Source: Candidatus Neomarinimicrobiota bacterium
GTDB taxonomy: Bacteria; Fidelibacterota; Marinisomatia; Marinisomatales; S15-B10
Assembly (NCBI GenBank): GCA_036476315.1
Contig: JAZGBI010000058.1
Coordinates: forward strand, 1 to 38,969
Direction of reading: 5' to 3'
Length of the DNA stretch: 38,969 nucleotides
The notes under the pieces: model-generated
Told to the model about the DNA's origin: nothing
Databases searched by the model: none
The model's input: only the letters and a program-made list of their open reading frames with translations
Made by a program: the position numbers and the translations under genes
Shown here: piece by piece, positions 1 through 38,969 of the stretch
Layout: every line of letters starts with the position of its first letter
Numbering within the stretch: position 1 is the stretch's first letter

Positions 1-1
1 G

Positions 2-107
2 CAAGTATCAAGGATCAAGTAACAAGGATCAAGTAACAAGGATCAAGGATCAAGTAACAAGAATCAAGGAACCAGTTAACCAGTCAACACTCACCACTTA
101 CCAATTC
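2..107. repeat. Degenerate heptanucleotide array A
   Basis: From base 2 to 71 the sequence splits exactly into ten consecutive 7-mers, all of the form CAAGNAW (CAAGGAT and CAAGTAA are the commonest). After a one-base slip near 79 it continues as more degenerate 7-mers (CCAGTTA, CCAGTCA, CCACTTA) up to about 107. Nearly every unit starts C-A/C-A. No reading frame with a start explains it. The array may extend beyond the left edge of the window. It resembles the short heptanucleotide repeats described in cyanobacterial genomes, but I infer no function. Confidence 0.85.
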
Positions 108-111
108 TCCT

Positions 112-154
112 CCTCCGCAGGAGACCCTGCGGGTCAAAGGAGTTCCTACGGAAC
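112..154. repeat. Twin small hairpins between the heptad arrays
   Basis: Two hairpins of identical geometry stand side by side: GACCC-TGC-GGGTC at 123-135 and GTTCC-TAC-GGAAC at 142-154, each a perfect 5-bp stem with a 3-nt loop. Each is preceded by GGA, and AAAG separates the two modules. An alternative stem, CCGCAG (115-120) with CTGCGG (127-132), competes with the first hairpin. There is no T-run, so this is not an ordinary terminator. It looks like a REP-like or module-type intergenic repeat. Confidence 0.75.
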
Positions 155-202
155 AGTTCTCCATTCTCAATAGTCAATTGTCAATAATCAATATTCAATT
201 CC
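154..202. repeat. Degenerate heptanucleotide array B
   Basis: Seven consecutive 7-mers follow the twin hairpins; the last five all start CAAT and five of the seven end in T (examples CAATAGT, CAATTGT, CAATAAT). The array ends about 3 bases short of the stop codon of the minus-strand DUF3098 gene, so it occupies that gene's 3' flank. The 7-base period is the same as in array A, with a more AT-rich unit. Confidence 0.8.
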
Positions 203-204
203 CA

Positions 205-471
205 TCACGTATCACTTGTTTCCCGCTCTCGCGATGGGAGGGCCGACTTGTCCCTGTAGATCAAAGCAGCAGGTATAACGATGACGTACCCGAGAAAGAG
301 CAAGATGGGGGCAATCGTCAGGGCCTGAACACTGTTTACCTTGCCCGTGGCCATAACTACGTATCCCGTGATAATCATCAAAAGCCCGATTCCAAATACG
401 AGATAATTCTTTTTTGTGAAAGTCCATCTTTCGAACAATTTTGGCGTGGATGAGGCTGCTTTTTTCGACAT
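205..471 (-). CDS. Small DUF3098-like membrane protein
   Basis: An 88-residue protein with a short basic N terminus, a Phe-Thr-Lys-Lys-Asn-Tyr stretch around residues 17-22, and two hydrophobic segments at roughly 22-42 and 50-72. The second carries a Thr-Ile-Ala-Pro-Ile-Leu-Leu-Phe-Leu-Gly motif. This two-helix pattern with KKNY and LAPILLxLG matches what I know of DUF3098 proteins, mostly seen in Bacteroidetes; their function is unknown. I chose the ATG at 471. A TTG at 516 would add 15 residues that do not look conserved. The gene is divergent from mltG across about 100 bases and abuts the heptad array at its 3' end. Family assignment is by pattern memory, hence the moderate confidence. 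Confidence 0.7.
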   Translation of the reverse strand: MSKKAASSTPKLFERWTFTKKNYLVFGIGLLMIITGYVVMATGKVNSVQALTIAPILLFLGYVIVIPAALIYRDKSALPSRERETSDT

Positions 472-577
472 GACCGACGAGAATATACGATCTGGCCCAA
501 GAGATTTCAAAGCCAATTCCCGACGGAAAATCCGTTGGTAGAGCTTTACAAAACCCCTAAATTCGGACCCCCCAATT

Positions 578-1645
578 ATGGTAAGAATACTCGATTCGAA
601 TCTCAGCCACGTTGCCGGATCCCTTCTTTCCCTCGCGATCTTTGCCGGGATCGCATTCTATGGGCTTGTCGTCTACTGGCCGCAGCCCGGTCAGAATGAG
701 CCCAAAAAGATTGAAGTCCCCAGCGGATCATCGCTTGAGGAAATCGCGGAATTGCTCCACGACAATAGTATCGTCGACGTCACAAAACCCTTTGTACTTG
801 CGGCCCAACTCATGGGCTATGAGAAGTCCATTCGCGCAGGTGTCTTCTTGCTGAGAGACGTCACATCAAATATCAGGATTATTCATCAACTGGTGAGAAG
901 TGAGCCGGTAGTCCACCGCATCACGGTTCCCGAAGGACTGCGAAACGAACAGATAGCCGGAATTTTTCAGGAAAAACTTGGTTTGGACTCTACTGAATTC
1001 TTGACTTTGTGCAGCGATGAACAGTTTATTCATTCTCTGGGGCTGGATGTCCCTTCACTGGAAGGATTTCTCACTCCCGAGACCTATCTCTTTCACGAGC
1101 GGGAAAGTGCCGAGACCATTATTGGAACCATGGTTGAGCAATACCGAAGACTGTTTGACGAAATCTTAAGGGAGCGATCAGCCGAGTTGGGGTTGACCGC
1201 CCTGGAAGCGATTTCTCTAGCCTCCATTATTGAGGGAGAAGCCATTTTTGATTCCGAGCGTTCTCTCATCAGCGCGGTGTATCACAACCGGCTGAAGAAG
1301 AGAATGAAATTGCAGGCTGATCCCACTATTCAATACATTATCAAAGACGGTCCGCGGCGCCTGTTGAAAAGGGACCTACTGATTGAATCTCCCTATAACA
1401 CTTACCTGAACCCAGGCCTTCCTTCAGGTCCCATCAACAATCCGGGAAAGGAGTCAATACTAGCCGCACTCAATCCCGCTGATGTTGATTATCTTTACTT
1501 CGTGGCAACCGGCGAGGGCTATCACACTTTCACGAAGACGGAAGAGGAGCACAGACATGCCAAACGAAAACTGCGGGCACTTCGCCGAAAAGTGAGACTT
1601 GAGGGCAAGGAGGGAACATCGGAAAAAGTAGGGGGAAGCCGTTGA
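578..1645 (+). CDS. mltG: Endolytic murein transglycosylase MltG (YceG-like)
   Basis: MltG cleaves nascent peptidoglycan glycan strands at the inner membrane and is thought to set strand length. The 355-residue protein has one N-terminal membrane anchor (about 12-34) and then a periplasmic YceG-like region. Visible motifs are Glu-Gly-Phe-Leu-x-Pro-Glu-Thr-Tyr at about 162-170 and the catalytic block Ala-Ser-Ile-Ile-Glu, with Glu219 the likely catalytic acid. The downstream Gln-Ala-Asp-Pro-Thr-Ile-Gln-Tyr and Tyr-Asn-Thr-Tyr motifs, and the late Pro-Gly-Leu-Pro-x-Gly-Pro-Ile block, are also in place. Length is typical of the family. It starts at an ATG without a strong ribosome binding site and overlaps the helicase gene at a TTGA stop/start junction, so the two are probably co-transcribed. 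Confidence 0.95.
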   Translation: MVRILDSNLSHVAGSLLSLAIFAGIAFYGLVVYWPQPGQNEPKKIEVPSGSSLEEIAELLHDNSIVDVTKPFVLAAQLMGYEKSIRAGVFLLRDVTSNIRIIHQLVRSEPVVHRITVPEGLRNEQIAGIFQEKLGLDSTEFLTLCSDEQFIHSLGLDVPSLEGFLTPETYLFHERESAETIIGTMVEQYRRLFDEILRERSAELGLTALEAISLASIIEGEAIFDSERSLISAVYHNRLKKRMKLQADPTIQYIIKDGPRRLLKRDLLIESPYNTYLNPGLPSGPINNPGKESILAALNPADVDYLYFVATGEGYHTFTKTEEEHRHAKRKLRALRRKVRLEGKEGTSEKVGGSR

Positions 1646-3810
1646 GTCAGCTGGAGCTGAACGAGGTTCAAAAGCAGGCAGTTGAATCGATGGGAAAGCC
1701 CATCCTGATTTTCGCCGGCGCCGGGACGGGAAAAACGCGGGTTCTGACCAACAAGGTAGCCTACCTTATTCAAACTGCCGGCTACAAGCCTGAGAACATC
1801 CTGGCAGTTACATTTACCAACAAGGCGGCCGAGGAGATGAGACATCGTGTGGAGGAATTGGTTGGTCTTGCCTCGGGAAAGGTAAACATGGGGACATTTC
1901 ATTCCATGTGCGCCCGGATGCTCAGGAAAGAGGTGGCACCGTTTGGATTCGGTCCTGACTTTGCGATCTATGACGTGGACGACCAGGTGAATCTCATTAA
2001 ATCAATTTTCAGTCAGCTCAAGATTCAGACAGATGGAATCACCCCCAGAGCGGTGCAGGCGCAGATTAGCCTCACAAAGAACCGGATGGAAGACCCCGCT
2101 AGCAAAGAAGACCGAAGCTCTTCACCCATGGATCAGGCAGTGGCACAAGTATTCCCGGTCTATCAGCAAATGTTAAAAGAAAACAACGCTCTCGATTTTG
2201 ATGATCTTCTGCTCCTGCCATTGAAGCTCCTCGAGTCGGACCCCAAAGTGCTCGAGCGATACCGGAAGCAGTTTCGGTACGTTCTTGTGGATGAATACCA
2301 GGATACAAATCGCCCACAGTTTCTCTTGATTGAGAAACTGACGAAGGATCATGGACAGGTTTGTGTTGTGGGTGACGACGACCAATCCATTTACGGATGG
2401 CGAGGCGCTGACATCAGCAATATTCTTGAATTTGAATCTTCGTTTCCAGATTGCGAGGTATTCAGACTGGAACAGAATTACCGCTCCACGCAGATGATAC
2501 TTTCCGTTGCCTCGGCTGTGGTGAATCACAATCAATACCGGGCTGAGAAGGGCTTATGGACGAACAACGGGAAAGGTGAGAAAGTGGGGCTTCTGGCTAC
2601 CTTTGACGAGGGAGAGGAGGCAGACGGAATACTGGAGCTCATTGGGAAGGAGATTCTTCAGAATAAGCGGACTTTCCGTGACTTCGTTATTCTCTACCGT
2701 ACCAACGCCCAGAGTCGAGCCCTGGAGGAAGCCCTTAGACGGCGTGGTATTTCCTATACCATTGTAGGGGGTCTCAAGTTCTATGAGCGAAAGGAGGTGA
2801 AAGATCTCCTCGCGTATCTGCGAGTCATTCTGAATCCTCTTGATACTGTCAGTCTGAAACGCGTCATAAACTTTCCTCCACGGGGCATTGGAGCCAAAAC
2901 GGTGGAAAAATGTGAAGCTTTCGCCCGTGAGAAGGGCATTCCTCTCTTTGATGCATTGGAGGCACCCGACGCTCTCGGTCTGAAAGGAAAACAGGCTGCT
3001 GGGCTCGTGGAGTTCTATCAAATCATAAAGAAATATAGTGGTCTCAGAGAATCCCTGAGTGCCTCTGAACTGGTGAGTGTAATTGTGGATGAATTAGGAT
3101 TGATAACTTTCTATAAGGAACAAGCGACTCAGGAGGCCGCGGAACGACTTGACAATATTCAGGAATTGGTCAATAGTATTGACGATTTCTGTCAGCGAAA
3201 CACGGGAACAGGAATCCGCGAATTCCTTGAAGAGGTTTCACTTCTGACTGATATCGATAACTGGGAAGATACGGCCAATTGCGTTACCCTGATGACCCTC
3301 CATAGCGCAAAAGGACTGGAATTCCCCGTTGTTTTTATAGCTGGATTGGAGGAAGGACTCTTTCCCATTTCCAGGAGCATGGAAGATCCCCGGCAGATGG
3401 AAGAGGAGAGGCGCCTTTTCTATGTGGGACTGACAAGGGCCATGGAGAGAGCATATCTTCTTTACGCCACCAACCGCCGGCGGTACACCGGGGTCTCCGG
3501 TTTTGGTATGGCATCCCGTTTTCTACAGGAAATTCCAGTGAATCTTCTGGATCAGATCACTTTTCAATCAGCTGTCACAAAACGATACGTAAAAGACAAG
3601 AAAACGGACAGCTATAGTCTGAAACACGTGCGAACAGTAACTTCTTTTTATGACCTCAAGCGGGGAGACAAAGTGGAGCATAAGATTTTCGGCAAAGGGA
3701 TGGTTATATCTGTGGATGGGTCGGGTGAGGCCCAGAAAATATCTGTGATGTTCCGCGGAAATTTTCGGAAGAAGCTCATTGCCAAATACGCCAACCTCAA
3801 GAAACTCTAG
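1642..3810 (+). CDS. pcrA: UvrD/PcrA-type superfamily 1 DNA helicase
   Basis: A 3'-5' ATP-dependent DNA helicase of the UvrD/Rep/PcrA group (repair and replication-fork maintenance), 722 residues and full length. Motifs in order: Q-motif Leu-Asn-x-x-Gln at about 6-10; Walker A Gly-Ala-Gly-Thr-Gly-Lys-Thr at 26-32; Thr-Phe-Thr-Asn-Lys-Ala-Ala; Walker B Asp-Glu-Tyr-Gln-Asp-Thr near 217; Gly-Asp-Asp-Asp-Gln-Ser-Ile-Tyr; Gln-Asn-Tyr-Arg-Ser; Thr-Leu-His-Ser-Ala-Lys-Gly-Leu-Glu-Phe; and Val-Gly-Leu-Thr-Arg-Ala. The last 45 or so residues form the small Tudor-like tail typical of PcrA (Phe-Gly-x-Gly-x-Val). The start is a TTG overlapping the mltG stop. UvrD and PcrA cannot be told apart from sequence alone, so the symbol is the closest match only. 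Confidence 0.93.
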   Translation: MSQLELNEVQKQAVESMGKPILIFAGAGTGKTRVLTNKVAYLIQTAGYKPENILAVTFTNKAAEEMRHRVEELVGLASGKVNMGTFHSMCARMLRKEVAPFGFGPDFAIYDVDDQVNLIKSIFSQLKIQTDGITPRAVQAQISLTKNRMEDPASKEDRSSSPMDQAVAQVFPVYQQMLKENNALDFDDLLLLPLKLLESDPKVLERYRKQFRYVLVDEYQDTNRPQFLLIEKLTKDHGQVCVVGDDDQSIYGWRGADISNILEFESSFPDCEVFRLEQNYRSTQMILSVASAVVNHNQYRAEKGLWTNNGKGEKVGLLATFDEGEEADGILELIGKEILQNKRTFRDFVILYRTNAQSRALEEALRRRGISYTIVGGLKFYERKEVKDLLAYLRVILNPLDTVSLKRVINFPPRGIGAKTVEKCEAFAREKGIPLFDALEAPDALGLKGKQAAGLVEFYQIIKKYSGLRESLSASELVSVIVDELGLITFYKEQATQEAAERLDNIQELVNSIDDFCQRNTGTGIREFLEEVSLLTDIDNWEDTANCVTLMTLHSAKGLEFPVVFIAGLEEGLFPISRSMEDPRQMEEERRLFYVGLTRAMERAYLLYATNRRRYTGVSGFGMASRFLQEIPVNLLDQITFQSAVTKRYVKDKKTDSYSLKHVRTVTSFYDLKRGDKVEHKIFGKGMVISVDGSGEAQKISVMFRGNFRKKLIAKYANLKKL

Positions 3811-3846
3811 CCCGCATTTCTCACTGAATTCCGTTGTAACGCCTCC

Positions 3847-3859
3847 TTACACTGTGTAA
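3847..3859. promoter_or_regulatory. Palindrome upstream of fur, candidate autoregulatory operator
   Basis: TTACAC-T-GTGTAA is a perfect 6+6 inverted repeat around one central base, lying 33 bases before the fur-family ATG. A TATACT at 3862-3867 could be the -10 element, which would put the palindrome in the promoter spacer where a repressor would block RNA polymerase. No good -35 is visible at 17 bases from it. Fur-family proteins often repress themselves through dyads, but this one is not the classical Fur box. Confidence 0.5.
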
Positions 3860-3892
3860 ATTATACTGAGATTCAGTCTCAACAGACCCGAG

Positions 3893-4333
3893 ATGACGAC
3901 TCAAGATCTGGAAGAATTCAAATCGGCACTGAGAGAGGAAAAACTCAGGTTCACTCCGCAGCGATACGAGGTGTTCAAGGAAGTTTGTGCCTCTAAAGAA
4001 CACCGCGAAGCGGATGAGATCTTCGCAGCCCTCCGAAATAGAGACGTGCACGTCTCTCGAGCGACAGTCTACAGAACCATGGACATCTTGTTGAAACATG
4101 ATTTCGTTCAACGCATGAACATCGGAGATGGACGATGGCGGTACGAACACTGGCTCGATTGCTCCCATCACGACCATCTCATTTGCGTGAAATGCGGGAG
4201 AATTGTGGAATTCTTAAGTTCTGAGATTGAAGAACTTCAAGAAAAGATTTGCAGTGAGTTCAACTACGAACTGCTTCGTCACGTCCATCAGCTATTCGGT
4301 GTATGCGAAGAGTGCATAGCAAACGAGCGGTGA
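3893..4333 (+). CDS. fur: Fur-family metal-responsive transcriptional regulator
   Basis: A 146-residue dimeric DNA-binding repressor that senses a divalent metal. The N-terminal winged helix (about 1-85) has Arg-Phe-Thr-Pro-Gln-Arg and the recognition block Ser-Arg-Ala-Thr-Val-Tyr-Arg. The dimerization half carries His-His-Asp-His-Leu-Ile-Cys followed by two Cys-x-x-Cys pairs (Cys-Val-Lys-Cys and Cys-Glu-Glu-Cys) that should bind structural zinc. The HHDH block followed by Gly-Arg-Ile-Val-Glu-Phe is more like Fur than PerR or Zur, and feoB directly downstream supports iron as the signal. The specific metal remains inference. A palindrome sits in the 82-base gap before the start. Confidence 0.88.
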   Translation: MTTQDLEEFKSALREEKLRFTPQRYEVFKEVCASKEHREADEIFAALRNRDVHVSRATVYRTMDILLKHDFVQRMNIGDGRWRYEHWLDCSHHDHLICVKCGRIVEFLSSEIEELQEKICSEFNYELLRHVHQLFGVCEECIANER

Positions 4334-4426
4334 ACCCCAGATCCTTCAGCCACGGCCGCTGAGATCTTGTGAATCCTCGGGAATTACGAGACCGTCGTAC
4401 CCAAATCTGAACTGGCGAGAACGCAG

Positions 4427-6412
4427 GTGAGACATCACTACAACTCGACCCTACCCGGTAATCAGGAAAAGATTATCCTCGTGGGAAATCCGAACGTCGG
4501 TAAGAGTGTCATCTTCAACTACTTGACGGGAAGATATGTTAACGTCTCCAATTATCCCGGGACAACGGTGGAAATTGCGTCGGGAAGACTCCTCGGCAGG
4601 AAAAACGTAACGGTTCTTGACACTCCGGGAGTGAACAACTTGATTCCTACATCCGAGGATGAGGTGGTGACCCGCAATATCCTTTTTGAAAACCCGAATG
4701 CGAAGATTTTTCAGGTAGGCGATAGCAGGAATCTGAACAGAGTAATTCTCCTTTCCCTCCAACTCAAAGAGATGGGATTCCCCTTTGTGCTATGTCTGAA
4801 CATGTCCGACGAATCAACAGATCGCGGCATCACTATTGATTCACAGGCCCTTTCGGATATGCTGGGGGTTCCGGTCGTGCAAACCGTCGCCATTCGGCGA
4901 GTCGGATTGAACAAGCTCGTTCCCGCCCTGGACGCCGTTCAGGGAAATCATTTTCCAGGAATCGAGTATCCCCCCGCGATCGCCGAGGGAGCAAACTCGA
5001 TATCCTCAATTTTCGAGGACAAGTATCCCTTCAAAACCAGTCTGAGCATGATGATTCTGGCATCCGACCTGACTGTGAAGGAGTGGGTCCAAGATGGAGT
5101 TTTGCGAGATGAAATTCCTGATCTGAACCAACACGTGAGAGAGACTCAGACCCGATTTCAAATACCGGTGAGAGAAATTATCACTACCGTGAGAATGAAA
5201 GCGGCAAAAGACATTGCTCAGAGGGTTGAAACAAAGGAGGAATCGAGACTGCCCTCCCTTCTGACCACTCTGGGTAATTGGAGTCACCATCGATTCGGGG
5301 GATTGGTGATTGGCGCCATCATCCTTTTCTTCATGTATGAATTCGTGGGTGTATTCGGGGCCAGGACATTGGTTGATATCCTTGAACAGACCGTGTTCGG
5401 AGCCTGGCTGATTCCCTTCTTCACCAAGATCGTGAATATTCTCATTCCTTTACAACTTGTGCGAGATCTTCTAGTGGGCCAGTACGGGATGTTGAGTATG
5501 GCCCTGTCATATTCTGTGGCTATTGTATTGCCCATTGTGGGGACATTCTTTATTGCCTTTGGTGTTCTTGAGGATTCTGGTTATCTCCCACGGCTGGCAG
5601 TCATGATGAATCGATTCTTCAAGATGATGGGGTTGAACGGTAAGGCAATCCTTCCCATGGTTCTGGGTCTAGGATGTGATACGATGGCCACAATGACGAC
5701 CCGCATTCTCGACACGAAGAAAGAACGGGTTATCATAACGCTCCTCTTGGCCCTGGGGGTCCCCTGTTCCGCCCAGCTCGGCGTGATTCTTGGTATGCTA
5801 GCCGCCCTGTCTCCCGCGATGACTTTTGTCTGGGCTGGTTTCGTAGTTATGGTATTATTCGTCGTAGGATTTCTGTCGTCGCGGATTATCAGCGGCCAGT
5901 CATCGGATTTTATCCTGGAGTTACCCCCCATGAGAATGCCAAAATTTTCAAATATCGTCGTAAAAACCCTGGCACGCATCGAATGGTACCTCCGGGAAGC
6001 TGTCCCGCTATTCTTCATCGGAACGTTTGTCCTGTTCGTTCTGGACAGGATCAAACTGCTCAGCGTGATTGAGAGTGCCGTCTCTCCCGTGGTCGTTGGA
6101 TTTCTGGGACTCCCGTCAAAAGCGACCGAGGCGTTTCTCGTGGGATTCTTGAGGAGGGATTACGGTGCTGCCGGTCTGTACGATTTGTTTAGACCTCATA
6201 TGGCGACGGGAGCCATTGGGATGGAAGTCCAGATCCAGATCGTGGTGGCCATGATCGCTATCACCCTTTTCATGCCATGTATCGCGAATTTCTTCATGAT
6301 CATCAAAGAGCGAGGACTCAAAACGGCCATTGGGATGTCCGCATTCATTCTGCCTTTTTCTGTGGTGGTCTCCGGACTGATCAACCACATTCTCCGAATT
6401 ACCTTGTTGTAG
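4427..6412 (+). CDS. feoB: Ferrous iron transporter FeoB
   Basis: FeoB is the GTPase-linked Fe(II) uptake permease of the inner membrane. The N-terminal G domain shows G1 Gly-Asn-Pro-Asn-Val-Gly-Lys-Ser (20-27), G2 Pro-Gly-Thr-Thr-Val-Glu, G3 Asp-Thr-Pro-Gly (about 65) and G4 Asn-Met-Ser-Asp (about 125). A cytosolic linker region follows to about residue 285, then multiple membrane helices with two Gate repeats. The Gate cysteines are present in Gly-Leu-Gly-Cys-Asp and Val-Pro-Cys-Ser-Ala, though the first motif differs from the common Gly-x-Gly-Cys-Asn form. At 661 residues it is shorter than E. coli FeoB (773). The GTG start places the G1 motif as expected. It sits between two metal-dependent regulators, and no separate feoA is seen. 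Confidence 0.93.
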   Translation: MRHHYNSTLPGNQEKIILVGNPNVGKSVIFNYLTGRYVNVSNYPGTTVEIASGRLLGRKNVTVLDTPGVNNLIPTSEDEVVTRNILFENPNAKIFQVGDSRNLNRVILLSLQLKEMGFPFVLCLNMSDESTDRGITIDSQALSDMLGVPVVQTVAIRRVGLNKLVPALDAVQGNHFPGIEYPPAIAEGANSISSIFEDKYPFKTSLSMMILASDLTVKEWVQDGVLRDEIPDLNQHVRETQTRFQIPVREIITTVRMKAAKDIAQRVETKEESRLPSLLTTLGNWSHHRFGGLVIGAIILFFMYEFVGVFGARTLVDILEQTVFGAWLIPFFTKIVNILIPLQLVRDLLVGQYGMLSMALSYSVAIVLPIVGTFFIAFGVLEDSGYLPRLAVMMNRFFKMMGLNGKAILPMVLGLGCDTMATMTTRILDTKKERVIITLLLALGVPCSAQLGVILGMLAALSPAMTFVWAGFVVMVLFVVGFLSSRIISGQSSDFILELPPMRMPKFSNIVVKTLARIEWYLREAVPLFFIGTFVLFVLDRIKLLSVIESAVSPVVVGFLGLPSKATEAFLVGFLRRDYGAAGLYDLFRPHMATGAIGMEVQIQIVVAMIAITLFMPCIANFFMIIKERGLKTAIGMSAFILPFSVVVSGLINHILRITLL

Positions 6413-6480
6413 ATGACGCGTATGGCGATCCACACAAGTAGTGAAGGCAAGAAAACTTCCGCGGGAAAGGTAGAACTCCT

Positions 6481-6684
6481 GTGACAGACTGCCCCCTCTG
6501 CAGCTACAGATTTGACGAGGCGTCGGAGAATTGCCGTTCCGGGTGTCCGGCAAGCGTGGGCTGTCCTCTGGTCAAATGTCCCAACTGCAACTACGAATTT
6601 GTCGTTGAGTCAAGAACCGTAAATTTCGTCAAGAAAATCTTTGGAAGAAAAGAGAGTGAAAGTCGACCCAAGCCCAATCGATGA
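6481..6684 (+). CDS. Small Cys-rich (zinc-ribbon-like) protein in the feo cluster
   Basis: A 67-residue soluble protein with seven cysteines at 4, 7, 18, 22, 28, 33 and 36, arranged as Cys-x2-Cys near the N terminus and Cys-Pro-x-Cys-x-Tyr-Glu near the middle. A basic tail without cysteines follows. The spacing suggests one zinc-ribbon-like or Fe-S-like site plus extra thiols. It starts at a GTG 68 bases after feoB and overlaps the next gene by 44 bases, so it is almost certainly co-expressed with both. I recall similar small proteins beside feo genes in other anaerobic lineages but know of no assigned function. It is not the membrane-bound FeoB-associated Cys-rich family, since no hydrophobic helix is present. 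Confidence 0.7.
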   Translation: MTDCPLCSYRFDEASENCRSGCPASVGCPLVKCPNCNYEFVVESRTVNFVKKIFGRKESESRPKPNR

Positions 6685-7330
6685 GATTCTAGAGGCAATT
6701 TGGGTAGCCCGGGAGGAGAACAGGGATACTATCGCCGACATCACACGCGTGTGCGGCCATCAATACCACGGGAAGGAGGTTAACGTGGAGGAGACACTGC
6801 CCCAGATGCAGACGCTGAACCTGGTGCTTCTCAACGGAGGAGCGGTAGAGCTTCAGTCCGAGGGAGAAAAGAGGGCAATGGGGATCATACGGCGTCATCG
6901 ATTAGCCGAGCGACTATTCACTGACGTACTTCAAGTGTCAGAAAAAGGCATGGAAATGACTGCTTGCTACTTCGAGCATATCTTGGACTCGGAGGTCATG
7001 GACAGCGTGTGTGCCTTTCTCGGGCATCCTCCACTGTGTCCCCATGGGAAGCCCATTCCTGCGGGGGAATGCTGCGGGGCGTACGAAAGGAATTGGGTAA
7101 AGCCTCTCGTGGTCTGCCTTGCCGACCTGGAGTTAGGCAAGGAGGGGGAAATCGTCTTTATTACCCCTTCGTTCCACAAACGTTTTGATCGCCTTACGGC
7201 TCTTGGGGTCATAGCCGGAAACCGTGTTAAAGTCCACCAGAAGAAACCGTCGTTTGTTGTTCGCATGGGTGAAACAGAGGTGGCCATTGACAAGACCATT
7301 GCTCAGGAGATCTTTGTGAAAGCGACCTGA
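6641..7330 (+). CDS. DtxR/MntR-family metal regulator with C-terminal FeoA-like domain
   Basis: 229 residues. The N-terminal third resembles a winged helix, with Ile-Leu-Glu-Ala-Ile-Trp matching the usual Tyr-Leu-Glu-Ala-Ile of DtxR proteins. The middle is the DtxR metal-binding and dimerization domain: Arg-Arg-His-Arg-Leu-Ala-Glu-Arg-Leu, Glu-His-x-Leu, then Leu-Gly-His-Pro-x-x-Cys-Pro-His-Gly-x-Pro-Ile-Pro. The C-terminal part (about 160-229) is SH3/FeoA-like, with Leu-Gly-Val-Ile-Ala-Gly-Asn-Arg-Val-Lys-Val and Val-Ala-Ile-Asp-Lys-Thr-Ile-Ala. The family represses metal-uptake genes when Fe(II) or Mn(II) is bound. TTG 6641 is used here; a GTG at 6656 is equally plausible. The 44-base overlap with the Cys-rich gene and proximity to feoB suggest it controls iron uptake. 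The HTH part is more divergent than the rest. Confidence 0.85.
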   Translation: MEEKRVKVDPSPIDEILEAIWVAREENRDTIADITRVCGHQYHGKEVNVEETLPQMQTLNLVLLNGGAVELQSEGEKRAMGIIRRHRLAERLFTDVLQVSEKGMEMTACYFEHILDSEVMDSVCAFLGHPPLCPHGKPIPAGECCGAYERNWVKPLVVCLADLELGKEGEIVFITPSFHKRFDRLTALGVIAGNRVKVHQKKPSFVVRMGETEVAIDKTIAQEIFVKAT

Positions 7331-7340
7331 GCGGTCGCTT
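7320..7340 (+). terminator. Hairpin at the end of the feo cluster
   Basis: AAGCGACC (7320-7327) pairs perfectly with GGTCGCTT (7333-7340) across a 5-nt loop that contains the stop codon of the DtxR-like gene. The 8-bp GC-rich stem sits where an operon terminator is expected, but no T-run follows, so it may instead stabilise the 3' end. Confidence 0.4.
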
Positions 7341-7484
7341 GCTGTCCTCGTACCACCAATTCGCCTGCAATAGAATATGACAAAAGAGTACAGTGGCGGA
7401 AGCGTCGCAGGCAGGTATTAACGCTGCTATGGCAACGGTTTTTCCCAGAATCCTTTGGATCCAGAATACCAACCCTGAACGAGA

Positions 7485-8360
7485 ATGAAAAGGCTCTCAA
7501 CTTTCTGGTGGATTATCCCTTTTTTCGTTTCCCTTGGCGGAGTTCAAGATTCAGAATATCATATCTGGTCTGATCCACTTGAACACGAGTTTGTCAGCCT
7601 GATTTCCCGAAATGATCTTGGGCGCCAGATCTACCAAGAGATCGTTTCCCGGCTTCGAGAGAACAATGTTCCAGCGGAATTCGTCTACCACACATTTTCT
7701 CACCCTGAGATCAGGATCGAGAGAGAAGTGATTAATCGGCTTCTTCACCCTGTTGAGAATCTGCCTCTCGATCAATATCGAAATCTCTACGTCACAGATG
7801 AGAGAATCACGATGGGTGTGGAATTCTACCAGAAACGGAAAGATCTCATAGGGGCTGTGGCGGATAGTTTTGGGGTTGATCCTTTTCTATTGCTCAGCAT
7901 TGTAGGAATTGAATCAAAGTACGGCACAAACTCCCGCCAATTCCCGGTCTTCAACGCCCTTCACACCATTATCCACACATTCCCGAAGAAGGAGAAATGG
8001 GTGGAGGAGGAAATGATCGAGTATCTTGAATTCTGTTATGAAAATTTTGTTCCTCCTCATACCATCCACGGTTCCTATGCAGGAGCATTCGGTTACGGCC
8101 AGTTCATTTCTTCCAGCTTTAATCGTTTTTCGGTTGATTTCAACGGAGATGGAGTCCGACATCCTTTTGATTGGCCCGATGTCCTCGCAAGTATTGCCAA
8201 CTATCTGGTTCGACATGGATATAAGAAAGGTAGTACTGATTTTTCAGAGAGCTCCCGGAACTGGAGGGCAATCCTCTCCTATAACCCCTCGGCAAGATAT
8301 GCCTCAGCTGTGGTCGAGCTTCGAGGAAAGCTCATTTCAGCCCTCAATGAACAGCATTGA
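7485..8360 (+). CDS. MltB-like lytic murein transglycosylase
   Basis: An envelope enzyme cleaving the MurNAc-GlcNAc bond of peptidoglycan with formation of 1,6-anhydro-MurNAc. The 291-residue protein starts with a hydrophobic signal peptide (about 1-20) and has no lipobox cysteine. The SLT-2/MltB domain shows Val-Gly-Ile-Glu-Ser-Lys-Tyr-Gly, with Glu143 the likely catalytic residue. Further on is Gly-Ala-Phe-Gly-Tyr-Gly-Gln-Phe followed by Phe-Asn-Gly-Asp-Gly-Val and Trp-Pro-Asp-Val-Leu-Ala-Ser-Ile-Ala-Asn-Tyr-Leu, the usual family order. No C-terminal peptidoglycan-binding domain is present. The ATG follows a GAACGAGA stretch. It lies 154 bases from the iron block and 48 bases before the pirin gene. 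Confidence 0.9.
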   Translation: MKRLSTFWWIIPFFVSLGGVQDSEYHIWSDPLEHEFVSLISRNDLGRQIYQEIVSRLRENNVPAEFVYHTFSHPEIRIEREVINRLLHPVENLPLDQYRNLYVTDERITMGVEFYQKRKDLIGAVADSFGVDPFLLLSIVGIESKYGTNSRQFPVFNALHTIIHTFPKKEKWVEEEMIEYLEFCYENFVPPHTIHGSYAGAFGYGQFISSSFNRFSVDFNGDGVRHPFDWPDVLASIANYLVRHGYKKGSTDFSESSRNWRAILSYNPSARYASAVVELRGKLISALNEQH

Positions 8361-8408
8361 TTTCGGGGTGATGGGATGCGCGATCTCAGTTTCATGGAGG
8401 AATGACTC

Positions 8409-9248
8409 ATGATTCGACCGATTACGCAGATTGTACGGGGGATGCCCGCCACTGACGGTTCCGGTGTGAACCTCAGGCGTATTCTCGGAACAGAGGATAT
8501 GGATTACCTGGACCCGTTTCTGCTCCTGGATGAATTCAAAAGTGATAATCCTGATGACTATATAGGGGGTTTTCCCGATCACCCTCACCGTGGCTTTGAG
8601 ACGGTTACCTATCTTATGCATGGGAAATTCAAACACAGGGACTCCAGGGGAAACGAGGGAGTCTTAACGCCGGGGTCTGTTCAATGGATGACTGCCGGAC
8701 GGGGTATCATTCACAGCGAAATGCCGGAGATGAGCGACGGTCTCTTATGGGGATTCCAGCTGTGGGTAAATCTGCCCAAAGAGATGAAAATGATTGAGCC
8801 TCACTACCAGAATATCCCGGCAGACAGAATTCCAGAAGTCAACGCTGATGGCTCCAGGATCAGGATCATTTCCGGCGAATATGGGGACATCAACGGACCC
8901 GCAAAGACCCGGATTCCGGTGGTCTATTTCGATGTCCATCTGGTTGAGATGTCCACATTCGCCCATCCGTTGCCATCCGAAATGAGCGGTTTTTGCTATC
9001 TCTATGAGGGTAAGGCGGAGTTCGGTCCACAAGGTGATACGCGAATGGGAAGAGAGGGTCAGATGATGGTGTTGGGTGATGGGGAATCCGTGCGAATCAG
9101 ATCTGGCAAGAAGACGGCAAGATTCCTTTTCCTCGCGGCACGACCCCTCAATGAGCCAATTGCGAGAGGAGGTCCCTTTGTCATGAATACCGAAAGTGAG
9201 GTTCGCCAGGCATTTCTCGACTACGGGAACGGTACTTTCGATAAGTGA
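8409..9248 (+). CDS. Pirin-family bicupin protein
   Basis: 279 residues with the two-cupin pirin architecture. The metal site of the N-terminal cupin is complete: His-Pro-His-Arg-Gly-Phe-Glu-Thr-Val near residues 58-66 and His-Ser-Glu-Met near 102-105. Asp-Pro-Phe-Leu-Leu-Leu-Asp-Glu-Phe and Thr-Ala-Gly-Arg-Gly-Ile are also typical. The pirin C-terminal domain follows from about residue 165. Bacterial pirins have been reported as quercetinases or enzyme regulators; which applies here cannot be read from sequence. A GGAGGA ribosome binding site lies about 9 bases before the ATG. It is probably transcribed with the upstream transglycosylase gene, without an obvious functional link. Confidence 0.93.
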   Translation: MIRPITQIVRGMPATDGSGVNLRRILGTEDMDYLDPFLLLDEFKSDNPDDYIGGFPDHPHRGFETVTYLMHGKFKHRDSRGNEGVLTPGSVQWMTAGRGIIHSEMPEMSDGLLWGFQLWVNLPKEMKMIEPHYQNIPADRIPEVNADGSRIRIISGEYGDINGPAKTRIPVVYFDVHLVEMSTFAHPLPSEMSGFCYLYEGKAEFGPQGDTRMGREGQMMVLGDGESVRIRSGKKTARFLFLAARPLNEPIARGGPFVMNTESEVRQAFLDYGNGTFDK

Positions 9249-9366
9249 CAGTATGCATGCAAAATCTTGTAGCTATTGGCCAATCTGAGTGCTTCCTGGG
9301 AAGTTAGTTCCGCCCCTCGAACTCCCCCGCACTCTCATTGTGGGGTTATCTAGATGGTAGCTACTT

Positions 9367-9394
9367 GTTCTTTTTGTCTAGATACAAAAAGAAC
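9367..9394. repeat. Perfect 11-bp A/T-tract hairpin
   Basis: GTTCTTTTTGT (9367-9377) is the exact reverse complement of ACAAAAAGAAC (9384-9394), with the 6-nt loop CTAGAT. The stem contains T5 on one arm and A5 on the other, and a further AACCAAAAAG follows, so it could act as a terminator for the plus-strand pirin gene or for the minus-strand rtcB transcript. It sits in the middle of the 377-base non-coding stretch. Confidence 0.75.
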
Positions 9395-9504
9395 CAAAAA
9401 GATCACCGCTGAAAAATCGTCCCGCCCGTGTTGGCAGGAGTTTAATTGATTCCCACGTGCGCAGGCAGCCTCGCCCAAATTATTTTCCAGCCACAGGCCT
9501 TTTG

Positions 9505-9529
9505 GCACTCTTCTGCCTGAGAAGAGTGC
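9505..9529. repeat. Perfect 10-bp hairpin
   Basis: GCACTCTTCT (9505-9514) pairs perfectly with AGAAGAGTGC (9520-9529) around the 5-nt loop GCCTG. No T-run follows on either strand. It lies about 110 bases from the other hairpin and 97 bases past the rtcB stop. Confidence 0.7.
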
Positions 9530-9625
9530 GAAAGAATCCACGGTTTAGACAATCCCACGACGAGAACGAGGTGGACAATCGCGACAAGGTATCACATGCT
9601 AGCTAAGTGACACTCGGGGTCTCGG

Positions 9626-11071
9626 CTATCCCTTGATCACGCCAATGGGTTTGAGTCTTGCCACCTTCAGGGTGATTCCCGCGCCATCCATGACGTCTAC
9701 GACGTCGGAAACATCTTTATAGGCGTGGGGCATCTCCTCGGCAATGGTTCGTTTCCCCCGGGCCATAATCTCCACCCCTCTCGACCGGAGTTCCTCTATC
9801 ATGTTCATCGACCGGCTGATTTTGCTCGACTTGGTCCGGCTCATCATGCGCCCCGCACCATGGCACGAGGAACCGAACGTGTCTGTCATGGCTTTGTCCG
9901 TACCCACACAGAGATACGAATAGCGTCCCATGTCACCAGGGACGAGAACAGGCTGGCCAATAGGTTTGTATTGCTCTGGTAGTTCAGGGTTATTGGGTCC
10001 AAAAGAACGAGTGGCACCTTTCCGGTGGACGCAGACGGTGACAGTGTCTCCGTCGACCTTGTGTTTCTCGAACTTCGCGATGTTATGGCAGATATCGTAA
10101 ATAAGACGCATTCTCAATTCTTCGGGTGATATGGAGAGAGTTTTCATGAATGCCTGTTCGGCTATGTGTTTGATGACCTGGCGGTTGCAGAACGCGAAGT
10201 TTGCTGCCGCCCTCATTGCGCCCAGATAGGAGCGTCCTTCCGGCGACTTGATAGGGGCACACGCCAACTGCCTGTCGGGGAGGTTAACTCCGTACCGTTC
10301 CACGGCCCGCTGGGTTGTTTTCAGATGGTCGTCACAGACCTGATACCCCAGACCCCGAGAGCCGGTATGAATGATCGTCACAATTTGATTCTTCTCCAAT
10401 CCGAATACGGATGCCACATCGTTATTGAATATCTCTTCCACATGGTCTATCTCGAGGAAATGGTTTCCTGAACCCAGAGTTCCGATCTGTTTGCTTCCCC
10501 GCTGTTTTGCACGATCGCTTACCTGCGACGGGTCGGCTCCTTCCAGACAACCCCTTTCCTCGATATAGTCAATATCTTCGCGCGTGCCGTATCCCATCTG
10601 GACCACCCTGCTTGCTCCTTCCGCAATAAGTCTGTCCAATTCGCGATGACTCAGATTGGGAATCGCTCCGTGAGACCCCACGCCGGCAGGAACGTCCCGG
10701 AAGAGCTGGGCCAGAAGAGGTCGGATCCGGTCTTTTACATCCTCGAGCATGAGATTGGTGCTGAGGAGCCTCACACCGCAATTGATGTCGTAGCCTACGC
10801 CGCCCGGAGAGATGACTCCGTCCTCGGAGTCCATGGCCGCTACCCCCCCTATGGGGAATCCGTAACCCCAATGGATGTCAGGCATGGCCAGAGAATACTT
10901 CACAATTCCCGGCAGGTGGGCAACATTTCGGACCTGGTCCACGCAGGGATCGTTTTCAATGGTCCTCATGAGTTTTTTGCTGGCGTAGATACGTCCGGGC
11001 ACGCGCATGTTTCCTCTCTTCGGCACTTCCCAGAGATGTTCGTTTATCTGTCTGAGTTGCCCCATGGTCAT
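9626..11071 (-). CDS. rtcB: RNA-splicing ligase RtcB
   Basis: RtcB joins RNA 2',3'-cyclic phosphate and 5'-hydroxyl ends through a GMP-His intermediate in RNA repair or tRNA splicing. The 481-residue protein is full length. Metal and active-site residues are visible: Gly-Tyr-Asp-Ile-Asn-Cys-Gly-Val-Arg (Asp95, Cys98), Gly-Ser-Gly-Asn-His-Phe (about 200-205), Ile-His-Thr-Gly-Ser-Arg-Gly (234-240), His-Arg-Lys-Gly-Ala-Thr-Arg (349-355) and Ser-Cys-His-Gly-Ala-Gly-Arg with the guanylylated His at 404. The start ATG overlaps the archease stop in an ATGA, so the two are translationally coupled, as fits archease being the RtcB activator. A second ATG two codons in is possible. Confidence 0.96.
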   Translation of the reverse strand: MTMGQLRQINEHLWEVPKRGNMRVPGRIYASKKLMRTIENDPCVDQVRNVAHLPGIVKYSLAMPDIHWGYGFPIGGVAAMDSEDGVISPGGVGYDINCGVRLLSTNLMLEDVKDRIRPLLAQLFRDVPAGVGSHGAIPNLSHRELDRLIAEGASRVVQMGYGTREDIDYIEERGCLEGADPSQVSDRAKQRGSKQIGTLGSGNHFLEIDHVEEIFNNDVASVFGLEKNQIVTIIHTGSRGLGYQVCDDHLKTTQRAVERYGVNLPDRQLACAPIKSPEGRSYLGAMRAAANFAFCNRQVIKHIAEQAFMKTLSISPEELRMRLIYDICHNIAKFEKHKVDGDTVTVCVHRKGATRSFGPNNPELPEQYKPIGQPVLVPGDMGRYSYLCVGTDKAMTDTFGSSCHGAGRMMSRTKSSKISRSMNMIEELRSRGVEIMARGKRTIAEEMPHAYKDVSDVVDVMDGAGITLKVARLKPIGVIKG

Positions 11072-11505
11072 ACGTCAAAAATTATTCGAGCATACCATTT
11101 TTTCCCCGGGTGAAAAGATACCTCAAACTGATGATACGTGATTCCTTTGATCTCCGTGTGCAGATCATGGCGGTCGGGGTCGAAAACTTCCCCCCAGGCC
11201 TCGCCCGTGAGGTTATCACCGTCTGAAAGTTCCAGCCTAAACCTGGAAAAAACCATCTCCTCCCCGTAAAAACGGTGCAACAATTCCTCCAGCCAACTGC
11301 GCATTATCTGTTCCCTGTCCTCACTTGAGAAGGTAATTTGGATGTGATCTTCCGCTTTGACCTTTGATACGTCCGTGATGATGTCAAAGAGAGCTCCTGC
11401 TGCCCTCTCAAGAAGAGTGGGGAAATCGTCTGCGTGAACTTCGATTCCAATGTCGGCCGTGTGATCAATGAGAGAATAACCTTTTTGAGAGACTCTACTT
11501 ACCAT
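11068..11505 (-). CDS. Archease, RtcB cofactor
   Basis: A 145-residue protein of the archease family, which speeds RtcB guanylylation and broadens its NTP use. Family signatures are the N-terminal Asp-His-Thr-Ala-Asp-Ile-Gly-Ile-Glu-Val and the C-terminal His-Asp-Leu-His-Thr-Glu-Ile-Lys-Gly-Ile-Thr-Tyr-His, followed by the closing strand Trp-Tyr-Ala-Arg-Ile-Ile-Phe-Asp-Val. The acidic residues that bind the RtcB metal site are in these blocks. ATG 11505 is preferred over the TTG one codon upstream. The stop overlaps the rtcB start by 4 bases. Confidence 0.95.
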   Translation of the reverse strand: MVSRVSQKGYSLIDHTADIGIEVHADDFPTLLERAAGALFDIITDVSKVKAEDHIQITFSSEDREQIMRSWLEELLHRFYGEEMVFSRFRLELSDGDNLTGEAWGEVFDPDRHDLHTEIKGITYHQFEVSFHPGKKWYARIIFDV

Positions 11506-11611
11506 CAAATCAATTTAGGCTTGGGACCGTTGATTATCAACATTCCAGGGGGAGATTCTCACGGGACACTGGCACTGTACTTTGTACTTTTTAATGAAGC
11601 AATGGAGCCAC

Positions 11612-12547
11612 CTATCGCATCTTAACGAACAGAACTTCAATGGTGGAGACGACCAGATTATCGAAAGCATCGGTCTTGCTCCTGAAGCAGGAGGGATGTT
11701 TGATGATCACGTCGACGTGTGAGGTGTCGGGGATTTCACGGTACAGTACCTTCTTCACTCTGTGTGCGTAGGCTTCCCATAATTCTCGATAGTCGTTCAG
11801 TGACCATCTGTTGAGTTCATCGACATGAATGTTCGTCAAACTCTTCCTCGTGCAGAACTCATCGAGTACTTCCAGCGGAAAGAGAAAATGGCAGTATGGC
11901 ACGGTGATTGACCTATAAGCATGCAGACCCATAGGCGACATATAAAGGGGTCCAAACGCGAGATAAACGAAGCCGCCCTTTCTCACGACCCGTATCGCTT
12001 CACGCAAGACCGCTTCAGGGTCTGAAAAGTGCTCGAAGGACTCGTACGAGAAAATGCAGTCAAAGCTCTCATCCTCGAACCCTAGTTGTTCCGCGTCCAT
12101 CTTCAGAAGCGATACCCCTCGCCTCAATGCTCTCTTGTCAAATCCCTCTGATCGGTGATCTATCGCTGTTGTCACTTTCCCTGAACGCTGAAGAGCATGA
12201 CTCACCATGCCGTCCCAGCATCCCAGTTCCAGGAAATGTCGAATGGTACCCCGTCTTTCTGTCATCTTCGAGAGAAGAGTGAGGATTTCAGCTGACCGTT
12301 CGCGTCCTCTTCTTTCGAGATCGACCGGTCTGTAGCCATATTCAGGCGGAAAAGGGTACCGTCGCTGCAAGAACTCGAGATGATCCGGTTCGAGCCAAGG
12401 GGGAGTATCGCTCGACCTTTCAAATACCTGTCTTGCTTTCTTCATCTTTGCTTTGGAGTAAAGGACAACCGACTTGAAACGCAGGATTCTGAAGATGGGG
12501 AAGTTAATAGCGATTCTCTTGAGGAATGATCTGATTCGGAAGTTCAT
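11612..12547 (-). CDS. Class I SAM-dependent methyltransferase
   Basis: A 311-residue protein with a Rossmann-type methyltransferase core in the middle. Motif I is Leu-Glu-Leu-Gly-Cys-Trp-Asp-Gly near residue 103-110; an acidic Ala-Ile-Asp follows at the end of strand 2, then Asp-Ala-Glu-Gln-Leu, and Phe-Asp-Cys-Ile-Phe-Ser-Tyr-Glu-Ser-Phe-Glu-His. Val-Val-Arg-Lys-Gly-Gly-Phe-Val closes the Methyltransf_11-like fold. The basic N-terminal 60 residues and the C-terminal 100 are not recognisable. The substrate is unknown. It lies 106 bases upstream of archease on the same strand, so it may share a transcript with the RtcB pair; a role in RNA modification is a guess from context only. Confidence 0.85.
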   Translation of the reverse strand: MNFRIRSFLKRIAINFPIFRILRFKSVVLYSKAKMKKARQVFERSSDTPPWLEPDHLEFLQRRYPFPPEYGYRPVDLERRGRERSAEILTLLSKMTERRGTIRHFLELGCWDGMVSHALQRSGKVTTAIDHRSEGFDKRALRRGVSLLKMDAEQLGFEDESFDCIFSYESFEHFSDPEAVLREAIRVVRKGGFVYLAFGPLYMSPMGLHAYRSITVPYCHFLFPLEVLDEFCTRKSLTNIHVDELNRWSLNDYRELWEAYAHRVKKVLYREIPDTSHVDVIIKHPSCFRSKTDAFDNLVVSTIEVLFVKMR

Positions 12548-12653
12548 TCGGTTCCACCTACAGATTCAATCAGGGCAACTGATCCACAGAAATTCGTAGT
12601 TCGAAAAAGGTTTCGCAATTCTTTTCTTCATATTCTCATTGGCATGGTTCCTC

Positions 12654-12682
12654 TTGACATTTAGGAGACCAGACCGTTAATT
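12654..12682 (+). promoter_or_regulatory. Possible sigma70-like promoter for the ECF/barrel pair
   Basis: TTGACA at 12654-12659 is a perfect -35, followed 17 bases later by TTAATT (12677-12682), a mediocre -10. The resulting leader before the GTG at 12804 would be about 115 bases. I searched that leader by eye for cobalamin, TPP, FMN and other vitamin riboswitch signatures and recognised none. Confidence 0.4.
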
Positions 12683-12803
12683 CTCTCGTCGTGAATGCGG
12701 TCGTCAGGATTCCCCACTTGAGACTCCACCGATCCCTTAAGAGAGCTTAGCTGAACCGGAACTGGCGGCAGGAAAAGAGTGATAGACGAATACCGGAGAG
12801 ATA

Positions 12804-13382
12804 GTGTCTGGACGCCTCGCTGAAACCTCTTCGCGACCACGCGCAACCTCGGGGCGTAGCTCAGGAACAACCTATCTCGCCAGAGCCGCCATGTTTACCG
12901 CCCTGGCAGTGGGAAGTGGCTTCGCCCTTCTTCTCGTACCCAACATTGAACTGATTACGTCAATTATTTTCGTCAGTGGTGTTTATCTGGGGCCCCGTGG
13001 GGGAATGATGGTGGGAATCGTGGCGGAGTTCATATTCAGTGCCGCGAATCCCCTGGGATCGGGTCTCGTCTTTCCACCCCTTTTGCTGGGCCAGATTGCC
13101 GGGATGGGCCTCGTGGGATTGATGGGCGGGCTTCTCAGAAAGTCCCTGCTAATGGGAGATCTCTCCCTGGGAAAGCGTCTATTCCTCGGAGCAGCCGGGG
13201 CACTGCTCACGCTTATCTACGATTCGATAACGACCCTCGCTTATCCTGTAGCTGCCGGTTTTGAGGGGAGGCAAACCGTGGCGATCTGGATGGCAGGGAT
13301 AGGATTCACCGTCCTCCACCAGGTATCGAATGCCATCATCTTTTTCACAGCACTTCCACGAGTATTCTCACGAATTGACTGA
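12804..13382 (+). CDS. ECF-transporter S component-like membrane protein
   Basis: A 192-residue integral membrane protein with about five to six hydrophobic segments after a 25-residue hydrophilic basic N terminus. The first helix contains Ala-Arg-Ala-Ala-Met-Phe-Thr-Ala-Leu-Ala-Val, the small-residue face that S components of energy-coupling-factor vitamin transporters use to contact EcfT. The Gly-Pro-Arg-Gly-Gly-Met-Met-Val-Gly loop and the size fit that family. The substrate cannot be told, and no EcfA or EcfT is in the window, so it would depend on a shared module. The GTG start has GGAG five bases upstream. A large outer-membrane barrel gene follows 24 bases later, suggesting a two-membrane uptake route. 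Confidence 0.7.
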   Translation: MSGRLAETSSRPRATSGRSSGTTYLARAAMFTALAVGSGFALLLVPNIELITSIIFVSGVYLGPRGGMMVGIVAEFIFSAANPLGSGLVFPPLLLGQIAGMGLVGLMGGLLRKSLLMGDLSLGKRLFLGAAGALLTLIYDSITTLAYPVAAGFEGRQTVAIWMAGIGFTVLHQVSNAIIFFTALPRVFSRID

Positions 13383-13406
13383 GAGAACTCGCTCGCCAGT
13401 AGAATC

Positions 13407-15173
13407 TTGAGAAACTTAATAACGGCTCTCCTTTTCCTCCTGTCAACTTCCTTCGCCACTGACAGTACCAGCTCGCTTGACACTGCTTGGGAAACAGATG
13501 CGCTGAGCTTTCTCCCTTTCGAATGGAGTGGCCACTGGGGAATATATCATCACCACGGTTTCCCAGGCTGGGGAATGGATGCAACGGACGGATTGACTTT
13601 TTTCGATGGAACATTCATTCTCTGGCCTTTGAGATACGCTTTCCCTTCTTTGGACACGTCTGCAGAAAACCAGAATGAGCCGGGTGTCCACAGTGCCCTT
13701 ATGTACCGAAGAGGGGACTACTTTCTGGACGAGTTCTCGTTTGACATCAATTCTCTTAGAGAAGAGGGTGGGTCGGTTCGATTTGAGGCGCTCAAGCGGA
13801 ATTTCGAGGATCAGTACGGGCTGCTGGGCTTCCCGGGACTACCTGGCGGTACGATTCAGCAAAACTACCGGCTCCTGATGAAAATCCCGGGGGAATCCGA
13901 TGAGGTATGGAACATCTCCTCAGCCTATTTCAAAACGACTGATGCTGTTCCCGTACCATCCGAATCGGGCTGGGAGAAGGGAGCAACCAGGCGTGACAGG
14001 ATCATCGCAAGTGGCTTGGGTTATACCAGAAACGGCCAGCAACTCGAAGCCTCAGCCTTTTCTCAGCGGCTGAAACTTGAAAGCCTATCATCTGCCCCTG
14101 ATTGGTCGGCAGATCTCATCGCGTACAAACTTCGCTACTTTTCTTCACACCCTGTGGGTGTCGACGCACAAAGATTTCTTCGGATCTCGGGAAAGTACTC
14201 CATTCTCAGTTCAGACAGTCTGGATAATCGATCTCGATTGGCAGTCGCCGCAGCGGCGGGTTTTTGGACACAGGTGCGGAAATACGAGTTTACGATGGCA
14301 CTGGGAGGAGCCTTTGTTTCACCAGACCGGCGAGGACTTCTTTTCGACGGCAGGGTGGACTATTCTCTCACCAGTTCCGACACATTTTCGTTAACAGTAA
14401 TTCATTGGCTACATGCTCTCCCGTTTCAGTACAGCGGAGGAGGCGTTCCCGAGTGGCCGGCGGACAAATACAACGTACTGCGATCGGACTCTTCGGCAAT
14501 AAGTCAGAGCCGGACAGTGCTCCAGATAACCGCCCGTCACCGGTCTTCCCGTATGAAGACCAGAGTGGGACTATTTGGCTCACGGGCGGACCCTCACTAC
14601 TATTTTGAAAAAAGAGAGTATATCGATTATCGCTCAATGTTTGCCTACCAGCTCGACCCGCAAAAGATGTCATCTGATGGAGTTGGTGGTGTCTTTTGGC
14701 AAACTCAGCTCAACTATTTCCGGAGTTGGTGGTTGCAAGGGAGCGGAGTAAGCTTGTTTGAGAACAAGCAGGGTTGGGGCAGCGGGGTTCAGCACGAAGG
14801 AAGCATAGGCCTCTTGTTTCGCGAGTCGCTTTTTGGTGAGAATCTGGACCTGCGTGTGAGGTTCTGGACGAATTTCTGGGTTGGACGGAATTCGTATGTG
14901 TGGGATCCTCTTTTGAAGCTTGGATACTATGATGACACTGTCGTTCCTTCCCAGGATAACGCGGCAGTGGCAAATGTCGAGTTCAAGGGGGTGATTTCAA
15001 CTTTTGAGATTTCCTTTACCATGAGGAATCTCCTCTATGCGGGCCGGACGTTGATTCGGAGTTTCACGGGTGATTTTCTAACGGAGGATCAGCTCTCATT
15101 TTCTGCCACACCCCTGTTTCCCGCGGCGGGACGTCTGGCCTTCGTGACGATCCGTTGGCACTTCATGAACTAG
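13407..15173 (+). CDS. Outer-membrane beta-barrel protein (plug-less TonB-receptor-like or porin)
   Basis: A 588-residue secreted protein with a short signal peptide ending near Ser-Phe-Ala (about 1-17). The rest is rich in alternating aromatic and polar residues with short turns, as in transmembrane beta strands. It ends Phe-Val-Thr-Ile-Arg-Trp-His-Phe-Met-Asn, close to the aromatic terminal strand of TonB-dependent receptors and porins. No N-terminal plug domain or TonB box is evident, so it may be a barrel-only relative. The TTG start is chosen because it gives the signal peptide directly; the ribosome binding site is weak. Pairing with the ECF S component suggests uptake of a small cofactor. 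The specific function is unknown. Confidence 0.75.
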   Translation: MRNLITALLFLLSTSFATDSTSSLDTAWETDALSFLPFEWSGHWGIYHHHGFPGWGMDATDGLTFFDGTFILWPLRYAFPSLDTSAENQNEPGVHSALMYRRGDYFLDEFSFDINSLREEGGSVRFEALKRNFEDQYGLLGFPGLPGGTIQQNYRLLMKIPGESDEVWNISSAYFKTTDAVPVPSESGWEKGATRRDRIIASGLGYTRNGQQLEASAFSQRLKLESLSSAPDWSADLIAYKLRYFSSHPVGVDAQRFLRISGKYSILSSDSLDNRSRLAVAAAAGFWTQVRKYEFTMALGGAFVSPDRRGLLFDGRVDYSLTSSDTFSLTVIHWLHALPFQYSGGGVPEWPADKYNVLRSDSSAISQSRTVLQITARHRSSRMKTRVGLFGSRADPHYYFEKREYIDYRSMFAYQLDPQKMSSDGVGGVFWQTQLNYFRSWWLQGSGVSLFENKQGWGSGVQHEGSIGLLFRESLFGENLDLRVRFWTNFWVGRNSYVWDPLLKLGYYDDTVVPSQDNAAVANVEFKGVISTFEISFTMRNLLYAGRTLIRSFTGDFLTEDQLSFSATPLFPAAGRLAFVTIRWHFMN

Positions 15174-15249
15174 GAAACACATCCACAGTCCGTAACGATC
15201 TCTGAGGTATCTCACCACTCCCCTTCGTCGAGAAAGCACGGCTTTTGAC

Positions 15250-15278
15250 TTGACATGCTATAAGGGTCAAGATAAATT
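15250..15278 (+). promoter_or_regulatory. Sigma70-like promoter of the large housekeeping gene run
   Basis: A perfect -35 TTGACA (15250-15255) is separated by exactly 17 bases from TAAATT (15273-15278), a fair -10. An overlapping TTGACT lies five bases earlier. The predicted start of transcription is some 20 bases before the GTG of the NlpC/P60 gene, and the eleven downstream genes have few gaps, so this may drive most of 15305-26703. Confidence 0.55.
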
Positions 15279-15304
15279 CAGCCGGTTTTGATGGTGCGGT
15301 CCAA

Positions 15305-16126
15305 GTGAAGAACAGCGAGAAATCCGGTCTGTTCGTGAATGTCTCCGTTGCGAGCATTCACGCCAAGGCTGAGTTTGCGTCCGAGGTGGTTACTCAGGCC
15401 CTGTTGGGTGAAGAACTGGAGGTTCTGGAAATCAATTCTGAGTGGCTCAAAATTCGCCAGTGGGACGGTTACGAGGGGTGGTTGAACCAGTTCTTTGGGG
15501 CCAGGGTAAGTGAGGAGTATCTGGCAGGAGTCAAATCGGATCAAGCCATGATTGTGGGAGACCTCTTCGGTGATGTATATGAGGAGGCCGACAGAACAAT
15601 GCCTGTTGTGAGAGACCTGGTTTATGGTGACCGACTTGTCTCTCTCGAGGACAAGAACGGTTGGAGACAGGTTCTGCTGCCTGACGGAGAATCGGGTTGG
15701 ACGGACAGCGGACCTCAGCGTGACTTTTCAGTACACTTGAGAGAAACTCTCGTGAAGGAAGCCCGCCGATTTCTTGGAATTCAGTACTTGTGGGGCGGCA
15801 AATCGCCAAAGGGATTTGACTGCTCCGGATTTGTACAGACTGTCATGAAGCAACGCATTCCGCTACCCCGGGACACCCATCTGCAGGTGGATCATCCCGG
15901 GCTTGAGGATATTGGGCCGGAAGAAGTTGAAAAGGGTGATCTCATATTTTTCGGCACGAACGGCCGGAGCGTAGATCACGTGGCTATCTCCCTGGGTGGT
16001 GATGAGTTCATACACTGTTCAGGTTTTGTCAAGATCGATACTTTGGATGTAGATTCTGCACGGAGTTCGGATCGGAGTAAGAGGAGAATCGTGGTCGTAA
16101 AGAGCATCGAAAGGTATTGTAATTGA
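15305..16126 (+). CDS. SH3-NlpC/P60 cysteine peptidase (dipeptidyl-peptidase VI-like)
   Basis: A 273-residue peptidase of the NlpC/P60 family, which cuts gamma-D-Glu to diamino-acid bonds in murein peptides. Two SH3-like modules occupy about 5-65 and 80-138 (Trp-Leu-Lys-Ile and Gly-Trp-Arg-Gln-Val blocks). The catalytic domain follows, with Phe-Asp-Cys-Ser-Gly-Phe (Cys173), Val-Asp-His-Val-Ala-Ile (His225) and Phe-Ile-His-Cys-Ser-Gly (His237). This order matches the YkfC/dipeptidyl-peptidase VI subgroup. No signal peptide is seen from the GTG start, so it may act in cytoplasmic murein-peptide recycling, or a start further upstream could be missed. Its stop overlaps the HNH gene at TTGA. Confidence 0.9.
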   Translation: MKNSEKSGLFVNVSVASIHAKAEFASEVVTQALLGEELEVLEINSEWLKIRQWDGYEGWLNQFFGARVSEEYLAGVKSDQAMIVGDLFGDVYEEADRTMPVVRDLVYGDRLVSLEDKNGWRQVLLPDGESGWTDSGPQRDFSVHLRETLVKEARRFLGIQYLWGGKSPKGFDCSGFVQTVMKQRIPLPRDTHLQVDHPGLEDIGPEEVEKGDLIFFGTNGRSVDHVAISLGGDEFIHCSGFVKIDTLDVDSARSSDRSKRRIVVVKSIERYCN

Positions 16127-16683
16127 GGAATTCCAGGCGATTCGGCAATGGGATTCTGAACAGGGAGGTGCTGGTCCTCAACCAGAATTACCAGCCACAC
16201 CTCATCTGTACGGCAAAAAGGGCCATCTGTCTTATCTATCTGGGCAAGGTGGAGGTGATTGAGAACTACAGAGACTTTGTCCATTCACCCCGTATGAGAC
16301 TCTCACTTCCCAGTGTCATCAAACTTCAGAAGTACATCAGAATGACGGGCAATGATATCGTTCTTTCCCGGAAAAACATCCTGAAGCGTGATCAGCATCA
16401 GTGTCAGTATTGTGGTCGCAGGAGCGTCCCCATGACCATCGACCATGTTATTCCGAAGGAGCGCGGGGGAAAGGATACCTGGGATAACCTTGTCTGCTGC
16501 TGTCACGTCTGTAACCGGAAGAAAGGGAACAGGAGTCCTGACGAGGCCAAGATAATCCTGCTGAGACGGCCTCGAAAGCCGAGCCGGATTCATTACATCA
16601 GGCAGTTTGTGAAAAAAGAGCAAACTTCCTGGAGGCCATATTTGTATATGGAAGCCCCTGACCAGATCGGAACGACGGTGTGA
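16123..16683 (+). CDS. HNH endonuclease family protein
   Basis: 186 residues. The N-terminal half (Val-Leu-Val-Leu-Asn-Gln-Asn-Tyr-Gln-Pro and Ala-Ile-Cys-Leu-Ile-Tyr-Leu-Gly-Lys-Val-Glu) is the extension seen in a widespread chromosomal HNH family. The HNH domain has Cys-Gln-Tyr-Cys-Gly (94-98), Ile-Asp-His-Val-Ile-Pro (Asp107-His108), Gly-Gly-x-Asp-Thr-Trp-Asp-Asn-Leu and a second zinc pair Cys127/Cys130 before Asn-Arg-Lys-Lys-Gly. The catalytic residues look intact. The family is common in housekeeping contexts and its substrate is not settled; there is no restriction-modification or intron context here. The TTG start overlaps the previous stop, and the end overlaps trpS by 4 bases. Confidence 0.9.
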   Translation: MRNSRRFGNGILNREVLVLNQNYQPHLICTAKRAICLIYLGKVEVIENYRDFVHSPRMRLSLPSVIKLQKYIRMTGNDIVLSRKNILKRDQHQCQYCGRRSVPMTIDHVIPKERGGKDTWDNLVCCCHVCNRKKGNRSPDEAKIILLRRPRKPSRIHYIRQFVKKEQTSWRPYLYMEAPDQIGTTV

Positions 16684-17660
16684 AAAAAGCTCGAGTTCTG
16701 AGCGGAATCCAGCCTTCTGGCCATCTTCATCTTGGCAACTATTTCGGCATGATGAAACGGATGATCGGTTACCAGCACACGAACGAGCTGTTTTGTTTTC
16801 TGGTCAACTACCATGCGCTTACGAGTACGACAGACGCCTCCCGTTTACGGAAGCACACTGTTGAAGCGGCAAGCGATTTCATCGCACTTGGACTCGACCC
16901 CGAGAAGGCCGTCTTCTGGGTTCAATCGGATGTGCCAGAAGTAACGGAGTTAACCTGGTTGTTGAGCAGCGTGACAAACGTTGGAATGCTTGAGCGGGCT
17001 CACTCATACAAGGACAAGATTGCAAAAGGGGTTACGCCCAATCACGGTCTTTTCAGCTATCCCGTGTTAATGGCGGCGGACATCCTGCTGTTTGGAGGCG
17101 AATTGGTTCCGGTGGGAAAAGATCAGAAGCAACATTTGGAGATGTCCCGTGACATCGCCATAAAATTCAACGCAACATACGGTGACACGTTTGTCGTTCC
17201 CGAGAGCAAGATTGAGAAGGATTGGGGAGTCATCCCCGGTATCGACGGACAGAAAATGTCCAAATCCTACCGAAATACCATCGACATCTTCTGCAACAAG
17301 GACGATCTTGCAGAAAAGGTCATGAGGATTGTCACCGACACCACTCCCATCGACGAACCCAAGGATCCTGGTACGAGTACTCTGTACAAGATCTATTCCC
17401 TCTTTCTGGACGGCCCCGGGAAGGAGAAGCTGACCCGGAGATTTGAGGGAAAGGGACTCAAGTATCAGCAGTTGAAGGTTGAGTTGATTGATGTCATTTG
17501 GGAATACTTTGCGTCTTATCGGGAAACAAGGACGGTACTCGCCGATGACCGTGCATACGTCCTAAAAGTGCTTAGAGAAGGGGCTGAAAAGGCTCGAGCT
17601 GTTGCGACTTCGTATCTTGAAAAGGCAAGAAAAAACGTGGGACTCCTCTACTGGGAATGA
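16680..17660 (+). CDS. trpS: Tryptophanyl-tRNA synthetase
   Basis: A class Ic aminoacyl-tRNA synthetase charging tRNA-Trp, 326 residues, the usual bacterial length. The HIGH motif appears as Pro-Ser-Gly-His-Leu-His-Leu-Gly-Asn (12-20) and KMSKS as Lys-Met-Ser-Lys-Ser (about 192-196), preceded by Ile-Pro-Gly-Ile-Asp-Gly-Gln. Gly-Lys-Asp-Gln-Lys-Gln-His-Leu-Glu is the expected Trp/adenylate region. The GTG start overlaps the HNH stop, and the stop overlaps the scpA start in ATGA. No T-box leader is visible, as expected for an internal operon gene. Confidence 0.97.
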   Translation: MKKARVLSGIQPSGHLHLGNYFGMMKRMIGYQHTNELFCFLVNYHALTSTTDASRLRKHTVEAASDFIALGLDPEKAVFWVQSDVPEVTELTWLLSSVTNVGMLERAHSYKDKIAKGVTPNHGLFSYPVLMAADILLFGGELVPVGKDQKQHLEMSRDIAIKFNATYGDTFVVPESKIEKDWGVIPGIDGQKMSKSYRNTIDIFCNKDDLAEKVMRIVTDTTPIDEPKDPGTSTLYKIYSLFLDGPGKEKLTRRFEGKGLKYQQLKVELIDVIWEYFASYRETRTVLADDRAYVLKVLREGAEKARAVATSYLEKARKNVGLLYWE

Positions 17661-18424
17661 GGGGATACAGTATAGAGCTGGAGAGTTTTTCGGGACCTTT
17701 GGACCTTCTCCTGTTCTTCATACGGCGGGATGAGATTAACATTATGGACATTCCCATAGCCCGGATCACGGAAGAATATCTTTCCTATATTGAGACAGTT
17801 CAGGCTCTGGACATAGCCATCGCTGAGGAGTTCGTAATGATGGCGGCAACACTGATGAGGATCAAGGTCAGAATGCTGCTTCCCCAGTTCTCCCTGGAAG
17901 ATGAAGAAGAGGAACCTGTGGATCCGAGAGCCGAACTCGCCCAGCGGCTGCTCGAATACCAGAGATACAGGGAGGCAGCGGTCACACTCACTGAGATGCT
18001 GGTGTCGGAAAATCGCAGGTTCCCACGACCCGTGACAACGGAGTACAGCGACCTGCCGGATGATCCTTCACTCTATCTTGAGGAGGTCTCTCTATTTGAA
18101 CTGGCAACCATTTTCAAGAGATTGTTGGAGAGGATGCCCGCTCCTGTGACTTACGACTTGGAAAGAGATAAGATCAAGGTTAGGGACAAAATGGCGTTTC
18201 TCATGTCTCAGTTCGTATTGAAGAAGAGATACATGTTCTCAGAGTTGTTCTCGGATCCTTTCTCCAGAAAGGACCTCATCGCCACATTCATGGCGATCCT
18301 GGAACTCGTGAAAGAGGGTAAAGTGTGGGTCCTTCAGAAACATCACTTTGACGATTTCGTGTTGGAGATCGTTTCCCCCGGCGCGGAGGGGCAGAGAATG
18401 GCACCGCCCGTTGGAGAAGCCTGA
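17657..18424 (+). CDS. scpA: Segregation and condensation protein A
   Basis: ScpA is the kleisin subunit that bridges SMC heads and binds ScpB in the bacterial condensin. The 255-residue protein has the N-terminal signature Phe-x-Gly-Pro-Leu-Asp-Leu-Leu-Leu-Phe-Phe-Ile (about 11-22), Ile-x-Asp-Ile-Pro-Ile-Ala-Arg-Ile-Thr, and Ala-Ala-Thr-Leu-Met-Arg-Ile-Lys-Val-Arg-Met-Leu-Leu-Pro. An acidic linker and a C-terminal winged helix follow (Phe-Met-Ala-Ile-Leu-Glu-Leu-Val-Lys). It lies between trpS and scpB with 4-base or closer junctions, so the complex partners are co-translated. smc is not in the window. Confidence 0.95.
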   Translation: MRGYSIELESFSGPLDLLLFFIRRDEINIMDIPIARITEEYLSYIETVQALDIAIAEEFVMMAATLMRIKVRMLLPQFSLEDEEEEPVDPRAELAQRLLEYQRYREAAVTLTEMLVSENRRFPRPVTTEYSDLPDDPSLYLEEVSLFELATIFKRLLERMPAPVTYDLERDKIKVRDKMAFLMSQFVLKKRYMFSELFSDPFSRKDLIATFMAILELVKEGKVWVLQKHHFDDFVLEIVSPGAEGQRMAPPVGEA

Positions 18425-19041
18425 TGAAAAAGAATGCTTATGAGAGAGAGGAAATTAGAATCATCGAAGCTCTTCTGTTCTCCTCTCCCGACGTACTGAC
18501 ACAGGCGAAGATGGAGCTCTGTTTTGATGAGGATGCCCCACAGCTTGATCATGCGATTCTGGAGATTCAAAGTGAATATGAGCGTCAGGAACGTTCGTTT
18601 ATCGTCGAAAAGGTAGCGGGTGGCTATCGGCTTGTCACGAGACCTGAATATGAGCCATGGGTCAAACGACTTCATACGCAGTTGTCAAGAACTTCGCTTT
18701 CCAGGGCCGCCCTGGAGGCCGTGGCTGTCATCGCGTACAAAGGACCGGCAAGCCGTGCTGAAATTGAGAGTATCCGGGGTGTTGACAGCACGAGTGTGAT
18801 TAAGACGCTTCTTGAAAAAAAGCTAGTTGCAATCCGAGGACGGGCTGACAGTCCTGGCCGACCTCTCCTCTACGTGACAACCGATATTTTCCTCACTTCA
18901 TTCGGTTTGGAATCGTTGTCTGACCTTCCAAAACTCCGGGAAATATCAGAGTTGGTTTCCAAGGATCCTGATAAGGAAGAGAGCCGCACAATCAAGATTT
19001 CAGGACTGCCGGAAAGCAAGCCCGGTAATGAGGTTGAATAA
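18424..19041 (+). CDS. scpB: Segregation and condensation protein B
   Basis: ScpB dimerises and wraps the ScpA kleisin. The 205-residue protein has tandem winged helices: the first contains Ile-Ile-Glu-Ala-Leu-Leu-Phe-Ser-Ser, and the second Leu-Ser-Arg-Ala-Ala-Leu-Glu-Ala-Val-Ala-Val-Ile-Ala-Tyr-Lys-Gly-Pro followed by Ile-Arg-Gly-Val-Asp-Ser. Gly-Arg-Ala-Asp-Ser-Pro-Gly-Arg-Pro-Leu-Leu-Tyr and Thr-Thr-Asp-x-Phe-Leu complete the family pattern. The start shares TGATGA with the scpA end, and the last 14 bases overlap rluB. Confidence 0.95.
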   Translation: MKKNAYEREEIRIIEALLFSSPDVLTQAKMELCFDEDAPQLDHAILEIQSEYERQERSFIVEKVAGGYRLVTRPEYEPWVKRLHTQLSRTSLSRAALEAVAVIAYKGPASRAEIESIRGVDSTSVIKTLLEKKLVAIRGRADSPGRPLLYVTTDIFLTSFGLESLSDLPKLREISELVSKDPDKEESRTIKISGLPESKPGNEVE

Positions 19042-19765
19042 GTTTATCGCCGCGTCGGGCGTTGCCTCGCGAAGGAAGAGTGAGGAGATTGTGAAAGCAG
19101 GCCGGGTGGAAGTTAACGGTATTCCCGTCACTAATCCTTACCGCCTTCTGCGATCAGACGACGTTGTTTCTGTGGACAACAGGACGGTTTCCCCTCCCGG
19201 AGACAGTACGGTCATCGTTTTGAACAAACCCACAGGTGTCATAACGACAGTAAAGGATACACATGGAAGGCCCACGGTTATGAACCTGGTTGAGGCAGGG
19301 GAAAGGCTTTTTCCCGTAGGGCGGTTGGACAAGAATACGACTGGGACATTACTCTTAACAAACGACGGTGACCTTGCCCACCGGATAGTCCATCCGAGAT
19401 TCCAGGTTGAGAAGGTTTACGTTGCCACCATCGACAGGCCCTGGGACGAAGCAGACACCCGTCGAATCGAGTCTGGAGTCGAAATGGGCGGTAGTGAGAT
19501 TGGCATGGCGAAGGTACTATCGCGCGATACAATTTCCGGAGATGGCAAGAAGAGGGTTACGTCCCGGGTCAGGCTCTCCCTCTCCCATGGTAAGAAGCGT
19601 GAAGTGAGGAGGATTCTGAAGAGGTTAGGCTACCGTGTCATTGCTCTGCACAGGGAATCATTTGGAGGTATTGGTGTAGAGGGACTTGCCCCAGGTGAGT
19701 GGCGAAAATTGAAAGGGGATGAAATCGCTCAATTAACGGGGACAGTAAAGCATAAACGCCTGTAA
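19028..19765 (+). CDS. rluB: 23S rRNA pseudouridine synthase, RsuA/RluB/RluE/RluF family
   Basis: Converts a specific uridine of ribosomal RNA to pseudouridine. The 245-residue protein opens with an S4 RNA-binding domain (Arg-Leu-Asn-Lys-Phe-Ile-Ala, Ser-Arg-Arg-Lys-Ser-Glu, Gly-Arg-Val-Glu-Val-Asn-Gly), followed by the catalytic domain. The motif Gly-Arg-Leu-Asp-Lys-Asn-Thr-Thr-Gly-Thr-Leu-Leu-Leu-Thr-Asn-Asp-Gly holds the catalytic Asp101. The C-terminal Arg-Glu-Val-Arg-Arg-Ile-Leu and Leu-x-Arg-x-x-Phe/Gly block is present. RluB is the usual neighbour of scpAB; the exact target uridine is inferred. It overlaps scpB by 14 bases. Confidence 0.92.
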   Translation: MRLNKFIAASGVASRRKSEEIVKAGRVEVNGIPVTNPYRLLRSDDVVSVDNRTVSPPGDSTVIVLNKPTGVITTVKDTHGRPTVMNLVEAGERLFPVGRLDKNTTGTLLLTNDGDLAHRIVHPRFQVEKVYVATIDRPWDEADTRRIESGVEMGGSEIGMAKVLSRDTISGDGKKRVTSRVRLSLSHGKKREVRRILKRLGYRVIALHRESFGGIGVEGLAPGEWRKLKGDEIAQLTGTVKHKRL

Positions 19766-19796
19766 TACTGTTTGGCTTTTCGACGGGAGGCGTTTA
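19753..19796. repeat. 9-bp inverted repeat between rluB and cmk
   Basis: TAAACGCCT (19753-19761, within the end of rluB) and AGGCGTTTA (19788-19796) are perfect reverse complements, 26 bases apart. The loop is long and only a short T-rich stretch follows, so a terminator role is weak. The 82-base rluB-cmk gap is the largest in this gene run. Confidence 0.4.
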
Positions 19797-19847
19797 CATT
19801 ACTCAGCTTTTTGAAAGATCCATCTGTGATTCATTTGGTTTCGCACG

Positions 19848-20573
19848 ATGATTATCGCCATTGACGGGCCTGCAGCCTCCGGCAAGAGCACAACCGCAAG
19901 GGGTGTGGCCATTAGGCTCGGTTTCGTTTACCTGGACACGGGTGCCATGTATCGAGCTGTGACGTTGGCGGTTCTCAAGTCGGATATCGCATTACACAAA
20001 AAGGAAGCTCTGGAAGAGCTCTTGGCAACCCTTGAACTCAACTTTCAGACAGAAAATGGGAAGACCCGGATTCTCCTCCACAGTCAGGACGTAACGGACT
20101 CAATTCGGAGCCTTGAGGTAACACGGAACGTCAGTGCGGTAAGCGCAATGCCAATGGTCCGGGGCAAAATGGTTGCAATTCAGCGAGACCTTGCCGGCAA
20201 AAACGATTCAGTTGTGGAAGGGAGGGATATCGGCACCGTCGTATTCCCCGATGCCGATTTCAAGTTCTTCCTGACGGCTGATTACAGGACGCGTGCCCTT
20301 AGGAGGTTAAAGGATCTGGCAGAACTGGGAATTGAGCAGTCAATCGATGAAGTCATCGAAGAGCTGAAACGCCGTGACGAGAAGGATTCAAGTCGAAGCC
20401 ATTCTCCTCTCAAAAAGGCGGAGGATGCCGTCGAGGTGGATACAACCGCTTTGACGATTCCTGAGCAGATCGATTTTATAGTCACATACGTTGGACGAAA
20501 ATTAGGGGAAAGGACAACAAACCAGGGAGATGACCGAAGAAAAAGAAAACGTGAAGATGTCAGTCGAAACTGA
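19848..20573 (+). CDS. cmk: Cytidylate kinase
   Basis: Phosphorylates CMP and dCMP with ATP. The P-loop Gly-Pro-Ala-Ala-Ser-Gly-Lys-Ser lies at 7-14, followed by Leu-Asp-Thr-Gly-Ala-Met-Tyr-Arg-Ala-Val. The CMP-binding and catalytic region shows Glu-Gly-Arg-Asp-Ile-Gly-Thr-Val-Val-Phe-Pro-Asp-Ala and Lys-Phe-Phe-Leu-Thr-Ala-x-x-x-x-Arg-Ala. Asp-Ser-Ser-Arg-x-x-x-Pro-Leu-Lys-Lys-Ala and Asp-Thr-Thr-Ala-Leu-Thr-Ile complete the family pattern. At 241 residues it is slightly longer than usual because of a basic C-terminal tail, which is encoded in the 44 bases overlapping rpsA. The cmk-rpsA order is the classic arrangement. Confidence 0.96.
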   Translation: MIIAIDGPAASGKSTTARGVAIRLGFVYLDTGAMYRAVTLAVLKSDIALHKKEALEELLATLELNFQTENGKTRILLHSQDVTDSIRSLEVTRNVSAVSAMPMVRGKMVAIQRDLAGKNDSVVEGRDIGTVVFPDADFKFFLTADYRTRALRRLKDLAELGIEQSIDEVIEELKRRDEKDSSRSHSPLKKAEDAVEVDTTALTIPEQIDFIVTYVGRKLGERTTNQGDDRRKRKREDVSRN

Positions 20574-22554
20574 TAATACTGATGCCCTCGAGCAAGTGGA
20601 AGAGGTCTCCCCCCAGGGGGATGAGCCTCAAGGGGAAAAGGACTATCTCGATCCGTCATTGTTTGATGATATAAAGGAGCTTTCCCCCGAACAGCTTCAT
20701 GAATCTGCTGAACCGAAGGACATGGTATCGTCTGAGGTACTTGACAAGTATCACGAGACTGTTTCTGATATTGCCGAACATCAGGTGGTTCAGGGGAGAG
20801 TTATAGGCCAGAATGAAAAAGAAATCATTATGGATATAGGGTTTAAATCGGAGGGGATAATTCCCAGATCTGAGTTTGCCGGCAAGGTGCCGCCCGCCAT
20901 TGGTGACGTTCTGGGAGTCTACCTGGAACGGATGGAAGACAAGAACGGTCAAACTCTCCTTTCCAAAGAGAAGGCTGACTGGATGAACAGCTGGAACAAG
21001 ATCATAGAAATATACAAGGGAGATGGGACTGTCGAAGGAAAGATCGTTCGGAGGATAAAGGGGGGAATGGTTGTTGAACTCGAGGGAATTCAGGCTTTTC
21101 TTCCTGGCTCCCAAATCGATATCCGGCCCGTTCAGGACTTTGACCAATACCTTGGCCAGGAGATGGAATTCAAAGTCGTCAAGGTGAATCGATTGAGGAA
21201 GAACATCGTGTTGTCCAGAAAAGTACTTCTGGAAGAGAGTCTGAGAGAACAGAGGGAAGCCCTGTTTGAAGAGATAGAGACGGGACAGATTCTGGAAGGG
21301 CACGTCAAGAATATTACGGATTTTGGGGCATTCATAGATCTCGGGGGCGTTGATGGACTACTCCACATAACTGACCTCTCATGGGGCAGAGTCAATCACC
21401 CTTCAGACGTAGTTGAATTAGGCGAGGCACTGAACGTAAAAGTCATTGATGTAGACAGGGAGAAACAGAGGGTCTCTCTCGGACTCAAACAGTTGTCGCC
21501 CCACCCGTGGGAAACGGTTCCGGGGAAATATCCCGTGGGCACCAGGATAAAGGGAAAAGTTGTCAGTCTCACCAATTACGGTGCCTTCCTCGAGCTTGAG
21601 AAGGGAGTAGAGGGGCTGGTTCATGTGTCTGAGATGTCGTGGACTCGCAATGTTTTTCACCCATCCGAGGTTGTTAAGCTCGGAGAGGAGGTAGAAGCAG
21701 AAGTGCTCAGTCTCAATCCTGAGGACAGGAAAATCGCTCTCGGTTTCAAGCAGCTTCAACCCGATCCGTGGGAGGGTGTGGAAGAGCGATATCAGGTCGA
21801 CTCACTGTACAAGGGTACCGTCAGGAATCTGAGGCAATTCGGCGCGTTCGTTGAACTGGAGGAAGGGGTTGACGGATTGATTCATATTTCTGACCTGTCG
21901 TGGACCAAGCTCGTCCGTCACCCCAAAGAGATTCTTGAAAAGGGTGATGAGGTTGAAGTCCGCGTTCTGGAAGCTTCACGGGAAAGCAGGCGAATTGCTC
22001 TTGGGTTGAAACAGGCGACTGAAGATCCTTGGCCTGCCATCAAGGATCATTTTCAGCCAGGCGAGAAGGTGACCGGGCAGGTGATAAAGGTTCTCGATAA
22101 GGGTGTCATTCTGGAGCTCGATATGGATGTCGAGGGAATTATACCATCTCGCATGTTTTCCAGGGATTCCCGAAAAGAGATGTTGGGAGAAATATCCCCA
22201 GGTGTGGATTTACGTTGTGAGGTTGTGGAAGTAAGGCCCGATGACAAGAAGGTCATTCTGGATGCTCCTGAATTCACAACGAAGGGAAAAAGTGCGTCAA
22301 GAGGTCTCGATGGAGAAGACGAAACGCCGGGGGAAAAAGAGAAGGAAGAGGAGACTTCAGAAAAGCGGAAGAAAGAGAAACCAGAGCGAAAGGTGACGTC
22401 ACCGCAGGAAAAGGATTCAGGAGAAGCCGAGGAGGAGAAGAAGGAAGAGGAGACTTCAGAAAAGCGGAAGAAAGAGAAACCAGAGCAAGATGTGTCGTCA
22501 CTGGAAGAAAAGGATTCAGGAGAAACCGAGGAGGAGAAGAAAGAAGAAGGATAG
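20530..22554 (+). CDS. rpsA: 30S ribosomal protein S1 (six S1 domains) with repeated charged tail
   Basis: S1 binds mRNA and promotes initiation on the 30S subunit. The 674-residue protein has an 80-residue acidic N-terminal extension. Six S1 OB-folds start near residues 86, 167, 251, 339, 426 and 512. Repeats 3-5 are the best conserved (Gly-Ala-Phe-x-x-Leu, Val-x-Gly-Leu-x-His-x-Ser/Thr-x-x-Ser-Trp), as expected for the mRNA-binding part. After about residue 590 comes an 85-residue Glu/Lys-rich, probably disordered tail containing two 33-residue repeats. The ATG at 20530 follows GGGAG and overlaps the end of cmk. The N-terminal extension and tail make it longer than E. coli S1 (557). Confidence 0.94.
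   Translation: MTEEKENVKMSVETDNTDALEQVEEVSPQGDEPQGEKDYLDPSLFDDIKELSPEQLHESAEPKDMVSSEVLDKYHETVSDIAEHQVVQGRVIGQNEKEIIMDIGFKSEGIIPRSEFAGKVPPAIGDVLGVYLERMEDKNGQTLLSKEKADWMNSWNKIIEIYKGDGTVEGKIVRRIKGGMVVELEGIQAFLPGSQIDIRPVQDFDQYLGQEMEFKVVKVNRLRKNIVLSRKVLLEESLREQREALFEEIETGQILEGHVKNITDFGAFIDLGGVDGLLHITDLSWGRVNHPSDVVELGEALNVKVIDVDREKQRVSLGLKQLSPHPWETVPGKYPVGTRIKGKVVSLTNYGAFLELEKGVEGLVHVSEMSWTRNVFHPSEVVKLGEEVEAEVLSLNPEDRKIALGFKQLQPDPWEGVEERYQVDSLYKGTVRNLRQFGAFVELEEGVDGLIHISDLSWTKLVRHPKEILEKGDEVEVRVLEASRESRRIALGLKQATEDPWPAIKDHFQPGEKVTGQVIKVLDKGVILELDMDVEGIIPSRMFSRDSRKEMLGEISPGVDLRCEVVEVRPDDKKVILDAPEFTTKGKSASRGLDGEDETPGEKEKEEETSEKRKKEKPERKVTSPQEKDSGEAEEEKKEEETSEKRKKEKPEQDVSSLEEKDSGETEEEKKEEG
22342..22539 (+). 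repeat. 99-bp tandem duplication in the rpsA tail
   Basis: Two copies of a 99-base (33-codon) unit lie head to tail at 22342-22440 and 22441-22539, in frame. The first 45 or so bases are identical except for codon-scale changes near the end, while the second half has drifted. Each unit encodes Lys-Glu-Glu-Glu-Thr-Ser-Glu-Lys-Arg-Lys-Lys-Glu-Lys-Pro-Glu plus a Lys-Asp-Ser-Gly-Glu stretch. Confidence 0.9.
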
Positions 22555-22561
22555 GTTAAGA

Positions 22562-23545
22562 ATGGTAGCGGTCAGGAATCTGCGTAACATTGTGGAAAGA
22601 TGGCGTCTCCGAATCTGGATGGGTGCCTTTTTTTTTGCAGCGATTCTCTGGCTGTTCGTTATTTCTGAGCAGACCTACACTTATGTATTACAAATGCCCA
22701 TCGAAGTGAGGAATATCAAAGAGGGGAAAACAATGAGAGGTGAGGGGCCGCCGACGGCGGAAGTCAGATTTCGGGCCACCGGCCGCGCCTTTCTCAAGGC
22801 GCTATTGTTTAAGAGATTCTCGGACTTCAAGCTGGTCCTCGACCTGGACCGGATAAGCACCAACTATGATTTCTACCTGAACGACTACTATGGGAGGCAT
22901 GAGGAAAAGGTGGTGGTTCCCGCGTCGTTCGAACTCGAATTCGTAGAGGTGATCCAACCCGATTCCATACAGATTGAACTCGTCGACTATATGATAAAGC
23001 CTGTAATCGTGGTCCCTCGCGTCGTGGTCGAGCCCGCCCCCGGTTTTACACAGGTTGGTCCCATAATGTTTACACCTGAAACCATTGAATTAAGGGGTCC
23101 CAAGGAAATCATCCTCTTCGTTGAAACTGTCGAAACCGAATTCAGGGAATTCCTTGACATTGATAGTCCCGTCAACGAGTCCGTTCCTCTGAGCCTTGAT
23201 TTCCCCCGAGTCGTTGAAACATCGTCGCCCATGATTGACGTATTCGCCGACATTCAGAGTATAGGAGAGAGGATTATCACCGAGGTGCCCATACAAGTAT
23301 TGAATCAGCCAGACGGCATTCGTGTTTTTCCCAATCCATCCACAGTATCCCTGACCGTAACGGGTGGAGTGCAATACATTGCTGGACTGGAGCCCTCCGA
23401 TATTGAAGTATTTATCGACTTTGCATCGCGAGCGAAACAGCAGACCTATCACAAGCCCACGGTGCGGGTGCCGGAGGACATACTTGAATGGCGCGACCTG
23501 TCTCCCAAGAACGTGGAACTCGCCATTGCCCAAATCCGTGAATGA
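22562..23545 (+). CDS. YbbR-domain membrane-anchored protein (CdaR-like)
   Basis: A 327-residue protein with a single N-terminal membrane helix (about 16-35) followed by an extracytoplasmic region built of YbbR-like beta repeats. Visible repeat starts include Met-Pro-Ile-Glu-Val-Arg-Asn, Ile-Val-Val-Pro-Arg and Val-Pro-Ile-Gln-Val, each with a Pro-x-x-Ile-x-Leu-x-Gly-type turn. YbbR/CdaR proteins in Firmicutes regulate the c-di-AMP cyclase CdaA; no cdaA is in this window, so that role is unproven. I chose ATG 22562, which follows GGATAGG, over a GTG-type start at 22490 buried in rpsA. The stop overlaps the tsaD start in ATGA. A T9 run at 22628-22636 encodes part of the membrane helix. Confidence 0.82.
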   Translation: MVAVRNLRNIVERWRLRIWMGAFFFAAILWLFVISEQTYTYVLQMPIEVRNIKEGKTMRGEGPPTAEVRFRATGRAFLKALLFKRFSDFKLVLDLDRISTNYDFYLNDYYGRHEEKVVVPASFELEFVEVIQPDSIQIELVDYMIKPVIVVPRVVVEPAPGFTQVGPIMFTPETIELRGPKEIILFVETVETEFREFLDIDSPVNESVPLSLDFPRVVETSSPMIDVFADIQSIGERIITEVPIQVLNQPDGIRVFPNPSTVSLTVTGGVQYIAGLEPSDIEVFIDFASRAKQQTYHKPTVRVPEDILEWRDLSPKNVELAIAQIRE

Positions 23546-24537
23546 CCGTTCTTGGTATCGAAACGTCCTGCGATGAGACAGCCGGTTCTGTCTGCCGGGA
23601 CGGCACAATCCTGTCATCAGTAATTTCTTCCCAGGACATTCATGCCCATTATGGGGGCATTGTTCCAGAAATCGCTTCAAGGGAGCATGAGAAGCGCCTC
23701 ACGTCAGTTGTGGAAGAGGCCATGCAACTGGCGAGTCTGGTCAAGGGCGATCTCGATGCGGTGGCCGTCACCCGGGGACCAGGTCTCATGGGATCTCTCC
23801 TTACCGGCGTCAGTTTTGCGAGGGGATTCGCCCAGGGTCTTGGAATACCATGCCTGGGTATCAACCATATCGAGGCCCATATTTTTGCGAACTTTATTGC
23901 CTATCCGGAGTTGAAATATCCGTTCCTATGTTTGCTCGCTTCAGGGGGACATACACAAATCTGGAGAGTGTCGGATTTGGGAGATTATGAACTCCTGGGT
24001 GAAACCCGTGATGATGCTGCCGGTGAAGCTTTTGATAAGGGGGCCCGTATTCTGGGACTCGGTTTCCCGGGGGGGCCAGCTCTTGAAGAGGCGTCACGCG
24101 GGGGGAATGAAGAGGAGGTAGCTTTTCCCCGGGCTTTTCTGCAGTCACAGGCCATTGAATACAGTTTCAGTGGATTGAAAACCTCCTTAATTAACTACGT
24201 CAAGGGCAGAGGTGGAAAAATGACGGAGAAACAGCTGGCACATGTGGCAGCGAGCTACCAGAAGGCCATTGTAGATGTCCTTCTGTTCAAGTTAAGGCAG
24301 GCTGTCGATCTGACTGGAGTGAAGACCACGGTCATCGCGGGTGGTGTGGCGGCGAACAACAGGCTACGCCGTGAGGCGGAAAGAGTATTCGCCGATTGCA
24401 CGGCTTATTACCCTCCCAGGTCACTCTGTACAGACAACGCGGCAATGGTGGCATTTCTGGGGGAGAAATATTTTCTTCAAGGGGCAAGGGTAAAAACAGA
24501 TTTATCAGTTGTTCCCAATCTAAGCCTTACGCACTGA
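23542..24537 (+). CDS. tsaD: tRNA N6-adenosine threonylcarbamoyltransferase TsaD
   Basis: Transfers threonylcarbamoyl from TC-AMP to A37 of ANN-decoding tRNAs, with TsaB and TsaE (not in the window). The 331-residue ASKHA-fold protein starts Leu-Gly-Ile-Glu-Thr-Ser-Cys-Asp-Glu-Thr-Ala and has Gly-Gly-Ile-Val-Pro-Glu-Ile-Ala-Ser-Arg-x-His. The metal-site His pair is in Asn-His-Ile-Glu-Ala-His (about 109 and 113). Ser-Gly-Gly-His-Thr, Ala-Gly-Glu-Ala-Phe-Asp-Lys and the C-terminal Gly-Gly-Val-Ala-Ala-Asn-x-x-Leu-Arg motifs are intact. It is full length, starts inside the YbbR stop and is followed after 3 bases by the VWA-like gene. Confidence 0.97.
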   Translation: MTVLGIETSCDETAGSVCRDGTILSSVISSQDIHAHYGGIVPEIASREHEKRLTSVVEEAMQLASLVKGDLDAVAVTRGPGLMGSLLTGVSFARGFAQGLGIPCLGINHIEAHIFANFIAYPELKYPFLCLLASGGHTQIWRVSDLGDYELLGETRDDAAGEAFDKGARILGLGFPGGPALEEASRGGNEEEVAFPRAFLQSQAIEYSFSGLKTSLINYVKGRGGKMTEKQLAHVAASYQKAIVDVLLFKLRQAVDLTGVKTTVIAGGVAANNRLRREAERVFADCTAYYPPRSLCTDNAAMVAFLGEKYFLQGARVKTDLSVVPNLSLTH

Positions 24538-24540
24538 TCC

Positions 24541-26703
24541 GTGTCCTTTTTTTTCTCCACACGGGGGAGCGCACCTATATGGATTCTCGGTCTGCTTTTC
24601 CTGGCCCTCGTCATTCTTTCGTTTCTCGGATACCGTAGTAGGGGGTCTTCCAGCCGACGGCGATATCGGATACCGTTCCTGTTTCGTACCGGCACATTTC
24701 TCACGGTCACGATTCTTCTTGGCAATCTAGCGGCCTCATGGAGAAGCACCTTTGCAAGTGAGCCATTGCTAAAGGTCTTCTTTGATAATTCTGTCAGCGC
24801 CGCGTACCACCAGTCCATTTCCGGTGAATCGCTCCTGAACGGATACCGGGAAATTGCAGCTGGTATGCGTGGAATTCTCGAAAGTGAGTCCCGCGGCGGA
24901 ACCATAGAATTCTACTCTTTTGGCTCGGAGGTGAGGCCCGTTGATCCTGAAGATCTCAATCTTAGTTTCAGTGAGCCCACGACAAACCTCTCCTCTGTCC
25001 TAAAGCAGGCGATCGACGTAAGACCAGATCATTTCCTGGCAGGAATCGTCGTCGTCACAGACGGCCAGGTTACCATGGGGCCGGATCCCAAGGACATGGT
25101 TCAGGAGATAGACGTGCCGGTACATGCGGTTGGCATAGGGAATTCAACACCCATGGTGGATGTAGATATTGAGAGAGTTGAAGCTCCAACGGTAGGGGTA
25201 AGGGGGGACATGGTGACGGCAGAGGTTTTTGTTTCTTCTATCGGGGAAACGCGTGAGCGGGTGCATGTGACTCTGTCGAAGAACGGGCGATTGCTCGGGT
25301 CCCAGATGATTCGGCTTTCAGGGTTGGGATCCGTGAGAACCGTGAAATTCCGATTTCGTTTGGAAGAATCCGGGTCCCAGACGTACAAGGTCCAGGTGGC
25401 TGCGCTCAAGGATGAGGTCAATATTGATAACAACAGGTCAGCGTTTGCGATTACCACCCTGAAAGATCGATTTCGAGTAGCCTTGCTCACGGGTGCCCTC
25501 TCACCGAATACCGGTTTCATAAGTAGAGTTCTGGAAACGGACAAGGGGATGCAGACGGATCATTTCGTCCGCCACAGAAAAGGCTGGTCGCCACCCATTG
25601 CGCGATTCTGGAGGACGGACTACGATCTTGTCATTTTGGACAACTTTCCTGCGGATGGCATGGTGGAAGATTGGGCGGTAGAGCTTGAACGTAAACTGAG
25701 CGAATTCCCTTCATCACTGATCTATCTCCCGGGGCCGAACGTCCCGCAGAGGAGTGCCTACGATTTTCTCCCGCTTCTGGGAATGGAGGAAATGAGGAAA
25801 GGAACGAGAAGTAACGACACACACTACGCCGTTCGTTTCTCAGAGGCCAGCCGGAGACATCCTATTTTCGGAGGGGAAGGCAGGTGGGGGGTTTCGTTTC
25901 CACCGCTGAAACCATACTTGATGGCTCAACCGGCCACGGAACGGGTAACTACGCTCGTGTATCTCGACGCACCCGTTGAAATTCCGCTGTTTACCGCAGG
26001 CACCGTGGACTTTCCTCGCAGCGGCAAGACTATCAGGATAGCCACGATCACATCAACGGATTTATGGCAGCTCCATTTCAGGATAATGAGGACTGATTAT
26101 GCCGGAGTGGTGGAACGATGGTGGGGCAGAACTCTCAAATGGCTGGTCATGGCAGAAGGTGAAGGGGAGACATATTTTAGATTGAACAAGCATACTTTTC
26201 AGCAGGGAGAGACCGTTCATGTTTCCGGTTCGGTTCTCGACCTGGGACGCGCCGGTTCTCACGGAGCAAACGTTTCCATGGTAATCAACGATGAACATGG
26301 AGAGACAAAATCCATTCTCCTGGATCACTCTCCTTCGGCGTCTCACTGGGAAGGAGACTTTCTTGCGGGGAAGCCGGGGGAGTATCATTACGTCGTCAAG
26401 GCGGAACAAAACGGTATTCTCAAGGGACAACAGGAGGGGTCATTCAGAGTTGAAGAAAGCCAGATAGAGCTGAACCGGGTCTTCCTCAATGAGAGCCTTC
26501 TCACAGATATTTCCTCTCTCAGTGGAGGCGAATTCAGACAGTGGGCCGATCGCTCCAAAGTCCATGAGAATTTGAATCTCGAAGCAAGAGAGGTCATCGT
26601 GGCAAGGACGTTCCACCTCAGCCACTGGCTTCCCCTCTGCGTAGTTGCTCTAATATTCATGATAGGGGAGTGGGTCTCCCGCAGGCTTCTCGGTCTGCAG
26701 TAA
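24541..26703 (+). CDS. VWA-like membrane protein with MIDAS motif
   Basis: A 720-residue protein anchored by N-terminal helices (about 12-30 and 47-66) and one C-terminal helix (about 693-713). The intervening part should be periplasmic. A von Willebrand A-like domain follows at about 76-215: Asp82-x-Ser84-x-Ser86, Thr148 and Thr-Asp174-Gly reproduce the MIDAS metal-binding pattern. Residues around 205-305 look like a beta-sandwich (CARDB-like), and 310-520 like the class I glutamine-amidotransferase-like fold often fused to such proteins, without a visible catalytic triad. The architecture matches large uncharacterised BatA-like VWA membrane proteins. The GTG start sits directly before a T8 run (24547-24554), 3 bases after tsaD. 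The function is unknown. Confidence 0.75.
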   Translation: MSFFFSTRGSAPIWILGLLFLALVILSFLGYRSRGSSSRRRYRIPFLFRTGTFLTVTILLGNLAASWRSTFASEPLLKVFFDNSVSAAYHQSISGESLLNGYREIAAGMRGILESESRGGTIEFYSFGSEVRPVDPEDLNLSFSEPTTNLSSVLKQAIDVRPDHFLAGIVVVTDGQVTMGPDPKDMVQEIDVPVHAVGIGNSTPMVDVDIERVEAPTVGVRGDMVTAEVFVSSIGETRERVHVTLSKNGRLLGSQMIRLSGLGSVRTVKFRFRLEESGSQTYKVQVAALKDEVNIDNNRSAFAITTLKDRFRVALLTGALSPNTGFISRVLETDKGMQTDHFVRHRKGWSPPIARFWRTDYDLVILDNFPADGMVEDWAVELERKLSEFPSSLIYLPGPNVPQRSAYDFLPLLGMEEMRKGTRSNDTHYAVRFSEASRRHPIFGGEGRWGVSFPPLKPYLMAQPATERVTTLVYLDAPVEIPLFTAGTVDFPRSGKTIRIATITSTDLWQLHFRIMRTDYAGVVERWWGRTLKWLVMAEGEGETYFRLNKHTFQQGETVHVSGSVLDLGRAGSHGANVSMVINDEHGETKSILLDHSPSASHWEGDFLAGKPGEYHYVVKAEQNGILKGQQEGSFRVEESQIELNRVFLNESLLTDISSLSGGEFRQWADRSKVHENLNLEAREVIVARTFHLSHWLPLCVVALIFMIGEWVSRRLLGLQ

Positions 26704-26720
26704 TCTCTAACCTGGATTAT

Positions 26721-26766
26721 CCACAGGATCTTGAGATCCACAGGATCTTCCAAAGGATCTTGAGAT
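26721..26766. repeat. Three imperfect tandem repeats around AGGATCTT
   Basis: Three adjacent units share AGGATCTT: 26721-26737 (CCACAGGATCTTGAGAT), 26738-26753 (CCACAGGATCTTCCAA) and 26754-26766 (AGGATCTTGAGAT). The first overlaps TTATCCACA (26717-26725), a perfect match to the E. coli DnaA-box consensus. They lie in the 216-base gap between the housekeeping run and the polysaccharide cluster. Confidence 0.7.
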
Positions 26767-26769
26767 GAG

Positions 26770-26849
26770 ATTCATCAGCACACGCTAAATAGATGCTAAG
26801 TGATACTAAAACAAGTGGATATATATTTATTCTCTTATTGCTGATGAAT
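26770..26849. repeat. Long-range 11-bp inverted repeat in the polysaccharide leader
   Basis: ATTCATCAGCA (26770-26780) and TGCTGATGAAT (26839-26849) are perfect reverse complements, 58 bases apart. The enclosed DNA is AT-rich, with a GGATATATATTTATT run around 26818-26831. It could be a paired protein-binding site or the stem of a long RNA structure upstream of ugd. Confidence 0.6.
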
Positions 26850-26865
26850 TAATCAGGCTAACTGT

Positions 26866-26894
26866 TTGACATTATCGATTCAAGATGGTAGCTT
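26866..26894 (+). promoter_or_regulatory. Possible promoter for the polysaccharide cluster
   Basis: TTGACA (26866-26871) is a perfect -35, lying 54 bases before the ugd ATG. The sequence 17 bases later, TAGCTT (26889-26894), is a poor -10, so the promoter may need an activator or the assignment may be wrong. It sits just downstream of the long-range inverted repeat. Confidence 0.35.
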
Positions 26895-26919
26895 CACAGC
26901 CAACTTTTAAGTCAAGAGT

Positions 26920-28236
26920 ATGAAAAGAATAACAGTTATCGGCACGGGCTATGTCGGGCTGGTCACCGGGGCCGGTCTTTCTGATTTCGGGAACAAGGTG
27001 GTGTGCACCGACGTAGATCATGAGAAAATAAAGATTTTGAACGGAGGACGAATCCCGTGTTTTGAGCCCGGGCTGCAGGATTTGGTTTCCCGGAATGTCA
27101 AGGCTCGGAGACTGTTATTCAGTACAGATGTCGGAGGGACAGTCCGGGATTCTGAAGTGATCTTCGTTGCCGTGGGTACTCCCATGAGAGAGAACGGGGA
27201 GGCGGACTTATCTGCCATCGAGACGGTGGCGAAGACAATCGGTCGAAATCTGAATGGGTATAAGGTGATTTGCACGAAAAGCACAGTGCCTATTGGTACG
27301 GGAGAAAGGGTTCGGACGATGGTTCAAGAGACGAGTTCCGCCGGAGCAGAATTTGACATTGTATCCAATCCAGAGTTTCTTCGTGAGGGAGCTGCGGTGC
27401 AGGATTTCCTCATTCCGAACCGGGTGGTAATTGGCAGTGATTCCGAGAGAGCTCTTGACATCATGAGAGAGGTGTACCGGACACTTTTCATCAATGAAAC
27501 CCCGATGGTCCTCACGGACATTGTGACCGCGGAAACGATCAAATATGCATCGAATGCCTTTTTGGCCACGAAGATATCCTTCATCAATGAAATGGCCAAT
27601 CTATGTGACGCTACCGGGGCGGATGTCCACATGGTGGCCAGAGCTATGGGACTGGATGGCCGTATAAGTCCCAAATTCCTGCACCCCGGTCCGGGATTTG
27701 GAGGATCCTGTTTTCCCAAGGACGTCCAGGCACTTGCTCAGCAGGGGGAGAAGCTTGGGGTTGAGTTGAAAGTTGTCAGGGCAGCCCATGAGACAAACGA
27801 AGCTCAGAAAAGAAGCGTGATTCGAAAACTCAAGAATCTTCTTGGAGACGATTTGAAAGACAAAACCATAGCGGTGCTGGGATTGGCATTCAAGTCAAAC
27901 ACCGATGACGTTCGGCTGTCACCCTCACTTCCCTTAATCGAAGATTTGCTGTCCCGCAAGGCAAAGGTGAAGGCCTTTGATCCCGAGGCCAATGAGAATA
28001 TGCGTGCCCTCTTTCCTCAGGTGACCTACTGCGACTCTCTCAAAAGTGCTGTAACCGATGCGGATGCCATTGCGGTAATGACCGATTGGCGCGAGTTTCG
28101 AGGCATGAATCTCAAGGAGGTGGCCAGGCTCGTAAAGCAGAGATTCCTGGTGGATGCCCGGAACATTCTGAACCCTGATGAACTCAGGAAGCTGAACTTC
28201 AAATCTGAAAACATGGGAAGGCCGAGCGTAAGGTGA
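26920..28236 (+). CDS. ugd: UDP-glucose 6-dehydrogenase
   Basis: Oxidises UDP-glucose (or a close relative such as UDP-GlcNAc) to the uronic acid with two NAD+. The 438-residue protein has the Rossmann motif Gly-Thr-Gly-Tyr-Val-Gly (8-13), Val-Ala-Val-Gly-Thr-Pro, Thr-Lys-Ser-Thr-Val-Pro-Ile-Gly-Thr, and Asn-Pro-Glu-Phe-Leu-Arg-Glu-Gly. The catalytic block is Gly-Pro-Gly-Phe-Gly-Gly-Ser-Cys-Phe-Pro-Lys-Asp with Cys264. Ala-Phe-Lys-x-x-Thr-Asp-Asp-Val-Arg marks the C-terminal domain. It heads the polysaccharide cluster and overlaps the next gene at GTGA. This indicates a uronic acid in the product. Confidence 0.95.
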   Translation: MKRITVIGTGYVGLVTGAGLSDFGNKVVCTDVDHEKIKILNGGRIPCFEPGLQDLVSRNVKARRLLFSTDVGGTVRDSEVIFVAVGTPMRENGEADLSAIETVAKTIGRNLNGYKVICTKSTVPIGTGERVRTMVQETSSAGAEFDIVSNPEFLREGAAVQDFLIPNRVVIGSDSERALDIMREVYRTLFINETPMVLTDIVTAETIKYASNAFLATKISFINEMANLCDATGADVHMVARAMGLDGRISPKFLHPGPGFGGSCFPKDVQALAQQGEKLGVELKVVRAAHETNEAQKRSVIRKLKNLLGDDLKDKTIAVLGLAFKSNTDDVRLSPSLPLIEDLLSRKAKVKAFDPEANENMRALFPQVTYCDSLKSAVTDADAIAVMTDWREFRGMNLKEVARLVKQRFLVDARNILNPDELRKLNFKSENMGRPSVR

Positions 28237-28718
28237 GGAACATACAGGGAGTAAGGACCGAGAAGCTCACGGTACATCAGGACATCCCAGACGTCACCGG
28301 GCAGATGGGAAAACGTGGATTTCTCATGGAAGTTTTGAGGGAGGACAACGGCTTGCTTCGAAAGTTTGGCCAGACAACCTTTACCGTCGCCTACAAGGAT
28401 ACGATTAAGGCCTTTCACTGGCACAGGAAACAGGATGACATATGGTTTGTGGCCACCGGGAAGGCTGTTGTTGTTCTGCACGATCTCAGGAAGGATTCTC
28501 CAACGCGAGGTGTGACCCAGATCATCAGAGCCGGGGAAAACGATTACAAGCTCATCCTTATCCCCGTGGGAGTCGCCCACGGTTACAAGGTCGTCAGTAA
28601 AGAGCCTGTGCTGTTGTTCTATCATTCAACTCACGCGTACAACCGGGAGCACCCTGACGAAGAGCGAATTCCGTGGAACGATTCTACCATCGATTTTGAT
28701 TGGGATTCTGTGGGTTGA
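28233..28718 (+). CDS. dTDP-4-dehydrorhamnose 3,5-epimerase-like cupin (RmlC family)
   Basis: A 161-residue RmlC-type cupin. The usual active-site region Gly-x-His-x-Gln is represented by Ala-Phe-His-Trp-His-Arg-Lys-Gln. It is followed by Val-Ala-Thr-Gly-Lys-Ala-Val-Val-Val-Leu-His-Asp-Leu-Arg and Ile-Pro-Val-Gly-Val-Ala-His-Gly-Tyr, then Ile-Pro-Trp-Asn-Asp-Ser-Thr-Ile near the end, all in family order. It is shorter than typical RmlC (about 180) and diverges at the first His motif, so its substrate may be a different 4-keto-sugar nucleotide. It is tightly packed between ugd and rmlB (GTGA and TTGA overlaps). Confidence 0.78.
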   Translation: MRNIQGVRTEKLTVHQDIPDVTGQMGKRGFLMEVLREDNGLLRKFGQTTFTVAYKDTIKAFHWHRKQDDIWFVATGKAVVVLHDLRKDSPTRGVTQIIRAGENDYKLILIPVGVAHGYKVVSKEPVLLFYHSTHAYNREHPDEERIPWNDSTIDFDWDSVG

Positions 28719-29725
28719 CGACATACCTCATCACAGGGGGTTGCGGGTTTATCGGCAGCAACTTCATCCGCTATATTCTAAGGAAGGATGAGTCGTGCCG
28801 CATCGTGAATCTTGACAAACTTACTTACGCGGGGAATCTGGAGAATCTCAGTGACATGGAGTCGAACCCTCGCTATCACTTTTTCAAGGGAGACATTTGC
28901 GATCAGAATCAGGTAGAACGCCTCTTCCTGGAGCATTCTCCTGATCTGGTCGTCAATTTCGCGGCGGAGAGTCATGTGGATCGGTCCATAGGAAAACCTG
29001 ATGACTTTATTCAGACGGATATATTTGGCGTGTTTGTTCTTCTGGAGGCGGCAAAGGAACACGGCGTCGATCTATTTGTCCAGATCAGCACCGATGAAGT
29101 CTACGGGAGTATTCAGAGTGGAAGTTTCCGCGAAACGGATTCCCTGATGCCCAGCAGCCCCTATTCCGCAAGCAAGGCCGGGGGAGACAGGCTGGCCTAT
29201 TCATACTATGTTACACACAAGCTTCCTGTGATCATAACTCGTGCCGGTAATAATTTTGGGCCCTACCAGTATCCTGAGAAGCTCATTCCTTTATTTGTGA
29301 CGAACGCTCTTGAGGATGAATTCCTCCCCCTTTACGGGGACGGCAAGAACGTCCGGGACTGGCTTTATGTCCTGGATCATTGTTCTGCGCTGGACTTTTT
29401 GGTGGAGAAAGGTACTCCCGGTGAGGCCTACAACATAGGGGGCGGGAACGAGAGGCAGAATATAGATATCACCCGGCAAATTTTGGATCATCTTGAAAAG
29501 CCGGACACACTAATTCGCCATGTTGAAGACAGGAAGGGTCATGACCGGAGGTACTCTCTTGATTGTTCGAAATTAACATCCTTGGGTTGGGCCCCTGAGC
29601 ACGATTTCGATTCAGCCCTGGAAAAGACTGTCGATTGGTACCGGACGAATGAGCGATGGTGGCGAAAAATCAAGTCTGGTGAGTTTCTCGATTATTATAG
29701 AACGCAATACCGCATTGAGATCTAG
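28715..29725 (+). CDS. rfbB: dTDP-glucose 4,6-dehydratase
   Basis: Converts dTDP-glucose to dTDP-4-keto-6-deoxyglucose with bound NAD+. This short-chain dehydrogenase-type protein of 336 residues has Thr-Gly-Gly-Cys-Gly-Phe-Ile-Gly-Ser-Asn-Phe at 7-17. The catalytic triad is Thr-Asp-Glu in Ser-Thr-Asp-Glu-Val-Tyr-Gly (125-131) plus Tyr150-x3-Lys154. Gly-Asp-Gly-Lys-Asn-Val-Arg-Asp-Trp and Asp-Arg-x-Gly-His-Asp-Arg-Arg-Tyr are the substrate-specific motifs of RmlB. I chose the TTG at 28715 because it overlaps the upstream stop and starts immediately before the dinucleotide-binding strand; a TTG at 28700 would add five residues. rmlA and rmlD are not in the window. Confidence 0.93.
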   Translation: MTTYLITGGCGFIGSNFIRYILRKDESCRIVNLDKLTYAGNLENLSDMESNPRYHFFKGDICDQNQVERLFLEHSPDLVVNFAAESHVDRSIGKPDDFIQTDIFGVFVLLEAAKEHGVDLFVQISTDEVYGSIQSGSFRETDSLMPSSPYSASKAGGDRLAYSYYVTHKLPVIITRAGNNFGPYQYPEKLIPLFVTNALEDEFLPLYGDGKNVRDWLYVLDHCSALDFLVEKGTPGEAYNIGGGNERQNIDITRQILDHLEKPDTLIRHVEDRKGHDRRYSLDCSKLTSLGWAPEHDFDSALEKTVDWYRTNERWWRKIKSGEFLDYYRTQYRIEI

Positions 29726-29794
29726 ACAGTCTTCAGAAACATGAGAAATAGGCTATTGGAGAAGATTAATAGAATCTCTGGAGAAGAATGTCAG

Positions 29795-30832
29795 ATGAAA
29801 CGAGTAAATGCAGTTCCCTTAATAATGATAATTTCCTTACACATGATGGTCCTGGCTCAGAGGGAGACGTCTCCTCAATGGCGTCCATTTGGTGAAATCG
29901 AGACCGAGTTCCTTGAACAGACAGTGGTAGAGGTCAAGATACCTGATCATCTGCAAGAGTTCACCTCGGTTGAGAAAGCTATTGATCCCGATGCATATGT
30001 GATTGGTCCTGGAGACCTTCTTGGAATTAGCATTATAACGGGTGAAAACATGACCTTTATTCTTCGTGTGAGCCCAACTGGAGACTTGCTGATTCCAGGT
30101 GTGGGCATCCATAATGTTGCGGGACTGTCACTTTCAGAAACCATTGCCCGCACAGAAGATTTTGTAAGGGAACAAGCTTATCGAAACTCCGAGGTGGATG
30201 TTATCCTTGTTGACATACGAAGATTCAAGCTTTTGACCACCGGAGCGGTTCGCGAGCCTGGATTCGTTACCATCTCGCCGACCGATCGCCTTACAGATGC
30301 AATCGACGAAGCCGGAGGATTACACAAGTACGCCGATGAAGAGAGTATCCGGGTGGTAAGGGCTGACGGTACAACTGAGCATTTTTCTCTTCGACCTTTT
30401 CTTCTGGAAGGGGATCTGGGTAGCAACCCTACTCTCCTCGAAGGAGACCGGATCGAGGTGCCGTTTCGGGAAGAGTTTCGAAACGATGTCGAGGCATCGG
30501 TAACCTACAACGAAAGTGCCGTTCTTGTGACCGGATTTGTTGTGAGACCGGGTCCTTATCATTATTTCCCAGGGTATACCGTTAGAGATTATGTTGGATT
30601 GGCAGGTGGAGTTGAAGAAAGAGGCTCTATACGAAGTATTGATGTCAACAGGCCAGACCAAGTCGTCGATGTGAAATACGATGATCTTGCGGAGCCAGGC
30701 GACATCATCTATGTCCCTCAGAATATCCGCTATTTCCTTTTTGGCCCGAGCAGTATGTTTCAAGTGGCTGGAGTCGTTTTGGGGGTAGTCTTTACCTACC
30801 AGAGACTCCTTGATCTACTTTCAAGCTCCTAG
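29795..30832 (+). CDS. Wza-like polysaccharide export protein (Poly_export/SLBB)
   Basis: A 345-residue envelope protein with a signal peptide (about 1-22). The Poly_export domain starts at Asp-Ala-Tyr-Val-Ile-Gly-Pro-Gly-Asp-Leu-Leu and continues with Val-Ser-Pro-Thr-Gly-Asp-Leu-Leu-Ile-Pro-Gly-Val-Gly. SLBB-type repeats follow (Thr-Gly-Ala-Val-Arg-Glu-Pro-Gly and Thr-Gly-Phe-Val-Val-Arg-Pro-Gly-Pro-Tyr). A hydrophobic segment close to the C terminus (about 320-337) could be the outer-membrane helix of a Wza-type channel. No lipobox cysteine is visible, unlike classical Wza. I preferred ATG 29795 (GGAG upstream, clean signal peptide) over ATG 29741. It is followed by a hairpin, the micro-ORF and the Wzz-like gene. 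Confidence 0.88.
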   Translation: MKRVNAVPLIMIISLHMMVLAQRETSPQWRPFGEIETEFLEQTVVEVKIPDHLQEFTSVEKAIDPDAYVIGPGDLLGISIITGENMTFILRVSPTGDLLIPGVGIHNVAGLSLSETIARTEDFVREQAYRNSEVDVILVDIRRFKLLTTGAVREPGFVTISPTDRLTDAIDEAGGLHKYADEESIRVVRADGTTEHFSLRPFLLEGDLGSNPTLLEGDRIEVPFREEFRNDVEASVTYNESAVLVTGFVVRPGPYHYFPGYTVRDYVGLAGGVEERGSIRSIDVNRPDQVVDVKYDDLAEPGDIIYVPQNIRYFLFGPSSMFQVAGVVLGVVFTYQRLLDLLSSS

Positions 30833-30859
30833 TGATTGAAAGTCAAGCACTTAATCACT
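30831..30859 (+). repeat. Bulged hairpin after the export gene
   Basis: AGTGATT (30831-30837) pairs with AATCACT (30853-30859), and inside it AAGT (30840-30843) pairs with ACTT (30849-30852) around the loop CAAGC, with a two-base bulge. It overlaps the stop codon of the export gene and ends 18 bases before the micro-ORF GTG. No T-run follows, so it may slow rather than stop transcription or protect mRNA ends. Confidence 0.5.
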
Positions 30860-30877
30860 CAAGCAAAGGGTCGTGAG

Positions 30878-30973
30878 GTGAGAACTCTTACCCCACGCGA
30901 AAAGAGACTTCTGGAGATGGGAAAAGAGGACGCGGAGATTGTCGGGGATCGAGTTGCGAGGAGGACACGATAG
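30878..30973 (+). CDS. 31-codon micro-ORF paralogous to the N terminus of the next gene
   Basis: A GTG-initiated frame of 31 codons (stop TAG at 30971) with AAGGG seven bases upstream. Its first 28 residues align without any gap to residues 1-28 of the downstream HTH-Wzz protein: 14 identities, including the Leu-Thr-Pro-x-Glu-x-Arg and Glu-Ile-x-Gly-x-Arg blocks, and several conservative changes. Many DNA differences between the two copies are synonymous or conservative, which suggests past or present selection on the peptide. It ends 2 bases before the next ATG, and the ribosome binding site of that gene (GAGGAGGA, 30958-30965) lies inside its last codons. It could be a leader peptide, a small partner protein or a decaying duplicate. 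Confidence 0.5.
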   Translation: MRTLTPREKRLLEMGKEDAEIVGDRVARRTR

Positions 30974-30975
30974 CC

Positions 30976-32340
30976 ATGAGGGGGTTGACACCTCACGAGC
31001 AAAGAGTATTTGAGTTAGTTAGAAGATACCCGGAAATCATCGGGAATAGAGGTGCCAGAGCGGAGATAGCGGGTGAAAATGGTATGAGTGAGAAAACTCT
31101 GAGGAATCGTATTGCCGATCTGAAACGGTATGGACTCGTCTCCGATACGGGCTTGCTCGGCAGCACATTTCCTTTGAGCGGGACAAAGGGCGACATTCCG
31201 GTAATTGGATACATCAAATACCTGTTGGAGCGATGGGTCACGGTCGCTCTCGTGGCGGGTTCAGTTTCCATTTTCGTCGCATTCGTCAGTCTTGTTATGC
31301 CCAAGACTTTCAGAGCCACGGCCGTGATTATGCCCTCTGAAATTGAGGAGAACTCTCCTTTTTTCAGTGCCCTCCAGGGGCTCTCAATTCCGGGATTGAA
31401 TATCGCCGGAAATGCCACGGACAGCAATCGACTTCTGGCGATTCTGGCGAGTCGAACGGTTGGCGAGAAAATTGTCAAGAAATTCGATCTCGTGAGAGTT
31501 TACGATGTTGAAACGCTGGAGGAAGCTTTGCTGGTCCTCGATAATAATCTTCATTTCAGTCTCCAGGACGAAGGTACCATAAGAATAGATGTGGACGCCA
31601 AGACGCCCTGGCTCTCCAGCCAGGAGTCTGACAGTATGGCAAGAGTTCTAACCACTGATCTGGCGAACTCCATGGTCCAGGAAGTTGATTTTGTGAATAA
31701 GGAGCTGAATTCGTCAACTGCTCGTCTACAACGTGACTTCATTGAACGACGCCTTGAGCAAAACGCAGAAGATCTGGCGAGAGCTGAGGAGAATCTTAAG
31801 GCATTCCAGGAATTCCATGGAACAATTCAACTTCCAGCTCAGACAGAGGCAACCATCACACTGGCGGCCGAGCTCAGTGCCCGGATCATGGCCAATGAGG
31901 TGGCTTATGAAGCCCTCAAGTCTCTTCGAAATCCAGACAGTCCAGAGATCAAGCGCGTAGAGTTTGAGATTGCTGCTGCCGAGCGGAAATTGGCCGAGAT
32001 CGAAAAAGGTCTCAAAGATGAATCGCGTATTTCTGGGGGACTTTTCCCTGTTCTTTCTGACGTTCCTGACCTTGGCATGCGACTGGCTAGATTGGAAAGA
32101 GAACTTGAAGTGCAGACCCAACTCTATACCTTTCTGGTGCAGCAATATGAACAAGCAAGAATTCAGGAGACGCGAGACACTCCTACAATTCAGGTTCTGG
32201 ATTGGGCCAAGGTGCCGGAAAAGAAGTACAAACCCCAACGCGCCTTAATGGTGTTCATCTCTTCTGTTCTGGCCACGGTCTTCTGTGTTGTAGGGCTATT
32301 GTTTTGGGAGAAATGGAAAGAGTTTGAATCCACAACATGA
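30976..32340 (+). CDS. Wzz-like chain-length/co-polymerase protein with N-terminal winged-helix domain
   Basis: 454 residues. Residues 3-58 look like a winged helix: Leu-Thr-Pro-x-Glu-x-Arg, then Ile-Ala-x-x-x-Gly-Met-Ser-Glu-Lys-Thr-Leu-Arg-Asn-Arg-Ile as turn and recognition helix, ending Leu-Lys-Arg-Tyr-Gly-Leu-Val. After a linker comes membrane helix 1 (about 88-108), a Wzz-type start Met-Pro-Lys-Thr-Phe-Arg-Ala-Thr-Ala, a long coiled-coil periplasmic region (about 230-350), the Pro-x-x-Pro-x-x-Pro-Gln-Arg-like approach (Pro-Glu-Lys-Lys-Tyr-Lys-Pro-Gln-Arg) and helix 2 (about 422-443). No tyrosine-kinase domain is attached. Wzz proteins set chain length with Wzy; both termini are cytoplasmic, so the HTH would face the DNA. 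The fusion is unusual. Confidence 0.85.
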   Translation: MRGLTPHEQRVFELVRRYPEIIGNRGARAEIAGENGMSEKTLRNRIADLKRYGLVSDTGLLGSTFPLSGTKGDIPVIGYIKYLLERWVTVALVAGSVSIFVAFVSLVMPKTFRATAVIMPSEIEENSPFFSALQGLSIPGLNIAGNATDSNRLLAILASRTVGEKIVKKFDLVRVYDVETLEEALLVLDNNLHFSLQDEGTIRIDVDAKTPWLSSQESDSMARVLTTDLANSMVQEVDFVNKELNSSTARLQRDFIERRLEQNAEDLARAEENLKAFQEFHGTIQLPAQTEATITLAAELSARIMANEVAYEALKSLRNPDSPEIKRVEFEIAAAERKLAEIEKGLKDESRISGGLFPVLSDVPDLGMRLARLERELEVQTQLYTFLVQQYEQARIQETRDTPTIQVLDWAKVPEKKYKPQRALMVFISSVLATVFCVVGLLFWEKWKEFESTT

Positions 32341-32448
32341 TCATGTGGCTCTCTACTCTGCAAACTTTTCGCTGAATAATCTCCTAAATCAAAATCCCTT
32401 CTACCATCCACCCTATTTATCAGGTACTGAATCTTCCTGAGGATTATC

Positions 32449-33945
32449 TTGAGTAAGGGACAACAAGGGTTTAGCCTGGAAAGAAATCCCAGGCTCTCTC
32501 CTAAGGGATTCAGTGCGAATGTCCATAGAAGAAAATCACTTGATGCGGTTTTCATTCTTACCCTTCCCTTTCTCTTCCTTCTGTTTCTGACCCTTGACGA
32601 ACCTGTTCGACATCTGGCGTGCGTCCTGACTGCTGCTATTTTCTTCTATGAGCTAATTACCTATGACTATGCCGAACTCTACGGTTTGTCTGGTCTCAAG
32701 GTAATCTCTTTTCCTTCGCTTGCTTTCGTTTCCTTTACCGTCATGATCGCAATACCCAGCATCTTCGTTGTTCTGAATGAGTCATCTGATCATGCCTACA
32801 CTTTTTTCTATGCCGTCAACTCCTTCTATCTTTTCTTTCCTTTCGGCTTGCTTCTTGCCAACTATTTTTTTCGAGTGGATCTGGATCGGCTTGCCATTCT
32901 AAGAAGGCAAAACTTTGTGAGACCCGTGAATGCAAATAGGATATTCTATATTCTTTGGATTCTGCTTGGATTGTGCCTCCTAATAATGGGCGCGTACATC
33001 CTCCGCATAGAAAAGATTCCCCTGCTTGAACTCATCAGGCATCCTGGTGAAAGGATGAGATTGGCACTGCTGCGTGAGGAATCGATGAAACTCCTGGAAA
33101 TCCCATGGCTCGAACATTATTTGTACTCATGGCTTAGGACGACTCTATTTGCTGTTGGGATTATTGCAAGCTTGTTCATGGCCGTTGTTGCCAAAGAAAT
33201 GAGGTTCAAGGTTTTGTTTGTTCTATTTCTCTTGTTCGGTTTGTTTAATAATTCCCTCACCATAACGAAAGCCCATGCGGCCTTTCTTATTCTCTCAATA
33301 GCCCTCTTCTACTTCCTTAAGAAGGGGGGGAAGATTTCGTTGCGTCTATTCCTGGGATCGGCATTTGGCGTGTTCTCATTCCCATACCTGATAGTGAAGT
33401 TCAAACATGAAGTTGTATTCGACTTTTTTAGAATACTATACATTCTTTGGCTCAGGATTTTCTACGTGCCAGCATGGGTTTTGTACAAGTACTTTGAGGT
33501 TTTCCCGAACTATCACGATTTTTTAGGTGGCAGAACTTCTCATCTCTATTCTTGGTTTCATAATGAAGGAAGTTTTCCCGTCGCCAACTACGTATTCCAG
33601 TATTTTAGCCCGACTGGTATCTCGAGTGGCAGTGCAAGTGCAAACTATCTCAGTTTTTTTTGGGCCGATTTCGGCTGGACTGGACTGATTCTATCATCGC
33701 TTGTGGTGGGTGTGATCACTCATTATTCCTACTGGATACTTTTACGTGCTTGCTGCTGGTTCAAGGATGTGGTTTATGTGACGACTGTCACGGTTCTTTC
33801 TATGTCGTTCTCTTTCTTTTTTGCCGGTGCGAACTTCCCCATCATAGTAGTAAGTCACGGGATAATTCTGTTCCTGATTGCGTTCTGGACCATTGAAGCA
33901 CTTCGGAAACGATATGAAATTTCACAACCAGCGGGGAATCTGTAA
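32449..33945 (+). CDS. Wzy-like polysaccharide polymerase
   Basis: A 498-residue integral membrane protein with roughly 11-13 hydrophobic segments and a large hydrophilic loop around 340-410 (Gly-Gly-Arg-Thr-Ser-His-Leu-Tyr-Ser-Trp, Ser-Ala-Ser-Ala-Asn-Tyr-Leu-Ser-Phe-Phe-Trp-Ala-Asp-Phe-Gly-Trp). This loop, and the Trp-Ala-Asp-Phe-Gly-Trp-Thr-Gly-Leu block after it, resemble oligosaccharide repeat-unit polymerases. Such proteins are poorly conserved, so the call rests on topology plus position beside wzz and wzx. The TTG start has GAGGA upstream. A T8 run at 33654-33661 lies in the loop's coding sequence. Confidence 0.75.
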   Translation: MSKGQQGFSLERNPRLSPKGFSANVHRRKSLDAVFILTLPFLFLLFLTLDEPVRHLACVLTAAIFFYELITYDYAELYGLSGLKVISFPSLAFVSFTVMIAIPSIFVVLNESSDHAYTFFYAVNSFYLFFPFGLLLANYFFRVDLDRLAILRRQNFVRPVNANRIFYILWILLGLCLLIMGAYILRIEKIPLLELIRHPGERMRLALLREESMKLLEIPWLEHYLYSWLRTTLFAVGIIASLFMAVVAKEMRFKVLFVLFLLFGLFNNSLTITKAHAAFLILSIALFYFLKKGGKISLRLFLGSAFGVFSFPYLIVKFKHEVVFDFFRILYILWLRIFYVPAWVLYKYFEVFPNYHDFLGGRTSHLYSWFHNEGSFPVANYVFQYFSPTGISSGSASANYLSFFWADFGWTGLILSSLVVGVITHYSYWILLRACCWFKDVVYVTTVTVLSMSFSFFFAGANFPIIVVSHGIILFLIAFWTIEALRKRYEISQPAGNL

Positions 33946-33964
33946 GAGGTTGGAGTTGGTAGTT

Positions 33965-34108
33965 ATGGAACTGCTGGGCATTGTTCTGTTCCAGGACCAC
34001 AACGACTTCGGCCAAGAGTCAGAAGTGTCCGCCCTAGCGAGACTCCCAGTAATTTCCATCATGTACGTTCAATCTGATCTCAGTGCAACCGGATCTAACC
34101 ATGCGTAG
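33965..34108 (+). CDS. Uncertain 47-codon ORF between polymerase and flippase
   Basis: An ATG preceded by GGAG (9 bases) opens a 47-codon frame that ends by overlapping the flippase start in ATGCGTAG. It fills most of the 155-base gap. The peptide (starting Met-Glu-Leu-Leu-Gly-Ile-Val-Leu-Phe) has no domain I recognise and one weakly hydrophobic stretch. It could be a coupling leader, a remnant of a lost gene, or chance. Confidence 0.25.
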   Translation: MELLGIVLFQDHNDFGQESEVSALARLPVISIMYVQSDLSATGSNHA

Positions 34109-35546
34109 TCTACTTTTTAGAGAAATGAGTTTAGAGAAGGACTTGATACTGACTATCATCACTGCATTAGTATCGGTTCTCGGAATCTTCCTTTTGAATG
34201 GATACGTCGCCCGTCTTCACGGTTTAGAAACCCTCGGTGAGTATCTTCTGGTGAGGCGGACAAGCTATGCGATTGTTGGCCTCCTCCTTTTGGGAATGAA
34301 CATTGGACTTCCACGCTTCATTGCCAGGGATCCCAAAGGGAGATTTGGCAACAGCGCCGTTGTGACTTTTGCCATTTTTACTATCCCCGCAATTGGCTTA
34401 CTATTTTTCCTGTTCCGCGCCAATGCCGTTCCGGGATTTATCCCTGAACACGCTGGGCCGTATGCTATATTTATAACAGGTGTTTGTTGTCAAGCTCTCA
34501 CATATGGCCTATATAGGGGTCATCTAAACATGCTTGGTGCCAGCATCCTCCGGTTATTGGGATCTATTCTTGTCCCAATTTCCGTTTTTCTTGTTGTTCG
34601 CGAAATCCCTGTTATCCTAAGCAGTATTGGATTAGCTGTTTTCCTTTTGTCAATGGGTTCTTTTTACCTGAGGAATGATGGGTTGATTTCCATGAATGTC
34701 GAATGGCATGAAACAAAGAGATTATGGCGGTACGGATTTGAAAGGATTCCAAGCTTCGTATCCCAGTTTTTTCTGCTTGCGGGAGTTCCCCTATTACTCG
34801 CTTATTACATACCCTATAGCGAACTCGCATATGTCAATTCGAGCATCAGTCTGGTGAGAATGTTTCTGTTGGTGGTAGGACCTCTGGGGGTAGTTCTTCT
34901 GCCCAGGATATCAAGAGCATTAGCGGAAGGGCGCCGTGAGGAGGTCACCCGAGGCGTGGAACTTCTGGTTACCGGAGCCCTCTTCTTCGGGACGGTTACC
35001 GCCATTTCCCTCAGCCTGTCTGGACCTGCAATCCTCAAATTGTGGCTAGGATCTGTCTCGACGGAAGGGGCAAAAACAGTGACGGTCATCCTTCTTGCTC
35101 TCCCCTTCTACGCGATAGTCGGAATCCTCCGGAATCCGATCGATGCGGTATCTGTCCGAGGCTACAATTCGATAATCTTTTCCGTTTCCGCCTCTCTGTT
35201 ATTGATATCCTTTTTCCTTATGAAACATCTAGGAGTTCAACCGATAGAAGCTGGTATTTATGCCTTTTTGGTGGGGTACATTTCGGCAGGTATCCTGTCC
35301 CTTTTCACCGTAAATCGGTTGTTTAAAGTGCAACCCTTCAAGTCGCAAATGATCCGGGATCTAGCCCTGGGGTCTTTCGGTGTGTTTACAGTTGATTTTG
35401 TTCTCGGGAAAACGGTTGCCTCGGAGTCGCTTCATATGATTCTCTTCTTCCTTCTGATCATCTCGGCAGGTCTTGTTTTTCTTTGGAAATCATCGCAGGA
35501 TTGGGTAGTAATGGTGAGACAGCGCGTGTTCATTGGTATGCTCTAA
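34101..35546 (+). CDS. Wzx-like polysaccharide flippase (MOP superfamily)
   Basis: A 481-residue membrane protein with about 12-14 hydrophobic helices. The start, about 10-45 (Leu-Ile-Leu-Thr-Ile-Ile-Thr-Ala-Leu-Val-Ser with Gly-x-x-Leu-Leu-Asn-Gly-Tyr-Val-Ala-Arg then Leu-Gly-Glu-Tyr-Leu-Leu), is the pattern of the polysaccharide transporter branch of the MOP family. The mid-protein Arg-Tyr-Gly-Phe-Glu-Arg-Ile-Pro-Ser-Phe and the later Gly-Pro-Leu-Gly-Val-Val-Leu-Leu-Pro-Arg-Ile-Ser-Arg match too. It should flip lipid-linked repeat units to the periplasm for Wzy. ATG 34101 has GGA seven bases upstream; ATG 34125 is an alternative. Confidence 0.85.
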   Translation: MRSLLFREMSLEKDLILTIITALVSVLGIFLLNGYVARLHGLETLGEYLLVRRTSYAIVGLLLLGMNIGLPRFIARDPKGRFGNSAVVTFAIFTIPAIGLLFFLFRANAVPGFIPEHAGPYAIFITGVCCQALTYGLYRGHLNMLGASILRLLGSILVPISVFLVVREIPVILSSIGLAVFLLSMGSFYLRNDGLISMNVEWHETKRLWRYGFERIPSFVSQFFLLAGVPLLLAYYIPYSELAYVNSSISLVRMFLLVVGPLGVVLLPRISRALAEGRREEVTRGVELLVTGALFFGTVTAISLSLSGPAILKLWLGSVSTEGAKTVTVILLALPFYAIVGILRNPIDAVSVRGYNSIIFSVSASLLLISFFLMKHLGVQPIEAGIYAFLVGYISAGILSLFTVNRLFKVQPFKSQMIRDLALGSFGVFTVDFVLGKTVASESLHMILFFLLIISAGLVFLWKSSQDWVVMVRQRVFIGML

Positions 35547-35625
35547 CCCCGCGTTTCCGTTTCGTATGGGATTAACATAAAATGAAGGTCTAAATTTTCC
35601 TTCCAATCTGAAGAAATCGGCGGCT

Positions 35626-36552
35626 GTGGTTCCAGAGAAGAGAAACCCGAACATTGTGTATATCATGGGGCGAGGTCATAGCGGAACTACGCTATTAAAC
35701 GCTGTGTTAGGCAATGCCGACCCCATTGAGAGTGTGGGAGAGCTCCTCAGCGGCATGAATAGGCTTGAAGAAATGTGCAGTTGCGGAAAAACTGTCAATG
35801 AGTGTTCGTTCTGGTCAAATGTCAGAAATGCCAGCCTGAAAGATTTGGAAAATATGACATGGGAAGCGTGTGCAAGAATTTCTCTCCACTACGGTCATAT
35901 TTTCCGTCTTCCAGCCATAATGTTCCGGTGGATTCCTCCCCATCTTCTTCGCGCTTACGTTCGGGTTACGAGATCAATTTTCCGGGCTATCAGTGATGTA
36001 AGCGGGAAACAATTCGTGGTAGATTCATCTAAGGAATTCACAAGGGCCATGTTCCTGGCCTCCCGTTTTCCTGAAGCCAGAATCATCCATCTCGTCCGCA
36101 ATGGCGAACAGGTTCTGGCTTCGCGATACTGGCGTTTGAAAAACCGCGAGGGGTTCAGAATCCTGAGAAAGCAGGTTCCGGCGAGTAGATTTCTCGGTCT
36201 CTATTTGGTTCTCGACAGTATCAACTGGGTTTTAGGTAACCTCGTGGGTGAGGCGATACGGTATGTGACTTCAACCCGGGTCTTACGTGTCAAATATGAG
36301 GATTTTTGCGAATACCCGGAAGAGGTGCTGACGAGAATCTCTCGCTTTTTGAAGGTCGATTTGAGTTCCATCATAGAGAAACTGGGCCGGGGGGAGGGAT
36401 TCGCCTTTGGACATACTATTGCAGGGAACCGCATTAGATTTCAATCTGAGATTGTCTTGAATCCCCATCATCCCATGAGAGAGGTACCGAAACGCTATGG
36501 GCTTATGTTTAGAATCATTGCCGCTCCTCTCATCTGGCTCTACGGGTATTGA
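35626..36552 (+). CDS. Sulfotransferase family protein (first copy)
   Basis: Likely transfers sulfate from PAPS to a polysaccharide hydroxyl. The 308-residue protein has the 5'-phosphosulfate-binding loop Gly-Arg-Gly-His-Ser-Gly-Thr-Thr-Leu-Leu near residue 14-23. The 3'-phosphate-binding strand is Ile-Ile-His-Leu-Val-Arg-Asn-Gly-Glu-Gln-Val-Leu-Ala-Ser near 152-165. A Cys-x-Cys-Gly-Lys-x3-Asn-Glu-Cys-x-Phe-Trp insert after the first loop is typical of one bacterial subgroup. Lys-Tyr-Glu-Asp-Phe and Pro-Glu-Glu-Val-Leu lie in the C-terminal half. The GTG start puts the PAPS loop at the expected distance. It is unlike the second copy outside the two motifs, so it is probably not a recent duplicate. 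The acceptor is unknown. Confidence 0.85.
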   Translation: MVPEKRNPNIVYIMGRGHSGTTLLNAVLGNADPIESVGELLSGMNRLEEMCSCGKTVNECSFWSNVRNASLKDLENMTWEACARISLHYGHIFRLPAIMFRWIPPHLLRAYVRVTRSIFRAISDVSGKQFVVDSSKEFTRAMFLASRFPEARIIHLVRNGEQVLASRYWRLKNREGFRILRKQVPASRFLGLYLVLDSINWVLGNLVGEAIRYVTSTRVLRVKYEDFCEYPEEVLTRISRFLKVDLSSIIEKLGRGEGFAFGHTIAGNRIRFQSEIVLNPHHPMREVPKRYGLMFRIIAAPLIWLYGY

Positions 36553-36595
36553 ATATAGCGGTGGCCCTGACTAAATAGGCTAGTCCTTTGAAAAT

Positions 36596-37810
36596 GTGGA
36601 AATCCTGCGAGTAGTGAGCCGCATTACATCCGCCATCTACATCCTGCCAAAAAGCAATTACTTCACTGAGGGGGGGAGAGGTCGTGTTACCCATGCGATA
36701 GGTGTTGCAAATGGTCTTTTTAGGAATGGGTTACATGTTACGGTTGTATCAGGACCAGGGCTTGCTCGATTCAGATCTCAACTGGAAAAGGGTGTTGAAT
36801 TGGTGGAGATACCAAAGTCCTGCAGAAAGAAGGCGTTTCTCTGGGAGCCAAGTTGGCAGCTGCGCCTGTTGCTCCACATGAAGAGCTTATTGAGGCGGGA
36901 CAAGGATCCCGTCATCATAACGAGGTACGGTCCTAGCAGCATGTTCCTTCAGTTTCTTCTGGCTAAGGGTCTGTTGGCACGACGTCTTGTTACAGCAGAG
37001 GTGAACAGTCTGGCCTTTCATCATTTTCGGCGCTTACCCCCATATGCAAGACGTCTCATGCTGAGGACAGAGAGTCGGTTTCTAGCTTTGTTTGATGAAA
37101 TTCACGTTGTATCAAAACAGCTGGAAGAAGACATTTTGAGCACCGGCATAACAAAACCCGTGATCGTTGTTCCCAACGCTTCCGATGTTAAGAGAGGCTT
37201 TATTCACCAAGGAAACCTTAAGACCTGGCCATTGCGATTGATCTATCTGGGTCAATATCACAGTTATTACGATTTCCGCTTTTTTCTTACTGCTTTTTGC
37301 ACAATGGCGGAGAGTCAAGATAACGCTGAACTCCATTTTTGGGGGAACGGGCACCTCCGCAAGGAGATTTCGGTCACGAAAAACCTTGAGTCCCGGATCG
37401 TCTTCCACGGACCGTATAGACTGCAGGATCTTGAAGGGCAATTCAACAGGGCCAGTGATGTTTTCATACTTCCTTCCAAACCGGGGAGTCGAGCAGAAAT
37501 CACCTCCCCGATCAAACTGTTTGAATATATGTCGCTCGGCATCCCTGTCGTGGCGGCGGATCTTGGACAGGTTTCCGAAATACTTCAGGACCGCGTGACC
37601 GGATATTTGTACGATCCATTGGACGTCAGATCTCTTCAAGAGCTCTTGTGGCATATCGTGAAAAATCCTAAAGAAAGAGTTTCCGTAGGAAAACGTGCAA
37701 GGAAAGAACTTGAATCGTCACATACCTGGGAAAAGAGAATGGAATTCCTCATAGATGAGCTGAATCGGCTGAGACGCAGACATGTGCATTTCGCAGGATC
37801 GAGGCGATGA
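36596..37810 (+). CDS. Glycosyltransferase family 4-type protein
   Basis: A 404-residue GT-B enzyme, probably adding a sugar to the lipid-linked repeat unit. The N-terminal half has Gly-Gly-Arg-Gly-Arg-Val-Thr-His-Ala-Ile-Gly-Val-Ala (about 27-39), the acceptor-side loop. The C-terminal half has Leu-Ile-Tyr-Leu-Gly-Gln and the donor-binding block Ser-Pro-Ile-Lys-Leu-Phe-Glu-Tyr-Met-Ser-Leu-Gly-Ile-Pro-Val-Val-Ala, then Glu-Ile-Leu and Gly-Tyr-Leu-Tyr-Asp-Pro. The Glu of the usual E-x7-E motif is within the Phe-Glu-Tyr segment. The GTG start is weakly supported. It overlaps the following sulfotransferase in ATGA, so modification of the sugar it adds is plausible but not shown. Confidence 0.88.
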   Translation: MEILRVVSRITSAIYILPKSNYFTEGGRGRVTHAIGVANGLFRNGLHVTVVSGPGLARFRSQLEKGVELVEIPKSCRKKAFLWEPSWQLRLLLHMKSLLRRDKDPVIITRYGPSSMFLQFLLAKGLLARRLVTAEVNSLAFHHFRRLPPYARRLMLRTESRFLALFDEIHVVSKQLEEDILSTGITKPVIVVPNASDVKRGFIHQGNLKTWPLRLIYLGQYHSYYDFRFFLTAFCTMAESQDNAELHFWGNGHLRKEISVTKNLESRIVFHGPYRLQDLEGQFNRASDVFILPSKPGSRAEITSPIKLFEYMSLGIPVVAADLGQVSEILQDRVTGYLYDPLDVRSLQELLWHIVKNPKERVSVGKRARKELESSHTWEKRMEFLIDELNRLRRRHVHFAGSRR

Positions 37811-38739
37811 TTTTTGTTGTCGGGGTAGGTAGATCCGGGACCACCCTGTTGCAGGCGATGCTCAACGCTCACTCGAGAGTTGCGTTTATTCCGGAGATCA
37901 ATTTTGTTCGCCGTTTTCTGGCGACAAACAAACTCGAGAAGACGATGAAGAAAAAGGGTCGGGATGGGTTGCTTCAGCTTCTCTATCGCGACCGATGGAT
38001 AAGGAGATTAGATCTTGATCTCACCCAGGTTCTCCCTGATTTCGAGGACAAAAAGGAAGGAATTTCTCTCCGGACCTATCAGTCTCTAGTCGACGCCTAT
38101 CGGAAGCGGACAAAGAAGGAGAAGATTGGAGATAAGGACCCGCGAAGCGTGGAATATCTGCCGTTGTTGAAGACCCATTTCCCCAATGCAACGGTGATAC
38201 ATATCGTCCGTGACCCGAGAGATGTACTCGTCTCCAAGTTCAAGGCAGCGTGGTCCAAGAACAAATCTATTTTCCGCCACGTTCTGGTGAACAAATTCCA
38301 GTTATGGATGGCTCACAAACACGCCGATGTTTTTGGCGATCGATTTCTGGAGGTGAATTACGAGGAGCTGGTTTCAAAGCCGGAAGAAGTATTGGAGAGG
38401 ATCTGTTTGAGCCTGGGGATCGAATTTGAGGAGAGCATGTTGATGTATCACGAATCGGCGGAAAATCTAGTGACGGATGAGGAACTGCAATGGAAAAGGG
38501 AAATCCTCGGTCCCCTGAAGCCGGCGAATGTTGGGAAATGGAAGAAGGAATTAACGAACTGGCAAGTCGCGCTAGTGGAAGAAAATGTGGATCTTGCGTT
38601 TCGACATTATGGATATTCCAGAAGCTATCCGGCGATAAGCGGAATCCAATCGTTGAGTCTAAAATTCACCACCATGACAGTAAGTGTCTTGGTCAAAACG
38701 CTGTATACGGGAAAATGTTATCTCCGGAAATTGTACTAG
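37807..38739 (+). CDS. Sulfotransferase family protein (second copy)
   Basis: A 310-residue PAPS-dependent sulfotransferase-like protein. The 5'-phosphosulfate loop Val-Gly-Val-Gly-Arg-Ser-Gly-Thr-Thr-Leu-Leu starts at residue 5. The 3'-phosphate motif Val-Ile-His-Ile-Val-Arg-Asp-Pro-Arg-Asp-Val-Leu-Val-Ser lies near 135-148. Asn-Tyr-Glu-Glu-Leu-Val-x-x-Pro-Glu-Glu-Val-Leu and a late Asn-Val-Gly-Lys-Trp-Lys complete the Sulfotransfer_3-like pattern. The ATG overlaps the glycosyltransferase stop. The last 25 bases overlap the next gene. Confidence 0.9.
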   Translation: MIFVVGVGRSGTTLLQAMLNAHSRVAFIPEINFVRRFLATNKLEKTMKKKGRDGLLQLLYRDRWIRRLDLDLTQVLPDFEDKKEGISLRTYQSLVDAYRKRTKKEKIGDKDPRSVEYLPLLKTHFPNATVIHIVRDPRDVLVSKFKAAWSKNKSIFRHVLVNKFQLWMAHKHADVFGDRFLEVNYEELVSKPEEVLERICLSLGIEFEESMLMYHESAENLVTDEELQWKREILGPLKPANVGKWKKELTNWQVALVEENVDLAFRHYGYSRSYPAISGIQSLSLKFTTMTVSVLVKTLYTGKCYLRKLY

Positions 38740-38969
38740 AACACTATTCGGTCCATTTTGTTTACGTCAACGGTGACGCCCTATTCTCCCGGAACAATCA
38801 CCTCTATCACTACCATCAGCGAACGGGGGAAATCTCGAAACTCTTGAGTCTTGATTACCGTTATCGTTTGGAGCATATCGTGCAGCACCCCTATCTTATC
38901 AGATTATTCCGACTTGGGATCACCCACACCCTTGGGCTGTCTGATAGGTCATTATTGATCTTTTTTAAT
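38715..38969 (+). CDS. Partial gene running off the right edge
   Basis: From an ATG inside the end of the second sulfotransferase gene, 85 codons stay open to the last base of the window. GGGA lies four bases upstream of the ATG, and the 25-base overlap fits the coupled style of the cluster. The peptide has a regular alternation (Val-His-Phe-Val-Tyr-Val-Asn-Gly-Asp-Ala-Leu-Phe-Ser-Arg-Asn, then His-Leu-Tyr-His-Tyr) that looks like the opening blade of a beta-propeller. Such proteins occur near glycan genes, but this domain guess is weak. The C terminus is outside the window. Confidence 0.6.
   Translation, partial: MLSPEIVLEHYSVHFVYVNGDALFSRNNHLYHYHQRTGEISKLLSLDYRYRLEHIVQHPYLIRLFRLGITHTLGLSDRSLLIFFN

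Follow-up and report, generated by a model that had tools for sequence, protein, structure and literature searches.

The micro-ORF that precedes the hth-wzz gene in the window, which is the whole 38,969-nucleotide stretch analysed, is rather likely to be the decaying 5' end of a second, long-diverged hth-wzz allele that was stranded at the SLBB-wzz junction by exchange. It is a true but probably non-functional scar. Three functions or origins had been offered for this frame in the original prediction, a regulatory leader, a dimer-poisoning mini-protein and a remnant duplicate, and a remnant was the best of these readings. The DNA came from an uncultured marine bacterium, Candidatus Neomarinimicrobiota, with a 2.6-Mb genome in 112 contigs, and the interval is located on contig 58. 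It lies in a polysaccharide locus with genes for a UDP-sugar dehydrogenase, a sugar dehydratase, an SLBB export protein, HTH-Wzz and a polytopic membrane protein, together with flippase-like, sulfotransferase-like and glycosyltransferase genes; apart from SLBB and HTH-Wzz, these roles were read from the translations alone. The features of the interval were as follows.

29741..30832, + strand: SLBB/Poly_export outer-membrane polysaccharide export protein, the gene upstream of the micro-ORF (Pfam SLBB 1.9e-14, Poly_export 1.3e-9)
30866..30870, + strand: AAGGG, possible Shine-Dalgarno of the micro-ORF, 7 nt 5' of the GTG (sequence)
30878..30973, + strand: micro-ORF, decayed homologue of HTH residues 1-28, then RTR and TAG (alignment, profile, relatives)
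30958..30964, + strand: GAGGAGG, Shine-Dalgarno of hth-wzz, within the micro-ORF (sequence)
30976..31146, + strand: HTH domain of HTH-Wzz, residues 1-57 (profile similarity and model)
31147..32340, + strand: Wzz/GNVR polysaccharide co-polymerase part of HTH-Wzz, the exchanged module (Pfam GNVR 3e-11, Wzz 1.6e-5; trees)

The 31-codon frame was found with its own AAGGG and GTG, at the coordinates originally predicted. It runs from GTG 30878 to TAG 30971-30973, and its product of 31 residues is VRTLTPREKRLLEMGKEDAEIVGDRVARRTR. The stop ends 2 nt before the wzz ATG at 30976, and the ribosome binding site of hth-wzz is inside the frame, both as had been described. The GTG is located 45 nt after the SLBB gene, and the micro-ORF is in phase with that gene behind its TAG TGA stops. 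An alternative earlier start, TTG 30836, would give 45 codons. An open frame of 30 codons is expected at about 22% by chance at the local base composition, so the openness of the frame alone was not taken as evidence. No Rfam match was obtained in the window, and no promoter-like site was found on the + strand at 29600-32500.

The micro-ORF aligned without gaps to residues 1-28 of HTH-Wzz at an offset of 98 bases, with 13 identities in residues 2-28. The count rises to the 14 identities first reported if the GTG and ATG starts are taken as the same. Similarity between the two copies at the DNA level extended from the start codon to about codon 28, with none upstream of the GTG, and the longest exact match was 8 nt. 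Scoring was performed with a profile of 41 relatives from which the window's own two copies were left out. The micro-ORF scored 30.4, while the best of the other non-homologous 28-codon stretches of the window gave -1.8 and the maximum of 20,000 codon shuffles of the micro-ORF was -6.3. These differences excluded chance, and the micro-ORF is truly homologous to the N terminus of the HTH. The homology covers only part of the parent gene, as in a gene remnant, and its end places the junction of the two copies probably in the hth-wzz Shine-Dalgarno region, at about codon 28.

The present state of the micro-ORF was that of a decayed domain. H7 and P19, which were kept in 27 of 27 relatives, were changed to R and A; the loss of residues kept by all functional members is a further mark of a gene remnant. 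Residue 15, a core hydrophobic position in the first helix that was nearly always Ile or Val in relatives, was Gly. The score of 30.4 was lower than that of all 42 intact HTH homologues (minimum 48.2, scored with close relatives left out), a deficit that some 8-15 mutations in 81 nt would produce in the absence of selection. Without H7, P19 and a hydrophobic residue 15, the micro-ORF falls, judged by its sequence, outside the functional range of HTH domains. In an AlphaFold model of HTH-Wzz, built on a shallow alignment of 7 sequences and with a mean pLDDT of 74, helices lie at residues 6-17, 19-22, 25-34 and 39-51, the last being the recognition helix, followed by a small strand pair, and the sequence match of HTH-Wzz to the Csa3 HTH spans residues 30-56. 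By these positions the micro-ORF, which ends at residue 31, would retain the first helix and the start of the one after it, and would stop before the recognition helix and the wing.

The divergence of the two copies was analysed with the resident HTH as reference. Synonymous sites were saturated (pS 0.85), and pN was 0.29, giving a pN/pS of 0.34. The mean pN/pS for pairs of intact HTH domains was 0.37. The synonymous differences had been interpreted as selection for a peptide, but this does not follow; a ratio equal to that of intact genes reflects the past life of the sequence as an HTH. For most of the time since they separated, both lines evolved as functioning HTH domains, which explains the synonymous pattern that had been noticed between them. 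The amino-acid divergence of the micro-ORF equalled the between-genera level, and its pN to the HTH of G011, a genome of another family, was 0.26, about the same distance as to the resident HTH. A recent tandem duplicate was rejected, since low synonymous divergence was not found. The saturated synonymous sites and the distance to G011 showed that the micro-ORF is not a recent tandem copy of the next gene. The description of it as a paralogue of that gene is imprecise, as the micro-ORF is no nearer to it than to a homologue in another family.

An old in-place tandem duplication was also considered, in which a unit of about 98 bp at the HTH 5' end was long kept under selection and is now decaying. 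The copies are adjacent head-to-tail without a spacer, and R2 was common to only these two among the sequences compared. However, the saturated synonymous sites correspond to the age of genus or family splits, yet no relative carries a tandem copy, and a non-functional 98-bp copy of such age would be unrecognisable. In addition, column bootstraps (27 columns) did not place the two copies as each other's nearest, and the fragment was without a clear nearest relative. These results suggested that an old tandem duplication is unlikely.

The occurrence of the micro-ORF was consistent with a remnant. None of 62 other distinct genes with this HTH domain, most of them hth-wzz from a single Marinimicrobia order and none of the same genus, had a similar fragment upstream; the best hit was a 9-residue chance match. 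The stub was therefore not conserved where the neighbouring gene was kept. Loss of the short frame beside a retained downstream gene in close relatives had been proposed as the observation that would speak against a selected peptide; the loss was seen in these 62 genes, none of which belongs to the same genus. A conserved short frame, as a selected peptide would leave, was not found; the micro-ORF was present in this genome alone among those examined. When 130 genomes of the order were searched with a profile, the hits came to essentially one HTH per genome, with the micro-ORF as an extra in this one; its E-value in that search is inflated by its own row in the profile. The HTH domain was present in 60 of the 130 genomes and in 0 of 41 further genomes searched in the class, and the records of relatives with hth-wzz were mostly Candidatus Neomarinimicrobiota / Marinimicrobia. 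A search of its own genome gave no second HTH-Wzz copy, and no close relative of the whole Wzz protein was found in a search of genome contigs. The collections searched yielded no sequence from the same genus or species. Short HTH matches in G019:C41 and G042:C90 were tried as further micro-ORFs and rejected, as both were contig ends. The same HTH domain was also seen without a Wzz match on contigs (L088, L095 and L103) of MAGs recorded as Euryarchaeota, where it sits downstream of a different membrane-protein-like gene.

Exchange at this locus was examined with trees of the neighbouring genes. In the SLBB tree, this genome grouped with G004, G008, G011 and G024 (support 99/98 and 100/96), and in the Wzz trees the genomes of that group fell into three separate groups. 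A Wzz core tree constrained to the SLBB grouping was rejected (AU p 8e-47), as was the reverse, and the SLBB and core trees conflict strongly (AU p under 1e-40); the tested groups were named after the trees had been seen, and these p-values are optimistic. HTH distances tracked SLBB with a partial correlation of 0.50 (0 of 2000 permutations) and did not track the Wzz core (0.05, p 0.19). The same trend was observed within genera. G055 and G041, of one genus, shared 71% in SLBB, 81% in the HTH and 30% in the core, the fall coming near residue 60, and G011 and G024, also of one genus, gave 56%, 70% and 32%. This meant that Wzz cores have been exchanged under a conserved SLBB-HTH block, and these comparisons mark the HTH/Wzz hinge, near residue 60, as a point of recurrent exchange. 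The hinge is located at 31147-31185 in the window, and a homologous hinge was seen in L009, L026, L003 and L015. In L076:1-1410 (G063:C6), hth-wzz breaks off behind the HTH (after residue 66) and is joined there to a Wzz end and a flippase-like gene, both on the other strand. Either an inversion or faulty assembly at this same hinge may underlie the arrangement. This joint and the contig breaks inside the HTH of two genomes suggest variability at the HTH/Wzz point.

A stranded stub would arise from such an exchange as follows. A complete hth-wzz would have been brought into the locus, and the resident hth-wzz would have been cut after about codon 28, which would leave the stub between SLBB and the incoming gene. 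A junction inside the resident HTH together with a complete incoming gene would give exactly the present arrangement. The start of the micro-ORF, a GTG 45 nt after SLBB, resembles the intact gene starts in the genomes with the nearest SLBB, G004, G008 and G011, where wzz begins with GTG, GTG and TTG at 57-64 nt after SLBB. The present wzz, like most others, has an ATG within a few nt of a stop; a stop lies within -20 to +10 nt of the wzz start in 47 of 60 genes, and SLBB-wzz stop-start coupling is usual in relatives. Translation of the stub may still begin at its GTG, and from its stop ribosomes may pass on to wzz. Such a relay would stand in for the SLBB/wzz coupling of most relatives. Three results were counted against allele exchange. 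The resident HTH itself resembles the HTHs of the SLBB clade, and either copy may be the newcomer; the stub frame is still open; and 27 columns are too few to place the fragment with respect to donor and original allele. The final T-R-stop of the micro-ORF was considered as the end of a donor SLBB gene (relatives have ATK/ATR and then ATG) and was dropped, as it comprises only two codons.

Translational-coupling leader ORFs are short frames that end at the start codon of the next gene and hold its Shine-Dalgarno. The micro-ORF resembles them in both respects. In contrast to them, it derives from the family of the downstream gene, is not conserved and is known here from sequence alone. The AAGGG-GTG, a stop that falls only 2 nt short of the wzz ATG, and a frame that contains the wzz Shine-Dalgarno make translational coupling from the micro-ORF to wzz plausible. 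A functional leader peptide, whose translation would control or relay that of hth-wzz with its amino-acid sequence mostly irrelevant, would agree with these signals and with SLBB-wzz coupling as the rule in relatives. It would also agree with a predicted long-range stem of 10 bp plus 7 bp from the micro-ORF start to wzz codons 2-8. However, the stem is weak, since its z-score fell from -2.3 in a window framed around it to only -0.6 in a wider window; the micro-ORF was seen in one genome alone; and the coupling may be a mere side effect of the stub. We consider a functional leader quite doubtful. The partners of the statistically weak stem are 30871-30890 and 30979-30998. There is a slim chance that an exchange scar was recruited as a leader, in which case translation of the stub would open the stem and relay ribosomes to HTH-Wzz, replacing the lost SLBB-wzz coupling.

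As for the suggested mini-protein that would poison the HTH domain of HTH-Wzz or compete with it, support was poor and such a function is very improbable: L4, T5, E8, I21, D24, R28 and the frame are retained, but the recognition helix and wing are absent, H7, P19 and the core residue 15 are lost, and none of the 62 other HTH genes has an upstream counterpart. An assembly chimera of two strain variants of the locus would fit a genome in 112 contigs and the contigs of other genomes that end inside the same HTH (G019:C41, G042:C90), but it is hardly credible, as the junction forms a natural gene start with a Shine-Dalgarno, SLBB and wzz are neighbours in the usual order, and exact matches between the copies of at most 8 nt are too short to mislead an assembler.

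The stub of an exchanged allele has a known likeness in the wzy remnants of Salmonella O-antigen clusters (PMC3715488), as both are non-functional fragments of a polysaccharide-pathway gene in a recombination-shaped cluster. The fragment here differs from the Salmonella remnants: it stems from the 5' end of a wzz-type gene, an intact homologue follows it head-to-tail, its frame is still open beside its start, and its host is an uncultured marinimicrobial lineage. The downstream gene resembles Wzz/GNVR polysaccharide co-polymerases in its Wzz and GNVR domains, whereas HTH-Wzz adds an N-terminal winged-helix-like domain. No description of this architecture was found in the open-licence papers searched. 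HTH-Wzz is possibly a membrane-anchored regulator, and the architecture is a more interesting by-product than the micro-ORF itself. In the Marinimicrobia order, a DNA-binding-type domain is fused to a co-polymerase, stays with the upstream export gene and is repeatedly re-joined to unrelated Wzz cores. This re-joining makes the HTH/Wzz hinge a place where polysaccharide loci naturally exchange parts, and the stub is a candidate for the scar of a single exchange of this kind; as a micro-ORF, it is probably debris.
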